NCBI GenBank assembly: GCA_013003075.1
Contig: JABDLJ010000018.1
Location: forward strand, 1-64,000
DNA length: 64,000 bases
Direction: 5' to 3'
Origin: Paracoccaceae bacterium
GTDB lineage: Bacteria > Pseudomonadota > Alphaproteobacteria > Rhodobacterales > Rhodobacteraceae
The notes under the pieces: generated by a model
Databases searched by the model: none
Told to the model about the DNA's origin: nothing
What the model saw: only the letters and a program-made list of their open reading frames with translations
Shown: positions 1 to 64,000 of the stretch, one piece after another
Layout: every line of letters starts with the position of its first letter
How positions within the stretch are numbered: the stretch's first letter is position 1
Program-made: the position numbers and the translations under genes

Positions 1-1278
1 GCCGTATTCTTCGGCTTTCTGCGCCATCAAACCAATGTTTTGAACAGCACCCGAGGTGGATGGGTCCAGCGCGCCGGTTTCCTTGAAGTAACGGATCGTC
101 TCGTCATAAACCGGAGCGTAGGAGTTATCGGGGATCACGCAGTTGGTGTCGGCTTCGCCCCCATCAGGGCCCCAGCCGCGCCCGCCGTTGCGGATCAGTG
201 CAGGCATCGAGGCGTCGATGATCACGTCTGACGGTACGTGCAAGTTCGTGATGCCCTTGTCGGAATTGACCATGTACATCGGGGGCTGCTTGCTCATCGC
301 GTTCTTGATGTCCGCCTCGATCTCGGCGCGCTTGTCCTCTGGCAGCGATGCAATCCGCGCTTCCAGCTCGCCGATGCCCGAATTCGGGTTCACGCCAAGC
401 TCGGCCAACGTTGCCCCGTGCTTGTCGAACACTTCCTGCAAAAAGACCGATACAGCATGTCCGAAAAGGATCGGGTCCGAAACTTTCATCATAGTGGCTT
501 TGAGGTGCAGCGAGAAAAGAACGCCCTTTGCCTTTGCATCAGCGATCTGATCGCGCAGGAATGCGCGAAGGTGATTGGCGCTCATGAAGGTGGCGTCGAC
601 CACCGTGCCTTCTTTCACTGAAAGATTGTCCTTCAGCACTTTCACGGATCCGTCCGCGCCCACAAATTCGATCCGGGCAGAGCCTGCCTGGGCCGCGGTG
701 ATCGTTGCAGACTTTTCGTTCGAGCGGAAATCGTTGCCGGACATCGCGCTGACATGCGTCTTGGAACTGCTGCTCCATTCGCCCATCGAGTGCGGATGCG
801 CCATCGCGTGCAGTTTCACCGCCCGCGCGGCCCGGCGGTCCGAGTTGCCTTCGCGCAGCACGGGGTTCACCGCGCTGCCCTTGATTGCATCGTAGCGGGC
901 GCGTATTTCGCGCTCTGCCTCGCTTTGCGGCTCATCGGGGTAGTCCGGCACCGCGTAGCCTTGCGATTGAAGTTCTTTGACGGCGGCGGTCAATTGCGGC
1001 ACCGAAGCCGAGATGTTCGGCAGCTTGATCACGTTCGCCTCGGCGGTCTTCACCAGCTTGCCCAGTTCGGCCAGATCGTCGGTCTGCCGCTGCTCTGCGC
1101 GCAGATGGTCGGGGAAGGCGGCCAGGATGCGGCCGGCCAGAGAGATGTCCTTGGTGCCGACAGAAGCACCCGCGGCCTCGGCAAAGAAGCGGACGATCGG
1201 CAAGAGCGATGCGCTGGCAAGCTGCGGCGCTTCGTCGACGATGGTGTAGACGATGTCGGGCGTGGAGTGTTCGGACAT
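1..1278 (-). CDS. icd: Isocitrate dehydrogenase, NADP-dependent, monomeric type (3' end cut off by the window)
   Basis: The visible 426 residues match the N-terminal part of the monomeric isocitrate dehydrogenase family, which oxidises isocitrate to 2-oxoglutarate with NADP+ in the TCA cycle in the cytoplasm. The motifs [15 protein letters not shown] and SNEKSATI lie in the conserved substrate and metal region. The family is usually about 740 residues, so roughly 310 C-terminal residues lie outside the window. The start is the ATG at 1278-1276; the frame is open to base 1. It is transcribed away from the TetR gene. The preceding 274 bases (1279-1552) show no gene and no clear promoter. Confidence 0.93.
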
Positions 1279-1552
1279 GGTACGATCCCTTCGGCAGTGA
1301 CTGGTTTCGGCCGCGAAAAGCTGCGGCACCGCCGACGCCCCCTGGCGCTGCGGCTTGGTCTTTTTCCTGTTCCGCGTAGATCAGCGCCGCCCTGATTTCA
1401 ACCGAATAAGCCGAGCTTTCTGCACGGGCGCCAGCGCCGGGCGGAGGCCACCGAACCTTTGGAAGAGAAGGCCGCCTGCAAGTTCTCGCACGGCAAACCC
1501 GGGCTGGGATGGCGGCTGGAGGCCTCTGAGGCCCCGCCGGCCGATACGGTGG

Positions 1553-2224
1553 TCACAGCAGACCGAGCCCGCCGAGCCTGTCTTGGAAACTGGCGAGCTC
1601 GTTCTTCGGGGCAGGGCGGCCGGTAAAGGTCAGGACATAATACGGGATCAGCCGCAAACGGTCGGCCATGGGCTCTTGAAGCTCCGCGTCGTTGTAGCCG
1701 ATCTGCATGTAGTAAAGAACGCGCGCTCGGATCAGGCTTTCGGTCGACCCGTAGTCAAACCGCCGAAAAAGTTGGGCGATCGCCTCGATCCGCTGCTCGT
1801 CCGAGCGCTCCAGCACGCGGCGCACCTTTCCTGACCGCCGGGCCCAGTCGCGGATTGCGAAATCGAGCTTGTTGTTGAACGCCGAAGCGTCGGTGAAACA
1901 GGCAAATAGGTTCAAGACTCCTTGCGTGATCGTGGCAGCCGGCTGCGCCGCGTGCTTCACGATGGCCTGGGTGTTGGACGCCAGCCACGCGTCCAGAAGA
2001 GCATCCAGAAGCTCTTGCCGGCTCTTGAAGTACCAATAGAAGCTGGAGCGCGAAACGCCCATGCGGCCTGCGAGCGAGAGCACCTTGACCCGCTCGATCC
2101 CGTCGGAAACGAGCGTATCGAGCGCAACGTTCATCCAGTCCTGACGGGTGACTTTCACGTTGCCGACAAGGGGCTTCTTGTCCGGATCGTCCCGGTGCAG
2201 GCGGCTTGGGCTGCGGGGGGCCAT
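1553..2224 (-). CDS. TetR/AcrR-family transcriptional regulator
   Basis: A cytoplasmic DNA-binding regulator of about 223 residues. The N-terminal third carries a TetR helix-turn-helix: the stretch RMGVSRSSFYWYFKSRQELL is the classic recognition helix plus the YWYF-K-S/N motif. The rest is a divergent helical ligand-binding domain. I chose the ATG at 2224 over longer in-frame starts because the stop codon of the upstream MttB remnant (2226-2228) lies directly before it and the longer N-terminus would overlap that gene. The tight spacing suggests it was the last gene of a three-gene operon (dehydrogenase, MttB-like, TetR) and probably controls it. The ligand is unknown; a methylated amine is an inference from context. 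Confidence 0.85.
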   Translation of the reverse strand: MAPRSPSRLHRDDPDKKPLVGNVKVTRQDWMNVALDTLVSDGIERVKVLSLAGRMGVSRSSFYWYFKSRQELLDALLDAWLASNTQAIVKHAAQPAATITQGVLNLFACFTDASAFNNKLDFAIRDWARRSGKVRRVLERSDEQRIEAIAQLFRRFDYGSTESLIRARVLYYMQIGYNDAELQEPMADRLRLIPYYVLTFTGRPAPKNELASFQDRLGGLGLL

Positions 2225-2225
2225 T

Positions 2226-3075
2226 TCAGCTGACCGGGTCTGCGCCAGCGCGGGCGGTGGCATCTGCGATAAAGGCTCGCGGGGCTTCAAGTTGATAGTG
2301 CGCATTCTTGATCTCGGGGAGCGTCGCCAGAACATCTTTCCCGATCGCCGTGGTCCGGCCCACGGCATCGATGCTAGCCCGGTCAGAACACGTACTGAAA
2401 TTCGCGACACCGCCGACAAGGGGGGTGTGGGCTTCCGACTGGCAGTGCTTTATCGCGTGCTCGGTTGCGGAAAAACAGCCGTCAGTTTGCACCTGCCTGA
2501 TCGCATCCGGGCCCGGATCGCGGCCGGCCTCCGTGCCGGCGGCACACCGCTCTGCAATCATCTGCAAGACCTCAATATAGGTGATCGTCTTTTCACACGA
2601 CACCGGCAGACCATCCTCCAGCCAACCGGCCGCACAGATGACCACAGCCGCGCCGGCTTCGGGACCGCTTGCCGCGCACCGGATCGGCGGCATGCGGTGT
2701 GCCCGCGACGGGCTGGGACACCGGGTAGCCCGGCTTTAGGATGATATCGCGCCCGCGCGCGCCACCCGCGACCGGGATGGACAGAGGCGCCGTTGCCAGG
2801 GCGGGCTGCGCGATCTGCCGCCTGGTAAAGAGCATCTCAGAGCGGTCGTCCACGCGCGCGCCGGCGCCGCGAAGAAGCGCCCGCGCTTCGGCAAGCGGCA
2901 CCGGGACGGCTTGGCTCTGCGGCACATCCATAGCCGCCTCGTGCATGGCCTCTTTTTGATCGTCGAGAAAGGCATCCATCGGTTGGAAGGGATGGCGCAA
3001 GGCGCGATAATCCGCGCGGGCATCGGCCGGGCCGTCCGTGCCCGCGTGCCGGCCTCGCCGCGCGCCGCGTCTCAT
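2226..3075 (-). pseudogene. MttB-like (trimethylamine methyltransferase family) pseudogene with internal deletion and frameshift
   Basis: Two reading frames each carry part of one MttB-family protein. From 3075 down to about 2675 one frame reads like the family N-terminus (ALRHPFQPMDAF, then EARALLRGAGARVDD, AGTPHAADPVRGKR). From about 2670 to 2226 a different frame reads like the C-terminus (AAGWLEDGL..EK, then DAIRQV and a degenerate tail). Comparing with the family pattern from memory, roughly 240 central residues are missing and the two ends are out of frame. Its start overlaps the stop of the upstream dehydrogenase (ATGA at 3075-3072) and its stop abuts the TetR gene, so the decay sits inside an otherwise intact operon. 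The protein was presumably a corrinoid-type or MtgB-like demethylase; it cannot be functional here. Confidence 0.8.
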
Positions 3076-5474
3076 GCGCGGATGGCTTTACCGCCGGGAT
3101 CGTAAGGTGAGGGCGCGATCACTCGCGCCGCACGCTCGACCCCGACGATATGGACGCTCAACTCGCTGCCTTCAGCGGCCAACTCCCTGTTCACCAGCGC
3201 CATCGCCAGCGACTTGCCGATCGTGTGGCCGTAGCCGCCGGAGGTTACGAAACCAACTTTCTGGTCACCCTTCCAGATCGGCTCGTAGCCGCTGGCATCG
3301 GCATCTTCGGCGTCCACCTCAAGCGTCACCAGCACTTTTGCAGAGCCAGCGCCGCTCTTTTCGGCAAGGGCCGCTTGCCGGCCGACGAAATCGCCTTTGT
3401 CCCAGTCGATCCAGCGGTCCATACCAGTCATTCCCGGCGTGTAGCCTTGCGTGAACTCGGCCGACCAGATGCCATAGCTTTTTTCCAGCCTGAGGCTCAG
3501 CATGGCGTTGAAGCCATATTCGAAGATGCCGGCATCTGCGCCGGCCTCCAGCAGCGTCCGGCGCAGCGCGATGTGGTCGCCCATGCGGCAGTTGATCTCG
3601 TAGCCCAGCTCCCCCGAGACCGACAGCCGCCCGACCTTGCAGCGCAAGAGGCCTATGTCGAAAGCGCCGCAGCCCATGAAGCCAAGCTCTGCGGCGCCGG
3701 GCGAGAGGCGTTCGATCAGCAACCGCGACCCCGGCCCCGAGAGCGAGAAGCCGGCCACCTCGTCGCCCAGGTCGCGGATCTCGACCCCATCCTGCATATG
3801 GTTGTCGAACCAGCGCATGTGCCAGCGTCGCAGGTAATAGCTGCCCATGATCCACCAGCGCCCGTCCCCCCAATTGAAAAGGGTCAGATCGCCTTTGAGG
3901 CGGCCGTCCTCGGCCAGTGCGACTGCAAGGCGGGCCCGGCCAGGTGCGGGCAAGCGCGTCGCAAAAAGATGGTTCAGCCAGGCTTCCGCGTTGCGCCCCG
4001 AGACCTCGAACCGCGAAAAACCCGAGATGTCCAGAAGGCCGACGCCGCCGCGCACCCTGCGGCACTCCTCCGCCACGATATCGAACGCGTTGGAGCGTTT
4101 CAGCGAAGGGGTTTCTTCAAATCCCTTGGGCGCGAAGTAGAGCGGAACTTCAAGATCCCAGCTTTGCCCCCAAAACGCGCCGGCCTCTGTCATTTCCGTA
4201 TGTGCAGGCGACATTTTCAGCGGGCGTCCCGCGGGAAGCTGCTCGTTGGGATATGTCATCACGAAGCGGCGCGAGTAGAACTGGCCGGTGGTCTGCTTGA
4301 TGTACTGCTTGTTCTCGGCCCAGACCCCGTAGCGCGCGACGTCCATGCCGTAGACATCTGTCTCGGGGTGGCCGTGGATCATCCATTCGGCCAGCGATTT
4401 GCCGACGCCGCCGCCCTGCAAGAAGCCGGCCATGACCGCGCAGGCGCACCAGTAGCCGCGCTTGCCGCGCACCGGGCCGACCAGCGGGTTGCCGTCGGGC
4501 GAGAAGGTGAAGGCGCCGTTGACCCATGTCTTGACGCCGACCTCCTGCAGTGCCGGGTAGCGCTCGAAGGCGAGCGTCAGCTCGTGCTCGATACGGTCGG
4601 TGTCCTCCTGAAACAACTCCATGCCGTAGTCCCATGGCGCGCCGTCCATCGCCCAGTGCTCGGTATTGATCTCGTAGATGCCGAGAAGCACGCCCCTCTG
4701 GTCCTGCCGCAGGTACGTGAAGCCTTCCAGATCGACCGTCATCGGCACCTCGAAGTCGATCTCTTCAAGCTGCGGGATCGTGTCGGATATCAGGTAATGG
4801 TGCTTGAGCGGCGCAACCGGCAGCTCGATCCCGGCCATCCGGCCCACCTGCTTGGCCCAAAGCCCGCCGGCATTGACGACATGCTCACATGAAATGGTGC
4901 CCTTCTCGGTCACCACCTCCCAGCCTTGCAGCGTCTGGTTGAGCTCCAGAACGCGGTTGTGCTCGATCACCGTGGCACCGCGTTTCTTGGCGGCGCCGGC
5001 ATAGGCGTGAACGGTGCCGGTCGTGTCGATATAGCCCTCGCGGTCGGCCCACATGCCACCCAGCAGGCCCTCGGTCGACATGATCGGGTTCAGCGCTTGC
5101 GCCTCTTGGGGTGTGACGAGACGGCAATCCTCGATGCCGATGGATTGAAACACCCGGTAGGCCGATTGCAGCCATTCCCAGCGATCCGGTGTTCCGGCCA
5201 TCGTCAGACCGCCCGTCATATGCAGCCCGATATTCTGCCCGCTTTCCTTTTCGATCTCGGAAAGAAGATCGATGGTGTAGGCCTGAAGCGCAGCGATATT
5301 GGGATCGGCGTTCAACGCATGGATACCGCCCGCGGCGTGCCACGATGAGCCGGCGGTCAGCACCGACCTTTCGATCAGGCACACATCGGACCAACCCATC
5401 TTGGCGAGGTGATAAAGAACCGACGTCCCGACGACCCCGCCGCCGATAACGACCACCCTGTATTGCGCATTCAT
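3072..5474 (-). CDS. FAD-dependent dehydrogenase with GcvT domain (dimethylglycine/sarcosine dehydrogenase-like)
   Basis: An 800-residue flavoprotein. Residues 7-35 form the FAD-binding Rossmann motif (VVVIGGGVVGTS). The SSWHAAGG motif at 43-50 contains the His (46) that carries covalent FAD in dimethylglycine dehydrogenases. The first half (to about 390) is a DAO-type oxidase fold, followed by an FAO-type linker and a C-terminal aminomethyltransferase (GcvT) domain that normally hands the one-carbon unit to tetrahydrofolate. Length and order match the dimethylglycine/sarcosine dehydrogenase family, so N-demethylation of a methylated glycine or related amine is likely, but the substrate cannot be fixed from sequence. 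It heads an operon with the decayed MttB gene and a TetR regulator. Confidence 0.88.
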   Translation of the reverse strand: MNAQYRVVVIGGGVVGTSVLYHLAKMGWSDVCLIERSVLTAGSSWHAAGGIHALNADPNIAALQAYTIDLLSEIEKESGQNIGLHMTGGLTMAGTPDRWEWLQSAYRVFQSIGIEDCRLVTPQEAQALNPIMSTEGLLGGMWADREGYIDTTGTVHAYAGAAKKRGATVIEHNRVLELNQTLQGWEVVTEKGTISCEHVVNAGGLWAKQVGRMAGIELPVAPLKHHYLISDTIPQLEEIDFEVPMTVDLEGFTYLRQDQRGVLLGIYEINTEHWAMDGAPWDYGMELFQEDTDRIEHELTLAFERYPALQEVGVKTWVNGAFTFSPDGNPLVGPVRGKRGYWCACAVMAGFLQGGGVGKSLAEWMIHGHPETDVYGMDVARYGVWAENKQYIKQTTGQFYSRRFVMTYPNEQLPAGRPLKMSPAHTEMTEAGAFWGQSWDLEVPLYFAPKGFEETPSLKRSNAFDIVAEECRRVRGGVGLLDISGFSRFEVSGRNAEAWLNHLFATRLPAPGRARLAVALAEDGRLKGDLTLFNWGDGRWWIMGSYYLRRWHMRWFDNHMQDGVEIRDLGDEVAGFSLSGPGSRLLIERLSPGAAELGFMGCGAFDIGLLRCKVGRLSVSGELGYEINCRMGDHIALRRTLLEAGADAGIFEYGFNAMLSLRLEKSYGIWSAEFTQGYTPGMTGMDRWIDWDKGDFVGRQAALAEKSGAGSAKVLVTLEVDAEDADASGYEPIWKGDQKVGFVTSGGYGHTIGKSLAMALVNRELAAEGSELSVHIVGVERAARVIAPSPYDPGGKAIRA

Positions 5475-5587
5475 GGCGATCCTTTCCCTGGATGCCGCCG
5501 GTACGGGTGCCGGCGCCCCGCGAAAGGATTACCGAAAGATCGAAACCTGTCTATACACTTCTGTCCAGTACTCCGACGAGTGCAAAC

Positions 5588-5621
5588 AAAAAGGCGCCGC
5601 CAATCCTTTGACTGGAGCGCC
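5588..5621 (-). terminator. Rho-independent terminator after frcBCA
   Basis: Read on the minus strand, a GC-rich imperfect stem (GGCGC and CCA on one arm, TGG and GCGCC on the other) is followed by five T residues (5592-5588). It lies 24 bases past the frcA stop, where transcription of the transporter operon should end. Confidence 0.6.
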
Positions 5622-5644
5622 CTTGCTTGTGGATTTCGGTCCGC

Positions 5645-6427
5645 CTATGCCGCGACCGGCTCGGCCGGAGGCTCTTTTGCGCCAGTCATGAACGCGACCG
5701 CGTCGGACATCGTGTAGTCCTTGGGATCGATCACGCAAAGCCGTTTGCCGAGGCGGTGCACATGGATGCGGTCGGCGACCTCGAAGACATGCGGCATGTT
5801 GTGGCTGATCAAGATGATCGGTATGCCGCGGGATTTCACGTCCAGGATCAACTCCAGCACGCGGCGCGATTCCTTGACGCCAAGCGCGGCGGTAGGCTCG
5901 TCGAGGATGATGACCTTCGAGCCGAAGGCGGCGGCGCGCGCCACAGCGACACCCTGACGCTGGCCGCCCGACAGCGTCTCAACCGCCTGGTTGATGTTCT
6001 GGATCGTCATCAAACCGAGTTCGCTCAGCTTTTCACGAGCGAACTTTTCCATCGCCGACTTGTCGAGCTTGCGAAAGTATCGGCCCATGAAGCCGTGCTT
6101 TCGGATCTCGCGCCCCATGAACATGTTGTCGGCGATCGAAAGAGCAGGCGACATGGCGAGGGTCTGGTACACCGTCTCGATCCCGGCCTGGCGGGCAGCG
6201 ATGGGCGAATTGAAAGTCACCTCGCTGCCTTCGAGATAGACCTTGCCATCATCCGGCTGCAACGCGCCAGAGAGTGTCTTGATCATCACCGACTTGCCGG
6301 CCCCGTTGTCGCCGATGACGGCAAGGATTTCCCCGGGAAAAAGATCGAAGTCGCACCTGTCGAGGGCAGTGACCTTGCCAAAGCGCTTGATCAGTCCTCG
6401 GCCTGAAAGAATGGGTCCCGTCGTCAT
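5645..6427 (-). CDS. frcA: Sugar ABC transporter ATP-binding protein (FrcA-like)
   Basis: A 260-residue single-domain ABC ATPase that powers sugar uptake at the inner face of the membrane. Walker A is GDNGAGKS (39-46), the signature is LSGGQRQGVAVARA, and Walker B is IILDEPTAALG. Being one ABC domain rather than two (as in RbsA) fits the FrcA/CUT2 subgroup. The ATG at 6427 is chosen because it overlaps the permease stop by four bases (ATGA), a translational coupling; a longer open frame upstream lies wholly inside the permease gene. It works with the permease (6424-7503) and binding protein (7627-8646). Confidence 0.9.
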   Translation of the reverse strand: MTTGPILSGRGLIKRFGKVTALDRCDFDLFPGEILAVIGDNGAGKSVMIKTLSGALQPDDGKVYLEGSEVTFNSPIAARQAGIETVYQTLAMSPALSIADNMFMGREIRKHGFMGRYFRKLDKSAMEKFAREKLSELGLMTIQNINQAVETLSGGQRQGVAVARAAAFGSKVIILDEPTAALGVKESRRVLELILDVKSRGIPIILISHNMPHVFEVADRIHVHRLGKRLCVIDPKDYTMSDAVAFMTGAKEPPAEPVAA

Positions 6428-7503
6428 CCCGCCACCTTTCTGATCCACTGGTCTACAGAGACAGCGCCGATAATGAGCGCGCCGATGAGAAGCCAGGTCC
6501 ATTGTGGGTTGGCCCCCGCCATTCTGAGGCCAAGTTCGAATACACCAACGATCAACGCACCAAAAAAGGCGCCGAGGATCGAGCCGCGCCCGCCAAAGAG
6601 CGAGATGCCGCCAATCACCACTGCGGTAATAGACTGGATGTTGCCCATCATGCCGGTAGAGGCCGCCGGCGACACAGAGCCGAAACGCCCGATCATCACC
6701 CAACCGGCTAGCGCACAGATGAAGCCGGCGAGCATGTAGACTGACATGATGGTCTTGTGAACATCGACGCCTGCAAGCTCAGCCGCTTCCGGATCGTCGC
6801 CCACCGCGTAGACGTGGCGCCCCCAGGCGGTCGCACGCAATGCGTAGCCCAGGACGACCACCAGCAGCAGCATCACGATAACGCCGAGCGTTAAGGTCGC
6901 CCCCCCGGCCTGAATCTTCGCGCCCATGACCTGAAGAAAGGCCGCTTGTTGCTCGATGTCCTGCGACCGTATCGTCTCGTTTCGCGCGTACAGGAAGTTC
7001 GCAGCCAGAAGGATCTGCCACATGCCGAGCGTGACGATGAAGGGCGGCAATTTAACCCGGCTGACGAGCCAGCCGTTAAGTGCCCCGATGCCGGTGCCGA
7101 TTATCAGACCGCAGAGGACCGCGATCGTCGGCGGAAGCCCGTAGCGGAATGTGAATTGTCCCATGATCACCGAGGACAGCACGGCCATGGCCCCGACCGA
7201 GAGATCGATACCTGCCGTCAGGATCACCAGACTTTGTGCCGCCGCGAGCACGCCGACGATTTGCACCTGTTGCAGGATCAGGGTCAGCGCGAAAGGTGAG
7301 AAAAACTTCGATCCCAGCGCGAGGCCGAAGACGATTATTGCCACGACCAGCACGATGAGCGGCACGAGCGCGGGTGTCGCATGCAGCATCTCCTGGAAGC
7401 GACCAACAAAGCCCTTACCTTGCTCGTCGAACGAAGCGACGTCGGTTGACGCGCCAGACAGAACTGACTCGTAATTATCCGTCTTGGTGATGTCTGATGA
7501 CAT
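6424..7503 (-). CDS. frcC: Sugar ABC transporter permease (FrcC-like)
   Basis: A 359-residue inner-membrane permease of the BPD_transp_2 (CUT2, RbsC/FrcC) type. After about 40 polar residues it shows eight to ten hydrophobic segments, beginning with a long one around residues 48-70. The family loop LTAGIDLSVGAMAVLSS and the segment GGRGSILGAFFGALIVG are both present. It forms the membrane channel for the FrcB-bound sugar and is driven by FrcA. The stop overlaps the frcA start. It is separated from frcB by 123 bases containing a strong hairpin. Confidence 0.9.
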   Translation of the reverse strand: MSSDITKTDNYESVLSGASTDVASFDEQGKGFVGRFQEMLHATPALVPLIVLVVAIIVFGLALGSKFFSPFALTLILQQVQIVGVLAAAQSLVILTAGIDLSVGAMAVLSSVIMGQFTFRYGLPPTIAVLCGLIIGTGIGALNGWLVSRVKLPPFIVTLGMWQILLAANFLYARNETIRSQDIEQQAAFLQVMGAKIQAGGATLTLGVIVMLLLVVVLGYALRATAWGRHVYAVGDDPEAAELAGVDVHKTIMSVYMLAGFICALAGWVMIGRFGSVSPAASTGMMGNIQSITAVVIGGISLFGGRGSILGAFFGALIVGVFELGLRMAGANPQWTWLLIGALIIGAVSVDQWIRKVAG

Positions 7504-7589
7504 GTAGCAACTCCCCTTGAAGAGGCTGACAGCGCCGGTTGGTATCGCGGATCATGACAGGTCGGACGCGTCCTGTCGCCGGCAATCGC

Positions 7590-7612
7590 GGAGGGCGCCG
7601 TCAGCGCCCTCC
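7590..7612 (-). repeat. Intercistronic hairpin between frcB and frcC
   Basis: A perfect 9-bp inverted repeat (GGAGGGCGC and GCGCCCTCC, loop CGTCA) lies 15 bases after the frcB stop. No T-run follows on the minus strand, so it looks more like an mRNA-stabilising or partially attenuating stem than a full terminator. Such stems between a binding-protein gene and its permease commonly help set excess binding protein; that role is inferred here. Confidence 0.6.
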
Positions 7613-7626
7613 GGCTCAGCGAGGTT

Positions 7627-8646
7627 TTAGCCCCAGCAGAGATTCATGCCTTCTTCGGTGTTGATCGATTCGACCCCTTCGGCAGGCTGATCGGTCACCA
7701 GCGCAACGCCAGTGTCGAAAAAGTCCTTGCCCTCGGTGGCTGCTGGCTTTTCGCCGGTTTCGGCGAACTTGGCAATCGCCTCGACGCCGAGCGACGCCAT
7801 AAGCAGCGGATACTGCTGCGAGGTCGCACCGATCACGCCTTCCTTGACGTTCTGCACGCCGGGACAGCCTCCGTCGACCGAAACGATCAGAACGTCGCTT
7901 TCGCGGCCAAGCGCTTTCAACGCCTCATAGGCACCGGCGGCGGCGGGCTCGTTGATGGTGTAGACCACATTGATGCCGGGATCGGATGCAAGCAGGTTCT
8001 CCATGCCTTTGCGACCGCCATCCGTGGCGCCATCGCTAACGTCATGGCCGACAATGCGCGCATCGCCCTCGTCGCCCCACTTGTTGGGATCGCCGAGATC
8101 GATGCCGAATCCGGTCAGGAAGCCCTGGTTGCGCAGAACGCCGACGGTCGGCTGCGAGATGTTGATGTTCAGCAGCCCGATCTTGGCGTCACCCGCAGCG
8201 TCGCCAAGCTGTGCCCTGGCCCACTGGCCGATCAGTTCGCCCGCCCGGAAATTGTCGGTCGCGAATGTCATGTCAGCGGCGTCGATCGGATCGAGCGGGG
8301 TATCGAGCGCGATTACGAGGATGCCGGCATCTCGTGCCTGCTGAACGACCGGCGCGATAGCGGCGGGGTCGGACGGCGTCAGAAGGATGCCCTTTGCGTT
8401 GTTGGCGATGCAGGTTTCGATCGCGGCGACCTGGGTCTCGTTGTCGCCGTCGATCCTGCCGGCATAGGTGTTCAATTCGATGCCCAGCTCTTCGGCCTTG
8501 GCGGTTGCGCCTTCGCGCATCTTGACGAAAAACGGGTTGGTGTCGGTCTTGGTGATAAGGCAGGCCGAGCTGGTGTGAGCTCCGGCAAATGCCGCACCTG
8601 ACATTGCCGTAACGCTCAATGCAGTGCAGGCCAATAACTTTTTCAT
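7627..8646 (-). CDS. frcB: Sugar ABC transporter substrate-binding protein (FrcB-like)
   Basis: A 339-residue periplasmic binding protein of the ribose/fructose type (Peripla_BP_4). It begins with a signal peptide ([20 protein letters not shown], cleavage near residue 22). The mature start [19 protein letters not shown] and the stretch [20 protein letters not shown] closely resemble the Sinorhizobium FrcB fructose-binding protein as I remember it. The ATG at 8646 gives the signal peptide at the very N-terminus; a start 48 bases upstream would put a charged stretch before it. First gene of the frcBCA operon, divergent from the ROK regulator, with a shared operator between them. Fructose is the likely substrate; mannose and ribose are possible too. 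Confidence 0.9.
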
Positions 8647-8761
8647 AGTGTCCTCCCAGGGTGTTCTGTTCGTTTTATTTTGCGCTTTTTCCACGCAGAC
8701 CTGCGACGTCTGATCCGCAAGTTGCCCTTAAAAAGCCCGATTCCCTTGGGGAAGTCAAATA

Positions 8762-8782
8762 AATAAATCAACTTGATTTATT
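8762..8782. promoter_or_regulatory. Palindromic operator between frcB and the ROK regulator gene
   Basis: A perfect 10-bp inverted repeat, AATAAATCAA - C - TTGATTTATT, stands out as AT-rich in a GC-rich background. It lies 116 bases before frcB and 34 bases before the regulator. Operators of ROK repressors (NagC, Mlc, XylR) are AT-rich palindromes of this kind, so this is the likely binding site of the adjacent regulator. Confidence 0.65.
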
Positions 8783-8815
8783 AATTAAACATGGCATGCT
8801 TTCGGCAAAAGGAGA

Positions 8816-10066
8816 GTGCGCTTGGGGCATATTGTCGATGGCGGCAAGATCAGAGGATTGAAGGGTGGCGTGAACCAGCGCGGGGTGCGCGACTATAACG
8901 AGCGTCTCCTGATCTCGATGCTTCAGCGCAACGGCGCGATGGCCGGCGGTGATCTTGCCCGGATGGCCGGCCTGTCGTCACAGACTGTGTCGGTGATATT
9001 TCGACAACTCGAAAATGAAGGGCTGCTGCAGAAAGGGATGCCAGTCCGGGGCAAGGTCGGCAAACCTTCCGTCCCGATGGATCTGGCGGCCCATGGCGTT
9101 CTGTCCTTCGGGTTGAAGATCGGGCGCCGGTCTGCGGATCTGCTTTTGCTCGATTTCAAGGGTAGTATTCTGCAGCAACTCCATACCACGTTCGCCTATC
9201 CGATGCCCGACGAGGTTTTTGGATTTCTAAAGGAAGGTCTGGGGACGATTACGGCGCAACTGCCTGCCAATCTTCGCCGCCGGATCTGCGGCCTCGGCGT
9301 CGCCACCCCGTTCGAGCTTTGGCGCTGGCACGATCTGAAAAGCGTTGCGGCGGACAAGTTCAAGTCCTGGAAGGATATCGACATGAACCGCGAGGTGGCC
9401 GCGTTCACGGAATTGCCGGTCTACGTGCTCAACGACGCGACCGCCGCCTGCAAGGCCGAGCACATCTACGGGCGCGGGCGCGAATTTCAGGACTATGCCT
9501 ACTTCTTTATCGGAGCCTTCATCGGCGGCGGCGTTGTTCTGAACGACACGGTGTTTGAAGGTAATCAGGGCAACGCGGGTGCGCTTGGGTCGATCCGCAG
9601 CACCGGCCCTCTGGGCGAAAGCCGACAACTCGTCGACGTGGCTTCCATCTATCAGCTTGAAGGCCGCCTGACCGAAGCCGGTCTGGATCCGCGCCTTCTG
9701 TGGAGCGATCTGTCTGACTGGACCGCGTTCGAGCGCTTCGTCGAACCTTGGATTGGCGAAACGGCACAAGAGCTGGCCAAGGCGTCGCTTTCGATCTGCT
9801 CGGTCATCGACTTCGGCTCGATCCTGATCGATGGGGCGTTTCCGCCGGTCGTGCGCGAGGCGCTGGTCAAGCGGACCCGGCGTTATCTTGCCACGCAGGA
9901 CACGCGGGGGCTGATCCCGCCTGTGATCGAAGCCGGCAGCATCGGCCCGAACGCCCGCGCGGTTGGCGCGGCCTGCAGCCCGATCTTCGCGCAGTACATG
10001 CTGAATATGAACACCGGCCTCTCTCCGGTCGGGCCCCCTGCACCTGCCGGCCGGCCAGGGTCTTAG
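8816..10066 (+). CDS. ROK-family transcriptional regulator of the sugar transporter
   Basis: A 416-residue regulator: an N-terminal winged helix-turn-helix (about residues 20-85, with GDLARMAGLSSQTVSVIFRQ) followed by a ROK sugar-kinase-like domain. The kinase fold is recognisable from PVYVLNDATAACKAEHIYG and GGGVVLND..GNAGALGS. The usual zinc-binding cysteine cluster of ROK proteins is not evident. It starts with GTG at 8816; a TTG at 8822 has better spacing from the AGGAG at 8810-8814, so the true start may be six bases later. Divergent from frcBCA, it probably represses that operon in response to sugar, as FrcR does in rhizobia. No fructokinase gene follows. Confidence 0.88.
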   Translation: MRLGHIVDGGKIRGLKGGVNQRGVRDYNERLLISMLQRNGAMAGGDLARMAGLSSQTVSVIFRQLENEGLLQKGMPVRGKVGKPSVPMDLAAHGVLSFGLKIGRRSADLLLLDFKGSILQQLHTTFAYPMPDEVFGFLKEGLGTITAQLPANLRRRICGLGVATPFELWRWHDLKSVAADKFKSWKDIDMNREVAAFTELPVYVLNDATAACKAEHIYGRGREFQDYAYFFIGAFIGGGVVLNDTVFEGNQGNAGALGSIRSTGPLGESRQLVDVASIYQLEGRLTEAGLDPRLLWSDLSDWTAFERFVEPWIGETAQELAKASLSICSVIDFGSILIDGAFPPVVREALVKRTRRYLATQDTRGLIPPVIEAGSIGPNARAVGAACSPIFAQYMLNMNTGLSPVGPPAPAGRPGS

Positions 10067-10148
10067 CCGCAAAAGGCCGCCTGCTGAAGACGCGCTGCCA
10101 AGGCATGTCCTGCGCGCCCCGCTGCGGCGCAGACGCGCCGGGCGCGAG

Positions 10149-11171
10149 TTACTCGTCGCCCCGCACCGCTCCGCTGATCAGCTGGACCCCGAAAAGCGCG
10201 CCGGGGCGGCGTGGATCGCGCACAAGCGGAGACGCGCGTTTTTTCATCGCCGCAAGCTGAGCGGCTTCGCCTCGGTAAAGCGCATCGGCCTGATCGACGC
10301 TGAGAAACGAAAACCGCAGCTCTGCGCCGGTCGGTGCTTGCGCCACGCGCGGCAGGTCGGGCTCGATAACCGTGCCGATCCGCGGATAGCCCCCGATGGT
10401 CTGGCATTCCGACAAGAGCACGAAAGGCACCCCGTCACCCGCCATCTGCACGTCGCCCGGCATGATGAAATCCGACGCGAGGCCGGCGGCCGCATCACTT
10501 TTGAAAGGTGCGCCACTATGGGCCAGTTTCACACCTTGCCGGTTGGCCTGCGCGCCCTTCTGAAAGACCGTCTCCGCGAAGCGTCGACGCTCGGGTTCAG
10601 TGAAAAGGCCCGTCTGCGGCCCCGGCATCAGCCGCACCATTCCGCCCGCAAACCTGGTGTCGGAAGGCAGATGCATCGCACTCGTCTCAAGAGAATTGTC
10701 AACTCCGATCGCAAGCCGTGCACCGCTCTGCAGGCGCGCTCCGATCCCGGCGGCCAGATGGGCCGACACGCTGTCCAGCCAGCGCGGCGCGGCGATGCCG
10801 CCGGCGCAGGTCAGATAGCCATAGGTGCCGCCCACCACGCTGCCAAGCGTCAGTGTCTGACCCGGCCGCAGCACATGAACCGCATTCCAGACCACGGCGT
10901 CGCCATCGATATCGGCGCGCATCTGCGCTCCGGTCAGCGCAACCCGAACCGGGATGCTGACAGTGAACGCGCCGCCCATGCCGGCCATCTCCAGCGCCGG
11001 AGCGACCGATTTCAGCCCAAGCAGCGCCGCCGCTTCGATCAACGCAAGCCGGTCGGCCGCACCGCCCACCGATAGCCCCTGCGCGATATGCCCGGGACGG
11101 CCGAGATCCTGCAGGCTGAGCGCCGGACCGGCGCGCACAACGGTAAGATGACCGGTGCCGTCGGTGGTCAT
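10149..11171 (-). CDS. pxpC: 5-oxoprolinase subunit C family protein (biotin-dependent carboxyltransferase-like)
   Basis: A 340-residue cytoplasmic protein of the PxpC/KipA family (CT_A_B domain), which with PxpA and PxpB hydrolyses 5-oxoproline to glutamate at the cost of ATP. Family marks include SLQDLGRPG near the N-terminus, the GGAADRLAL segment, and SECQTIGGYPRIGTVIEPDLPRV toward the C-terminus. The ATG at 11171 overlaps the pxpB stop by four bases, so the pair is translationally coupled. The LamB/YcsF-type subunit A gene is not next to it. The alternative in-family role, a urea carboxylase-like subunit, is less likely at this length. Confidence 0.85.
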   Translation of the reverse strand: MTTDGTGHLTVVRAGPALSLQDLGRPGHIAQGLSVGGAADRLALIEAAALLGLKSVAPALEMAGMGGAFTVSIPVRVALTGAQMRADIDGDAVVWNAVHVLRPGQTLTLGSVVGGTYGYLTCAGGIAAPRWLDSVSAHLAAGIGARLQSGARLAIGVDNSLETSAMHLPSDTRFAGGMVRLMPGPQTGLFTEPERRRFAETVFQKGAQANRQGVKLAHSGAPFKSDAAAGLASDFIMPGDVQMAGDGVPFVLLSECQTIGGYPRIGTVIEPDLPRVAQAPTGAELRFSFLSVDQADALYRGEAAQLAAMKKRASPLVRDPRRPGALFGVQLISGAVRGDE

Positions 11172-11917
11172 TGCAGCACCTCGCATCGAGCGCCGCCAAG
11201 ACTGTCTCCGCTGCGCTCCAGCTCTGCGATCTCGGAATGTGGCGCGACGGCCAGCCGGACCCCGTCTGCGGGCTCCAGCGCGAAGGGCTCGGGCCTCTCG
11301 CGGTCAAATGGCCGAAAGGCAGAATGCCCGATCCGGCGCCATCCGGTAACGCTTTCCTGGCCAAAGATAATGACCTGACGCACGGCAACCACGACGGCGC
11401 CCGCAGGGACCCTCGGGGTCAGGTCGCGTTGCCGCTGGATATCCCAGGCCGGCGGCATCAATCCGAAATAGGGCTGGCCCGGCGCAAACCCGATGGCCAG
11501 GACGCGCAGGTCGGTATTCTGGATATCCTCGGCAATCTGCGCCTCGCTGCGCCCGGTCAGCTCTGCAACCTCGGAAATTTGCGGCCCGCTCTCACCGCCG
11601 AGGCTCACCGGGATCGTCCAAAGCCTGCGCAGCGGCGGCAGCCCCGCCGCGCTCCAGTCCTGCTCCTGCAAAAGCTCGTTCAGCGCGCTGGCCACCGCTG
11701 ACCGCTGTGTCGCGGCCGGATCGAAGGTTACCAGAACCGAGGCAAGGGACGTGGCAATCTGGTCAGCCCCCTCCAACGCGCGCTCTTGCACCCGCGCGCA
11801 AAACGCCTGAGCCGCGCCGATGGCAAGCGGGTCGGGCGTAAGCGCAAAACGGACAAGTACACCCCCCGGTCCCAGTGGCAGGATTTCAGGGGCGCTTTTG
11901 GAAGCTGTGTCGGTCAT
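11168..11917 (-). CDS. pxpB: 5-oxoprolinase subunit B family protein (KipI-like)
   Basis: A 249-residue protein of the PxpB/KipI family (CT_C_D domain). Recognisable parts are GFAPGQPYFGLMP in the middle and TPRVPAGAVVVAV..GWRRIGHSAF in the C-terminal half, the latter corresponding to the family cyclophilin-like region. It pairs with subunit C (10149-11171) by a four-base overlap. Together they should act on 5-oxoproline with a PxpA subunit encoded elsewhere. In Bacillus the same proteins were first described as KipI/KipA regulators of a sporulation kinase, which is unlikely to apply here. Confidence 0.85.
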   Translation of the reverse strand: MTDTASKSAPEILPLGPGGVLVRFALTPDPLAIGAAQAFCARVQERALEGADQIATSLASVLVTFDPAATQRSAVASALNELLQEQDWSAAGLPPLRRLWTIPVSLGGESGPQISEVAELTGRSEAQIAEDIQNTDLRVLAIGFAPGQPYFGLMPPAWDIQRQRDLTPRVPAGAVVVAVRQVIIFGQESVTGWRRIGHSAFRPFDRERPEPFALEPADGVRLAVAPHSEIAELERSGDSLGGARCEVLQ

Positions 11918-12094
11918 GAATGAAAGCCGGGATGGTGGCGCGCGCGGAGCCGATGCATCTCAGTCTCAGGTGGCGCGATCAATGTCAACACGCGCCAGCC
12001 TGACACTCATTCTCAGGGTTTCAACCCAAGATTGCAAAACCCGTTGCCGGATGGACTCACTTGGGTTCGTTTTATCCGGGATTTCGTAAAGTAA

Positions 12095-12114
12095 GGGATT
12101 CACACATGAATCCC
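12095..12114. repeat. Perfect inverted repeat upstream of the Hint-domain gene
   Basis: GGGATTCA - CACA - TGAATCCC forms a perfect 8-bp stem with a four-base loop, 55 bases before the Hint gene start and inside a 252-base intergenic stretch (11918-12169). It could be an operator or a hairpin in the 5' leader. Nothing else in this stretch is clearly recognisable; the AT-rich part at 12118-12150 may hold the promoter. Confidence 0.5.
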
Positions 12115-12169
12115 GGCCTGTTAACTTTTGATTAACAAATAAGAAGACTAGGCAGGCATACAGGCTACG

Positions 12170-13240
12170 ATGACGCGCACCTTGGGTACGTATGTCATCT
12201 CATGGTCGCAAACGGAGCTCGACGGACTATCCGGCGCTCCGGTTGCGGCTCTTGAGATTGGGGCAAACTGGAAATGGACAGGCGACGCTGTGCGCGTCGA
12301 CGGGCCAAGCGATGTCCTGCTGCTTAATGATCCCGTGGATGAAGAGTTTATGCGCCAGCGTGCATCGCGGGCCGTGCGCCGCCTGATGGGCAACCGTCTG
12401 CCTCCGGTGCGCGCCCAGCACGGCAGCGCCTTCGACGACCCGCTGCTAGAGCGCTCTTTCGTCATCACCGATGGCCGCAAGAGCTATACCGTGACGCTAA
12501 TCGAAGTGGCCGAGTTGTCGCGCCCGCTCTTGATGTTCCTGGGGCACCTGCCGCCGCGCAATACCGAGCTTTGGGTGGTCTCGTCGCTGGGCTCTGAGGG
12601 TCACTTCAACCGCATCACCGACACCCCGACCGGAGTTATTTGTTTCACGCCGGGCACGCGGCTGCGCACTCCCGCCGGAGATAAGCTGGTAGAAGAGATG
12701 GTCGAGGGCGAAGCGATTTCGACGAAGGATGGCGGCGCCCAAGAGATCGTCTGGATCGGGCAGCGCCGCATGTCAGGCGCCCGTCTTTATGCCATGCCCG
12801 AGTTGCGACCGATCCGCATTCAATCGGGCGCGCTGGGCGACGATGACCCGCAAGGCGATCTGGTGGTGTCGCCGCGGCACCGGGTGCTGGTGAAGGGCGA
12901 TGTGGCGCGCGATCTATTCAACACAGACGAGGTGCTGGTCGCCGCAGAAGACCTTACCAACGATCGCACGATCGCGCGCGATCATGCGATGCGGCAAGTT
13001 GCGTATATCCACCTACTTCTACCGCGCCACCACGTTGTCTGGGCCAACGGGGTCGAGACCGAAAGCTTCCACCCGGCCAGCGCGTCTTTCGAGACGATCG
13101 AAGACCACCAGCGCGCGCGCCTCTTGGCGATCGTGCCGGGGATCGAAGACGACCCGCACAGCTATGGCGCTCCGGCCCGGCGCGAGCTTACGCGGTCCGA
13201 GGCGGCGATCCTGGCGCATGAGGGCCGGGTCGCATCCTGA
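12170..13240 (+). CDS. Hint (hedgehog/intein)-domain protein
   Basis: A 356-residue protein. Residues 1-155 form an uncharacterised N-terminal region. From GVICFTPGTRLRTPAG (Cys158) it is a Hint_2 domain, with the block SPRHRVLV and the closing motif HHVVWANGVETESFHPA, as in the many stand-alone Hint proteins of Rhodobacteraceae. In inteins and hedgehog proteins the first Cys performs an N-S acyl shift and the block-B His assists, so self-cleavage after residue 157 is chemically possible. There is no clear signal peptide and no RTX repeat. The function of these stand-alone proteins is unknown. It stands alone as a transcription unit, with no strong ribosome-binding site. Confidence 0.85.
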   Translation: MTRTLGTYVISWSQTELDGLSGAPVAALEIGANWKWTGDAVRVDGPSDVLLLNDPVDEEFMRQRASRAVRRLMGNRLPPVRAQHGSAFDDPLLERSFVITDGRKSYTVTLIEVAELSRPLLMFLGHLPPRNTELWVVSSLGSEGHFNRITDTPTGVICFTPGTRLRTPAGDKLVEEMVEGEAISTKDGGAQEIVWIGQRRMSGARLYAMPELRPIRIQSGALGDDDPQGDLVVSPRHRVLVKGDVARDLFNTDEVLVAAEDLTNDRTIARDHAMRQVAYIHLLLPRHHVVWANGVETESFHPASASFETIEDHQRARLLAIVPGIEDDPHSYGAPARRELTRSEAAILAHEGRVAS

Positions 13241-13385
13241 GCGCCGATATGGGCGGATCCCGCCCCGAAACTTCCCGAAGCGCGCGTCCATCCCGCACCT
13301 TAGTATCTGGAAAGACAGGAAAAGTCTTGGCGATTGACCGCGCCTGTGGTTCGCTGCACCAGGACGAGTTACGGCGAGGCACCCG

Positions 13386-13751
13386 ATGCAATATCACCAC
13401 CTTTATTCCGATGAGACCGGCGAAAGCCACTGGCGCGACGTCGAGGTCACGCTGCAAGAGCGCAGCTTTGCGCCGCCCGCGCAACGCATCCTGATCTCCG
13501 ATCCCGAAGCGGCCAAGGCCATGCTGTTTCTCAAGCTGCCGGCGGGCTGGGACGAGCCGGTGCATCCGACGCCGATTGCGCAAACGCTTATCTGTCTTGC
13601 AGGCGCGGTGCGGGTCACCGCAAGCGACGGCGAGGCGCGGCAGATCGGCATGGGCGATGTCTGGCGGATGGAGGATATGACCGGCAAGGGCCACCATACC
13701 TGCGTGACCGGAGACGCGGATTTCGAAGCGGTGATCGTTCAGTACGACTGA
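13386..13751 (+). CDS. Small cupin-domain protein
   Basis: A 121-residue protein predicted as a single cupin barrel: AMLFLKLPAGWDEPVHPTP resembles cupin motif 1, and the later GDVWRMEDMTGKGHHTCV resembles motif 2 with its His residues. It starts with ATG at 13386 after a plausible GCGAGG ribosome-binding site. Small cupins of this kind bind metal and act as enzymes or sensors, but I cannot name a substrate. It lies between the Hint gene and a convergent NTF2-like gene and shares no obvious operon with either. Confidence 0.7.
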   Translation: MQYHHLYSDETGESHWRDVEVTLQERSFAPPAQRILISDPEAAKAMLFLKLPAGWDEPVHPTPIAQTLICLAGAVRVTASDGEARQIGMGDVWRMEDMTGKGHHTCVTGDADFEAVIVQYD

Positions 13752-13801
13752 TCACGCGATCCGCAGCGGCCCAGGGCTGGCCGGACGCTGCTACCTGCGG
13801 A

Positions 13802-14131
13802 TCAGGCACTCAGGGGCGTCGCCCCGGTTTCAAGCCGCACGACCTTGCCGTCCTTCAGAAGATAAGACGACAGCACGGCCTCACGCGATCCGTCCGGGAA
13901 GTCGCTGACGGTGTGCGCTACAAGGATATCGTCGTTCTCGTAGATCCGCCGCATCGTGCCGAAATGCGCCCCGGCCTCCTTCATCGATTTCAAAAGACCG
14001 ATCATCTCGGTCTTGTTCAGCATCGCCCCAGACTGGTGCCGTACAAAGACGCAATCGTCGTGCATAAGATTGCTGTAAGCCGCCACATCCAAGCTTTCGG
14101 CCGCGGCCCTGAGTTTTTCGAATACAGACAT
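13802..14131 (-). CDS. NTF2-like (SnoaL-type) small protein
   Basis: A 109-residue protein with the pattern of an NTF2-like fold: an N-terminal helix (FEKLRAAAESLDVAAYSNLM), then HDDCVFVRHQSGAMLNKTEMI, then strands ending in SSYLLKDGKVVRLETG. Such proteins are often small enzymes or binding proteins with a conical pocket. I chose ATG 14131, which gives the usual family length; the open frame runs further upstream without family-like content. No partner gene is evident, and the substrate is unknown. Confidence 0.65.
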   Translation of the reverse strand: MSVFEKLRAAAESLDVAAYSNLMHDDCVFVRHQSGAMLNKTEMIGLLKSMKEAGAHFGTMRRIYENDDILVAHTVSDFPDGSREAVLSSYLLKDGKVVRLETGATPLSA

Positions 14132-14312
14132 GGTCCCCCCAATTCCTGCACCTCTCAAAAGCCCGTTGCCGTCGCTGATGCAGAGAACCGCAGGGTACCA
14201 CAGGGCGATGCTTCGGCCAAATTGGTGCCTACTCCAAGGCTTAGAGCGGCGGAAAGGCGATAGTCCTGACCGCCTCCGGACAGTCGCCCCCCATAGCCTG
14301 ACACATAAAAAA

Positions 14313-14326
14313 ATGATCTTGATCAA
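14313..14326 (+). promoter_or_regulatory. Fnr/FnrL-type box
   Basis: ATGAT-CTTG-ATCAA matches the Fnr consensus TTGAT-N4-ATCAA at nine of ten positions. It is centred 82 bases upstream of the chosen start of the secreted-protein gene at 14402. In Rhodobacterales such boxes are bound by FnrL or Dnr-type regulators under low oxygen or nitric oxide. Binding is inferred. Confidence 0.55.
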
Positions 14327-14401
14327 GGCGCATGGCGGCACGCCCGCGATAGCTTTGCGCGGAACGTAGCGATGCGCGATGCGCGAATTGGAGGGATGGG
14401 T

Positions 14402-15169
14402 ATGACAAGGCACGGGTACAAGGTTGTTCTGGGATTGATGGCGCTGGTGCTCGGCGTTGCCGCCTCTTCCGCCGAGACACTGACGGGATCGACGGTAGAA
14501 AGCCGCATCCTTCTTGGCTTCAAGGTCAATGACGCCGCAGCGCAGGACTTGCTGCCGCAGGGATGGACACCCGTCACTTTGCCCAAGGGGCCCGTTGGCG
14601 GGTCCAACCTAATCGTCGCGCTGTTCGACCGGCACACGATCCTCGATGCGGAAGGCGCGCCGAAGAACCCCGCGTCCGGACCGACCGTTGCGTTCCTGTC
14701 CTACGGGCGCAATAGCGATGTGGAGGGCGTGCGCGCATTCGTCTCGTGGGTCTACGAAGAGCCACCCGTCGAAAACCCCTTTGGCAACTCGGTCGCCGCA
14801 GACATCTCGCGGGTCTCGGGCTTTACCGATGAAGGCGGCGGGGTGCGCTCGCAGACAGAAACGTGGACGATCGCGCCAGAAGCAGGTGGCAGCTTGCAGC
14901 TGGAGCTTGATTTCAAGGTCGGCGGCTTGCGCTGGTCCACGGGCGGTGAAAGCCGTCCGCACTCTTCGGTCGATCCTGATTTCTCGCGGATCTATCGCTT
15001 TGACCAGTTGGCGGGGCTCGCGATGAATACGGCGATGGGCGTGAAGCTCGACGGAACCGCCAGTTTCAGCGCCAGCGACCCCGCGCTTCCCGCGCTGTTC
15101 GATGGGTCCGAAGAATTGACGGCAATCGTGTCGATCCCGGTCTATCTGCGGCAGGTTTTTATTCCCTGA
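14402..15169 (+). CDS. Secreted protein of unknown function
   Basis: A 255-residue protein with an N-terminal signal peptide (basic start MTRHGYK, hydrophobic VVLGLMALVLGVAASSA, likely cleavage before ETLTG), so it should be periplasmic or exported. The mature part has no motif I recognise and no metal-binding cluster. ATG 14402 is preferred because GGAGGG at 14390-14395 then has a spacing of six bases; an ATG at 14396 would be too close. An Fnr-type box upstream suggests control by oxygen or nitric oxide. It is convergent with the imine-reductase-like gene. Confidence 0.7.
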   Translation: MTRHGYKVVLGLMALVLGVAASSAETLTGSTVESRILLGFKVNDAAAQDLLPQGWTPVTLPKGPVGGSNLIVALFDRHTILDAEGAPKNPASGPTVAFLSYGRNSDVEGVRAFVSWVYEEPPVENPFGNSVAADISRVSGFTDEGGGVRSQTETWTIAPEAGGSLQLELDFKVGGLRWSTGGESRPHSSVDPDFSRIYRFDQLAGLAMNTAMGVKLDGTASFSASDPALPALFDGSEELTAIVSIPVYLRQVFIP

Positions 15170-15179
15170 GAAAAGGGGG

Positions 15180-15232
15180 CGCCAGGTCGCGGCAGCAATG
15201 GCACCGACCAAGTGCCATCGGCGAACCTGGCG
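15180..15232 (-). terminator. Nested hairpin between convergent genes, probable terminator
   Basis: An outer stem pairs CGCCAGGTCGC (15180-15190) with GCG-A-ACCTGGCG (15221-15232), one base bulged. Inside it an independent 7-bp stem pairs ATGGCAC (15198-15204) with GTGCCAT (15212-15218). On the minus strand the stem is followed by a C-run and four T residues, so it best fits termination of the 15299-16165 gene. The two-tier structure is longer than a usual terminator. Confidence 0.5.
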
Positions 15233-15298
15233 TCTCGCACCCCAAATGATGCGCATTCTTCATTTCAACGGGTCTTGCTTGATGCCGCGCGGCGCCAC

Positions 15299-16165
15299 CT
15301 AGCCCTTGCGCAGCACTTTTATCAACGCTGTAAGGTGCTCGTCTCCGAAACCTGCCTTGATGCCACGCTCGATCAGATCTTCAAGAAGATCGGACAATTC
15401 GGTATTTGCGCCGCGTTCCTTGAAAGAGGCAAAGCCGTCGCGAAACGCGTGCTGATAGATTTTCAGGGGAGAGCCCGATCCCGAGAAATCCCCGCTTGGG
15501 ATCGTATCTGCCACCGTCTTTGCATAAAGGCTTGTCGCCACGCGCATCGCTGCTGGAAGTTGCCTGACGTAGACATCGAGGGGAACGCCGGCCACCTCGC
15601 AGAAATGCGCGCCGTAGATCATTCCGAACATCGCGCCCTGGCGCGGCAGGGATAGCGCCGAAAAGAGGTCGGCCAGATGGGCTTCATTCGTGCCAATATG
15701 ATCTGAGGCCGGTGCAAGCGTGCGGATCATGGGCTCTGCGTCCTGCCATGATTTCTGCGAGCCTGCCATCAGGAATGCGGTGTCCTGAAGCCCGATTTGG
15801 CCGGGACCGGCCAGTATCATCCCAAAGAGACTGTCTCCGCCGAGCTTAGCGATCCGCTCTGCAAGGGCTGTGGCCGCAGGTCCGTCGCCGGTGCTCAGTT
15901 CGATGATGCTGCGTCCGCGCACTTGCTCTTGCGCGCTGTTGATCAGATCCAGCGTGTAATCATGTGTGCTGATACAAATGATGACGGTGGGGCTGGCTGC
16001 GATCGCGGACTGCACCGAGCCAGCGATATGCGCGCGCGTATCATGAAATGCCTCGCATCTTTCGGCCGAGCGGTTCCAGAGCGTTAGGTCCAGACCTGCA
16101 TTCAAAAGAACACGGGCAATCGCAGCGCCCATATCTCCAAGACCGATGACAGAAATGTCCGACAT
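15299..16165 (-). CDS. NADP-binding oxidoreductase, imine-reductase-like (beta-HAD superfamily)
   Basis: A 288-residue enzyme. Residues 4-14 form a Rossmann motif (ISVIGLGDMGA), with NRSAERC after strand 2 favouring NADP. The middle segment FGMILAGPGQIGLQDTAFLMAG resembles the imine-reductase signature (D-G-x-I-M-x-x-P-x-x-I-G) rather than 3-hydroxyisobutyrate dehydrogenase. The catalytic Lys expected in hydroxy-acid dehydrogenases near residue 166 is absent: the helix reads HLADLFSALSL. The product should therefore reduce an imine or a related substrate, but it could also be an uncharacterised dehydrogenase. The ATG at 16165 begins directly with the nucleotide-binding fold. Single-gene unit. 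Confidence 0.7.
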   Translation of the reverse strand: MSDISVIGLGDMGAAIARVLLNAGLDLTLWNRSAERCEAFHDTRAHIAGSVQSAIAASPTVIICISTHDYTLDLINSAQEQVRGRSIIELSTGDGPAATALAERIAKLGGDSLFGMILAGPGQIGLQDTAFLMAGSQKSWQDAEPMIRTLAPASDHIGTNEAHLADLFSALSLPRQGAMFGMIYGAHFCEVAGVPLDVYVRQLPAAMRVATSLYAKTVADTIPSGDFSGSGSPLKIYQHAFRDGFASFKERGANTELSDLLEDLIERGIKAGFGDEHLTALIKVLRKG

Positions 16166-16318
16166 CTCATTTCTCCCCCTTTTGCAGGGCAGGCTACGCT
16201 TTTTGGGCCTCTGTGTCGAAGCCCGATGCCCGGTGCCCGTGTGCGGCAGTCGGCCGTGGATGGCACCCGGCGCATCCCATGCAACCTGCCATCCGGCGCC
16301 GCTTGGGCGACTCGCCCA

Positions 16319-16346
16319 TTGACTCCCGCCGGTCCCCCTATATAAG
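16319..16346 (+). promoter_or_regulatory. Sigma-70-type promoter of rpsD
   Basis: TTGACT (16319-16324) and TATAAG (16341-16346) are separated by 16 bases. This is the best promoter match before rpsD and would give a leader of about 105 bases. Confidence 0.6.
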
Positions 16347-16370
16347 CGCGCTCTCGTTGGTGTTGGTGGC

Positions 16371-16436
16371 CCCCGCAAGGGGATGCCTGTCAGGAGCAAT
16401 CCAGAGGACAACGCCCTTCATCGCCCTGCCGGGGCG
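16371..16436 (+). promoter_or_regulatory. Structured leader of rpsD
   Basis: Two hairpins fall in the predicted leader: CCCC-GCAA-GGGG (16371-16382, a GNRA tetraloop) and CGCCC-TGCCG-GGGCG (16422-16436). The ribosome-binding site AAGGAG follows at 16446-16451. S4 is a known translational autoregulator in enterobacteria and Bacillus; whether this leader binds S4 is an inference. Confidence 0.35.
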
Positions 16437-16458
16437 CCATAACTGAAGGAGATCAGCC

Positions 16459-17079
16459 GTGACCAAACGCACGTCTGCCAAATACAAGATCGACCGCCGG
16501 ATGGGCGAAAACATCTGGGGCCGCCCGAAATCCCCCGTCAACCGCCGCGAATACGGCCCCGGCCAGCACGGTCAGCGCCGCAAGGGCAAGCTGTCGGACT
16601 TCGGTATCCAGCTGCGCGCCAAGCAAAAGCTCAAGGGCTATTACGGCGATCTGACGGAAAAGCAATTCCGCCGCATCTACGCCGAAGCCGAGCGTGTGAA
16701 GGGCGATACCGGTGAAAACCTCATCGGCCTTCTGGAGCGCCGCCTCGACGCCGTTATCTACCGCGCCAAGTTCGTGCCGACCATGTTCGCCGCGCGCCAG
16801 TTCGTGAACCATGGTCATCTCAAGGTGAACGGCAAGAAGGTCAATATCCCGTCCTACCGCGTCAAAGAGGGCGATGTGATCGAGGTGCGCGACCGCTCCA
16901 AGCAGCTTGCCATCGTCCTGGAAGCCGCTGGCCTGCCCGAGCGCGATGTGCCCGACTACATCGACGCCGACCATTCGAAGATGGCCGCCACCTTCACCCG
17001 CACGCCCGCGCTGGGCGATGTGCCCTATCCGGTGATGATGGAACCCAACCTCGTCGTGGAATTCTACGCGAAGAACTAA
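16459..17079 (+). CDS. rpsD: 30S ribosomal protein S4
   Basis: A 206-residue protein typical of alphaproteobacterial S4, a primary binder of 16S rRNA that organises the 5' domain of the small subunit. The N-terminal [13 protein letters not shown], the [21 protein letters not shown] block and the S4 RNA-binding domain ([20 protein letters not shown], then [16 protein letters not shown]-like sequence) are all present. It begins with GTG at 16459, seven bases after AAGGAG. It is a monocistronic gene with its own promoter and terminator, outside the large ribosomal operons, as usual in this group. Confidence 0.98.
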
Positions 17080-17102
17080 ACCGCTTCGCAATTCGAATTA
17101 AG

Positions 17103-17134
17103 GGCCGCGCCGGGGAAACCGGGGCGGCCTTTTT
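17103..17134 (+). terminator. Rho-independent terminator of rpsD
   Basis: An 11-bp stem with one mismatch (GGCCGCGCCGG pairing with CCGGGGCGGCC, loop GGAAA) is followed by TTTTT. It starts 24 bases past the rpsD stop. Confidence 0.85.
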
Positions 17135-17252
17135 CATTTCCGATTGCGGGGTTGGCGTCCGGCACGCCGCAGACCTCATCCCCCGCGCAGTAACCACTGG
17201 CGCTACCGCACCCCCGCCGCTAAACCTTCACCCAAGCAGCAAAGGCCACGAT

Positions 17253-18341
17253 ATGACGCGCACGCCACAGCCCCAGCCCGGCATCTTGGAGATCAAGCTC
17301 TACCAGGGCGGCGCCAGCCATGTCGACGGCGTCACGGACGTGATCAAGCTGTCGTCCAACGAAAACCCCTGGGGCGCATCCGACAAGGCGCGGGCGGCTT
17401 TCGCCGCCACCGCCCACACGCTCAACCGCTACCCTTCGTCCGATCACGCCGAGCTGCGCGCGGCGATCGCCGAAGTGCACGGGCTCGATCCCGCCCGCAT
17501 CATCTGCGGCGCAGGCTCGGACGAGGTCATCAGCTTTCTATGCCAGGCCTATGCCGGGCCGGGCGATGAGGTGATCCATACAGAGCACGGGTTTTCGCTT
17601 TACCGCATCTACGCGCTTGCCTCCGGTGCAACGCCGGTCGAGGTCGCCGAGACAGAGCGCGTGGTCGATGTGGACAAGATCCTGAATGCGGTCACGGACA
17701 AGACCGCACTTGTCTTCATCGCCAATCCGGCGAACCCGACCGGCACGCTATTGAGCCCGGCAGAGTGTACACGTTTGGCAGACGGGTTGCCGCCCCATGT
17801 CATGCTGGTTCTGGACGGAGCCTATGCCGAATTCGCCCCCGGCTACGATGGCGGCGCCGGGCTGGCCACAGAGCGCGCCAATGTCGTGATGACGCGGACC
17901 TTTTCCAAGCTCTACGGGCTGGGCGGTTTGCGCATCGGTTGGGGCTACGGCGCGCAAGAGATCATCGACGTGCTGAACCGCGTGCGTGGGCCCTTCAACC
18001 TCAGTCAGACCCAGCTGGAGACAGCGCGCGCGGCCGTGCTGGATCAAGACTTCGCCCGCACCTGCGTCGAGAAAAGCGCCCGTCACCGCGACTGGCTGAC
18101 AGGCGCCTTGCATGATCTTGGCACAGGCGCCGACGTCTCGCTTGCCAATTTCGTGCTGGCGCGCTTCAGCTCGGACGCCGAGGCAAGTGCGACCGAAGCG
18201 CATCTGCGCAAGCAAGGCATCCTGGTGCGCAAGACCGCCGGCTACAAGCTGCCGCATTGCCTGCGCATCACAGTGGGCGATGAGGCGGCCTGCCGCCGTG
18301 TGATCGCCGCCGTGCGGGCGTTCAAAGGGGCCAAGGTATGA
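17253..18341 (+). CDS. hisC: Histidinol-phosphate aminotransferase
   Basis: A 362-residue class I/II PLP aminotransferase that converts imidazole acetol-phosphate to histidinol-phosphate; in many bacteria it also transaminates aromatic keto acids. Marks are [10 protein letters not shown] (32-41), ANPANPTG (158-164), LDGAYAEF, and the PLP lysine in [17 protein letters not shown] (Lys219). The stop overlaps the start of the next gene by four bases, so hisC and the prephenate dehydrogenase are coupled. That pairing suggests a role in tyrosine/phenylalanine synthesis as well as histidine. Confidence 0.93.
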
Positions 18342-19258
18342 CGCAGATCTATGACCGCGTTGCCCTGATCGGGCTGGGCCTCATCGCCTCTTCGATGGCG
18401 CATGCCATGCGCAAGCACGGGCTGGCCGGCGAGATTGTCGGTACTGCGCGGTCGGCCGAAACCCGGGAGATCGCGCGCCAGATTGGCTTTTGCGACCGTG
18501 TCGTGGACAGCGTGGAAGAGGCGGTGAAGGATGCCGATCTGGTGGTTCTGGCCACCCCGATCAGCGCCATGGCCGGCATCGCGAACCAGATGAAGGCGCA
18601 TCTGATGCCTGGCGCCACGGTCACCGATGTCGGTTCGGTGAAACGCGCGGTGGTCGATGCGATTGGCCCCCGGCTTCCTGACGGTGTGCATTTCATCCCC
18701 GGTCATCCCCTTGCGGGCACCGAGCATTCCGGACCGCGGTCTGGCTTTGCCGAACTTTTCGAGGGCCGCTGGTGCATTCTTCTGCCCGATGGAACCACAG
18801 ATATCGCGGCCACCGAACGGCTGCGCAGCCTGTGGGAGGCCATGGGCTCGAATGTCGATCTGATGGAGCCCGACCACCACGATCTCGTCCTCGCCGTTAC
18901 CAGCCACGCGCCGCACCTGATTGCCTACACGATGGTGGGGGTCGCCGACGATCTGAGGCGGGTCACCGACAGCGAAGTCATCAAGTATTCCGCCACCGGG
19001 TTTCGCGATTTCACGCGGATTGCCGCCAGCGATCCCACGATGTGGCGCGATGTGTTCTTGTCGAACAAGGATGCGACGCTGGAGATCCTCGGCCGCTTCA
19101 CCGAAGAGCTGTTTGCCCTGCAGCGCGCGATCCGTACTGGCGACGGCGATCACCTGCATGCGTATTTTACCAAGACACGCGCGATCCGCCGCGGTATCAT
19201 TGAGGCGGGGCAAGATACGGACGCGCCGGATTTCGGGCGCGTGAAAGCAGGTAGATGA
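18338..19258 (+). CDS. tyrA: Prephenate/arogenate dehydrogenase
   Basis: A 306-residue NAD(P)-dependent enzyme of tyrosine synthesis that oxidatively decarboxylates prephenate or arogenate. The Rossmann motif is [13 protein letters not shown] (8-20); [14 protein letters not shown] and [11 protein letters not shown] contain the conserved catalytic-region Ser and His. There is no chorismate mutase or ACT domain. Which substrate is used cannot be told from sequence alone; cyclohexadienyl dehydrogenases of this group often use both. Overlaps hisC by four bases, and its stop overlaps the next gene (ATGA at 19255-19258). Confidence 0.9.
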
Positions 19259-19878
19259 GGCGAGCCTTCTTCGGTTTCAGCGCGGCGCTTATGCTTGGCC
19301 TTCAGGGCTGCGGCGGCGCGAGTGACAGCAAAGTCAGCAGTAGCAGCAGCGGCGCGATACGCGGCGGGCTTTGCGGCGTGCCCGGCCTTGTCGGAGAGCG
19401 CCGCGGCGATGTCTCGGGCCGGATGCGGGGCTGCGGCATCGACAACGCAGTATCGGTCACGCGCGTGGCCGGGGTCAGGCTGACGCAGCCTGCGGTGATG
19501 AACTGCCAGACGGCCCGCGCCTTGCACAACTGGGTCGAACGCGGCGCCATACCCGCCGTTGGTCGCACAGGCGGCGGCATCGCCTCGCTGCGGGTGGCCG
19601 CGCATTATTCCTGCCGGACGGTGAACAGCCGCCGGGGCGGCAAAGTCTCCGAACATGGCAAGGGGCGCGCCATCGATATCTCGGCCATCAACCTTCGGGA
19701 CGGCAGCGCGATGACGGTGCTGGGCGGCTACAACGGCGGCCGGTATCGCGGCGCTTTGCGCAAGATGTACCGGGCGGCGTGCGGCCCGTTTTCAACCACG
19801 CTGGGGCCTGGCTCGGACCGCTACCACCAGGACCATTTCCATTTTGACACCGCGCAGCGCGGCAATTACTGCCGATAG
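19255..19878 (+). CDS. Extensin-like family lipoprotein
   Basis: A 207-residue protein with a lipoprotein signal (hydrophobic ALMLGLQGC, lipobox Cys19), so it should be membrane-anchored on the periplasmic side. After a Ser-rich linker comes an extensin-like C-terminal domain (PF06904 type): SRRGGKVSEHGKGRAIDIS and DRYHQDHFHFD supply the His/Asp residues that resemble a zinc D-Ala-D-Ala carboxypeptidase-like site. Peptidoglycan processing is plausible but unproven. It is coupled to tyrA by a four-base overlap, and its last 13 bases overlap the convergent DUF2125 gene. Confidence 0.85.
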   Translation: MRRAFFGFSAALMLGLQGCGGASDSKVSSSSSGAIRGGLCGVPGLVGERRGDVSGRMRGCGIDNAVSVTRVAGVRLTQPAVMNCQTARALHNWVERGAIPAVGRTGGGIASLRVAAHYSCRTVNSRRGGKVSEHGKGRAIDISAINLRDGSAMTVLGGYNGGRYRGALRKMYRAACGPFSTTLGPGSDRYHQDHFHFDTAQRGNYCR

Positions 19879-20873
19879 GCCGGCAGCAACCGGGGCGCCG
19901 GCCCAAGCGGCACCGGGCCCAGCGACATGAACCCGTTCTGAAAGCTGAGCGGCGCATCGATATCGGCCGGATCGCCCGTCAGACCTGCAAGCCCCTCCAG
20001 CGCGCGCAACGCGGTCTCTTCGAAGCCCTCGGCGACCAGACCTTGCGCCTTGGCGATCGCGAAGACCGCGCGCCAGTTCTCGACCCGCAGATCGAAGCGC
20101 CCGTCCGGAATGCCGCCGGCATCGATACTTGCCATCCCGCGCGCCTTCAGCCCGATATCGCCCCACTGGGCGGCGAAATCGGAGATCTCGAGCATCGTCA
20201 CCATCGGAGGCGTGTTCTCCAGCGCCGACCGGTCGAGCGGCCGGTCGAAGGCTGCCGTCAGCTTGGCGTCCACACGGCTGATCGCGCCGGGCTGCGCTCC
20301 GGTCGGATCGATCAGGCGGATGACGTCTTCAGGAAGCGCCAGCCCCTCAAGCCGCAGCGACAAATCATGCGCCAGGGGTTGACCAGGTGTTTGCCGGGTC
20401 GTGACGCTGCCCTCGGCGAGCGTCGCGCGCCATCCCGGGCCCGAGAGCCCAAGATCGTCCGCGACAAGCGTGATGGCCTCAAGCGGTAGCGAGGGCCGGG
20501 GCGATAGCGCCACGCCGGTCTCCAGCCGCCGCGCCTTGACGCCGATCTCGGCGCCGCCCAGAACCAGCGCCTGGGTGCCCGGCCAGATCGCGTTGGCGGC
20601 GGTCGGCTTGTAGCTTGGCACCTCGATCTGAACGCTGGGCGCGGTCCAGGCATAGGCGCCACCGGGCGCTGCCAGCCGAATGTCGCGCAAGACAGTCGAA
20701 AACTGCGCCGGAAAGCCCGCGGTCTGGGGCCCGCTCCAGCGCGCGGTCCAGCCCTCGGCCAGCCGTGCCTGCCGCCAGTCCTCGGCGCCGCGGCCCACGT
20801 AGGTCGCGGCTGTAAACCAATAGACGCACCATGCGGCGGCCGTGAACAGCAAAAGGCCCAGCAGTTTTCGCAT
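19866..20873 (-). CDS. DUF2125-family protein
   Basis: A 335-residue protein with an N-terminal membrane anchor or signal (MRKLLGLLLFTAAAWCVYWFTAA) followed by a large beta-rich region with repeated short strands, as in DUF2125 proteins. The first motif after the anchor, VGRGAEDWRQARLAEGWTA, is typical of the family in Rhodobacterales. The function is unknown; the domain is distantly similar to AsmA-like envelope proteins in its pattern, which is inference. ATG 20873 places the hydrophobic segment at the N-terminus. It is divergent from chaC by 65 bases and overlaps the extensin-like gene at its 3' end by 13 bases. Confidence 0.8.
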   Translation of the reverse strand: MRKLLGLLLFTAAAWCVYWFTAATYVGRGAEDWRQARLAEGWTARWSGPQTAGFPAQFSTVLRDIRLAAPGGAYAWTAPSVQIEVPSYKPTAANAIWPGTQALVLGGAEIGVKARRLETGVALSPRPSLPLEAITLVADDLGLSGPGWRATLAEGSVTTRQTPGQPLAHDLSLRLEGLALPEDVIRLIDPTGAQPGAISRVDAKLTAAFDRPLDRSALENTPPMVTMLEISDFAAQWGDIGLKARGMASIDAGGIPDGRFDLRVENWRAVFAIAKAQGLVAEGFEETALRALEGLAGLTGDPADIDAPLSFQNGFMSLGPVPLGPAPRLLPAYRQ

Positions 20874-20938
20874 CTTGCCCCTTTCACCCGTGCTGCGCTT
20901 GGTATTTATAGGCATCTCGGCCGGAAAGGACAAACCGC

Positions 20939-21478
20939 ATGGGGCAAAGCCCGCTCTGGATATTCGGGTACGGATCTTTGATGTGGAACCCCGGGTTCGA
21001 CTACTCCGAGCGGGTTCTGGCGCGTCTGCCAGGCTATGCGCGCAGCTTCTGCATGCGCTCGATCCATCATCGCGGCACCGAGGATGACCCCGGTCTCGTC
21101 CTGGCGCTCGACGCGCACAAGAAAGCGCAGTGCCACGGGCTGGCCTTCCGCGTTCACGAGGCGCAGCACGACGCCACGATGGCATACCTGCGCGAGCGCG
21201 AGTTGATCTCGTCAGCCTACCTGGAAAAGGTGCTCGACATTCATCTCGAAGACGGCGGCGTGACACCCGCGGTGTGCTATGTCGTCGATACCGAGCACCG
21301 CCAGTATTGCGGCGGCCTGCCACTGGCAGAGCAGGCCGAGATCATCGCCCATGCCGTCGGTGGGCGCGGGCCGAACACGGAATACCTCTACAATACGGCT
21401 GATCACCTGGCAGAGCTCGGCATCGCCGATCCCGACCTGACTTGGCTTGCCGAAAACGTGCGTCGCAGGGCCGGATAG
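20939..21478 (+). CDS. chaC: Gamma-glutamylcyclotransferase (ChaC family)
   Basis: A 179-residue ChaC-type enzyme that cleaves glutathione to 5-oxoproline and Cys-Gly. The GYGSLMW motif at 10-16 binds the gamma-glutamyl group, and the helix RERELISSAYLEK contains the conserved catalytic Glu region. The product, 5-oxoproline, is the substrate of the PxpBC proteins encoded at 10149-11917, although the two loci are 9 kb apart. Short spacing after it leads toward the MotA-like gene on the same strand. Confidence 0.9.
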   Translation: MGQSPLWIFGYGSLMWNPGFDYSERVLARLPGYARSFCMRSIHHRGTEDDPGLVLALDAHKKAQCHGLAFRVHEAQHDATMAYLRERELISSAYLEKVLDIHLEDGGVTPAVCYVVDTEHRQYCGGLPLAEQAEIIAHAVGGRGPNTEYLYNTADHLAELGIADPDLTWLAENVRRRAG

Positions 21479-21553
21479 GCGCCGCGCGATTTGCGTGTTG
21501 GCAGCGGACGCGTCTCGCCCTATCCTCGGGCCAACAAAAACAGCAGTCGGGGC

Positions 21554-22741
21554 ATGCAGGGCATGAATCCACTAGACCGCGAGGCCGAGCCGCAATTTAC
21601 CCAACCGGTGCGTCAGATCTTTCTGATGCTGATGGTGCTGGGCCTGGGGGGCTTCGGCGCGTATATCGCCTATCCGAAAGTCGCGCCGGTGTTTCTGGCC
21701 AACCCCTACCTCAATGGCTTTATCGGGTTCGTCTTCATCATCGGGATCTTCGCCTGTTTCTGGCAGGTCTTCCAGTTGGTCAGTTCGGTCAGCTGGATCG
21801 AGGGCTTTGCCGCCGAACGGCCGGGCCACCAATTCACCCGCGCGCCGCGGCTTCTGGCGCCGCTTGCCTCGCTTCTGCGCAGCCGCGGGGTGCGGATGCA
21901 GATTGGCGCATCCTCGTCCCGGTCCATTCTCGACAGTGTGGCCACGCGCATCGACGAAGCCCGTGACATCACGCGATATATCGTCAACTTGTTGATTTTC
22001 CTAGGCCTTCTGGGTACTTTCTTCGGCTTGGCCACAACCGTGCCGGCCGTGGTCGATACGATCCGCAGCCTTGCACCGACCGAGGACGACACCGGGATCG
22101 AGGTCTTCGGGCGGCTGATGAACGGGCTCGAAGCCCAGCTTGGCGGCATGGGCGTGGCGTTTGCGTCCTCGCTTCTGGGGCTGGCCGGATCGCTGCTGGT
22201 CGGGCTGCTGGAGCTCTTTGCCGGCCACGGTCAGAACCAGTTCTACCGCGAGCTTGAGGAATGGCTGTCCACTATCACGCGGGTCGGCTTTTCGGCCGGC
22301 GACGGCGACGGCGAGACAGGCGGCGCCGCGGCCTTCACGGACACCGTGCTGGATCACATGGCCGAGCAGATGGACGCGCTGCAAACGCTTTATGAAAGCT
22401 CTGATGCGAGCCGTTCGAATATCGACATGCGCCTTGTTGGGTTGGCCGAAACCATCGAAAGGCTGGTGAAGAAAATGGATGGCGATGCCGGCTCGGCCGG
22501 CACGCTCGCGCGCATCGCGGACGGACAAGAGCGTCTGATCTCGATCGTCGAAGGTCAGCCCGCGCCCAGCACCGGCGGTGGAGGCGGGGATGCAGAGGCA
22601 CGCATGCGGCTGCGCTCGATGGACGTGCAGCTTCTGCGTATCCTAGAAGAGCTTTCCGCAGGCCGCCAGGAAACGGTGGCCGATCTGCGCACCGATCTGG
22701 CGCAACTGACCCGCGCCGTCAGAGATCTGGGCCGGGGCTGA
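21554..22741 (+). CDS. MotA/TolQ/ExbB-type proton-channel protein
   Basis: A 395-residue inner-membrane protein. Hydrophobic segments lie near residues 22-42, 50-75, 155-180 and 200-225; the block LIFLGLLGTFFGLATTVPAVV is the hallmark of the MotA/TolQ/ExbB proton channel. A cytoplasmic C-terminal tail of about 150 residues follows, including a Gly-rich linker. The start is uncertain: ATG 21554 or ATG 21563, neither with a strong ribosome-binding site. The next gene, three bases downstream, encodes the MotB-like partner. No flagellar, Tol or TonB gene is nearby. Confidence 0.85.
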   Translation: MQGMNPLDREAEPQFTQPVRQIFLMLMVLGLGGFGAYIAYPKVAPVFLANPYLNGFIGFVFIIGIFACFWQVFQLVSSVSWIEGFAAERPGHQFTRAPRLLAPLASLLRSRGVRMQIGASSSRSILDSVATRIDEARDITRYIVNLLIFLGLLGTFFGLATTVPAVVDTIRSLAPTEDDTGIEVFGRLMNGLEAQLGGMGVAFASSLLGLAGSLLVGLLELFAGHGQNQFYRELEEWLSTITRVGFSAGDGDGETGGAAAFTDTVLDHMAEQMDALQTLYESSDASRSNIDMRLVGLAETIERLVKKMDGDAGSAGTLARIADGQERLISIVEGQPAPSTGGGGGDAEARMRLRSMDVQLLRILEELSAGRQETVADLRTDLAQLTRAVRDLGRG

Positions 22742-22744
22742 CCC

Positions 22745-24523
22745 ATGGCACTCACCCGGCGGTCATCGCAGCGCGTCTCCAACTCGATCTGGCCGGGGTT
22801 CGTCGATGCGATGACGGCGCTCTTGCTGGTACTGATGTTCGTGCTGACCATCTTCATGGTCGTGCAGTACGTGTTACGCGAGACGATCTCGGGACAAGAG
22901 GACGAGCTGGACGAGTTGACCTTCGAAGTCGCGACACTTGCGCGCGCGCTGGGGCTGGAGCAGCAGCGCACCGCCAATCTGGAAGACCGCGCCGCGGCGC
23001 TTTCGGCGGATCTGTCGGCCGCGCGGAACGAGGCCGAGCAGCAGGCAACGCTGATCGCGACGCTCACCGGTCAGATCGGTACGCAGGAGGCGCAGCTGGC
23101 CGAGGCCGCCGAACGCATCACCAGTTTTGAGGCGCAAGTCGCTACGCTTCTGGCGCAGCGCGACGAGGCGCTTGCCGCTGGTGAGGCGCTGACTGCCAGC
23201 GTGGAAGAACTGGAGGCCGCCGAGGCGCAACTGATCTCGCAGCAGGAAGCGCTGCAACTGGCGCTGGCGCAGGCGCGCGACGAGGTCGACGTGCAGGCCG
23301 AGGCCGCCCGCCTCGCTGCTGCGCGCCGCGAGGCGCTTGAAGCGCTGACCGCCGACCTGCGCGCCCGCGCCACGACTGCCGAAGAGGCGCTTTCAGATGC
23401 CGAGGCCGCGCGCCTTGCCGATGCCGCCGCCGCCGAGGCACTGCGCGAGCGGCTGGCCAATGCCGATGCCGAGCTGACGGCGATGACGCTGGCGCTCGAG
23501 GCCAAGCGACAAGAGGCCGAGGACACGCTCACGCTTCTTGCCGCCGCGCAGGCCGCCGAAGAGAACCTGACCGAGCGGCTTGCCGATGCGCTCGCCGCGC
23601 GGCTGAACCTATCGGGAGATCTTGAGGCAACGCGTGCAGAGCTTGAGCGCCTGCAATCGCTTACCGGCAGCGAAGAACAGCTGCGCGAGCAGCTGGCCGC
23701 CGCGCTTGCGGCAAAGATCGCGGCTGAGCAAGATGCCGCGAGCACCCTCAGCGAGGCCGAAGAACGCGCGGCGCTTCTGGCCTCGGCCAATAGCGCGCTG
23801 GAACTCGAAGAGGCCAAATCCGCGGAAAGCCTGCGGCGGGTTTCGGTCCTGAACGAGCAGATCGCCGCGCTGCGCAACCAGCTTGGCTTGTTGCAGTCGC
23901 TGCTTGATGATGCTGCCGCCCGAGACAGCGCGGCGCAGGTGCGGATCGAGGCGCTGGGCTCTCAGCTGAATGTGGCCCTTGCGCGTGCCGCGGCCGAAGA
24001 ACGCAAGCGCGCCGATCTCGAAGAAGAGCGCCGCAAGCTTCTGGAGGTCGAGACCGAGCAGCTGGAGCGCTACCGCTCAGAATTCTTCGGCCAGCTGCGC
24101 GACGTCCTGGCAGGCCGCGAGGGTGTGCGGATCGTCGGCGACCGCTTCGTCTTTTCCTCCGAGGTGCTGTTCGAAAGCGCCTCGGCCGATCTTGCGCCGG
24201 CGGGCCGCGACCAGATCGCCAACGTGGCCGCGATCCTGCTTGATGTGTCTGACCAGATCCCCGAAGGGCTCGACTGGATCCTGCGCGTCGATGGCCACAC
24301 CGACGACATCCCGTTGCAGCCGGGCGCCGAGTTCGCCGACAACTGGGAGCTAAGCCAGGCCCGCGCGCTATCGGTCGTGCGCTTTCTGACCGAGAATCTG
24401 GGCTTTCCGCCGAACCGGCTGGCGGCAACCGGGTTCGGGGAATTCAGGCCGGTCGCGCCAGAAGACACGTCTGAAGCGCGCGCGCAAAACCGGCGGATCG
24501 AGTTGAAACTGACAGAGCGTTAG
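22745..24523 (+). CDS. MotB/OmpA-type protein with very long coiled coil
   Basis: A 592-residue protein. A single transmembrane segment (about 20-43, FVDAMTALLLVLMFVLTIFM) begins with Asp21, in the place of the ion-carrying Asp of MotB. Residues 50-450 are an Ala/Glu/Leu-rich coiled coil. The last 130 residues are an OmpA-like peptidoglycan-binding domain (VRIVGDRFVFSSEVLFES, then DGHTDDIP and QNRRIELKL). Together with the MotA-like gene it should form an ion-driven unit that grips peptidoglycan. The coil is far longer than in MotB, TolR or ZorB. Its cellular role is unknown to me. Confidence 0.85.
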   Translation: MALTRRSSQRVSNSIWPGFVDAMTALLLVLMFVLTIFMVVQYVLRETISGQEDELDELTFEVATLARALGLEQQRTANLEDRAAALSADLSAARNEAEQQATLIATLTGQIGTQEAQLAEAAERITSFEAQVATLLAQRDEALAAGEALTASVEELEAAEAQLISQQEALQLALAQARDEVDVQAEAARLAAARREALEALTADLRARATTAEEALSDAEAARLADAAAAEALRERLANADAELTAMTLALEAKRQEAEDTLTLLAAAQAAEENLTERLADALAARLNLSGDLEATRAELERLQSLTGSEEQLREQLAAALAAKIAAEQDAASTLSEAEERAALLASANSALELEEAKSAESLRRVSVLNEQIAALRNQLGLLQSLLDDAAARDSAAQVRIEALGSQLNVALARAAAEERKRADLEEERRKLLEVETEQLERYRSEFFGQLRDVLAGREGVRIVGDRFVFSSEVLFESASADLAPAGRDQIANVAAILLDVSDQIPEGLDWILRVDGHTDDIPLQPGAEFADNWELSQARALSVVRFLTENLGFPPNRLAATGFGEFRPVAPEDTSEARAQNRRIELKLTER

Positions 24524-24541
24524 GGCGCCGCCGGGGCAGGG

Positions 24542-24892
24542 TCAGTACAGCTCCCAGTCATCCTCGTCGCGCAGCGCACCGATCGCCATCCACGCGACGC
24601 GAACGCGGGCAATGCGGGTATCGCCCCAGGTCCGGAATACGATCTGAAATCCTTTGCCCGAGATCTTGTCGGCCGACACGTCGGCCCGCGCATTGGTCTT
24701 TTGATCCATGTCCCACATCTCGAAGCCGACCTGCACGGCGGGCGCCCCGCGAAAGGGCTCGCTGAAAGCCACCGCCTGCCGAAACTCGCGCGGGCCTGTG
24801 CCGGTCCACATCGGACCGTCATCCTCGAAGTCGGAAAACAAGAGCGACGTGCCCTGATCGACCCCGACAAATCTGGTGTCCAAACGCTTCAT
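24542..24892 (-). CDS. H-type lectin-domain protein
   Basis: A 116-residue protein that is nearly all one H-type lectin domain: VAFSEPFRGAPAVQVGFEMWD, then GFQIVFRTWGDTRIARVRVAWMAIG, which matches the PF09458 pattern (F-S-x-P-F, W-x-A-I-G). Members in snails bind GalNAc; bacterial members are uncharacterised. No signal peptide is visible. It faces the MotB-like gene convergently and lies just downstream of the ATP synthase terminator, as a separate unit. Confidence 0.75.
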   Translation of the reverse strand: MKRLDTRFVGVDQGTSLLFSDFEDDGPMWTGTGPREFRQAVAFSEPFRGAPAVQVGFEMWDMDQKTNARADVSADKISGKGFQIVFRTWGDTRIARVRVAWMAIGALRDEDDWELY

Positions 24893-24952
24893 CTAAAATA
24901 TCCCGGCGTCCGCCTTATCGGGGAAAACCGGCCAAAAAGAGGTTGAAACATG

Positions 24953-24978
24953 AAAAAAGCCCCGAGCAACCTCGGGGC
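24953..24978 (-). terminator. Rho-independent terminator of the ATP synthase operon
   Basis: A perfect 8-bp stem (GCCCCGAG and CTCGGGGC, four-base loop) is followed on the minus strand by TTTTTT (24958-24953). It lies 24 bases past the atpC stop. Confidence 0.9.
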
Positions 24979-25001
24979 CTTTCAAATCAATTGGCCTGAC
25001 T

Positions 25002-25400
25002 TTACAGGCCAAGCGCGCCGTAGGCCTCGGACATGTCGGCCGCAAGCTTCGCGGCGGCATCCTTGTTCTCGGCCGTGGCCTGCTCAAGCGCGGATTGCGC
25101 CTTTTCGATCAGATCCTGCATCTGCTCGGCGGTGACTTCCGCCTTCGGCATCGCCATTTCCGCCAGCACCGAGGTGCCCTTGGCCGAGATCTCGGCAAAA
25201 CCGCCGGTCACGAAGTATTCTTCGGTTCCCGCCGGGCCTTCTGCGACCAGGATGCCCGGGCGCAGCGTCGTGATCAGCGGCATGTGGTCCGCCATCGCCG
25301 TCATGTCGCCTTCGGTGCCCGGGATCTGAACCGAGATGACCTCGATCGAGGCCAGACGGCGCTCGGGTGAGACAAGTTCGAATTGCATGGTGTCGGCCAT
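25002..25400 (-). CDS. atpC: ATP synthase F1 subunit epsilon
   Basis: A 132-residue epsilon subunit, part of the central stalk that couples rotation to catalysis and restrains ATP hydrolysis. It has the N-terminal beta sandwich ([46 protein letters not shown]) and a C-terminal helical region ([18 protein letters not shown]). A strong ribosome-binding site (AGGAGG) precedes ATG 25400. It is the last gene of atpHAGDC. Confidence 0.97.
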
Positions 25401-25409
25401 AGGCCCTCC

Positions 25410-27735
<2,326 letters not shown>

Positions 27736-27757
27736 GTGTCCTGTCCTTCAGTCCCTA

Positions 27758-29295
<1,538 letters not shown>

Positions 29296-29296
<1 letters not shown>

Positions 29297-29856
29297 TATC
29301 CGACCTCTTTCATTGTGTTCTGGAGTGCAGCCAGCTTCGAGCGGATCGACGTGTCGATCATGCGCGAGCCAACTTTTACGACAAGGCCGCCGATGAGATT
29401 CTCATCGACGGAACTTTTCAAATTGACGTCCTTGCCGACACGCGCCTTCAGCGTCTTGGCAAGTTCCTTTTCCTGATCGGCCGACAGCTTGGTCGCCGAC
29501 GTCACCTCGGCCACGACCTCGCCCTTTTCGTCCGCGATGCGGGCGCGCAGCTCGCCGACAAGCTGCGGCAACACGAAGAGCCGGCGCTTGGAGGCCATCA
29601 GCCCGAGGGTGTTTTTCAGCAGATCCGACAGCCCCATCTTGGACGCAATCGCGGCGATCGCATCGCCTTGCGCGGAGCGGCTGTAGAGCGGAGAGGATAT
29701 GAGGTCCCGGAAGTCTGCGCTGCTGGACAACGCGTCATCCAGCAGGGTCAGATCAGCCTCGAGAGTGTCCAGAGCCTTGGCGTCTTTCGCAAGCTCGAAA
29801 ATGGCAGTCGCATAGCGCCCGGCGATACCTGTCGAAATAGAAGCTGTTTCAGACAC
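29296..29856 (-). CDS. atpH: ATP synthase F1 subunit delta
   Basis: A 186-residue delta subunit that joins F1 to the peripheral stalk. [19 protein letters not shown] at the N-terminus and [20 protein letters not shown] near the C-terminus are the family ends. I chose GTG at 29856 because it gives the standard start (SETASIS..) and AAAGG lies six bases upstream; an in-frame ATG at 29889 would add eleven unusual residues. First gene of atpHAGDC; the Fo genes are not in the window, a split that is normal for Rhodobacterales. Confidence 0.95.
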
Positions 29857-29884
29857 GTGCACCCTTTCGATGTTCTTTCGGCCG

Positions 29885-29912
29885 AACATAGGTCGCCATG
29901 GCGGGGTTTCAA
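29885..29912 (-). promoter_or_regulatory. Candidate promoter of atpHAGDC
   Basis: On the minus strand TTGAAA (29912-29907) and TATGTT (29890-29885) are separated by 16 bases, giving a leader of about 20 bases before the GTG start. The remaining upstream stretch to 30149 shows nothing else recognisable. Confidence 0.35.
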
Positions 29913-30149
29913 AACCGACCCGTCTGGCAAACCTTTATCCGGCATAACGTCAAAATCGGCGTGGGTGTAACAGACAGATTGGCGTCCCGCAACCAGCTTG
30001 TGAGAAACCTTTTTGCGCGGAAGGTTCGCGATTTCAATGGCTTAGATCAATGCCCCTTGGCCGGGTGCAAATCAGGCGCCGAAATGGGCTGTGGAATCAA
30101 GGTTCAGGCGGCGCCCGCCGCGTCGAAGGGGGCGGCAGAGCGCGCAGGA

Positions 30150-30896
30150 TCAGGCAGGTTTCGGGCTCGGCTTGCCAAGCCCATCGAGCACGGTCAGCGG
30201 TTTGCGCACCGCTGCACTCAGGCCGCGGTTTTTCGGCGCCGGCACCTGCTTGCTGACCTCCACCAGAAGAACGCCGCCGGCCAGCCGGGTCGAGATCCGC
30301 CGGCCCAGCCGCTCCCACAGGCCTGCGGTCTGCATCCAAATGGGCTTGTCCGAGGGTGGCTGGTAGAGCGCGGCCATGTGCCTTTCGGGGATCAGCCCGT
30401 GTGACCTTAACTGCGCTTCGAGCTGCCCGGTCGAGTACGGCCTTCCAAAGCCGAAGGGCGTGGCGTCGCTGCGCGACCATAGGCCGCCGCGATTCGGCAC
30501 GATGAAAAGCGCCCGCCCGCCCGGCGACAGCACCCGATAGCATTCGTCCAGAAGATCGGCCGGATTTTCCGAGGTCTCAAGCCCGTGCATCACGATCAGC
30601 CGGTCCACGATGTCATCCTCGAGCGGCCACAGCATCTCGTTGCACAGCACCGAGGTGTTGGGCAGGCCGGGCGGCCAGGGCATCACGCCTTGCGGGCCAG
30701 GCATCAACGTGATTACCCGCCGGGCGTCGCTCAGGTAGGGCCGCAAGAGCGGTGCGGCAAAGCCAAAGCCCGCCACCGTCAGCTTGGAAGCATCCGGCCA
30801 AAGCGTCGTCAACTGGTCGCGGATCGCCGCCTGCGCCGCACGGCCCAGCCGCGTGCGGTAATAGAAGTTGCGAAGATCCAGAACGTCCAGATGCAT
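30150..30896 (-). CDS. Class I SAM-dependent methyltransferase-fold protein
   Basis: A 248-residue protein with a methyltransferase type 11 pattern: strand 1 [17 protein letters not shown], the acidic region [41 protein letters not shown]. The glycine-rich SAM loop is degenerate (AGFGF), so catalysis is probable but not certain. A Pro/Lys-rich tail follows. It is divergent from gloB by 63 bases, a neighbourhood that recurs in Rhodobacterales. The substrate is unknown. Confidence 0.8.
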
Positions 30897-30959
30897 TGCG
30901 GCGCGGGGCCCGATCGTTCAAAGTTGCGGCTCAGCGCATTAAGCCCCGGAGTAGCCGCC

Positions 30960-31727
30960 ATGACAATTGAGATCGTCACCGTCCCCTGCCGCTCGGACAA
31001 TTACGCGTTTCTGGTGCATGACGGCGACACCGGCTGTACCGCGCTGGTGGATGCGCCAGAAGCGGCGCCGATCCTTTCCGCGCTCGAGGCGCGGGGCTGG
31101 ACGCTGGGCCAGCTCTTCCTCACCCACCACCATGACGATCACATCGCGGGCACCGAGGAACTGCGCACCCGCTACGGGTGTTCGGTCTATGGCGGCGCGG
31201 CGGATGCGCACCGGCTGCCGCCACTCGACCATGCCCTGTCCGAAGGGGACAGCGTCGATTGCGCCGGCCACCCGATGCAGGTTCTCGATGTGTCCGGGCA
31301 CACGGTGGGCCACCTTGCCTTCTACCTGCCTGCCGCCAAGGCCGCCTTTACCGCCGACAGCCTGATGGCCCTCGGCTGCGGCCGGGTCTTTGAGGGCACG
31401 ATGCCGCAGATGTGGCACAGCCTGTCGAAACTCGCCGCCCTGCCGCCCGATACGACGATCTGCTCGGGCCATGAATACACCGCCACAAACGCGGCTTTCG
31501 CCGCCACGATCGAGCCGGACAACCAGGATCTGCAGACCCGCATCTCGGCTGTGAAAGCCGCGCGCGCGAAAGGCGCGTTCACTGTGCCGTCGCTTCTGTC
31601 GGAAGAGCTTGCGACCAACCCATTTCTGCGCGCGGGATTGTCATCGGTAAAATCCGCCTTAACTATGCCAAGCGCACCGGATGCCGAGGTTTTCGCTGAA
31701 ATCCGACGGCGTAAAGATTCATTCTAA
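30960..31727 (+). CDS. gloB: Hydroxyacylglutathione hydrolase (glyoxalase II)
   Basis: A 255-residue metallo-beta-lactamase-fold enzyme that hydrolyses S-lactoylglutathione to lactate and glutathione in methylglyoxal detoxification. The metal motif THHHDDH is at residues 55-61; further ligands lie in VSGHTVGH and CSGHEYT. The C-terminal domain with TIEPDNQDL and the ending RRRKDSF matches the family glutathione-binding part. ATG 30960 gives the typical N-terminus (IVTVPCRSDNYAFLV). Confidence 0.95.
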   Translation: MTIEIVTVPCRSDNYAFLVHDGDTGCTALVDAPEAAPILSALEARGWTLGQLFLTHHHDDHIAGTEELRTRYGCSVYGGAADAHRLPPLDHALSEGDSVDCAGHPMQVLDVSGHTVGHLAFYLPAAKAAFTADSLMALGCGRVFEGTMPQMWHSLSKLAALPPDTTICSGHEYTATNAAFAATIEPDNQDLQTRISAVKAARAKGAFTVPSLLSEELATNPFLRAGLSSVKSALTMPSAPDAEVFAEIRRRKDSF

Positions 31728-31759
31728 CGTCCCGAAACAACGCTGCTAATTGCATCACA

Positions 31760-31782
31760 TTTTAGCGACAATCGCGCTAAAA
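31760..31782. repeat. Perfect inverted repeat between gloB and clpA
   Basis: TTTTAGCG - seven bases - CGCTAAAA is a perfect 8-bp inverted repeat 128 bases upstream of clpA. No T-run follows, so it is more like an operator than a terminator. The binding protein is unknown. Confidence 0.45.
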
Positions 31783-31910
31783 CAGGAAATGTGAGCCGAT
31801 TTCAGCAAAAAACTCTTGAACCGGGCGGAAGATCACCGAACTTTAAGGTGTAAAGGCCACGGTCAGGCGGGGTCAGTCCCCCAAGCGGCCCAAGACAGGA
31901 GCACAGTAGC

Positions 31911-34229
31911 GTGCCTTCATTTTCGAATACGCTCGAGCAAGCCATTCATACAGCGCTGGCAACCGCCAATGCGCGCCGCCACGAACTCGCGACGCTGGAA
32001 CATCTTCTTCTGGCGCTCATCGACGAGCCGGACGCAGCAAAGGTGCTGCAGGCCTGCTCGGTCGATCTCGACGCGCTGAAAAAGACCCTCGAAGAGTTCA
32101 TCGATGACGATCTTTCGACGCTGATCACCGATGTCGACGGCTCCGAAGCGGTGCCGACGGCGGCATTCCAGCGCGTGATCCAGCGTGCCGCGATCCACGT
32201 GCAGTCCTCGGGCCGCACCGAAGTCACCGGCGCCAACGTGCTTGTCGCCATCTTTGCCGAGCGCGAGTCGAACGCCGCCTACTTCCTGCAAGAGCAGGAC
32301 ATGACCCGCTATGACGCGGTCAATTTCATCGCCCATGGCGTGGCCAAGAACCCCAGCTTTGTCGAGCAGCGCCCGGTTCAGGGTGCCACTGACTTCGAAG
32401 ACGAAACGCAAACCGCCGAGGAAGAGGGCAAGGAAAGCGCCCTCGGCAAGTATTGCGTCGATCTCAACGCCAAGGCGCGCGACGGCGAAGTGGATCCGCT
32501 GATCGGCCGCGAAGCGGAGGTTGAGCGGTGCATCCAGGTGCTCTGCCGCCGCCGCAAGAACAACCCGCTTCTGGTCGGCGATCCCGGCGTCGGCAAGACC
32601 GCCATCGCCGAGGGGCTGGCCCGTAAGATCGTTGGCGGCGAAACGCCCGAAGTGCTGCAAAACGCCACGATCTACTCGCTCGACATGGGCGCGTTGCTGG
32701 CCGGAACCCGCTATCGCGGCGATTTCGAAGAGCGTCTGAAGGCCGTGGTGACCGAACTTGAAGATCACCCTGACGCGGTGCTCTTCATCGATGAGATCCA
32801 CACCGTGATCGGCGCCGGGGCGACCTCTGGCGGCGCGATGGATGCATCCAATCTTCTCAAGCCCGCGCTGCAGGGCGGCAAGCTGCGCTGCATGGGCTCG
32901 ACCACCTACAAGGAATTCCGCCAGCACTTCGAAAAGGACCGCGCGCTCAGCCGCCGGTTCCAGAAGATCGACGTGAACGAGCCGTCGGTGGATGACAGCA
33001 TCAAGATCCTGAAGGGCCTCAAGCCCTATTTCGAAAGCCACCACGACATCAAGTACACCACCGACGCGATCAAGACGGCGGTGGAGCTGTCGGCGCGATA
33101 CATCAATGACCGCAAGCTGCCCGACAAGGCGATCGACGTGATTGACGAAGCCGGCGCAGCCCAGCATCTTGTCGCCGAAAGCAAGCGCCGCAAGACCATC
33201 GGCGCCAAGGAAATCGAGGCGGTCGTCGCCAAGATCGCGCGCATCCCGCCCAAGAACGTGTCGAAGAACGATGCCGAGGTGCTCAAGGATCTCGAGCCGA
33301 CGCTGAAACGTCTGGTCTTCGGTCAGGACATGGCGATCGAGGCGCTGTCGGCGTCGATCAAGCTGGCCCGCGCCGGTTTGCGCGAGCCTGAAAAACCGAT
33401 CGGCAACTATCTCTTCGCTGGCCCCACGGGCGTCGGCAAGACCGAGGTCGCCAAGCAGCTGGCCGATACGCTGGGGGTCGAGCTTCTGCGCTTCGACATG
33501 TCGGAATACATGGAAAAGCATGCGGTTAGCCGCCTGATCGGCGCGCCTCCGGGCTATGTCGGGTTCGACCAGGGCGGTCTGCTGACCGACGGCATCGACC
33601 AGCATCCGCATTGCGTCCTGCTGCTGGACGAGATCGAGAAAGCCCACCCGGATGTCTACAACATCCTGCTGCAGGTGATGGACCACGGCAAGCTGACCGA
33701 CCATAATGGCCGCCAGGTGGATTTCCGCAACGTGATCCTGATCATGACCTCCAACGCCGGGGCGTCCGAACTGGCGAAGGCCGCGATCGGCTTTGGCCGC
33801 GACCGCCGCGAGGGCGAGGATACCGCCGCGATCGAGCGGACGTTCACGCCGGAATTCCGCAACCGGCTGGATGCGGTGATCAGTTTCGCGCCGCTCAGCA
33901 AGGACGTGATCCTGCAAGTGGTCGAGAAGTTCGTGCTGCAACTTGAAGCGCAGCTGATGGACCGCAACGTCTCGATCGAGCTGACGCGCCCGGCGGCCGA
34001 ATGGCTGGGGGACAAGGGCTATGACGACAAGATGGGCGCTCGCCCGCTGGCCCGCGTCATCCAAGAGTACATCAAGAAGCCGCTGGCCGAGGAACTGCTC
34101 TTCGGAAAGCTGGCCAAGGGCGGCCTCGTGAAAGTCGGCGTCAAGGGCGGCGACATCGATCTGCGGATCGAGCCGCCGCAGCAGGCGCGGCTATCGTCGA
34201 AAAAGCCGCCGCTTCTGACGGCCGACTGA
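31911..34229 (+). CDS. clpA: ATP-dependent Clp protease ATP-binding subunit ClpA
   Basis: A 772-residue Hsp100 unfoldase that feeds substrates to ClpP. Order: Clp N domain (1-145, FSNTLEQAIHTALATANARRHE), first AAA domain with Walker A GDPGVGKT at about 223, second AAA domain with GPTGVGKTE at about 504. The IGF loop in KAAIGFGRDRREG is the ClpP-docking tripeptide region. No middle domain of the ClpB kind is present. It begins with GTG at 31911 behind an AGGAG. The adaptor gene clpS, often adjacent, is not in the window. Confidence 0.96.
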   Translation: MPSFSNTLEQAIHTALATANARRHELATLEHLLLALIDEPDAAKVLQACSVDLDALKKTLEEFIDDDLSTLITDVDGSEAVPTAAFQRVIQRAAIHVQSSGRTEVTGANVLVAIFAERESNAAYFLQEQDMTRYDAVNFIAHGVAKNPSFVEQRPVQGATDFEDETQTAEEEGKESALGKYCVDLNAKARDGEVDPLIGREAEVERCIQVLCRRRKNNPLLVGDPGVGKTAIAEGLARKIVGGETPEVLQNATIYSLDMGALLAGTRYRGDFEERLKAVVTELEDHPDAVLFIDEIHTVIGAGATSGGAMDASNLLKPALQGGKLRCMGSTTYKEFRQHFEKDRALSRRFQKIDVNEPSVDDSIKILKGLKPYFESHHDIKYTTDAIKTAVELSARYINDRKLPDKAIDVIDEAGAAQHLVAESKRRKTIGAKEIEAVVAKIARIPPKNVSKNDAEVLKDLEPTLKRLVFGQDMAIEALSASIKLARAGLREPEKPIGNYLFAGPTGVGKTEVAKQLADTLGVELLRFDMSEYMEKHAVSRLIGAPPGYVGFDQGGLLTDGIDQHPHCVLLLDEIEKAHPDVYNILLQVMDHGKLTDHNGRQVDFRNVILIMTSNAGASELAKAAIGFGRDRREGEDTAAIERTFTPEFRNRLDAVISFAPLSKDVILQVVEKFVLQLEAQLMDRNVSIELTRPAAEWLGDKGYDDKMGARPLARVIQEYIKKPLAEELLFGKLAKGGLVKVGVKGGDIDLRIEPPQQARLSSKKPPLLTAD

Positions 34230-34261
34230 TCGGCCCGGGATCGGGCGATCATTTCCAAAGC

Positions 34262-34291
34262 AAAGGCCCCCGCCGCTCGGCGGGGGCCTTT
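34262..34291. terminator. Bidirectional terminator between clpA and prs
   Basis: A perfect 14-bp inverted repeat (AAAGGCCCCCGCCG, two-base spacer, CGGCGGGGGCCTTT) lies between the convergent genes. The A and T ends make it usable from both sides. Confidence 0.85.
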
Positions 34292-34330
34292 CGCATTCCA
34301 GACCAGGACTTGGCGCGATCCCGCGCCGGG

Positions 34331-35356
34331 CTAGGCCGCCGTATTGCCCGAATACATGCCCTCGTAGATCGGCTCCAGCGTTGCGGGATCGAACAGCGAC
34401 GAGACCGATGTGCCGTTCCAAATATTCAGGATGGCTTGGGCAAACATCGGCGCGGTCGGCACGATGCGGATGTTCGGCGCGCCAAGCACCGCGCTGGTTG
34501 GCGCGATCGAGTCGGTGATCACAAGGCTCTTCATGGAAGAACTGGTGATGCGTTCCACGGCCGGGCCCGACAGAACGCCGTGCGTGATATAGGAATGAAC
34601 CTCTTTCGCGCCGGCCTCCAGCAGCACATCCGCCGCCTTGCACAGCGTGCCGGCGGTATCGCAGATGTCGTCCACGATGATGCAGGTCTGTCCCTTCACA
34701 TCGCCAATGACGGTCATCTCGGCCACCTCGCCGGGTTTTTCGCGGCGCTTGTCCACGATCGCCAGCGCTGCCCCGATCCGCTGCGCCAACTCGCGTGCCC
34801 GCGCCACGCCGCCGACATCGGGCGAGACGACGGTGATCTTGCCCATGTCCTTGAAATGCTGGCGAATATCCAGCGCAAAAACCGGAGAGGCATAAAGGTT
34901 ATCCACCGGGATATCGAAGAATCCCTGGATCTGCGCGGCGTGCAAATCCATCGTCAGCACCCGCTCGATCCCGGCGCTGACCATCATGTTGGCGACCATC
35001 TTGGCGGTGATCGGGGTGCGGGCCTTGGTCCGGCGATCCTGCCGCGCATAGCCGAAATAGGGGATCACCGCGGTGATCCGCGCCGCCGAGGACCGGCGCA
35101 GCGCGTCGGTCATGATCAGAAGCTCCATCAGGTTGTCGTTGGCCGGGTTTGAGGTCGACTGGATGATGAACATATCCTCGCCGCGCACGTTCTCGTAGAC
35201 CTCGACGAAAATCTCCGCGTCGTTGAACCGTTCAACCCGCGTATCGACCAGATTGACCCGCTCTCCTCTGTGCATCCCCATCCGGCGCGCCACGGCCTTG
35301 GCCAGTGGCTGGTTTGCATTCCCGGCGATGATCTTCGGGTCGTGTTTGTTCGGCAT
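34331..35356 (-). CDS. prs: Ribose-phosphate pyrophosphokinase
   Basis: A 341-residue class I PRPP synthetase, which makes PRPP for nucleotide, histidine and tryptophan synthesis. Motifs: [16 protein letters not shown] (flexible loop), [33 protein letters not shown], and the PRPP loop [20 protein letters not shown] 35356 gives the family start [19 protein letters not shown]; 27 in-frame codons upstream do not match the family. Divergent from the isomerase gene. Confidence 0.97.
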
Positions 35357-35465
35357 CTGGCAGCGGTCCCTCGGCAGTGTTCCGTCAGACGGAATCGTAA
35401 CGTTGACACCGCTTAGCACGCAGCTAGTTTGCCGCAAACAACATATAGCCCCCGGGAGGGACGAA

Positions 35466-36065
35466 ATGGCCCATATAGACTACTTCTTTGCGACTGTTTC
35501 ACCCTTCACCTATCTGACCGACGGGCGGTTCGAAGAGATCGCCGCGCGTCATGGGGTCAGCGTCACCTACAAGCCTTTGGACATATTCGCGCTGTTCGGC
35601 CGAACCGGAGGCGTCCCGGTCAAAGACCGGCATCCGGCACGGCAGGACTATCGCCTGCAAGAGCTGCGGCGCGCGGCAAAGAAGACCGGGTTGCCGTTCA
35701 ACCTCAAACCGGCGTTCTTTCCGACCAACCCGGCGCCCTCGGGCTACGCCGTGATCGCCGCGCAAAACGCCGACGGCGGCGATCTGGGCAAGCTGGTCGC
35801 CGCTTTCGGCCGGTGCTGCTGGGCGGACGAGAAGAACATCGCCGACGATGATGTGATCCGGGCCTGCCTGGAAGAGGCCGGTTTCGATCCCGCGCTGGCC
35901 GACAAGGGGTTTTTGGAGGGCGCCGAGACCTTTGCGGCCAACCTGGAAGAGGCGGTCAATCGCGGCGTATTCGGTGCGCCGTTCTACATCACCGACACGG
36001 ACGAACGCTTCTGGGGCCAGGACCGGCTTGCCGATCTCGATCTGCACCTTGCGGGCAAGCTGTAA
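35466..36065 (+). CDS. 2-hydroxychromene-2-carboxylate isomerase family protein (DsbA-like)
   Basis: A 199-residue glutathione-transferase kappa/DsbA-fold protein. The N-terminal [14 protein letters not shown] replaces the CxxC of DsbA with a Ser in the glutathione-contacting position, as in HCCA isomerases. The C-terminal [23 protein letters not shown] is the conserved cis-Pro and tail region. In naphthalene degraders the enzyme isomerises hydroxychromene carboxylate; here no naphthalene genes are nearby, so the substrate is open. ATG 35466 follows GGGAGGG. Confidence 0.85.
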
Positions 36066-36068
36066 GCC

Positions 36069-37118
36069 TCAGCCCCGCGACAGGGCTAGAAACGTGTCGA
36101 TCTCGCCATCCTTGGTATCCCAGCTAGTGACCAGCCGCGCCTGAAGCGGCTCGTCCGCCGGGCCGCTGTCCAGCAGCGCGTGGTTGAAATAGTACTCCGC
36201 CCCCGCGGCGGCGAGGCGTTGATGAGCGTGGCGCGGAAGGCTCGCAAAGACCATGTTCGCGGCAGGCTGATAGACCAACTTGGCGCCGGCAGTGTCACGC
36301 AGACCTTCGACAAGCCGCTGGCCCGCGGCATTGGCCGCCCGCGCCATGATGCGCCACAGATCGTCCGTCAGGTAGGCCAGAATCTGAGCCGCAAGATAGC
36401 GCTGCTTTGAGAAAAGATGTGCCCCCCGCCGATGCCGCAGGGCGAAGTGATCGGCGCGCTCGGGCGAGAAGATCACGATCGCCTCGACCCCCAAAAGCCC
36501 GTTCTTCGTGCCCCCGAAACTTAGTATGTCCACGCCGGCCTGCCAGGTCATCTCGGCCGGGCTGGCGTTCGAGGCGACCAGTGCGTTTGCAAAACGCGCC
36601 CCGTCCATGTGGACTGCCAAGTTATTTGCCCGCGCAACCTCGGCGATCGCGGCAACCTCGGCTGCACTGTAAAGCGTGCCTGCTTCGGTCAGGTTGGTCA
36701 GCGTCACCGGCCCGCGCTGCATGTCGATCTGCCGCGGCGGCGGCGTGATCGCGATCTCGCGGGCCAGCGCATCGGGGCGGATGCGCCCGTCCGGCGTCGG
36801 CACCTTGTGCAGCTTGGCGCCGCCCGTAAAAAACTCCGGCCCGTTGCACTCGTCCACGTAGACATGCGCAAGATCGCTGCAAAAGATCACGTCCCACGGC
36901 CGCGCAAGCGCCGCCAGTGACAAGGCATTGGCCGCCGTGCCGGTTGCAACGTAGAAGACCTCGGCCTCGGGCGCCTCGAAAATCTCGCGGATGCGCGCCG
37001 TGGCGCGGGCGGTCCAGGGGTCCTGACCATAGGACAGCGTGCGCCCCGCATTGGCCTCGGCCAGGGCCTGAAGAATGCGCGGATGCGCCGGGCTTGCGTT
37101 GTCGGAGGCAAAATGCAT
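36069..37118 (-). CDS. ltaE: Low-specificity L-threonine aldolase
   Basis: A 349-residue PLP enzyme of the beta-eliminating lyase/threonine aldolase type, which splits L-threonine or L-allo-threonine to glycine and acetaldehyde. Motifs: FASDNASPAHPRILQAL at the start, NGPEFFTGGAKLHKV, HMDGARFANALV, and the PLP lysine in SFGGTKNGLLGVE. It shares one base with the stop of the upstream Cys-cluster gene (TGATG at 37118), so they are co-translated. Confidence 0.9.
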   Translation of the reverse strand: MHFASDNASPAHPRILQALAEANAGRTLSYGQDPWTARATARIREIFEAPEAEVFYVATGTAANALSLAALARPWDVIFCSDLAHVYVDECNGPEFFTGGAKLHKVPTPDGRIRPDALAREIAITPPPRQIDMQRGPVTLTNLTEAGTLYSAAEVAAIAEVARANNLAVHMDGARFANALVASNASPAEMTWQAGVDILSFGGTKNGLLGVEAIVIFSPERADHFALRHRRGAHLFSKQRYLAAQILAYLTDDLWRIMARAANAAGQRLVEGLRDTAGAKLVYQPAANMVFASLPRHAHQRLAAAGAEYYFNHALLDSGPADEPLQARLVTSWDTKDGEIDTFLALSRG

Positions 37119-37591
37119 CAGCTCAGATCCTCGATGATGTGGTCTTCCCAGTCTTCCTCGGCGATCTCGAATTCAGGCACCGTCCAGCCCCGCACCGAGA
37201 TGCCCGCCGCGTGTACGGTCTCGGCCGACCCCGAGAGCAGCGGGTGCCAGTCGCGAAGCGGCTTGCCCTCGAAGAGCAGCCTGTAGGCGCAGGTGGCCGG
37301 CATCCAGTAGGCGATATCCGGCAGCGTCCTGGGGGTCAGCACCACGCATTCGGGCACCAGCGTCTTGCGGATCTCGTAATTGCCGCACCGGCAGCTTTCA
37401 CCGTCCAGCAGACGGCAGGCGACGCGGGTGAAGGCGATCTCGTTGGTGTCGGGATCTTCCAGCTTGTTGAGGCAGCATTTGCCGCAGCCATCGCACAGCG
37501 CCTCCCACTCGCGCGGCGACAGCTTTTGCAGCGGCACACGCTCCCAGAAGCGGTCGCGCAGGCCCTCGCGGGGGATCGGATCACGCGCCAA
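37118..37591 (-). CDS. YcgN-family cysteine cluster protein
   Basis: A 157-residue UPF0260/YcgN-type protein of the YkgJ superfamily. Eight cysteines occur in the conserved order: CDGCGKCC near residue 33, then ACRLLDGESCRCGNY, then PECVVLTP and a later TCAYRLL. They probably bind zinc or an Fe-S cluster. The biochemical role is unknown. Its start overlaps the ribF stop by 11 bases, and its stop overlaps the threonine aldolase start. Confidence 0.88.
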   Translation of the reverse strand: MARDPIPREGLRDRFWERVPLQKLSPREWEALCDGCGKCCLNKLEDPDTNEIAFTRVACRLLDGESCRCGNYEIRKTLVPECVVLTPRTLPDIAYWMPATCAYRLLFEGKPLRDWHPLLSGSAETVHAAGISVRGWTVPEFEIAEEDWEDHIIEDLS

Positions 37592-38516
37592 GAATGGCCC
37601 TGGCCGCCGCGCTGTCGGCGTTCATCTGAATAATCAGGTCTTCGAACTGGTCAAATCTTTCTTCCGGCCGCAGGAATTCGACCAGGGCAACCGACAGATG
37701 CGCGCCGTAAAGATCGCCCTCGAAATCGAAGATGAAGGTTTCAAGATTGGGCGCGTTGACCCCGAAGGTCGGGCGCACCCCGATCGAGGCAACGCCGCCG
37801 TATTGCCCGGCAAAGCGCCCGGTCAGAACCGAGACCCGAACCGCGTAGACGCCAAAGCATGGCGGGTGAATGCCGGCGATGGACATGTTGGTTGTGGGAT
37901 AGCCCATTTCGCGGCCGCGCTGGTCGCCCCGGATCACCTCGCCTTCGATGCGGTGCAGATGCCCCAGCATGGCGGCCGCATCGCCGGGCCGGCCCTCAGT
38001 GAGGGCCTGCCGGATGCGCGTCGACGAGACTTCTATCCCGCCGGTCTCCAGCAGGTCGGCAATGGTCACGCCAAAGCCCATCTCGGCGCCGAAACGCTTC
38101 AGATCGCCGGCGCCGCCGGCACGGTCCTTGCCGAACCGGAAATCGCGCCCGACGACGGCATGCGCAAGGCCAAGACCGTCGGCCAACACATTCTGCGCAA
38201 ACTCTCGCGGCGACAGCGCCGACAGGGCGGCATTGAAACTCAGCTCGTAAAGCCGCCGGATTCCCAGCTTTTCCAGCCGGTTGGCGCGGGCCTCGGTGTT
38301 CATCAGCCGAAACGGCAGGGCGGCGGGCGCGAAATACTCGCGCGGATGCGGCTCGAACGTGACGACCCCGACTGGCGCGCTCAGCGTCTCGGCGGCGCTC
38401 TTGGCCACTTCGATCACCGCTCGGTGGCCCAGGTGCACGCCATCGAAATTGCCGATTGCGGCGCTGGCGCCGCGATCCTGCTTCAAGACGTACTGGTAAT
38501 CCCGAATGGTCCGCAT
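37581..38516 (-). CDS. ribF: Bifunctional riboflavin kinase/FAD synthetase
   Basis: A 311-residue enzyme that makes FMN and then FAD. Residues 1-185 are the FAD synthetase (nucleotidyltransferase) domain with IGNFDGVHLGHRAVI and STRIRQALTEGRPGDA; residues 185-311 are the riboflavin kinase domain with GYPTTNM, GVASIGVRPTFGVNAPNLE and FDFEGDLYG. First gene of a likely operon with the Cys-cluster protein and threonine aldolase. Confidence 0.95.
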   Translation of the reverse strand: MRTIRDYQYVLKQDRGASAAIGNFDGVHLGHRAVIEVAKSAAETLSAPVGVVTFEPHPREYFAPAALPFRLMNTEARANRLEKLGIRRLYELSFNAALSALSPREFAQNVLADGLGLAHAVVGRDFRFGKDRAGGAGDLKRFGAEMGFGVTIADLLETGGIEVSSTRIRQALTEGRPGDAAAMLGHLHRIEGEVIRGDQRGREMGYPTTNMSIAGIHPPCFGVYAVRVSVLTGRFAGQYGGVASIGVRPTFGVNAPNLETFIFDFEGDLYGAHLSVALVEFLRPEERFDQFEDLIIQMNADSAAARAILGA

Positions 38517-38554
38517 GTTCCCCGGATATCCGGGCCGCCGGGGGCGCGCAAGCG

Positions 38555-39010
38555 TCAGTCGAACTTGCCGCTGGGCGCCAGGACGGTGGCCTCACCCTTG
38601 AGGACAATCTTGCCATCGACCTCGCAATGCGTCTCAAGCGTGACCCTGCGTTTGGAGTGGTCGATATCGGCCACAGTGACCACCGCGCGCACCATGTCGC
38701 CGGGGCGCACGGGCGCCATGAATTTCAGGCTTTGGCCAAGGTAGACCGTGCCGTGGCCGGGCAACTGCTCACCGATTACCGCCGAGATCAGTCCCGCCGT
38801 CAGCATCCCATGCGCGATGCGCCCGCCGAAGATCGTATCCATCGCGTAGGCGTCATCGAGATGCACCGGGTTCCGGTCGGTCGAGACCTCGGCAAAAAGC
38901 TCGATATCGTGGTCGGTGATTTCCTTCAGAAGATCGCGCGACATGCCGATCTCGAGGTCCTCGATGACGATGGTGCCGCGCGGCATGTTGTCCAGCATAT
39001 CCGAATCCAC
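38555..39010 (-). CDS. MaoC-family dehydratase ((R)-specific enoyl-CoA hydratase-like)
   Basis: A 151-residue hot-dog fold enzyme. The hydratase-2 motif is clear: FAEVSTDRNPVHLDD..FGGRIAHGML contains the catalytic Asp and His, as in PhaJ enzymes that turn enoyl-CoA into (R)-3-hydroxyacyl-CoA. The start is uncertain: GTG at 39010, or ATG at 38998 or 38986; none has a strong ribosome-binding site. It lies 38 bases before ribF on the same strand. A link to polyhydroxyalkanoate supply is possible but not shown by neighbours. Confidence 0.85.
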   Translation of the reverse strand: MDSDMLDNMPRGTIVIEDLEIGMSRDLLKEITDHDIELFAEVSTDRNPVHLDDAYAMDTIFGGRIAHGMLTAGLISAVIGEQLPGHGTVYLGQSLKFMAPVRPGDMVRAVVTVADIDHSKRRVTLETHCEVDGKIVLKGEATVLAPSGKFD

Positions 39011-39115
39011 TTGGTAACTTTCTATCTATATTGGGGTATATAATTGAAACTTTATTACTTTGCAAGTGCAGAAAACCGGGCCAAAAGCCCACATCCCACT
39101 GAAAACAGGTCAAAT

Positions 39116-39544
39116 ATGCTGGATCGCCAGCCCCGATCCGGCGCAGTCTTGGCCGATGGATGGCTCTTGGGACCCCAAGCTCGACAAGCGGATCCGCGCG
39201 CTTTTGGCGCGGCGGGACACCAGCGGGTCGGGCTGATCCTTCTCTGCGGTCCTTACGCGCAGGTCAGCGAGGCGGCGGTCGCCATCGGCCTGCGCGCGGT
39301 GCGGGACCGGTCCAAACGGGTGCGGTTCCGGGCGCTGGAGATGCTGGCCTTCTCACAGCGCCAAAGTGTTGCGCGGCGGCTCAGCGCATTGCGCCCGCGT
39401 GTCCCGAAAGACAGCCACGGCCAGCTTGATGCGGCGCTTGCCGCACTTGAGGCCGAAAATCCCAATCTCTTTCGCAAATCGCTGAAGCTGAAGCCTAACG
39501 CAGAAATCCAATGGAATAGGTGGGCTGGATCATCTGCTCGCTGA
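39116..39544 (+). CDS. Hypothetical HEAT-like protein, possibly frameshifted
   Basis: The open frame from ATG 39116 gives 142 residues. From about 39230 it reads like a helical repeat (VSEAAVAIGLRAVRDRSKRV, RFRALEMLAF). Before that point the adjacent frame from ATG 39156 (MDGSWDPKLDKRIRALLARR) looks more protein-like than this one, and stops just where the other becomes convincing. A one-base frameshift near 39230 would join them. The last 50 bases overlap the convergent HAD gene. I do not recognise the family with certainty. Confidence 0.35.
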   Translation: MLDRQPRSGAVLADGWLLGPQARQADPRAFGAAGHQRVGLILLCGPYAQVSEAAVAIGLRAVRDRSKRVRFRALEMLAFSQRQSVARRLSALRPRVPKDSHGQLDAALAALEAENPNLFRKSLKLKPNAEIQWNRWAGSSAR

Positions 39545-40367
39545 TATAGGCCGCCAGCGCCGTGGGATCGGGATCCCGGTTGGTCCTGGTTTCGGCCGCC
39601 GCCAGCCCGCCGGTGATGAAAAGGCTGTCGATGTCTTCGCCAAGCGCGCCCTGAATGTCGGTCAGGATGCCGTCGCCGACCGCCAGGATGCGGCTGTCGG
39701 GCACCGAGGCGCCCAGTGCCGCAAGGCGTCGCCGCGCCAGATCGTAGACCGGCGGGTGCGGCTTGCCGAAATATAAGCTGGTGCCGCCCATCTCGGTATA
39801 GAGTCTCGCCAGCGCGCCGGCGCACCATTGCCGCGTCTCGCCCTTGTCGACGACGATGTCGGGGTTGGCGCACAAAAGCTTCAGGTTCTTTTGCTTGGCG
39901 TAAAGAAAATCGGGCCGCATCGTGTCGGGATCGGCAAGGGGATCGAAGGGCCCGGTGCAGACGATCCCTTCCGCCTCTGCCAGCTCGACCCGCTCGATCC
40001 TGGGGCAATCCTTGAGAAGATGCAGCGGCTCGAAGAAGGGCAGGTCGCGCTCTTCGCCGATGAAATAGACCCGAGTGCCGACAGCGCCCTGGAACATCGC
40101 CAGCCGCGCACTGTCGCCCGAAGTGGCGATCACGTCCCAGGCATCGCGCGGCACGCCGATCTCGGCAAGCTGCGCCTCGACCCCGGCGCGCGGTTTGGGC
40201 GAGTTGGTCAAAAGCACCACCTTGCCGCCGGTGCCGCGAAACGCCTGCAACGCGGTCACCGCATCAGCGAAGGGCTCGATCCCGTTATGCAGGCACCCCC
40301 AAAGATCGCAGAACACCGCGTCGTAGCGGTCGGAAAGCTCGGCCAGAGTGTCGACGATCGCGTTCAT
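39495..40367 (-). CDS. HAD-superfamily class IIA hydrolase (TIGR01459-like)
   Basis: A 290-residue phosphatase-like protein. Motif I DAVFCDLWGCLHNG carries the Asp nucleophile region (with Trp in place of the usual second Asp neighbour), motif II is LLTNSPKPRAG, and motif IV/III is ILAVGDGILTDIQGA with KPHPPVYD before it. The cap placement is that of class IIA (NagD-like). ATG 40367 is preferred to the upstream in-frame GTG at 40376 because AGG lies nine bases before it. The substrate is unknown. Confidence 0.85.
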   Translation of the reverse strand: MNAIVDTLAELSDRYDAVFCDLWGCLHNGIEPFADAVTALQAFRGTGGKVVLLTNSPKPRAGVEAQLAEIGVPRDAWDVIATSGDSARLAMFQGAVGTRVYFIGEERDLPFFEPLHLLKDCPRIERVELAEAEGIVCTGPFDPLADPDTMRPDFLYAKQKNLKLLCANPDIVVDKGETRQWCAGALARLYTEMGGTSLYFGKPHPPVYDLARRRLAALGASVPDSRILAVGDGILTDIQGALGEDIDSLFITGGLAAAETRTNRDPDPTALAAYISEQMIQPTYSIGFLR

Positions 40368-40407
40368 TGAGGCCACCTATCGTAGTCGCCCGCACAGGCG
40401 AGAGGCG

Positions 40408-41328
40408 TTACAGGGTCAGGTTCGGGATGATCTGCTTCTTGCGGCTCATGATGCCGGGCAGCACCACGGTATCGCCCGTCACGGCGGCGCCAAAACTTTT
40501 CTCGGCAACCGATTTGACCAGATCGTTCGGCACCAGCAGCGTGGCTTCTTCGTTAAGGATATCGATCACGAACAAAAGCACCTGGTCGGCGCCGTCCTCT
40601 TGCGCCACCGGGCCCATGGCGGCGATCAGCGCGTCCTTGCGCTCCAGCACCTGGCCCGGGGCGGTGGTTTCCAGCACCGATATGCGGAACTGCTTGCCGG
40701 CCACCAGGTATTCCTTGCTGTCCATACGCAACAGCTCGGCCTCGCTGAACGCCGAGACATCCGATTTGGCGGCGAAAAGCTCGGCGGCATAGCTTGGAAT
40801 ATCGACGCCAAGATCCTTGGCCAGCGCCCAGGCGATCGCAGTGTCGGTCTGCGTCGTGGTGGGCGAGCGGAACTCCAGCGTGTCCGACAGGATGCACGAC
40901 AGCATCGCGCCCTTGATCCCGGTCGGCATCTGCGCGATGTAGTCGCCGATCAGCTCGTACATGATCGTGGCGGTGCAGGCGAGAGGGCGGATCGTGATGT
41001 CGATCGGGCCCTTGGTTTCCAGCCCGCCGACCAGCTTGTGGTGGTCGATGATGCCCTGGATATCGGCTTCGTTGATCGCGTCCGGCAGCTCTGCGGGGTT
41101 GTTGGTATCGACGATCACGACCGGCGCGCCGGGCTCCACGCGGTCGATGATCTGCGGCTTGTCGAGGTTCCAACGCTTTAGCACGAAGGCGGCCTCTGTG
41201 TTGGGCTCGCCCAGCAGCCGGGGCTCAGCCGGGGTGCCCTTGATCTGGCTGAGATACCACGCCCAGATGATCGGAGAGCCGGTGGAATCGGTGTCGGGGG
41301 ATTTGTGGCCGAAGACTTGAATGGTCAT
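40408..41328 (-). CDS. ppaC: Manganese-dependent inorganic pyrophosphatase (family II)
   Basis: A 306-residue DHH-family enzyme that hydrolyses pyrophosphate. Metal ligands are visible: GHKSPDTDS (His8, Asp12, Asp14), DTNN (Asp74) and DHHK (His96, His97); the C-terminal DHHA2 domain ends in SRKKQIIPNL, the substrate-binding SRKKQ motif. No CBS domain is inserted. It is single-gene with its start 114 bases after the acyltransferase remnant. Confidence 0.95.
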   Translation of the reverse strand: MTIQVFGHKSPDTDSTGSPIIWAWYLSQIKGTPAEPRLLGEPNTEAAFVLKRWNLDKPQIIDRVEPGAPVVIVDTNNPAELPDAINEADIQGIIDHHKLVGGLETKGPIDITIRPLACTATIMYELIGDYIAQMPTGIKGAMLSCILSDTLEFRSPTTTQTDTAIAWALAKDLGVDIPSYAAELFAAKSDVSAFSEAELLRMDSKEYLVAGKQFRISVLETTAPGQVLERKDALIAAMGPVAQEDGADQVLLFVIDILNEEATLLVPNDLVKSVAEKSFGAAVTGDTVVLPGIMSRKKQIIPNLTL

Positions 41329-41442
41329 GGAAAAAGCATCCGGTATTGATCAGTTTGCCGGGCTTATATGCGGCGCGGCCTGGGGTGTCACGGGGGCTTT
41401 TTCCGCCGCACTGGCGCGCCGGGTCCGCGTGGTCTGGCCCTC

Positions 41443-42528
41443 CTAAAGCCCGGCGCGACTGACACGCAGCCGCTGCTCGAACCAGGTCGCCACACTGCGC
41501 TTGCTGGCCAGGGCACGCCGCTCGATAAGGTGCCATGACAGGACCGCGAACAGCAGCGTCAGCGGCGCGGCCACCGCCATGTTGGTCAGGGGGCCTTGCG
41601 GGCCGAGGAAATGGCTGGCCGCCTGTTGCATCGGAAAGGCATAGATGTAGACGCCGTAGGAATAATCGCCCAACTCGTTGTAGCGGCGTACTGGCCCGCC
41701 GATCCGGTAGCCGACAAGAAACACCCAGTAGCACAAGAAAAGCACGAAGACCGGCTCGAAAACCACGCTGCCGCGCAGGGCGGCAGCCCCGAGAGCCAGG
41801 GCGATACCGGCCAACCAGTTCAACGGCAGTTGCGCGCGCCAGCGATAGAAAACCATGCCGATGAAAAACGGCAACGACAGCGACAAAAAGAGCGGAATGC
41901 GCGGGTTCAGCGACATCTGGGTCTCGGCGATCTGGCCCCCGGCATAGAGCGCCACGTAAAGGCCCGACAGTATCACCGCCAGCCGGCCGCCGCGCAAGAA
42001 CCCCAAGAGCCCGGCCACCGAGACGCCGCCATAGCACACGACTTCTTAGAACAGGGTCCACAAAGATCCGTTGATCGCCCCGACATAAGGCGCGTCGACC
42101 AAGACGCCGGGCAGCGGGTATTGTAGAAAGGCGAGGCTGATATTGCGCGGAACATAGGTGATTGTCTCCGGCGCGGAAAAATATTGCGCGATCGGCAAAT
42201 GGGTCAGCAGCGGGCCGTAGAACAAGACCGTCAGGATCAGCACCACGATAAGCGCCGGGAAGATCCGCAGAACCCGCGCCGAGGTCCAGGAAATCAGCGT
42301 GCTCGAGCGATCGAAGCTGCGTAGGATCAAAAACCCCGATATGGCGAAGAAAATCAGCACGCAGACATGGCCCAAAGTCATGCCCACAAGGCGCTCCAGC
42401 GGTTGGATGGCCTCGGGTCCCTGCGAGATCGGATAGGCATGGCTGATCAAGACGCCTGATGCGGCAAGGAACCGGATCAGGTTGAAATTGTTGTCATGCC
42501 CATCAGCGAAGTCGGCAAATGTGGTCAC
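41443..42528 (-). pseudogene. Acyltransferase-3 (OafA/YrhL-like) gene interrupted by an in-frame TAA
   Basis: The two halves lie in one frame and are separated by a single stop codon at 42048-42046. Upstream: NFNLIRFLAASGVLISHAYP and FFAISGFLI..S are the start of an acyltransferase-3 membrane protein. Downstream: EVVCYGGVSVAGLL and about eight hydrophobic segments to a basic C-terminus complete it, giving about 361 residues in all. In homologues the junction normally reads WTLFYEV, so TAA most simply replaces a Tyr codon (TAT or TAC). No frameshift or deletion is needed. Either the gene is a fresh nonsense mutant or the base is a sequencing error. It would have O-acylated a surface sugar. Confidence 0.8.
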
Positions 42529-42707
42529 GTCTTTGCGGCCTCTCAGCGTTTAGCGCGCCCAGAGTGACGCCGCGCTGCGCCGCTGTCCACTGGCGCGGTG
42601 CGGATTTCATGCAGCTGTGCGCCGACGGCGATATGCGGTGGTGGGCCGCGCCGCGGCCTGTTAGGTTTCGGTCGAGCTTGCCCGATAGGCCCCAAGAACG
42701 GTACCGC

Positions 42708-43376
42708 ATGGCCCGCGAAAGCGATCTCTACCCCCCGGTCAAGGCGCTTTTGGAGGCGCAGGGCTATCATGTGAAGGGCGAGGTCGGGGCCGCCGACGTC
42801 ATGGCGGTGCGCGGCGATGAACCGCCGGTCATCGTGGAGCTGAAATTGCGCTTCACGCTTGGCCTTTTTCACCAGGCCATCGATCGGCTGCAGGTCAGCG
42901 ACCTGGTCTACCTGGCCGTGCCGAAACCCTCCGGCAAATCGGCCCGCCGGGCGCTGCGTGACAACACGCGGCTTTGCCGGCGGCTGGGGCTTGGGCTGAT
43001 CACCGTCAAGGCCGGCCGGGCCGAGGTGCAGTGCGATCCCGGCCCCTATGCGCCGCGCAAATCCAAGCTGAAGACCCTGCGCCTTCTGCGTGCGTTTGAC
43101 CGGCTTCACGGCGATCCCAACGCGGGCGGCGCCACCCGTCACGGCATCGTCACAGGCTACCGGCAGGACGCCTTGCGCTGCGCTGCGCACCTGGCCGAGC
43201 ATGGGCCCACCAAGGGCGCGCAGGTCGCCCGCGCCACGGGTGTTGCCAGCGCCACACGGCTGATGGCGGACAATCACTATGGCTGGTTCCGCCGCATCGA
43301 GACAGGCATCTACGCGCTGACCGACGAAGGCAGCGCGGGCCTCACGCACTGGGCCTACAGCTGGTCCGAGACCTAG
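42708..43376 (+). CDS. DUF2161-family protein, PD-(D/E)XK nuclease-like with C-terminal winged helix
   Basis: A 222-residue protein. Residues 1-70 fit a PD-(D/E)XK nuclease core: Glu4, GAADVMAV with Asp30, and VIVELKL with Glu44 and Lys46. The C-terminal half (about 135-220) looks like a winged helix (KGAQVARATGVASATRLMADN, then GWFRRIETGIYALTDEG). The family is annotated as DUF2161 in Rhodobacterales, and its function is unknown. ATG 42708 starts the first conserved segment. It stands upstream of groES with the CIRCE region between. A DNA-repair or restriction-like role is inference. Confidence 0.75.
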   Translation: MARESDLYPPVKALLEAQGYHVKGEVGAADVMAVRGDEPPVIVELKLRFTLGLFHQAIDRLQVSDLVYLAVPKPSGKSARRALRDNTRLCRRLGLGLITVKAGRAEVQCDPGPYAPRKSKLKTLRLLRAFDRLHGDPNAGGATRHGIVTGYRQDALRCAAHLAEHGPTKGAQVARATGVASATRLMADNHYGWFRRIETGIYALTDEGSAGLTHWAYSWSET

Positions 43377-43401
43377 TCGCCAGATTTCTGGACAAGGCCG
43401 G

Positions 43402-43430
43402 TTGACAGCCAAACGCACTTTGCCTATCTC
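43402..43430 (+). promoter_or_regulatory. Promoter of groES-groEL
   Basis: TTGACA (43402-43407) is a perfect -35 box; TATCTC (43425-43430) lies 17 bases downstream as a weak -10. Transcription would start at about the beginning of the CIRCE element. Confidence 0.6.
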
Positions 43431-43437
43431 CCCTTCG

Positions 43438-43464
43438 TTAGCACTGTGCCAAGGCGAGTGCTAA
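43438..43464 (+). promoter_or_regulatory. CIRCE element (HrcA operator)
   Basis: TTAGCACTG - nine bases - GAGTGCTAA matches the CIRCE consensus (TTAGCACTC-N9-GAGTGCTAA) at all but one base. HrcA should bind here and repress groESL until heat shock. Confidence 0.95.
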
Positions 43465-43495
43465 AGGGAGAAACATGAACCAAGGAGCGTTCAAA

Positions 43496-43783
43496 ATGGC
43501 ATTCAAACCGCTTCATGACCGCGTGCTGGTCCGTCGCGTTGAAGGTGACGAAAAGACCGCTGGCGGCCTGATCATTCCTGACAGCGCCAAGGAAAAGCCT
43601 GCAGAGGGCGAGATCATCGCAGTCGGCGAAGGCGCCCGCAAGGACAGCGGCGAGCTGATCGCACCGTCCGTCTCTTCCGGCGACAAGATCCTGTTCGGCA
43701 AATGGTCGGGCACCGAGATCACGCTGGACGGCGAAGAGCTGCTTATCATGAAGGAAAGCGATATTCTCGGCATCATCAGCTGA
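43496..43783 (+). CDS. groES: Co-chaperonin GroES
   Basis: A 95-residue lid of the GroEL chamber. [27 protein letters not shown] shows the family start and mobile loop; the end [15 protein letters not shown] is conserved. ATG 43496 has AAGGAG eight bases upstream; an earlier in-frame ATG at 43475 would put the ribosome-binding site inside the gene. It is regulated by the CIRCE element and followed by groEL after 51 bases. Confidence 0.97.
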
Positions 43784-43810
43784 GCGCCTCGCCCCCCTTC
43801 AAAACCGTAA

Positions 43811-45478
<1,668 letters not shown>

Positions 45479-45528
45479 GACGCGTCCGGGGCTTTGCCCG
45501 CCGCGCGACTGACCGCAAATCAATCTCG

Positions 45529-45555
45529 AAGGGCGCCCCACCGGGCGCCCTTTTT
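45529..45555 (+). terminator. Rho-independent terminator of groESL
   Basis: A perfect 10-bp stem (AAGGGCGCCC and GGGCGCCCTT, loop CACC) leads into TTTTT, 50 bases after the groEL stop. Confidence 0.92.
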
Positions 45556-45690
45556 GCGTTTCGGGCGCAGGTGTGGTTTGCTTGGGCCATGCGTCCGGCC
45601 TGCCGGGCGCCCCGAAACACTGCCGCATCAGGGCGCGCGTTGAGCGGTGCGCTTTGTGCGTCGGAACGGCACAACAAACGGGGGATTTTA

Positions 45691-46110
45691 ATGTTTCAAC
45701 ATATCATGGCACCGGTCGACCTGGGGCACTTGTCCAAGCTGACCCGCGCGCTCGCCATCACCGCCGAAGAGGCAAAGCATCACGGGGCGCGGGTCACGTT
45801 CGTCGCGGCAACCACACCCTCGCCCAGCCCGGTCGCCCACAATCCCGAAGAGTTCGGCCGGAAGCTGGGAGGGTTCGTTGCCGATTTCGCAGCACAGCAC
45901 GGGATCACCGCAGCGGCGCACCCGATCATCAGCCACGACCCGGTGACCGATATCGATGACGTCCTGCTGAAAGCGATTGACGAGATCGGCGCCGATCTGG
46001 TGATCATGGCCTCGCATAAGCCCGGGCTCGCGGACTATTTCTGGCCCTCCAACGGCGGCAAGATTGCCAGCCACACCGGCGCGTCCATCATGCTGGTGCG
46101 CGACGCATAA
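45691..46110 (+). CDS. Universal stress protein (UspA family)
   Basis: A 139-residue single USP domain: the N-terminal strand HIMAPVDLGHLSKLTRALAIT and the C-terminal block IMASHKPGLADYFWPSNGGKIASHTGASIMLVR. The usual nucleotide-binding G-x2-G-x9-G-S/T pattern is only partly kept, so ATP binding is uncertain. ATG 45691 follows a GGGGG ribosome-binding site. It is a separate unit from groEL because a terminator lies between. Confidence 0.88.
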   Translation: MFQHIMAPVDLGHLSKLTRALAITAEEAKHHGARVTFVAATTPSPSPVAHNPEEFGRKLGGFVADFAAQHGITAAAHPIISHDPVTDIDDVLLKAIDEIGADLVIMASHKPGLADYFWPSNGGKIASHTGASIMLVRDA

Positions 46111-46155
46111 GGCATCGCGGTACGGCAAAGCAGGCAAACACACGGCGCAAAAGGG

Positions 46156-46743
46156 GTGAAAAGGATGCTGGAGCCCGGCTCCAAAGCAACAAACCCCAGA
46201 ACCGGCTCGCAGTGGGAGCTGCGAGAGCTTGGCGATTCGCATTACGTGCTGCGCTATGCGATCCCGGCGGGCGTTTCGGTGCCCGAGATCGCCGAGCATT
46301 ATCACGTCGGCTGGCATGAAGAGTTCAAGGTTCATGAAGGGCAGGGGTTTTATGTCCTGAATGGGCAGAAACACGCGATTTCCGCCGGCCAGACGGTGGC
46401 CTTGCCAGAGCGCGCCCGCCACATCCACCCCTACAGCTCTGGCACCGGGGCGATGGTGATCGACCAGATCGGCACCGTCTCGGACCCCGCGCCGAACGCG
46501 ATCCGCGAGACGCTCGGCTTCTTTTTCACGATGTTCGACTGGGAGGCCGAGGGCCGCATCAAGCTGGATCGGATCGGCCTCCCGCGGCACCCGATGAAAT
46601 TCGCGCTGGCGGGCAGGATCCTGGGGCGCGCCGGCGGCTATGACGCGCGCGTTCCCAAAGCGCTTGCCGATATTGGCGGCGCCACGTTCGGCCGGCTTGC
46701 AGAGCTTTTGGGCTACCAGATCATCGATCCCAAGTGGCGCTAG
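46156..46743 (+). CDS. Cupin-domain protein with C-terminal extension
   Basis: A 195-residue protein. The cupin core carries EHYHVGWHEEFKVHEGQGFYVLNG, a motif-1-like metal site with several His and Glu residues, and PERARHIHPY for motif 2. A helical C-terminal part of about 80 residues follows. It starts at GTG 46156, or at ATG 46165, which has GGGG upstream. It is downstream of the universal stress protein on the same strand, with a 45-base gap. The substrate is unknown. Confidence 0.7.
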   Translation: MKRMLEPGSKATNPRTGSQWELRELGDSHYVLRYAIPAGVSVPEIAEHYHVGWHEEFKVHEGQGFYVLNGQKHAISAGQTVALPERARHIHPYSSGTGAMVIDQIGTVSDPAPNAIRETLGFFFTMFDWEAEGRIKLDRIGLPRHPMKFALAGRILGRAGGYDARVPKALADIGGATFGRLAELLGYQIIDPKWR

Positions 46744-46759
46744 GGCGCCGCTGACAGCA

Positions 46760-47992
46760 TCACGTCTTTCGCGCCGGCGCGCCGCCTTCGAAACTGTTGC
46801 CGTGGACGTAATCGCAGGGCGCCTCCTGCATCTGCAGGTGCAGGCCGGCCCCGTCATAGCGATGGGCGCGCATTAGATCCTCGTCCACATCGATCCCCAG
46901 CCCCGGCGTATCGGGCGGCCGGATGAAACCATCCTCGACCACGATCGAGCCTTTGATCAGCGCCGCGTGAAACGGCGTCTCGATGGTCTCGGCCATCAGG
47001 ATGTTCGGGATCGTGGCGGCCAGCTGGATATTGGCGGCCCATTCGATGGGACCGGCATAAAGATGCGGGGCAAGCTGGGCATTGTAGGCTTCGGCCATCG
47101 CGGCGATCTTTCGGGTCTCCCAGATCCCGCCCGAGCGCCCAAGCGCGGGCTGCAGGATCGAGGCCGCACCGGCCCGCAGAACGGGCGCGAACTCGGCGCG
47201 CGTGGTCAGCCGCTCACCGGTGGCCACCGGAACCGGCTGGCCGCGTGCAACCTCTGTCATCGACACGATGTTGTCGGGCGGCACCGGCTCTTCGAACCAT
47301 AAGGGCTGGAAGGGCGCAATCGCCTGGCCCAGCCGGATCGCGCCACTGGTCGAAAACTGGCCATGCGTGCCGAAAAGCAGATCGGCCCGGTCGCCCACCG
47401 CCTCGCGGATCGCGGCGCAGAAGGCGACCGATTGCGCAATGTCGCTCATGGCGGGCTGGTGCCCGCCGCGGATCGTATACGGCCCTGCGGGATCGAACTT
47501 GACCGCCGTGTAGCCGCGCGCGGCGCAATCGGCGGCAGCTTCGGCCGCCATTTCGGGCGAGGTCCAGAAGCCGGGCATGTCGTGCCGGGGCAGGGGGTAG
47601 AGGTAGGTGTAGGCGCGGATGGTGTCGTTCATGCGCCCGCCGATCAAGGCGTGCACCGGGCGCTCGCGCGCTTTTCCCAGGATGTCCCAACAGGCGATCT
47701 CCAGCCCCGAAAACGCGCCCATCACCGTCGAATCGGGCCGTTGGGTGAACCCGGACGAATAGGCGCGGCGGAACATCAGCTCGATGTTTTCGGGGTTCTC
47801 GCCTTCCATGTGGCGGACAAAGACATCGCCGATGACATGGTGCATCGCTGCCGGGCCGACCGATGCGGCATAGCACTCGCCCCAGCCGATGATCCCTGTG
47901 TCGGTCGTCAGTTTCACGATCAGCCAGTAACGCCCTCCCCATCCCGGGGCAGGCGGTGCTACTGTGAAAATCTCTAGATCGGTCAGTTTCAT
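46760..47992 (-). CDS. Mandelate racemase/muconate lactonizing enzyme family protein (sugar-acid dehydratase-like)
   Basis: A 410-residue enolase-superfamily enzyme. The N-terminal capping domain (KLTDLEIFTVAPP, GIIGWGECY) is followed by the barrel with the K-x-D motif (TAVKFDPAG), the metal ligand motifs LWFEEPVPP and VATGERLTT, and the general base His region APHLYAGP. The GTHGQ segment is like galactonate-dehydratase relatives, so dehydration of an aldonic acid is likely; the sugar cannot be assigned. ATG 47992 gives the family start. It is divergent from the GNAT gene, with start codons only 16 bases apart. Confidence 0.85.
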   Translation of the reverse strand: MKLTDLEIFTVAPPAPGWGGRYWLIVKLTTDTGIIGWGECYAASVGPAAMHHVIGDVFVRHMEGENPENIELMFRRAYSSGFTQRPDSTVMGAFSGLEIACWDILGKARERPVHALIGGRMNDTIRAYTYLYPLPRHDMPGFWTSPEMAAEAAADCAARGYTAVKFDPAGPYTIRGGHQPAMSDIAQSVAFCAAIREAVGDRADLLFGTHGQFSTSGAIRLGQAIAPFQPLWFEEPVPPDNIVSMTEVARGQPVPVATGERLTTRAEFAPVLRAGAASILQPALGRSGGIWETRKIAAMAEAYNAQLAPHLYAGPIEWAANIQLAATIPNILMAETIETPFHAALIKGSIVVEDGFIRPPDTPGLGIDVDEDLMRAHRYDGAGLHLQMQEAPCDYVHGNSFEGGAPARKT

Positions 47993-48008
47993 CGGGGCGC
48001 CTTGTTCC

Positions 48009-48449
48009 ATGCCGGAAAACTCAATCACCATTCGCACCCTGGGTCCAGAGGATGTCGCCATTCTGGGCCGCGTTCAGGCGGGGGTCTTCGACCATCCTAT
48101 TCGCCCCGATCAGGCGGCAGCGTTTTTCGCGAATGATCTCAATGTCATGGTTGCGGCAGAAAGTGGCGGTCGCATCGTTGGTATGTGCTCGGGCCATGTG
48201 ATGCGGCACCCCGACAAGGCGCCTGCGTTCTTCGTGAACGAGATCAGCGTGCATTCGGGCTTTCGGCGCCGCGGCATCGGAACCCGGCTGATGCAGGCAA
48301 TCCTGGATGCGGCGCGCCGGCGCGGCTGCGAGGGGATCTGGCTTGGAACCGAAAAAGGCAACGAAGCCGCGCGCGGCCTTTACCGCAGCATGGGCGCGCG
48401 CGAGACGCCGGGCCTTGTTCTTTACGACTGGGACGATGCCGAGCTTTAG
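48009..48449 (+). CDS. GNAT-family N-acetyltransferase
   Basis: A 146-residue acetyltransferase. The acetyl-CoA loop is VHSGFRRRGIGTRLMQAILDAAR (R-R-x-G-x-G/A type), with FFVNEISV before it and NEAARGLYRSMGARE after it, the standard GNAT order. ATG 48009 begins just before the first conserved strand; the frame is open further upstream. Its start lies 16 bases from that of the divergent dehydratase gene, leaving no room for two separate promoters between them. The acceptor is unknown. Confidence 0.85.
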   Translation: MPENSITIRTLGPEDVAILGRVQAGVFDHPIRPDQAAAFFANDLNVMVAAESGGRIVGMCSGHVMRHPDKAPAFFVNEISVHSGFRRRGIGTRLMQAILDAARRRGCEGIWLGTEKGNEAARGLYRSMGARETPGLVLYDWDDAEL

Positions 48450-48498
48450 GCTTTCATGCCTCCGGCGGAGGTATTTTTGGCCAGGTGAAGCGGGCAGA

Positions 48499-49587
48499 CT
48501 AGTCGCCAAAGATGATCACGTTGCGCCGCGCGGCGCCGGCTTTGGTGTCTGCGATCGCCTCGTTGATCTGCTCGAGGCGCCAGCGCCCCGAGATCAGCTC
48601 GTCCAGTTTCAGGCGGCCTTGGTGGTAAAGATCGATCATCCATGGGATGTCGCGCGCGATCACGACATCGCCCATCTTCGAACCGATCATGCCCTGTCCG
48701 GCTGAGGCGAAGTTCACCGGCTCGTAGCGCGCTTCGGCGCCGGAATGCGGCATTCCGACCATCACCACCTTGCCGCCATTTGCCAGGTAGCGCGGTGCGT
48801 CCTCGTAGGCCGCGATGGCGCCCACGGTGACGAACACCGCATCCGCGCCGCGCCCCAACGCCGCCTTGGCCGCGCGCCAGGGCCGCTCTTGTGACGCAAG
48901 CACGCCGTCGGTGGCGCCGAACTGGCGCGCGATGGCGAGTTTGTCTTCGGTCATGTCCACCGCAACGATCCGCCGCGCGCCGGCCAGCGCGGCGCCCTGG
49001 ATGGCATTGAGCCCTACGCCGCCTGCGCCGATCACCACCGCATCCTGTCCGGGGCGCAGGCCGGCGGCGTTGACCACCGCGCCGACGCCGGTAATCACGC
49101 CGCAGGACAAAAGAGAGGCGGCATCCATTGCCATGCCCTTGGGGATGCGCACGATCTGGCTTTGGTCGACCACCACCTTTTCGGCAAAGGCGCCCGAGGC
49201 CATGGCCTGGTGCAGCTTGCCGCCATCGGCGGTCTTCAGGGGCCCCTGGTCGCCATCATACGGTGTCTCGCAGGCGACCGGGCGGCCCGAGGCGCAGCTG
49301 GGGCAGGCGCCGCAGCTTCGGATCAGGGTGACCACGACCGGATCGCCGATGCAGGCGCCCCGCGCCTCTGGCCCCATGGCCGAGACCATGCCCGCCGCCT
49401 CGTGGCCATAGACCGCCGGCAGGCTGCCACCCCAGCCGCCATCGACATAAGAGATATCGGAGTGGCAGATCGCCACCGCCCGCAAGGAGACCTCGATTTC
49501 GCGGCCGGCCGGCGCGCGCAGCTCGACCTCTTCGATCTGCAAGGGCTCTGCGAAGGCGTGGCAGACGGCGGCTTTGATACGGGCCAT
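48499..49587 (-). CDS. Zinc-dependent alcohol dehydrogenase (MDR family)
   Basis: A 362-residue medium-chain dehydrogenase. Catalytic zinc ligands are AICHSD (Cys41 region) and YGHEAAG; the structural zinc site is CGACPSCASGRPVAC. The NAD-binding loop GAGGVGLNAIQGAALAGA is followed by VAVD, favouring NAD. Its fold of an early GHE and a full structural zinc loop resembles glutathione- or mycothiol-dependent formaldehyde and aryl-alcohol dehydrogenases, but the substrate is open. No operon partner is clear; the MFS gene lies 94 bases upstream on the same strand. Confidence 0.88.
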   Translation of the reverse strand: MARIKAAVCHAFAEPLQIEEVELRAPAGREIEVSLRAVAICHSDISYVDGGWGGSLPAVYGHEAAGMVSAMGPEARGACIGDPVVVTLIRSCGACPSCASGRPVACETPYDGDQGPLKTADGGKLHQAMASGAFAEKVVVDQSQIVRIPKGMAMDAASLLSCGVITGVGAVVNAAGLRPGQDAVVIGAGGVGLNAIQGAALAGARRIVAVDMTEDKLAIARQFGATDGVLASQERPWRAAKAALGRGADAVFVTVGAIAAYEDAPRYLANGGKVVMVGMPHSGAEARYEPVNFASAGQGMIGSKMGDVVIARDIPWMIDLYHQGRLKLDELISGRWRLEQINEAIADTKAGAARRNVIIFGD

Positions 49588-49681
49588 GGGCTGGGGTGTC
49601 CTTCTCGGTATCGGTATCTGGGGCCAAGCTGGCGCCTCAGTCGCGCTGCGTCATGCCTCAAAACGACCTGATATGACGCGC

Positions 49682-50893
49682 TTAGGAAGGTCTGGGCACC
49701 TTTCGCGGGCCAAGAAAGATCGCGCCGCACACCACCATCAGCGCCATCGACACCACGAAGGGCGCGCCGGGCATGAAAAGGGGCGCGCTCTCGCGGGTGA
49801 AGGCGGAAAAGACGCTGGTCATCACCAGCGGGGAGATGATCATCGCCAGCGCGCCTGCGCTGGTCAGAACGCCCTGCAACTCGCCTTGCGCATCGTCGGG
49901 GACGGTGCGCGACATGATGCCCTGCAGCGCCGGCGTGACGACCGCCCCAAGCGCCGTCAGCGGGGTCAGGATCAGCGCCAGCGGGCCGCTCGTCACCAGC
50001 GCCATCGCCAGAAAGGCGCAGAAGTTGAAGCCAAGGCCCCAGGTCACGGTGCCGCGCTCGCCGAGGAACTTCAGGACATGCCGGATCAGCGCGCCTTGCA
50101 CGATCGCGATCGCGACCCCGAACGAGGCAAGCGACAGCCCGATCATTCCCGGACCCCAGCCAAAGCGCGCCTGGCCGAAATAGGCCCAAATCGCCGGATA
50201 GACGATGAAGGCGACCTGGTAGAAGAAGAACACCAGCACCAGCCGAAAGGCGCCGGGCAGGGCGCTGACGCTGGCAAAGGCGCCGAGCGGATTGGCCCGC
50301 GCCCAGGAAAACGGACGGCGGATGCGGTCGGTCACCGTCTCGGGAAGGATGAAGTAGCCGAAGACCAGGTTCGCCGCGGATAGTGCGGCGGCAGCGAAGA
50401 ACGGCGCACGGGTGCCGAACTCGGCCAGCGCGCCGCCGACCATCGGCCCCAGCACGAAGCCCACGCCGAAGGCGGCGCCGGCCAGACCAAAGCGCGCGGC
50501 CTTCTCTTCGGGGGTCGAGATATCGGCGATGAAGGCGTTGGCCGTCGAGGGTGTGCTTGCGGTGATCCCGCCGACGATGCGGCCTGCCAGCAAAAGCCAG
50601 ATCGAGCCGGCCACAGCCATCACCAGATAATCCAGCGCCATGAACAGCAGCGAGATCAGCAGGACCGGCCGCCGGCCGAAGCGGTCGCTGAGGCTGCCGA
50701 TCAGCGGCGAGAGGCCGAATTGCATCACCGCAAACGCGGTCGTCAGGATGCCGCCCCAAAGCGCGGCGTCGGCCAGCGAGCCGCCGTCTACCTCCTGGAT
50801 GAGGTCCGGCATCACCGGCAGGATCAGCCCGATCCCCATCGCGTCGAGGCAGAGCGTGATCAGGATGAAGACAAGGGGCAGGCGCTGGGTCAA
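49682..50893 (-). CDS. MFS transporter (TetA/TCR-like)
   Basis: A 403-residue inner-membrane carrier with about 12 hydrophobic segments. The first segment LVFILITLCLDAMGIGLILP and motif A GSLSDRFGRRPVLL match the tetracycline-exporter branch of the major facilitator superfamily. Many chromosomal members export unrelated compounds, so the name does not predict drug resistance. No TetR-type regulator is adjacent. Confidence 0.88.
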   Translation of the reverse strand: MTQRLPLVFILITLCLDAMGIGLILPVMPDLIQEVDGGSLADAALWGGILTTAFAVMQFGLSPLIGSLSDRFGRRPVLLISLLFMALDYLVMAVAGSIWLLLAGRIVGGITASTPSTANAFIADISTPEEKAARFGLAGAAFGVGFVLGPMVGGALAEFGTRAPFFAAAALSAANLVFGYFILPETVTDRIRRPFSWARANPLGAFASVSALPGAFRLVLVFFFYQVAFIVYPAIWAYFGQARFGWGPGMIGLSLASFGVAIAIVQGALIRHVLKFLGERGTVTWGLGFNFCAFLAMALVTSGPLALILTPLTALGAVVTPALQGIMSRTVPDDAQGELQGVLTSAGALAMIISPLVMTSVFSAFTRESAPLFMPGAPFVVSMALMVVCGAIFLGPRKVPRPS

Positions 50894-51000
50894 AGAGAAA
50901 ACGGCTCACGGGCTAGGGGATGGCCGACCCTAGGCGGCGCAGCTTGCCTCAGACAAGACGCAAAATGCACTGCGCGGCCGGCGGGCGGTGCCCACGCGGC

Positions 51001-52320
51001 TCAAATCGCCTTCGCGGCGGCGGCGAAGGCGCGGGCCTCGGCGGGGGCCTGTCCCAGCTGGCGGGCCGGATCGAAGATCTCTGCCAGATCGTGCCCAGAG
51101 GCTTTCTCGGCCAGCTCTCGCAGCGGCGCGCCGGTGGCTTTGGCCTGCGATATCAGGGATTTGACCAGCGCCTGCGCCTCGGGGCGGGGCATGTCGCGCG
51201 CCAGCGCGAAGCTTAGCGCTTCGGCATGGGCGAGGCCCAGCGCGCCGAAGTTCCGCGCCATCGCGTCGGGGTCGGGGGTGATCCCTGCGGCAAGCGTTTC
51301 GCCATGGGCCATGGCCCGGCCGGCCAGGCAGCACATCTGCGGCAGGCTCAGCCATTCGGTGAACCACGCTGCCCCGTCGCGCTGGGCGCCGTGCACGCCC
51401 GCGCCCGCCACCGCGGAATTGAGCGCCGCCATTTGGGCGGCGATCGCGACCAGCACGGACGGGCCGACGGGGTTCGATTTCTGCGGCATCGTGGACGAAG
51501 CGCCGCCCGCCAGCGTAACCTCGTCGATGCCCGACTGAGCCAATGCGATCACATCCTGGCCCATCTTGCCAAGGCTCGCCGAAACACCGCAAAGCCAGCC
51601 CGCCAGATCGGCGATCCGGTCGCGCGTGCTGTGCCAGCTTGCGCCGGGATCGCCAAGGCCCAGCCCGCTTGCGAGGCGTGCGCGCACGCGCGGGCCGGCC
51701 TCGCCCATTACCGACAGGGTGCCGGCAGCCCCCGACAGGCTGACGCAAAGCCCGGCCTCGCGCAGCCCCGCCAGCTTTTCGCGATGGCGCAAGAGCGGCG
51801 CGCCCCAGCCTGCAACCACGGCGCCAAAGCTGGTGGGCGTTGCGATCTGCCCATAGGTGCGGGCAGGCATCGCCAAATCGGCATGAGCCTCTGCCAGCGT
51901 GCCAAGCTGCGTGATGGTGCCATCCAGCCGCACGCCCAGGATCGCCAGCGTCTGGCGCAAGCGCAGCATCAGCGCGGTGTCCATGATGTCCTGGCTCGTC
52001 GCGCCCCAGTGCAGGTACTGGCTGTGCTCGGGCGCCTGCATCTCGGCGCGGAACTGCGCCACAAGCGCCGGGATCGGCACGCCATTTTCGGCCGTCAGGG
52101 GCGCAAGCGCGCCGGGGTCGATCTGGATCTCCATCCCAGCGCGGTGGATCGCCTCGGCGCCTGCCTGAGGGATCAGTCCTTCCTCGGCCTGCGCCTTGGC
52201 CAGCGCGCCCAGCACCAGCATCAGCGCCCGGACCTCGGCGGTATCGGTGAAAAGCGCAGCGACATCGGGGTCACCGAAGACGCCCCTGTATATCACGCTG
52301 TCGGCTGGAGAGGCGGGCAC
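51001..52320 (-). CDS. pcaB: 3-carboxy-cis,cis-muconate cycloisomerase
   Basis: A 439-residue enzyme of the fumarase/aspartase superfamily, which lactonises 3-carboxymuconate in the protocatechuate branch of the beta-ketoadipate pathway. The superfamily signature SSTMPQKSNPVGP is present, and the start PASPADSVIYRGVFGDPDVAALF is typical of PcaB. Last gene of the pob-pca run; five bases separate it from pcaG. Confidence 0.93.
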   Translation of the reverse strand: MPASPADSVIYRGVFGDPDVAALFTDTAEVRALMLVLGALAKAQAEEGLIPQAGAEAIHRAGMEIQIDPGALAPLTAENGVPIPALVAQFRAEMQAPEHSQYLHWGATSQDIMDTALMLRLRQTLAILGVRLDGTITQLGTLAEAHADLAMPARTYGQIATPTSFGAVVAGWGAPLLRHREKLAGLREAGLCVSLSGAAGTLSVMGEAGPRVRARLASGLGLGDPGASWHSTRDRIADLAGWLCGVSASLGKMGQDVIALAQSGIDEVTLAGGASSTMPQKSNPVGPSVLVAIAAQMAALNSAVAGAGVHGAQRDGAAWFTEWLSLPQMCCLAGRAMAHGETLAAGITPDPDAMARNFGALGLAHAEALSFALARDMPRPEAQALVKSLISQAKATGAPLRELAEKASGHDLAEIFDPARQLGQAPAEARAFAAAAKAI

Positions 52321-52325
52321 GGGCG

Positions 52326-52895
52326 CTACAGATCCAGAAAGACGGTCTCGCCGTCGCCGCGCAGCCGGATGTCGAAGCGATAGGCGCCGGGGCCGGCGTT
52401 CCTTGCGATCAGCGTTCCGGCGCGCTGCGGCGGGTCGATCCGCGACAACAGCGGGTCGCTGCCGTTAACCTCGTCCTCGAAATAGATCCGCGTCTGAAGC
52501 CCGATATTGATCCCGCGCGCTACGATCCAGACCGAGATATGCGGAGCGCCGCCGCCCGTCGCGCCGGGCTTGATGGTCTTCAGCGTGAACGCCCCGCTAT
52601 CTGCATCGCAGGCCATCCGGGCAAAGCCGCTGACCGCCGGATCGGCGCCGGGCTCTCCGGGGAAAAGGCCGGCCGCATCCGCCTGCCAGGTTTCGATCAT
52701 CGCATCCCGCATAAGGCCGCCCATGCCGTCGATGATGGTGCCGGTGATAGTGATCTCGGCGCCCTTCGCGCCGGTCGCGATCGGGCTGGCCCCGACCTGC
52801 GCGTCATAGAACCGCGCAAGCCCTGCATGTTCCGGCAGGCAGCCGATATGGACATAGGGCCCGGCGGTTTGCGACGGCGTTTCGCGCATGGTCAT
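52326..52895 (-). CDS. pcaG: Protocatechuate 3,4-dioxygenase subunit alpha
   Basis: A 189-residue subunit of the intradiol dioxygenase that opens protocatechuate to 3-carboxymuconate. It has the family start TPSQTAGPYVHIG and the shared beta-sandwich segments DAMIETWQADAAG and GGGAPHISVWIVARGI. The alpha chain lacks the iron ligands, as expected. It follows pcaH by one base and works as a dimer with it. Confidence 0.93.
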   Translation of the reverse strand: MTMRETPSQTAGPYVHIGCLPEHAGLARFYDAQVGASPIATGAKGAEITITGTIIDGMGGLMRDAMIETWQADAAGLFPGEPGADPAVSGFARMACDADSGAFTLKTIKPGATGGGAPHISVWIVARGINIGLQTRIYFEDEVNGSDPLLSRIDPPQRAGTLIARNAGPGAYRFDIRLRGDGETVFLDL

Positions 52896-52896
52896 G

Positions 52897-53637
52897 TTAC
52901 ATCCCCTCTGGTTTGTTTTCGAACATCGTCTGGCGGTGGCCGCGCAGCACGATGTCGAAACGGTAGGCCAGGTAATCCATTGGCCGCGCCGCGCTCATCT
53001 CAAGCGAGGCGACCAGGCGGTCAAGCTGGCTGCGGTCCTTGACGGTCGCCGCGATCGGGCAAAGATCGATCAAGGGATCGCCCTGGAAATACATCTGGCT
53101 GATCAGCCGCTGGCCGAAACCAGACCCGAACAGCGAGAAGTGGATATGCATCGGCCGCCAATCGTTGCCCCGGTTCGGCCAGGGGTAGGCGCCGGGGCGA
53201 ATGGTCATGAACTCATAGCGACCCTCGGCGTCGGTCAGGGTGCGCCCGCAGCCGCCGAAATTGGGGTCAAGCGGGGCGAAATAGCCATCCTTGACGTGCC
53301 GATAGCGGCCACCCGCATTGGCCTGCCAGATCTCGACCAGCGTATGCGGCACCGGACGCGCGTTTTCATCCAGCACACGGCCAAAGACCCGGATGCGCTC
53401 TCCGATGGCCAGCCCGTCGCCGGGATAGTTCTCGATCAGGTTGTTGTCGCGCGGCCCGATCATCGAATGGCCGAAGCGCGGCCCGGTCTCTTCGCTGGCC
53501 GTGCTCTCCATCGACAAGAGCGGCCAGTCCGGCGACCGGCCGACCGAGGTCTTGTAGTCCACATCGCGCGCCACGGGATGCGCGGCGCGGTCGCGGGGGA
53601 TCAGCCTGCCGCGTGGCAAATCACCGGTGTCAGTCAT
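52897..53637 (-). CDS. pcaH: Protocatechuate 3,4-dioxygenase subunit beta
   Basis: A 246-residue iron-binding subunit. The four expected ligands are visible: Tyr112 (GGRYRH), Tyr151 (GAYPWPN), His164 and His166 (RPMHIHFSLFG), at a constant offset from the Pseudomonas enzyme. The start ATG 53637 gives the normal N-terminus; a longer open frame upstream lies in pcaC. It overlaps pcaC by eight bases. Confidence 0.95.
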   Translation of the reverse strand: MTDTGDLPRGRLIPRDRAAHPVARDVDYKTSVGRSPDWPLLSMESTASEETGPRFGHSMIGPRDNNLIENYPGDGLAIGERIRVFGRVLDENARPVPHTLVEIWQANAGGRYRHVKDGYFAPLDPNFGGCGRTLTDAEGRYEFMTIRPGAYPWPNRGNDWRPMHIHFSLFGSGFGQRLISQMYFQGDPLIDLCPIAATVKDRSQLDRLVASLEMSAARPMDYLAYRFDIVLRGHRQTMFENKPEGM

Positions 53638-54013
53638 CTTCGGCCTCCATCTGCGCATAGGTTTCAAGCGCCAGCTTCAGCGCGTGGTTGGCGCGCGGCA
53701 CCCCGGCGTAGATCGCGACGTGCTGAAACGCCTCGCGCACATCCGACTTGCTGGCCCCGGTGCGCGCGGTGGCGCGAATATGCATCGGGATCTCGTCGAA
53801 ATTGCCGAGCGCGGCCAGAAGCGCCAGCGTCAACATAGAGCGCTCGCGCTGGCTGATCGCATCCGACGCCCAGACATTTCCCCATGCGGCTTCCGTGATA
53901 AGGGTCTGAAAGGGTTCGGTAAAATCTGACTTCGTGCGCTCTGCGCGATCCACATGAGCGTCGCCCAGAACCGCGCGGCGGGTTTTCATGCCGCGTTCGA
54001 ACCGATCAGACAT
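53630..54013 (-). CDS. pcaC: 4-carboxymuconolactone decarboxylase
   Basis: A 127-residue AhpD-like enzyme that decarboxylates 4-carboxymuconolactone to 3-oxoadipate enol-lactone. The family features TEAAWGNVWASD, HIRATARTGASKSDVREAF and HVAIYAGVPRANHAL are present. It is the stand-alone form, not fused to PcaD. It overlaps both neighbours by eight bases. Confidence 0.94.
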   Translation of the reverse strand: MSDRFERGMKTRRAVLGDAHVDRAERTKSDFTEPFQTLITEAAWGNVWASDAISQRERSMLTLALLAALGNFDEIPMHIRATARTGASKSDVREAFQHVAIYAGVPRANHALKLALETYAQMEAEDD

Positions 54014-54794
54014 GGCCGATCTCCCTGAAAAATGTCGTCAGCGTCTCGGCGTATTCCTCGGGCTTTTCCACGCAAGGCAGGTGCCCGGCGCCGCGCACCA
54101 GATGAAAACGCGAGCCCTTGATCAGATCGGCGGTCTCGCGCACCAGATCGGGCGGGGTCGAGCCGTCCTCGCTGCCGGCGATCGCCAGCGCCGGCAGGCT
54201 GAGATCGCTGGTCGGGGTGTAGAAATCGGTATGCGAGATCGCCGCCGCGCAACCGATGTAACCCTCGGCCGGTTGCCGCACCAGCATGTTGCGCCAGAGC
54301 GTGACCTGCGATGTTGCGCGAAACGCCCTGGAAAACCAGCGCTCCAGAACCGCGTCCGCCAGCGCCTCGATGCCGCCGGCGCGCACCGCCGCGATCCGCT
54401 CGTCCCACATGGCCCGCGTGCCGATCTTGGCAGCGGTGTTCGAGATGACCATCCCTCGCACCAGATCGAGCCGCTTGACCGCAAGCCCCTGCGCGATCAT
54501 CCCGCCGATCGACAGGCCCACCACGACCGCCTCGGCAATATCGAGATGCTCCACCAGCCGCTCGGCGTCGGTGATCAGCGCGCCCATCGAATAGGGCGCC
54601 TCGGGGCAGTCCGACAGTCCATGCCCGCGCAAGTCATAGCGTATCAGGCGCAAGCCTTCCGGCAGATGGGGCAGGACCGGATCCCACAGCCGCAAGTCGG
54701 TGCCGAGCGAGTTGATGAAGACCACCGGCGGGCCCGCCGGATCGCCGTCCTCGCGGTAGTGCAGCTTTACTGATCCCAGGTCGGCGATCTTCAA
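54006..54794 (-). CDS. pcaD: 3-oxoadipate enol-lactonase
   Basis: A 262-residue alpha/beta hydrolase that opens the enol-lactone to 3-oxoadipate. The nucleophile Ser95 lies in VVGLSIGGMIAQ, the oxyanion region is INSLGTDLRLWD, and the C-terminal GAGHLPCVEKPEEYAE supplies the His. It lies between pobA and pcaC with short overlaps (four and eight bases). Confidence 0.93.
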   Translation of the reverse strand: MKIADLGSVKLHYREDGDPAGPPVVFINSLGTDLRLWDPVLPHLPEGLRLIRYDLRGHGLSDCPEAPYSMGALITDAERLVEHLDIAEAVVVGLSIGGMIAQGLAVKRLDLVRGMVISNTAAKIGTRAMWDERIAAVRAGGIEALADAVLERWFSRAFRATSQVTLWRNMLVRQPAEGYIGCAAAISHTDFYTPTSDLSLPALAIAGSEDGSTPPDLVRETADLIKGSRFHLVRGAGHLPCVEKPEEYAETLTTFFREIGHV

Positions 54795-55969
54795 TAGGGC
54801 AACCCCACATATTGCTCGGCCATCGCGGTTTGCGCGGCCTTTGAGTGTTCAAGATACGCCAATTCGGCCTCTTGTATATGCTGATCGAAATCGGTCTGGT
54901 CCGGAAACCGGTGCATGGTCGTGGTGAACCACCACGAAAACCGGGTGGCCTTCCAAACCCGCGCCAGGGCCGTCTCGGCATAGGTCTCGATCCCGTGCGC
55001 GTCGCCGTCATAGCGCTCGGCCAGCGCCCGGTGCAGATAGTATACATCGCTGATCGCCAAATTCAGCCCCTTCGCCCCGGTCGGCGGCACGATATGCGCG
55101 GCATCGCCCACCAGGAACAGCCGCCCCCATCGCATCGGCTCGGCGACATAAGAGCGCAAGGGCGCCATCGATTTCTCGATCGAGGGCCCGGTCACCAACG
55201 CCTCGGCCACGTCCGCCGGGATGCGGCGGCGCAGCTCGTCCCAGAACGCATCGTCGCTCCAGCGCTCCGGTGGATGGTCCAGCGGCGTCTGGATGTAGTA
55301 GCGGCTGAGATTTTCGTTGCGCATCGAGCACAGCGCGAAGCCGCGCGCATGGTTGGCGTAGATCAGCTCGTCCGAGGCCGGCGGCGTCTGAGACAGGATC
55401 CCAAGCCAGCCAAATGGGTAGACCCGTTCATGCTCTTTGAGAACGCGCGCCGGGATGGACCTGCGCGAGACGCCGTGAAAACCGTCGCAGCCGGCGACGA
55501 AATCGCAGTCGATCCGGTACTCGGTGCCGCCTTTCAGATAGGTGACGTAGGGCGCCTCGGTTTGCAGATCATGCAAGGTCGCGCCCTCTGCCTCTTCGAT
55601 GATCACGCCGCCCGCGTCATCGCGTGCGGCATACAGATCCTGCGTCACCTCCGTCTGACCGTAGACAGTGATGCTCTTGCCGGTAAGCTTCTGAAAATCA
55701 ATCCGAAAGCCGCGGTTCTGCGCGGAAAGATATGTGCCCCTATGCAAAAAGCTTTCCGTCTCAAGCCGCGCCCCAAGTCCGGCTTCTTTCAAAAGCGCGA
55801 CGCTGCCTGCCTCCAGCACGCCGGCGCGGATACGCCCCAGGACATAGGCGCGGGAATGACGCTCCAGCACGATGCTATCAATGCCGGAGCGGTCCAGAAG
55901 ATGCGAAAGCAAGAGCCCCGACGGCCCGCCGCCGATGATGCAAACTTGGGTGCGCCTAGTCCCGGTCAT
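54791..55969 (-). CDS. pobA: 4-hydroxybenzoate 3-monooxygenase
   Basis: A 392-residue flavoprotein hydroxylase that converts 4-hydroxybenzoate to protocatechuate with NADPH and oxygen. The FAD motif CIIGGGPSGLLLSHLL (10-25), the loop GRIRAGVLE, the GCDGFHGVSRR motif and the second FAD motif GDAAHIVPPTGAKGLNLA identify it. First gene of the run pobA-pcaD-pcaC-pcaH-pcaG-pcaB, so the cell can go from 4-hydroxybenzoate to 3-oxoadipate. pcaIJ and pcaF, and any regulator, are not in the window. Confidence 0.95.
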   Translation of the reverse strand: MTGTRRTQVCIIGGGPSGLLLSHLLDRSGIDSIVLERHSRAYVLGRIRAGVLEAGSVALLKEAGLGARLETESFLHRGTYLSAQNRGFRIDFQKLTGKSITVYGQTEVTQDLYAARDDAGGVIIEEAEGATLHDLQTEAPYVTYLKGGTEYRIDCDFVAGCDGFHGVSRRSIPARVLKEHERVYPFGWLGILSQTPPASDELIYANHARGFALCSMRNENLSRYYIQTPLDHPPERWSDDAFWDELRRRIPADVAEALVTGPSIEKSMAPLRSYVAEPMRWGRLFLVGDAAHIVPPTGAKGLNLAISDVYYLHRALAERYDGDAHGIETYAETALARVWKATRFSWWFTTTMHRFPDQTDFDQHIQEAELAYLEHSKAAQTAMAEQYVGLPY

Positions 55970-55983
55970 TCGGCCTCATCGCG

Positions 55984-56010
55984 TATTTAGTTGTCTGCGT
56001 CAATCAAATA
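55984..56010 (-). promoter_or_regulatory. Imperfect palindrome just upstream of pobA
   Basis: TATTTAGTTG and CAATCAAATA form an imperfect 10-7-10 inverted repeat (eight of ten pairs), AT-rich against the background and only 15 bases before the pobA start. It could be the operator for a PobR/PcaR-type (IclR) or LysR-type regulator encoded elsewhere. Confidence 0.35.
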
Positions 56011-56051
56011 TGCGCCGCCGCGCATCGCCCCGGACTGGCCCTTCGGGCCCG

Positions 56052-57254
56052 TCAGCGGTCTTTGCCGCGCAGCTTCATATGGGCCATGATCTGCCCGTGA
56101 TCGGAGGCCAGCTTGTTGTAGGGCGCTTCTGGATGCGAGCCGTCGGTCAGGTGGTCGTTGAAGACGCTGAAATACTCCATCTCGCCGATCCGCCGCTCGT
56201 AGTCGGGGTGGAAGTGGCGCGAGAAATAGATCTGGTCGATGCTCTCGAACACCCCGCCAAAGGCCGATGTGAACACCATGTCGCGCAGCGAGCGCCGCAC
56301 GAAGAGCTTTTCGGCCGAGTGCAGGCGCACCCGCTCGACATCCTCGGTGATCCGAAGGTTTTCGTCCTTTGAGTATCGATGATCGGACTTGGTGGCGTCA
56401 TGGCGGCGCATCCAGGAATAGTTCCGGAACGGGATCTCGCCCGAGATGATCTCGGACGAGACCGCATGCTCGCCGTCATTGAAATCGCCCAGCACCATGA
56501 CCGGATGGCCGAGGTCAAGCTCCTTTAGGATCTCGCGGCGCAGCACCCAGGCCTCTGCCATCCGGCGCAGCGCGGCACGCAGCGATCCCAGCGCGCGGCC
56601 GGCAGGCCGATAGGCCAGAAGGTTGGCCTCGGGCGCAAAGGGCGCGCCTTCCGGGCGCAGGTATTCGCCCAGCTTCGATTTCAGGTGGCAGTTGAAGACG
56701 GTCACCACCGCGCCGCCGACCGGCACCCGCACCTTCAGGATCGGCCGCGACAGCCGGTGTAGCGTGAAATGGCCCGCGCTGGCGCCGCCGCCCAGCACGT
56801 CCATCGGAATCTGGAGCGGCGGCATCTGTTCCTGGATGATCTCGGGCGCGCCCACAAAGCCCAGCCGCGACAGGACCGCAAGACCGGGGCGACGCTCTCC
56901 GGGCGGGCCGTCGTTGACGTTGGGCGCAAAGACCAGGCTGGCGTCGGTGTACGGCGTGTAGGCCAGCTTGCGGAATATCGCCTTGCGCGCATAACGCTTG
57001 GAGCTGTCGGGCAGGGCAGCTTCGTTCGATGTGACGCCCCGCACATCGGCCTCGGCGATCACCCGCGCCAGCGCCTCTTCCTCGAAGATTTCCTGAAAGC
57101 CCACGATATCGGCGTCCATCGTCAGGATCTGGTCGGCCAGCCAGTCTGCTTTCCAGGCGTGCTCTTCCTTGGTGTATTTCTCGAACCGGTAGTATTCCTG
57201 CTCGGGCCCGATCAGGTTCTTGACGTTGAAGCTTGCGATCGTGAAACGGGTCAT
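56052..57254 (-). CDS. Endonuclease/exonuclease/phosphatase-family protein
   Basis: A 400-residue DNase I-like fold protein. Motifs in order: FTIASFNVKNLIGPE with the Asn, DADIVGFQEIFEE with the Glu, FNCHLKSKLGEYL, VMVLGDFNDGEHAVSSE, and ASDHGQIMAHMKL with the final Asp-His. These are the metal and catalytic residues of the superfamily. The substrate (DNA, sphingomyelin-like lipid or phosphoester) cannot be told. It overlaps the threonine ammonia-lyase stop by four bases, so they share a transcript. Confidence 0.85.
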   Translation of the reverse strand: MTRFTIASFNVKNLIGPEQEYYRFEKYTKEEHAWKADWLADQILTMDADIVGFQEIFEEEALARVIAEADVRGVTSNEAALPDSSKRYARKAIFRKLAYTPYTDASLVFAPNVNDGPPGERRPGLAVLSRLGFVGAPEIIQEQMPPLQIPMDVLGGGASAGHFTLHRLSRPILKVRVPVGGAVVTVFNCHLKSKLGEYLRPEGAPFAPEANLLAYRPAGRALGSLRAALRRMAEAWVLRREILKELDLGHPVMVLGDFNDGEHAVSSEIISGEIPFRNYSWMRRHDATKSDHRYSKDENLRITEDVERVRLHSAEKLFVRRSLRDMVFTSAFGGVFESIDQIYFSRHFHPDYERRIGEMEYFSVFNDHLTDGSHPEAPYNKLASDHGQIMAHMKLRGKDR

Positions 57255-58222
57255 GCGCTGTCTCCATAGTCGGACAGCGCCCGCACCAGTACCGGCATGT
57301 CCACGTTGCCGCCCGAGATCATCACCACGGCCGCATCGCCCTTGATGTGATCGCCGTGAAAGAGCGCCGCGGCCAGCGCGATCGCGCCGCCGGGTTCGGT
57401 CACCAGTTTCAGCCGGTCCGCCGCCAGGGCCATCGCGCGCAGGCAGTCTTCTTCGGGCACCACGATCCCCGGCCCGCAAAGCCGCTTCAGGATCGGGAAG
57501 GTCAGAACGCCCGGCTGCGGCGTGATGATCGCATCGCACAGCGAGCCTGAAAGCCGCGTGTTGCGCTCGATCTTGCCCGAACGCAGCGACCGCGTGACAT
57601 CGTCGAATTCCTCGGGCTCCACCGGACGCGGCCGCAGACCCGGCGCGCGCGCTTCCAGCGCCAGCGCGATGCCCGAGGTCAGCCCGCCGCCGCCACAGCA
57701 GACAAGCACATCGCCCGCGGTCACGCCCAGTTCGGCGGCCTGTTCGGCGATTTCCAGCCCGACCGTGCCTTGACCGGCGATCACCTGGGGCTCGTCGAAC
57801 GGGCGCACCAGCGTCAGGTCGCGCTCTTGCGACAGCGCCTTGCCGATCTTCTCGCGATCTTCGGTTTCGCGGTCGTAAAGCACCACCTCGGCGCCCAGCG
57901 CGCGGGTGTTCTCGATTTTGACCTGCGGCGCGTCAGCGGGCATCACGATCACCGCCGGCCGGCCCAGTTCCTTGGCCGCCAGCGCCACGCCTTGCGCGTG
58001 ATTGCCCGAAGAATACGCCACCACGCCGCCCGGCCCCTCCAGCGCCGAGATCGCAGAGCGCGCGCCGCGATACTTGAAAGACCCCGTGTGTTGCAGGCAT
58101 TCGGGCTTTATCAGGATGCGCCGCCTGGCGATCTTGTCCAGAAAGGGCGAAGTCAGCATCGGAGTGCGCCGCGCATGGCCCTTCAGCCGCGCGGCGGCGG
58201 CCTCGATCATCTCGATGTTCAT
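57251..58222 (-). CDS. Threonine ammonia-lyase/serine-threonine dehydratase (PLP fold type II)
   Basis: A 323-residue PLP enzyme. The lysine motif is CLQHTGSFKYRGA, with YSSGNHAQGVALAA and CCGGGGLTSGIAL for phosphate binding. There is no C-terminal ACT regulatory domain, so it resembles the catabolic rather than the isoleucine-controlled form; a serine racemase or beta-hydroxyaspartate role is also possible. ATG 58222 gives the family start. Coupled to the endonuclease-like gene. Confidence 0.88.
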   Translation of the reverse strand: MNIEMIEAAAARLKGHARRTPMLTSPFLDKIARRRILIKPECLQHTGSFKYRGARSAISALEGPGGVVAYSSGNHAQGVALAAKELGRPAVIVMPADAPQVKIENTRALGAEVVLYDRETEDREKIGKALSQERDLTLVRPFDEPQVIAGQGTVGLEIAEQAAELGVTAGDVLVCCGGGGLTSGIALALEARAPGLRPRPVEPEEFDDVTRSLRSGKIERNTRLSGSLCDAIITPQPGVLTFPILKRLCGPGIVVPEEDCLRAMALAADRLKLVTEPGGAIALAAALFHGDHIKGDAAVVMISGGNVDMPVLVRALSDYGDSA

Positions 58223-58250
58223 GGCAGACGCTCCTGCTGGCGACCGATAT

Positions 58251-59072
58251 TCAAGGCAAACGCTCCAGCCATTGCCTGATCGCTTCAAGTGCCGCAGGCT
58301 CATCCAGAAACGGCGCATGGCCGCGGTCCGGAACATTGGCATAGATCATGTCCGGGCGGCGGCGCCGCATCTCGGCGGTGGTGGCTTCGGTCAGAAGGTT
58401 CGAGTTTGCGCCCCGGATCAGCGCCAGCGGCAGCCCCTCCAGCGCGTCAAAAAGCGGCCAGAGATCGGGGGCCGGTTGTGCGCCGGCCTCCAGCACCGCC
58501 TCGCGCAGCGCCGGATCGTAATTGACCACAAGGCCCCGGGGCGTTTCGAGATAGTTCTTGCGGACCTCCTCGGACCAGCGGCTTTCGGGGACACCGCAAA
58601 AGCCCTGCATCATCGCCGCGCGCATGCCCGCCGCTTCGGCGTAGGTCTTTTGCGGCGGGTTGCGGCCAAGATAGGTCTTGATCGCCTCGATGCCGCCAGG
58701 CGCCAGATCGGGCCCGATATCGTTGAGGCAGACGCCCAAAAGCCGGTCGTTCGTCGCGGCCGCAAGAACCATCGCGATAAGCCCGCCGCGCGAGGTGCCA
58801 AGGATCGCCGCAGCCGGCAGGCCGAGGTGATCGAGAAGCTCTGTCGCATCGCGCGCCTCGATGGGGACGGCGTAGGTGTCGTGCGGCGCGCGATCGGACT
58901 TGCCGCGCCCGCGATAGTCCATCGTGATCACCCGAAACCCGTCCAGCGCCGGGGCGACATAGTCGAAATCACGGCTGTTGCGCGTCAGGCCCGCAAGGCA
59001 CAGCACCGGGGTGCCGGCGCCCGCGTCGGTATAGTAAAGCTGCAGCCCGTCGGAGGTTTTGAAATACGCCAT
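58251..59072 (-). CDS. Alpha/beta-hydrolase-fold protein
   Basis: A 273-residue hydrolase. The nucleophile elbow is GTSRGGLIAM, the oxyanion region is LAGLTRNSRDFD, and the C-terminal DRGHAPFLDEP supplies the His; MDYRGRGKSDR is a typical strand-4 motif. ATG 59072 shares a base with the stop of the dehalogenase gene (TGATG), so they are co-translated. The substrate is unknown; ester or lactone hydrolysis is likely. Confidence 0.88.
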   Translation of the reverse strand: MAYFKTSDGLQLYYTDAGAGTPVLCLAGLTRNSRDFDYVAPALDGFRVITMDYRGRGKSDRAPHDTYAVPIEARDATELLDHLGLPAAAILGTSRGGLIAMVLAAATNDRLLGVCLNDIGPDLAPGGIEAIKTYLGRNPPQKTYAEAAGMRAAMMQGFCGVPESRWSEEVRKNYLETPRGLVVNYDPALREAVLEAGAQPAPDLWPLFDALEGLPLALIRGANSNLLTEATTAEMRRRRPDMIYANVPDRGHAPFLDEPAALEAIRQWLERLP

Positions 59073-59758
59073 CAAAGCGATCCGGCCAGCTGGGGGATCG
59101 TAGACAGATCAGGCAGGATGTGTTGCGGCAGCCCGCTCAGCCGGTCCACCGGCTCGCCCGCCCGGTTCACCCAGACGGTCTGAAACCCGTAAGAGGCCGC
59201 GCTTGCCGCGTCCCAGCCATTGGACGACACGAACAGCACCTCGTCCCTTTCGGTATCGAAACGCGCGCCAACCATGTCATAGACCCGCGCATCCGGTTTG
59301 AAGACGCCGACGCTTTCCACCGACAGAACATCGTCAAGCTGGTCCCCGATACCCGCCGAGCGCACCGCGCCCTCCAGCATGTCAGGGGAGCCGTTCGACA
59401 GGATCGCGGTGGCATACTGCCCCGATTTCAGCGCCGCCAGCATCTTGGGCACTTCGGCAAAGGCCTCCAGCTCCCAGTAGAGGCCCAGAAGCCGCTCGCG
59501 CAGTTCGATATCGTCAAAGCCCGAGGCTTCCATCGCCCAGTCTAGCCCGTCCTGCGTGACGCGCCAGAAATCGCAGTGATCGCCGGTGATCACGCGCAGC
59601 CAGGTGTATTGCAGCTGCTTGGCGCGCCAGTCCGCGGCAAGCTTCTGCCAGACGGCGGCCAGCTCGGACCGGCCGGGCTCGGCCGCTGCCAGCCGCGCGG
59701 CGGCCGCGACATCGAAGAGCGTGCCATAGGCGTCGAAAATGCAGGCTTTGATCGGCAT
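59072..59758 (-). CDS. Haloacid dehalogenase type II-like protein
   Basis: A 228-residue HAD hydrolase. Motif I is ACIFDAYGTLFDV with Asp9 as the nucleophile, motif II is AILSNGSPDML, and the C-terminal motif is FVSSNGWDAASAASYGF, which is the (S)-2-haloacid dehalogenase pattern. ATG 59758 begins directly before motif I. Co-translated with the alpha/beta hydrolase. Confidence 0.9.
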   Translation of the reverse strand: MPIKACIFDAYGTLFDVAAAARLAAAEPGRSELAAVWQKLAADWRAKQLQYTWLRVITGDHCDFWRVTQDGLDWAMEASGFDDIELRERLLGLYWELEAFAEVPKMLAALKSGQYATAILSNGSPDMLEGAVRSAGIGDQLDDVLSVESVGVFKPDARVYDMVGARFDTERDEVLFVSSNGWDAASAASYGFQTVWVNRAGEPVDRLSGLPQHILPDLSTIPQLAGSL

Positions 59759-59851
59759 CGGTGCATCCTTCGCGTTCGTGCCGACACTTGCACAAGCATC
59801 CGGCGCTGGAAAGATGTGCTATGATGGCATGCGCACGGAAGGAGACCCAAG

Positions 59852-60250
59852 ATGGATGACACGCACGGAACCGTCCACTGGACCGAGCTGATGACCCGCG
59901 ACGTCGGCGCGGCGAAGGCGTTCTATGAGAAGGTCTGCGGCTGGAGCTTTGACCAGGTCGAGATGGAAGGCGGCCTGATCTATCACGTCGCCATGGCGCA
60001 CGGCAGGCCGGTCACAGGGCTGATGGACATCGCCGGCGAGCCGGGCGGAGAGGGGCGCTCGTCCTACTGGCTGAGCTACATTGCCGTCGACGATGTCGAC
60101 ACGGCGGCCCGCAATGCAAAGGCCGCCGGCGGCACGGTCAAGCGCGCGCCCTGGGATGTCGCGGGTGTTGGCCGCATCGTCCTTGTCACGGATCCCACCG
60201 GCGCCGATATCGGCCTGATGACACCGGCGGAGATGCCCGATCAGGTCTGA
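59852..60250 (+). CDS. VOC-family protein (glyoxalase/bleomycin-resistance fold)
   Basis: A 132-residue protein made of two beta-alpha-beta-beta-beta halves: HWTELMTRDVGAAKAFYEKVCGW and YIAVDDVDTAARNAKAAGG..VKRAPWDVAGVGR..DPTGADIGLM. The first His and the later Glu could bind metal. Similar small VOC proteins occur with many functions, so none is assigned. Divergent from the dehalogenase by 93 bases. Confidence 0.85.
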   Translation: MDDTHGTVHWTELMTRDVGAAKAFYEKVCGWSFDQVEMEGGLIYHVAMAHGRPVTGLMDIAGEPGGEGRSSYWLSYIAVDDVDTAARNAKAAGGTVKRAPWDVAGVGRIVLVTDPTGADIGLMTPAEMPDQV

Positions 60251-60370
60251 TCTTTGAGGCCAAAGGGTTTACATCCCGGCGCGCGGCGCTCAAATTCGGG
60301 GCCGAGCACAAGCACCCGCAGGCGATAGCGCCGCGGCCTTGCAAATTCCCCCCCAAACGAAAGAGATACG

Positions 60371-60805
60371 ATGACTGATGTCAAAAGCGGCGACACCGTG
60401 CGCATTCATTATACCGGCACGCTGACCGACGGCTCGACCTTCGACAGCTCGGACGGGCGCGATCCGCTGGAGTTCGTCGTCGGCTCTGGCCAGATCATCC
60501 CCGGGCTGGACACCGCGCTGCCCGGCATGGCGGTCGGTGACAAGAAAGTGGTCGAGGTGCCCTCGGACCAGGCCTACGGCGCGCATAATCCGCAAGGCGT
60601 GCAGGGCGTCCCGCGTGACCAGATCCCCGGCGAAATACCGGTCGAGGCCGGCTTGGCGCTGCAAATGCAGACCCCCGACGGCCGGGCGGTTCCGGTGCAG
60701 GTCGTGGAAGTGACCGAAACCGAGGTGACGCTCGATGCCAATCACCCGCTGGCGGGCAAAGACCTGACGTTCGCGATCGAGCTTGTCGAGATCGTTGCGG
60801 GCTGA
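60371..60805 (+). CDS. FKBP-type peptidyl-prolyl isomerase (SlyD-like)
   Basis: A 144-residue cytoplasmic isomerase. The FKBP core (DGSTFDSSDGRDPLEFVVGSG, IPGLDTALPGMAVGD) holds the IF-domain insertion, and NHPLAGKDLTFAIELVEI is the SlyD end. The His-rich metal-binding tail of E. coli SlyD is missing. It is preceded by 120 bases with no clear promoter. Confidence 0.92.
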   Translation: MTDVKSGDTVRIHYTGTLTDGSTFDSSDGRDPLEFVVGSGQIIPGLDTALPGMAVGDKKVVEVPSDQAYGAHNPQGVQGVPRDQIPGEIPVEAGLALQMQTPDGRAVPVQVVEVTETEVTLDANHPLAGKDLTFAIELVEIVAG

Positions 60806-60825
60806 GACCGAAATCAATTGCAGGA

Positions 60826-60854
60826 CGGGTCGGCAGGGGCGCCCCGCCGGCCCG
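60826..60854. terminator. Strong hairpin between convergent genes
   Basis: CGGG-T-CGGC-A-GGGGC pairs with GCCCC-GCCG-G-CCCG, one wobble and one bulge, between the SlyD-like and hemolysin III genes. There is no T-run, so factor-independent termination is only possible, not certain. Confidence 0.35.
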
Positions 60855-60855
60855 C

Positions 60856-61512
60856 TCAGGCGTTGGCGAAGATGCCGAGGGCGATAGCGGCGTAAAAGCA
60901 GCCGGATGCGACCACGACGAAGCCGTGCCAGATCGCGTTCGAGAACTTCATGCCTTCCGAGTGAAAGAAGATCACCCCAGAGGTATATAGCAGCCCGCCC
61001 ACGGCGATGAGCCACACACTTATCGTGGGCAGTGTGGGGGCCAGCGGCCAGATGATCGCAACACTCATCCAGCCGATGATGAGGTACAGCGGCGTGCCGT
61101 AATTGTGCGGGTTGCGCCAGAAGAACAGCTTGCGCACCGCACCAAACAGCGCCAGCGTCCAGACCACCGCCAGGATGCCGTAGGAAAACGCCGTCCCGAG
61201 CATCACGACCAGCGGCGTGTAAGTCCCCGCAATCTTGAGGTAAATCGCGGCATGATCGATGCGGCGCAGGATCGGGCGAGCGCGTTCGGACGGGGTCATG
61301 TGATAAACGGCCGAGGCGGCGAAGGTCGCGATCAGGCATAGCCCGTAGATCAAAAGAGCCACCGTTTCGGCCGGACTGCCCGATCCGAACGCCCAGATCA
61401 CAAGCGCGGCGGCGCCGATGACCGCGCCGCCCAGACCAAGCACATGCATGGTACCATCGGCGATCCGCTCGGCGCGGGCATAGTCGGGGTAGATGAACTC
61501 GGAACGCGTCAT
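60856..61512 (-). CDS. Hemolysin III family membrane protein (YqfA/TrhA-like)
   Basis: A 218-residue inner-membrane protein with seven predicted helices. The PAQR/hemolysin III motifs are present: ADGTMHVLGLGG, then SAVYHMTPSERARPILRRIDHAAIYLKIAGTYTP-type sequence, and a final HGFVVVASGCFYAA. The Ser/His/Asp residues of these motifs bind zinc in relatives. Despite the name, hemolytic activity is not expected; lipid homeostasis is the current idea for the family. Confidence 0.9.
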   Translation of the reverse strand: MTRSEFIYPDYARAERIADGTMHVLGLGGAVIGAAALVIWAFGSGSPAETVALLIYGLCLIATFAASAVYHMTPSERARPILRRIDHAAIYLKIAGTYTPLVVMLGTAFSYGILAVVWTLALFGAVRKLFFWRNPHNYGTPLYLIIGWMSVAIIWPLAPTLPTISVWLIAVGGLLYTSGVIFFHSEGMKFSNAIWHGFVVVASGCFYAAIALGIFANA

Positions 61513-61899
61513 AACCTGAAGTTTACGCGGATTTCAGCGGATCACAAAGCCTGACCTCGGGTCATGAAGCATGGGGCAGCGTTCGCCTGCTTACCGAATT
61601 CCTAACGATTGCCGGGCCAGTCTTGGCCCCGAAGCTTCCTTGCGCTGCGGGCCTGACACCCCCGCCGCGCTTGATCAGAGATCCGGCCTTCGGGGTTGCA
61701 CCCGACGGCAGCCGAAACGCGGAAATGTGGCCCTTTTCGGGGCTGCATGGCACCGGAGATCGCCCCTTGTGGCGGCGCCGCCATCTGCCTTGCTCAACGC
61801 CGGCTTCGGACCGGATAAAGGCCAGGCCCACCCTGACACAGAGCCTTCATTGCCGACGCGCCGGCCACCCGCGCATCGGGCGCGTTGCCGTGCCCGGCC
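61513..61899. other. Intergenic stretch with no gene recognised
   Basis: This 387-base stretch has open frames on both strands, but their translations are rich in Arg, Pro and Ala without any recognisable motif, and they run through the neighbouring genes in the wrong frame. I see no tRNA, repeat or clear terminator. The promoter of the hemolysin III gene should lie near 61513-61560. Confidence 0.5.
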
Positions 61900-62325
61900 T
61901 CAGGCGCTGGGGAAATGCATTGCGACCGCTGCGAAAGCCAGTGCCGACAGCACTGAGCCGGCCCCGAAGATGCGCGCAAGCTCGCGGCGCTTCTTGTAGA
62001 AATCAATCGCCAGCCCGATCAGGTTTCCCGCCGACCAAAGCGCGCAGAGCGCAAAGAGGATCAGGAAGTGATCGACCCAGATCGACCAGAGGTCCATCGC
62101 GCGCTCGGAGCCCGCGGCGAACTGCACCACGCGCGGCGCGCGGAGATAAAGGAAGAGATAGCCCATCTCGGCCGCCGCAAGAACCGGCACAAGCACGCAA
62201 AGCCCCAGCGTCAGGTATCCAAGCGGCAGCTGCGCCGCCGGACGCCGGCACAGCACGATCAGGGTCGGGCAGAGCAGGACCAGCAGGAATAACGTGCCCG
62301 GTGCCAGGACAAGTTCAAGCGGCAC
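61900..62325 (-). CDS. Hypothetical membrane protein
   Basis: A 141-residue protein with four hydrophobic segments, at about residues 7-25, 35-58, 82-106 and 122-138. There is a basic cytoplasmic-side loop (FYKKRRELARIF). I do not recognise a family. It starts seven bases after the fabI stop on the same strand and probably shares its transcript. The function is unknown. Confidence 0.65.
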   Translation of the reverse strand: MPLELVLAPGTLFLLVLLCPTLIVLCRRPAAQLPLGYLTLGLCVLVPVLAAAEMGYLFLYLRAPRVVQFAAGSERAMDLWSIWVDHFLILFALCALWSAGNLIGLAIDFYKKRRELARIFGAGSVLSALAFAAVAMHFPSA

Positions 62326-62331
62326 GGCGGG

Positions 62332-63126
62332 CTACATGTTCTCAGGGTGCGGCATTCCCATGACGTGATAGCCGCCATCGACCATGATGATCTGACCGGT
62401 GGTGCAGGCGCTTTGGTCCGATGCCAGGTAGACCGCCGTGCCGCCAATCGCCTCCAGAGTGGCATTGCTGCGCAGGGGCGCGTTGGTTTCCGAATGCTTG
62501 TAGGTCTTGCGCGCCGCGCCGATGGCAGAGCCGGCAAGGGTTTTCATCGGCCCGGGGCTGATCGCGTTGACGCGGATGCCGTCACGGCCAAGATCGTCTG
62601 CCAGATAGCGCACCGCGGTTTCCAGCCCGGCCTTGGCGACGCCCATCACGTTATAGCATGGCGTGACACGCTGCGAGCCCATGAACGAGAGCGTCGTCAG
62701 CGAGCCGCCGTTCGGCATCATCGCGCTGGCGCGGCGGGCCACGTCGATGAAGCTGTAGCAGGAGATCAGCGTCGACTGGACGAAGTTCTCGCGGCTGGTG
62801 TCGCGGAAGCGGAAATCGGCGGCAAGTTCTGCCTTGTCGGCAAAGGCGATGCCGTGGATCACGAAATCGAGGCTGTCCCAGGCCTTGGCGATGGCGGCGA
62901 ACCCGGCATCCATCGAGCCCGCGTCGGTCACATCGAGATCGACCATCAGGTCGGATCCCACCGATGCTGCTAGCGGCTCCACCCGCCTGCCGAAGGCCTC
63001 GCCCTGGTACGAGAAGGCAAGGCTTGCGCCTTCATCGGCCAGCGCCTTTGCGATCCCCCAGGCGATCGAGCGCTCGTTGGCGACCCCCATCACCAGACCG
63101 CGTTTGCCGTTCAGAAGATCCGCCAT
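62332..63126 (-). CDS. fabI: Enoyl-[acyl-carrier-protein] reductase (NADH), FabI
   Basis: A 264-residue short-chain dehydrogenase-type enzyme that reduces enoyl-ACP in the last step of fatty-acid elongation. The NAD motif is GVANERSIAWGIAK (14-27) and the catalytic Tyr158 and Lys165 form Y-x6-K in CYNVMGVAKAG. The E. coli Tyr146 position is Phe148 here (LSFMG). It is four bases from fabB, a standard fabB-fabI arrangement. Confidence 0.96.
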   Translation of the reverse strand: MADLLNGKRGLVMGVANERSIAWGIAKALADEGASLAFSYQGEAFGRRVEPLAASVGSDLMVDLDVTDAGSMDAGFAAIAKAWDSLDFVIHGIAFADKAELAADFRFRDTSRENFVQSTLISCYSFIDVARRASAMMPNGGSLTTLSFMGSQRVTPCYNVMGVAKAGLETAVRYLADDLGRDGIRVNAISPGPMKTLAGSAIGAARKTYKHSETNAPLRSNATLEAIGGTAVYLASDQSACTTGQIIMVDGGYHVMGMPHPENM

Positions 63127-63130
63127 GGCC

Positions 63131-64000
63131 TTACCCGTCGTATTTGCTCATCACCAGCGTCGCGTTGGTGCCGCCGAAGCCGAAAGAGTTCGACAGCACG
63201 GTGTCGAGATCGGCCTCGCGCATCTCGGTCACGATTTCCTCGGGGCGCAGCGCGGGGTCGAGTTCGCTGACGTTGATCGAGGGCGCGATGAAGCCGCCGT
63301 TCATCATCAAAAGCGAATAGATCGCCTCGTGTACGCCGGTCGCGCCCAGGCTGTGACCCGTCATCGACTTGGTGGCCGAGACCGGCGGGTGATCGTCGCC
63401 GAAGACGCGGCGGACCGCTTCCATCTCGGTGACATCGCCCACCGGCGTCGAGGTGCCATGGCTGTTGATGTAGTCCACCGTTCGCTCGCCCAGGGTCTCC
63501 AGCGCCAGCCGCATCGAGCGCTCGCCGCCTTCCCCCGAGGGCGCAACCATATCGTAGCCGTCCGAGGTGGCGCCATAGCCGGTCACTTCGCCATAGATCT
63601 TCGCGCCGCGGGCCTTGGCGTGCTCAAGCTCTTCCAGCACCACCATGCCGCCGCCGCCGCCGATCACGAAGCCGTCGCGGGTGGCGTCATAGGCGCGCGC
63701 GGCGGTCTCGGGCGCGTCGTTGTACTTGCTGCTCATCGCGCCCATCGCATCGAAAAGGCACGACAGCGTCCAGTCGACTTCCTCGCCGCCGCCCGCGAAA
63801 ATGGTGTCCTGCTTGCCCAGCTGGATCTGCTCGACACCGGCGCCGATGCAATGGGCGGAGGTCGAGCAGGCCGAGGTAATGGAGTAGTTCACGCCCTTGA
63901 TCTTGAACGGCGTGGCAAGGCAGGCCGAGACGGTCGAAGACATGCAGCGGGTTACCATGAACGGCCCCATCCGCTTGGGCGCGCCCTTCTGGATCACCGC
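63131..64000 (-). CDS. fabB: 3-oxoacyl-[acyl-carrier-protein] synthase I (5' end beyond the window)
   Basis: The visible 289 residues are the C-terminal part of a beta-ketoacyl-ACP synthase of the FabB kind. The active Cys lies in [12 protein letters not shown], and the two His residues lie in [11 protein letters not shown] and [12 protein letters not shown]. The start codon lies beyond base 64000. Together with fabI it forms a fatty-acid operon, often led by fabA in this group; fabA would lie outside the window. Confidence 0.94.

Follow-up and report, generated by a model that had tools for sequence, protein, structure and literature searches.

In Komagataeibacter hansenii, which has no flagella, two adjacent genes encoding proteins of 348 and 321 amino acids were taken by the authors as homologues of MotA and MotB (Jacek et al. 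2019, PMC6570709). GFP fusions of the pair were polar, overexpression resulted in elongated, chained cells and also in faster spreading, and expression of the genes in E. coli caused no change (PMC6570709). In Zorya, the long rod is cytoplasmic and belongs to ZorA, the tail of which is several hundred residues long (PMC11890865). Domain II of TolA comprises 110-335 residues and that of TonB up to 245 (PMC12204202). According to a survey of motor relatives from 2025, B subunits of the non-flagellar ('GIT') kind have no OmpA-type domain (PMC12505986); the pair described below has one.

Here we analyse an A/B gene pair within a window of 64,000 nucleotides (the whole stretch of DNA under study, from a Paracoccaceae bacterium) that is probably orthologous to the K. 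hansenii pair. The two pairs are alike in having adjacent genes, an A subunit with four transmembrane helices, and a B subunit with one such helix and an OmpA-like domain, although the K. hansenii B is much shorter than the B of the window. With Zorya the window pair shares its nearest A profile and a B subunit with a membrane Asp and an OmpA-type head, but its predicted rod is periplasmic and lies on B, and its A tail has only ~140 residues. TolQ and ExbB are like A in fold, and TolA, with a long helix across the periplasm, is like the B rod; the coils of B proteins comprise 165-994 residues. TolR and ExbD are not known to have an OmpA domain. Flagellar MotAB is likewise an A/B pair with a peptidoglycan-binding B (predicted here), but differs in that the pair is not associated with the presence of MotA1 and in that the MotA profile is far from A. 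We put at roughly one in two the probability that the pair is a proton-driven inner-membrane motor of the 5:2 class with a continuous rod and a task at the pole or division site, and that it is neither flagellar nor of the Tol, Ton or Zorya kind.

Structure and relatives of the two subunits

Both open reading frames (Table 1) were found where an earlier note on this DNA had placed them. The stop codon of A (TGA, 22739-22741) is separated by 3 nt from the ATG of B, which begins at 22745. The product of the first gene resembles a four-helix channel subunit of the TolQ/ExbB/ZorA type, and that of the second consists of a membrane helix with the motor Asp, a coil and an OmpA domain. (Scanning the window for tRNAs and, at the gathering threshold, with Rfam gave no match.)

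Table 1. Features of the A/B pair, with positions in the window and residues of the respective protein
Feature	Position	Strand	Basis
A subunit gene, 395 aa	21554..22741	+	ORF and translation
A helix 1, residues 19-47, membrane	21608..21694	+	AlphaFold2, hydropathy
A helix 2, residues 51-86, membrane	21704..21811	+	AlphaFold2, hydropathy
A helix 3, residues 119-172, with invariant GLLGTF and T155	21908..22069	+	alignment of 22 rows, AlphaFold2, hydropathy
A helix 4, residues 181-241	22094..22276	+	alignment, AlphaFold2, hydropathy
C-terminal tail of A, residues 258-395, low-confidence helix	22325..22738	+	alignment, AlphaFold2
B subunit gene, 592 aa	22745..24523	+	ORF; NCBIfam NF006542 (PRK09039.1-1), 823.9 bits vs cut-off 388
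B membrane helix, with D21 of WPGFVD as the motor Asp (22805-22807)	22793..22870	+	sequence, alignment, hydropathy
B coil, residues 43-455, without proline, in coherent heptad register	22871..24109	+	composition, periodicity, AlphaFold2
Coil island 1, conserved, residues 178-205, AARLAAARREAL	23276..23359	+	alignment, motif counts
Possible weak point of coil, residues 202-216	23348..23392	+	low-confidence gap in the AlphaFold2 model, core rich in Ala/Arg, site that varies in length among relatives
Coil island 2, conserved, residues 229-268, ends LTLLAA	23429..23548	+	alignment, motif counts
Distal coil segment with LN anchor, residues 364-452	23834..24100	+	alignment, anchor counts
OmpA-family peptidoglycan-binding domain (predicted), residues 475-583	24167..24493	+	Pfam OmpA, 58 bits; Foldseek

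Hydropathy analysis of A gave five rows, two of them overlapping, and hence four stretches. The long third and fourth helices of the superfamily are present in the AlphaFold2 model, as is the polar Thr of the third (T155, in a GLLGT motif found across the 22 rows). Against Pfam PF01618, A scored 14.1 bits, which is under the cut-off of 22.9, and Pfam alone would thus miss it. Because the relation is visible solely by profile-profile and fold comparison, our claim is that A works like these proteins and is distantly homologous to them. A tree of A with TolQ, ExbB, MotA and ZorA-like proteins (88 rows), the kind of phylogeny that the earlier note had called for, was dropped since it was saturated, with inter-group branches of 3.7-6.3 changes per column. 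Profile comparison with hhalign, from which the TolQ row L206 was left out, took its place and ranked the ZorA3-like profile first (98%, E 1.9e-13), followed by TolQ/ExbB (88%, E 3e-6) and, as the most distant of the three, MotA (30%, E 6e-4). (L206 was an outlier in the tree, with a branch of ~10.) Foldseek of the A model gave TolQ/ExbB as its best rows and ZorA first at rank 22; none of the rows reached an E of 0.001 or better, and Z values between helical folds are weak evidence. The C-terminal tail of A would lie in the cytoplasm, and shorter A proteins in other families are without it.

The single transmembrane segment of B (residues 22-40) directly follows D21, so that B has the one N-terminal, Asp-bearing helix of the superfamily and, as the earlier note had described, combines it with a C-terminal OmpA domain. 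The best Foldseek row for the B head was the MotB-like DVU_2228 (E 9.7e-10). B far exceeds the curated cut-off of NF006542 (PRK09039.1-1, 'peptidoglycan -binding protein'). Note that this is a family name without a function, and that the likeness to PRK09039 (NF006542-NF006546) consists in the B match; the name omits the motor, the A partner and the coil. Among the matches listed in searches of the open-access literature, no study named a function for the pair's family, and a signature-protein paper (PMC2241609) gave no match to the terms searched for. RSP_1033, an OmpA-family protein that co-precipitates with DalA, was considered as a B protein; the accessible portion of that paper established no tie to B (PMC10470522).

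Length and heptad register of the B coil

The 409 coil residues measured in the window B include no proline and are 25% Ala, 17% Leu and 15% Glu, with a hydrophobic pattern that peaks at 3.50 residues. As a continuous helix, ~410 residues would extend for ~61 nm, which bears out the ~400-residue Ala/Glu-rich coil of near 60 nm in the earlier note. Most of the coil is helical in the AlphaFold2 model (helices 17-203, 217-305 and 310-455), an outcome on which the earlier note had made its reading depend. The model (a monomer, from 23 rows, pTM 0.32) contains breaks at 204-216 (pLDDT < 50 at 202-214) and 306-309. Tandem repeats in this coil are limited to two short arrays; the coil of locus L158 differs in this respect.

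We compared B proteins from two sets of loci. The near set (84 loci) comprised the window, the 80 loci L032-L111 (77 bearing names of Rhodobacterales taxa, L081 named as Sphingomonadales, and L053 and L102 named only as Alphaproteobacteria) and L112-L114; the far set, L115-L171, came from other families of the class and had the A gene in all 57 loci fetched. B was measurable in 76 of 84 near-set and 49 of 57 far-set loci. (Of the far-set B left out, five failed the Asp pattern, and a complete B bearing the C-terminal motif was missing from three loci.) The coils ranged from 300 to 994 residues in the near set, where the shortest is that of L081 and the next has 370, and from 165 to 753 in the far set; 123 of the 125 are proline-free. 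The motif of island 1 (57/76) and LTLLAA (71/76) occur in the near set and in none of the 49 far-set B, whereas the LN anchor is present in both sets (70/76 and 46/49). Short coils accompany short A proteins (p 0.006, ignoring relatedness).

Despite this range of lengths, the heptad register is kept. The distance from the Asp to the LN anchor, which was located in 117 B proteins, is 1, 4 or 5 mod 7 for 71 of 83 distinct lengths (35.6 expected), and z at period 3.5 is 36.2, a value that none of 200,000 jittered sets matched; register controls were flat (z 0.10, 0.04 and 0.42). Among disjoint closest pairs, 50 of 58 differ by 0, 3 or 4 mod 7, and 30 of 58 by a multiple of 7. A quantum of 7 alone in near-set coil lengths was not significant (z 0.4); the length rule is 3.5, that is, heptads and stutters. 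Between the LN anchor and the C-terminal motif the 3.5 period is absent (z 1.26 and 0.67). In the main register class (32 and 30 proteins), Ile/Val occupy position a and Leu/Ala position d, which is the pattern of parallel dimers. Such constancy of register among coils so unequal in length favours a rod that is continuous and parallel.

We propose that five A subunits would surround two B membrane helices and that ion flow past Asp21 of B would turn A against B, as the fold suggests. The two B chains would form a single continuous parallel coiled-coil rod, to which the sequence statistics point, from the membrane to an OmpA head that, judging by its domain, would bind peptidoglycan. Such a rod would measure ~25 nm at minimum and 61 nm here. 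The periplasm is 20-30 nm wide, and in species with long coils the rod could not stand upright in it. Most likely it would be angled or lie along the wall, so that motor and wall attachment would be laterally far apart.

Of the three arrangements that the earlier note had allowed for the coil (folded back, along the wall, or interrupted), the register thus favours a continuous rod, angled or along the wall; AlphaFold2 does show a low-confidence break at 202-214, which may be an interruption. An antiparallel bundle of ~25-30 nm, formed by the coil folding back on itself, would fit the periplasm and make the rod not unusually long in space, but we consider it unlikely. The gaps between the three AlphaFold2 helices and the weak Ala/Arg core of island 1 are consistent with folding back, as is the poorer register of the longest coils: agreement falls from 27/27 in the shortest third to 19/28 in the longest, and phase coherence is 0.31-0.35 in three of nine coils of more than 700 residues (random value ~0.21). 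However, the AAAR-to-LLAA interval, which includes the first gap, has 12 distinct lengths, of which 11 are 1 mod 7, and the LLAA-to-LN interval keeps register (z 15.1) while ranging from 65 to 649 residues. Moreover, the intervals do not co-vary as matched arms would (Spearman 0.12, 0.11 and -0.01; 52 proteins), and proline is absent from all 76 near-set coils.

It is doubtful, too, that the rod is a passive spacer, in which case the coil would statically tether the inner membrane to the wall and the motor would be idle or a vestige. Purely structural long rods exist, such as Thermotoga Omp-alpha, and coil length is not conserved; the membrane Asp motif and the channel residues of A nevertheless are, and a B-cluster ORF lies beside A in 138 of 141 loci.

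Distribution, neighbours and task

Of 100 genomes from the window's family, 99 have A, as do 131 of 192 genomes of the class Alphaproteobacteria, yet the pair has no established function. The pair is accordingly less of an odd case than the earlier note had made it, being conserved in the class and having a B that already bears a database name. This distribution makes it very improbable that the pair is a Zorya-type anti-phage motor, as the nearest A profile and the PADLOC models matching the pair (ZorA1 3e-9, ZorB3 1.3e-24) might suggest; furthermore, the gene order is common to several families, a PADLOC scan of the ten flanking genes (E <= 1e-5) gave no match to ZorC/D, E or F/G accessories or to any other model, and the ZorA3-like pairs compared have a long A tail and a short B coil, the reverse of what is seen here. 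Least probable is an alternative flagellar stator: the B head resembles MotB and is matched by NCBIfam MotD/MotB models, but MotA is the most distant profile, the annotated neighbours of the pair include no flagellar family, and 55 of 131 A-positive genomes have no match to MotA1, which, being one MotA family, does not prove them flagellum-free. MotA1 (TIGR03818) was matched in 76 of 131 A-positive and 28 of 61 A-negative genomes (Fisher p 0.12).

Nor is A the genome's TolQ, which was matched in 185 of 192 genomes (171 above the curated cut-off). In the window genome (65% complete) TolQ is the sole PF01618 match and lies on another contig. The motor is best read as separate from the Tol, Ton, Zorya and flagellar systems, as the earlier note had suggested. 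Its remark that no partner genes, Tol included, are nearby agrees with the results for the ten flanking genes and for PF01618 and needs qualifying for relatives: A and the listed tolQ were at most 50 kb apart in 48 of the 55 genomes that have them on one contig, and in 14 of 20 with contigs of more than 1 Mb (0.65 expected). (The two lay on different contigs in 55 further genomes.)

An envelope motor is still the best reading. Its task is not established, although a paper on the probable orthologue exists (PMC6570709), so "undescribed", as the earlier note had it, holds only in part. For this non-flagellar, non-Zorya motor we infer action at the poles or division site; least certain is the task itself, which would be to coordinate the inner membrane with the wall and the outer membrane there, beside Tol-Pal. 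More broadly, and tentatively, the pair may be a further proton-powered envelope motor of Alphaproteobacteria beside Tol/Ton, which would pass torque or tension sideways along the wall by way of a continuous, two-stranded coiled-coil shaft 25 to nearly 150 nm long and would couple the inner membrane to the wall and the outer membrane at poles and septum. The shaft would then be free to change in length during evolution, with nearly all changes being heptads or stutters; selection would be for mechanical continuity and not for length. A rod whose length exceeds the width of the periplasm is also relevant to action at a distance by machines of the envelope, and the register rule predicts that seven added coil residues would be tolerated and one or two would not.

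In 43 of the 57 far-set loci, a gene for an exported OmpA-like protein lies directly upstream of A, which makes its product a candidate third component in most loci of other families. Coil length in those families bears no relation to this gene (p 0.89), and no clear orthologue of it was found in the window's family, which has the extra conserved coil islands in its place.

The A-B gene pair and the affinities of its subunits

The earlier note had described a MotA/MotB-like pair with a membrane Asp, a long coil and an OmpA domain, and both open reading frames and all of these parts were indeed present, the two genes being separated by three bases. In protein B, a single membrane helix lies right after D21 (the membrane Asp of the motif WPGFVD), followed by a coil of ~410 residues and an OmpA domain (475-583), and this head resembles MotB-like and OmpA structures. 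Protein B belongs to NCBIfam PRK09039.1-1 ('peptidoglycan -binding protein'; 823.9 bits versus a cut-off of 388), which has sibling families of 342-350 aa. The family of B thus already had a name; this analysis adds the interpretation of the pair as a motor, the register rule and the gene found upstream, all described below.

Coordinates of the motor-type gene pair and of the small gene downstream
Feature	Position	Strand	Description
Protein A	21554-22741	+	ORF, 395 aa
Protein B	22745-24523	+	ORF, 592 aa
H-type lectin-domain gene (small)	24542-24892	-	PF09458, 75.6 bits

Protein A has four long helices and four hydrophobic stretches (AlphaFold2 and hydropathy) and scored 14.1 bits against Pfam, below the cut-off of 22.9. 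When a profile built from 58 A proteins was compared with profiles of ten ZorA3-like, ten TolQ/ExbB and nine flagellar MotA proteins, the closest was ZorA3-like (98%, E 1.9e-13), followed by TolQ/ExbB (88%, E 3e-6) and flagellar MotA (30%, E 6e-4). The AlphaFold2 model of A (22 alignment rows, mean pLDDT 66.1) was well predicted at about 20-80 and 130-240. Foldseek searches with it were led by TolQ and ExbB, with ZorA first appearing at rank 22, the best E being 2.9e-3 and no row reaching 0.001. VIA-align gave Z scores of 11.2 for TolQ, 11.0 for ExbB, 10.8 for type I ZorA and 9.2 for a MotA; because unrelated long-helix proteins scored up to 8.9, Z alone is weak evidence. (A phylogenetic tree of A was saturated and hence set aside.)

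Length and register of the coil

We measured the coil in 125 B proteins, 76 from the near set (the window and 83 related loci) and 49 from the far set (57 loci from other families of the class). Coil length ranged from 300 to 994 residues in the near set and from 165 to 753 in the far set (Mann-Whitney p 5e-16). Proline was absent from all but two of the coils (123 of 125). Along the window coil, hydrophobic residues recur each 3.50 residues with a phase coherence of 0.79, versus about 0.33 for random registers; medians were 0.76 and 0.94 for the near and far sets, and values fell to 0.31-0.69 in nine coils longer than 700 residues.

Coil lengths are quantised. The distance from the membrane Asp to the distal LN motif took 83 distinct values in 117 proteins, from 141 to 921, of which 42 were 1 mod 7 and 71 were 1, 4 or 5 mod 7 versus 35.6 expected (binomial p 1e-15). 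The period (Rayleigh z 36.2) was equalled by none of 200,000 jittered sets and was absent from the length of A (z 0.10), the length of the upstream protein (z 0.04) and an interval inside A (z 0.42). A step of 3 or 4, being a stutter or stammer, preserves the hydrophobic seam. As a control for relatedness, we took 58 disjoint closest pairs differing in length: the difference was 0, 3 or 4 mod 7 in 50 (p 1e-11) and a multiple of 7 in 30 (p 2e-11). By thirds of length, register was kept in 27/27 of the shortest, 25/28 of the middle and 19/28 of the longest. Motifs of two conserved coil islands, which may be docking sites, occurred in 57 and 71 of the 76 near-set B proteins and in none of the 49 others. 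In one far-set B gene (L158:3720-4687), we observed six copies of a direct repeat at 84-bp spacing (28 residues, four heptads), the other five being 61-71% identical to the reference copy; such repeats are one way in which coils can grow.

The earlier note had held that so long a coil must fold back, run along the wall or be interrupted. The strongest evidence against continuity, and for an interrupted coil or antiparallel hairpin, is the AlphaFold2 model, in which predicted breaks fall at 204-216 (pLDDT < 50 at 202-214) and 306-309. However, among the 12 distinct lengths of the interval spanning the first break, 11 were 1 mod 7, and the most variable coil interval (65-649 residues) was still in register (z 15.1). 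Moreover, coil intervals vary independently of one another (Spearman 0.12, 0.11 and -0.01), whereas matched antiparallel arms would covary. Within the main register class, far-set B proteins had Leu, Ile or Val at position a (44, 15 and 10 per cent) and Leu or Ala at position d (44 and 17 per cent), a composition typical of parallel dimers. Because register crosses the break, intervals do not covary and the a/d composition fits a parallel dimer, we favour, from sequence, a continuous parallel rod; folding back is disfavoured. The rod may be softer around residues 183-230, and the longest coils may contain additional breaks.

Gene neighbourhood and distribution

Among the 141 loci compared (84 near, 57 far), an ORF of the B cluster was found in 138. 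Of the 84 near-set loci, 79 had a ChaC-cluster ORF and 44 an ORF of a cluster with one member identified as an M23 peptidase. In the window, a ChaC gene lies upstream of the pair; the H-type lectin gene downstream stands between the pair and genes reading as ATP synthase subunits. Common upstream genes in the far set were thiE, efp and a suhB-like gene (assigned by reading sequences), and in 43 of its 57 loci an OmpA-like gene lay directly 5' of A, encoding a protein that appears to carry an export signal and has a divergent OmpA domain and a linker rich in Pro and Ala. Since this domain scored at best 45.3 bits in 41 genomes of the window's family and at least 130 bits in 49 genomes of the class (some being the profile's own source), the window's family appears to have no clear orthologue. 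The upstream protein was also seen, at E 1e-26 or better, in some genomes without a match to A in the P0001 search of the class (G003, G031, G082, G097, G120, G140, G174 and G185).

Where A and a listed tolQ shared a contig, they were less than 50 kb apart in 48 of 55 genomes (median of the 48, 16.8 kb), a distance that short contigs bias toward nearness; 55 further genomes with the two on separate contigs are little informative. Where the contig was known to be longer than 1 Mb, A lay within 50 kb of tolQ in 14 of 20, versus 0.65 expected, and in both such genomes of the window's family the two were more than 500 kb apart.

A was found in 131 of the 192 genomes from the class (P0001 search, E <= 0.001), some of them as small as 0.7-1.0 Mb. 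The A profile matched 99 of the 100 genomes from the window's family, which is Rhodobacteraceae-like judging by its relatives; the window's own genome, an assembly 65% complete, is counted among them. Flagellar MotA1 was present in 76 and absent from 55 of the A-positive genomes, and present in 28 of the 61 A-negative ones (Fisher p 0.12); TolQ matches occurred in 185 of the 192, 171 exceeding the curated cut-off. A phylum sample of 249 genomes gave, outside the class, strong A matches in five genomes (three of one genus) and 12 further, weak matches, of which 11 lay in ORFs of 698-898 aa. The window's genome has a second A-B locus (G000:C46:1344-2522) on a 4-kb contig, its A being 78% identical; because this contig also resembles another near-set locus, L032 (76% over 3.4 kb, compared with 76% over 1.5 kb to the window), it may have entered the bin as contamination from a related species, and not have arisen by duplication. 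In a 1.3-Mb genome (G172:C1), an A-like domain lies within a 1336-aa open frame.

Candidate mechanism, task and relation to known motors

At the level of sequence, the pair shows a channel-type A and an Asp-bearing B with an OmpA head and a register-constrained coil. We envisage that A and B would assemble 5:2, that proton drive would power the pair, and that A would turn against a B anchored to the wall, its oblique or wall-parallel rod being about 61 nm long here and up to 148 nm in others.

A 348/321-aa pair has been studied in non-flagellated K. hansenii (Jacek et al., PMC6570709). In that study, cells overexpressing either gene were longer, chained and spread faster; GFP fusions localised to the pole, or to both poles where cells were longer, and the genes had no effect when expressed in E. 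coli. Judging by its architecture and by its match to Rhizobium, with 98% coverage, this pair is likely an orthologue of the window pair. Its phenotype and localisation, together with the tol synteny, suggest by analogy work at the poles and septum, the least certain part of our model.

PMC12505986 splits the motor family into flagellar and generic transporters, omits ZorAB from its tree and states that generic B subunits lack an OmpA-type domain; in the window pair, an A of TolQ/ExbB/ZorA type is joined by a B of OmpA type. According to PMC12204202, TolA domain II (110-335 residues) often exceeds the width of the periplasm, so that the window pair stands apart not by its excess reach but by the scale of it. 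The Zorya rod is on the cytoplasmic side in PMC11890865, whereas that of B would be periplasmic; the passages of PMC9389320 consulted make no mention of the window pair. At eleven loci outside the class (L234-L244), the layout is the mirror image of the window pair, with an A of 675-855 aa and, in 10 of the 11, a partner B (208-225 aa) whose end is of OmpA type; these pairs may resemble Zorya type III or be relatives with a housekeeping role.
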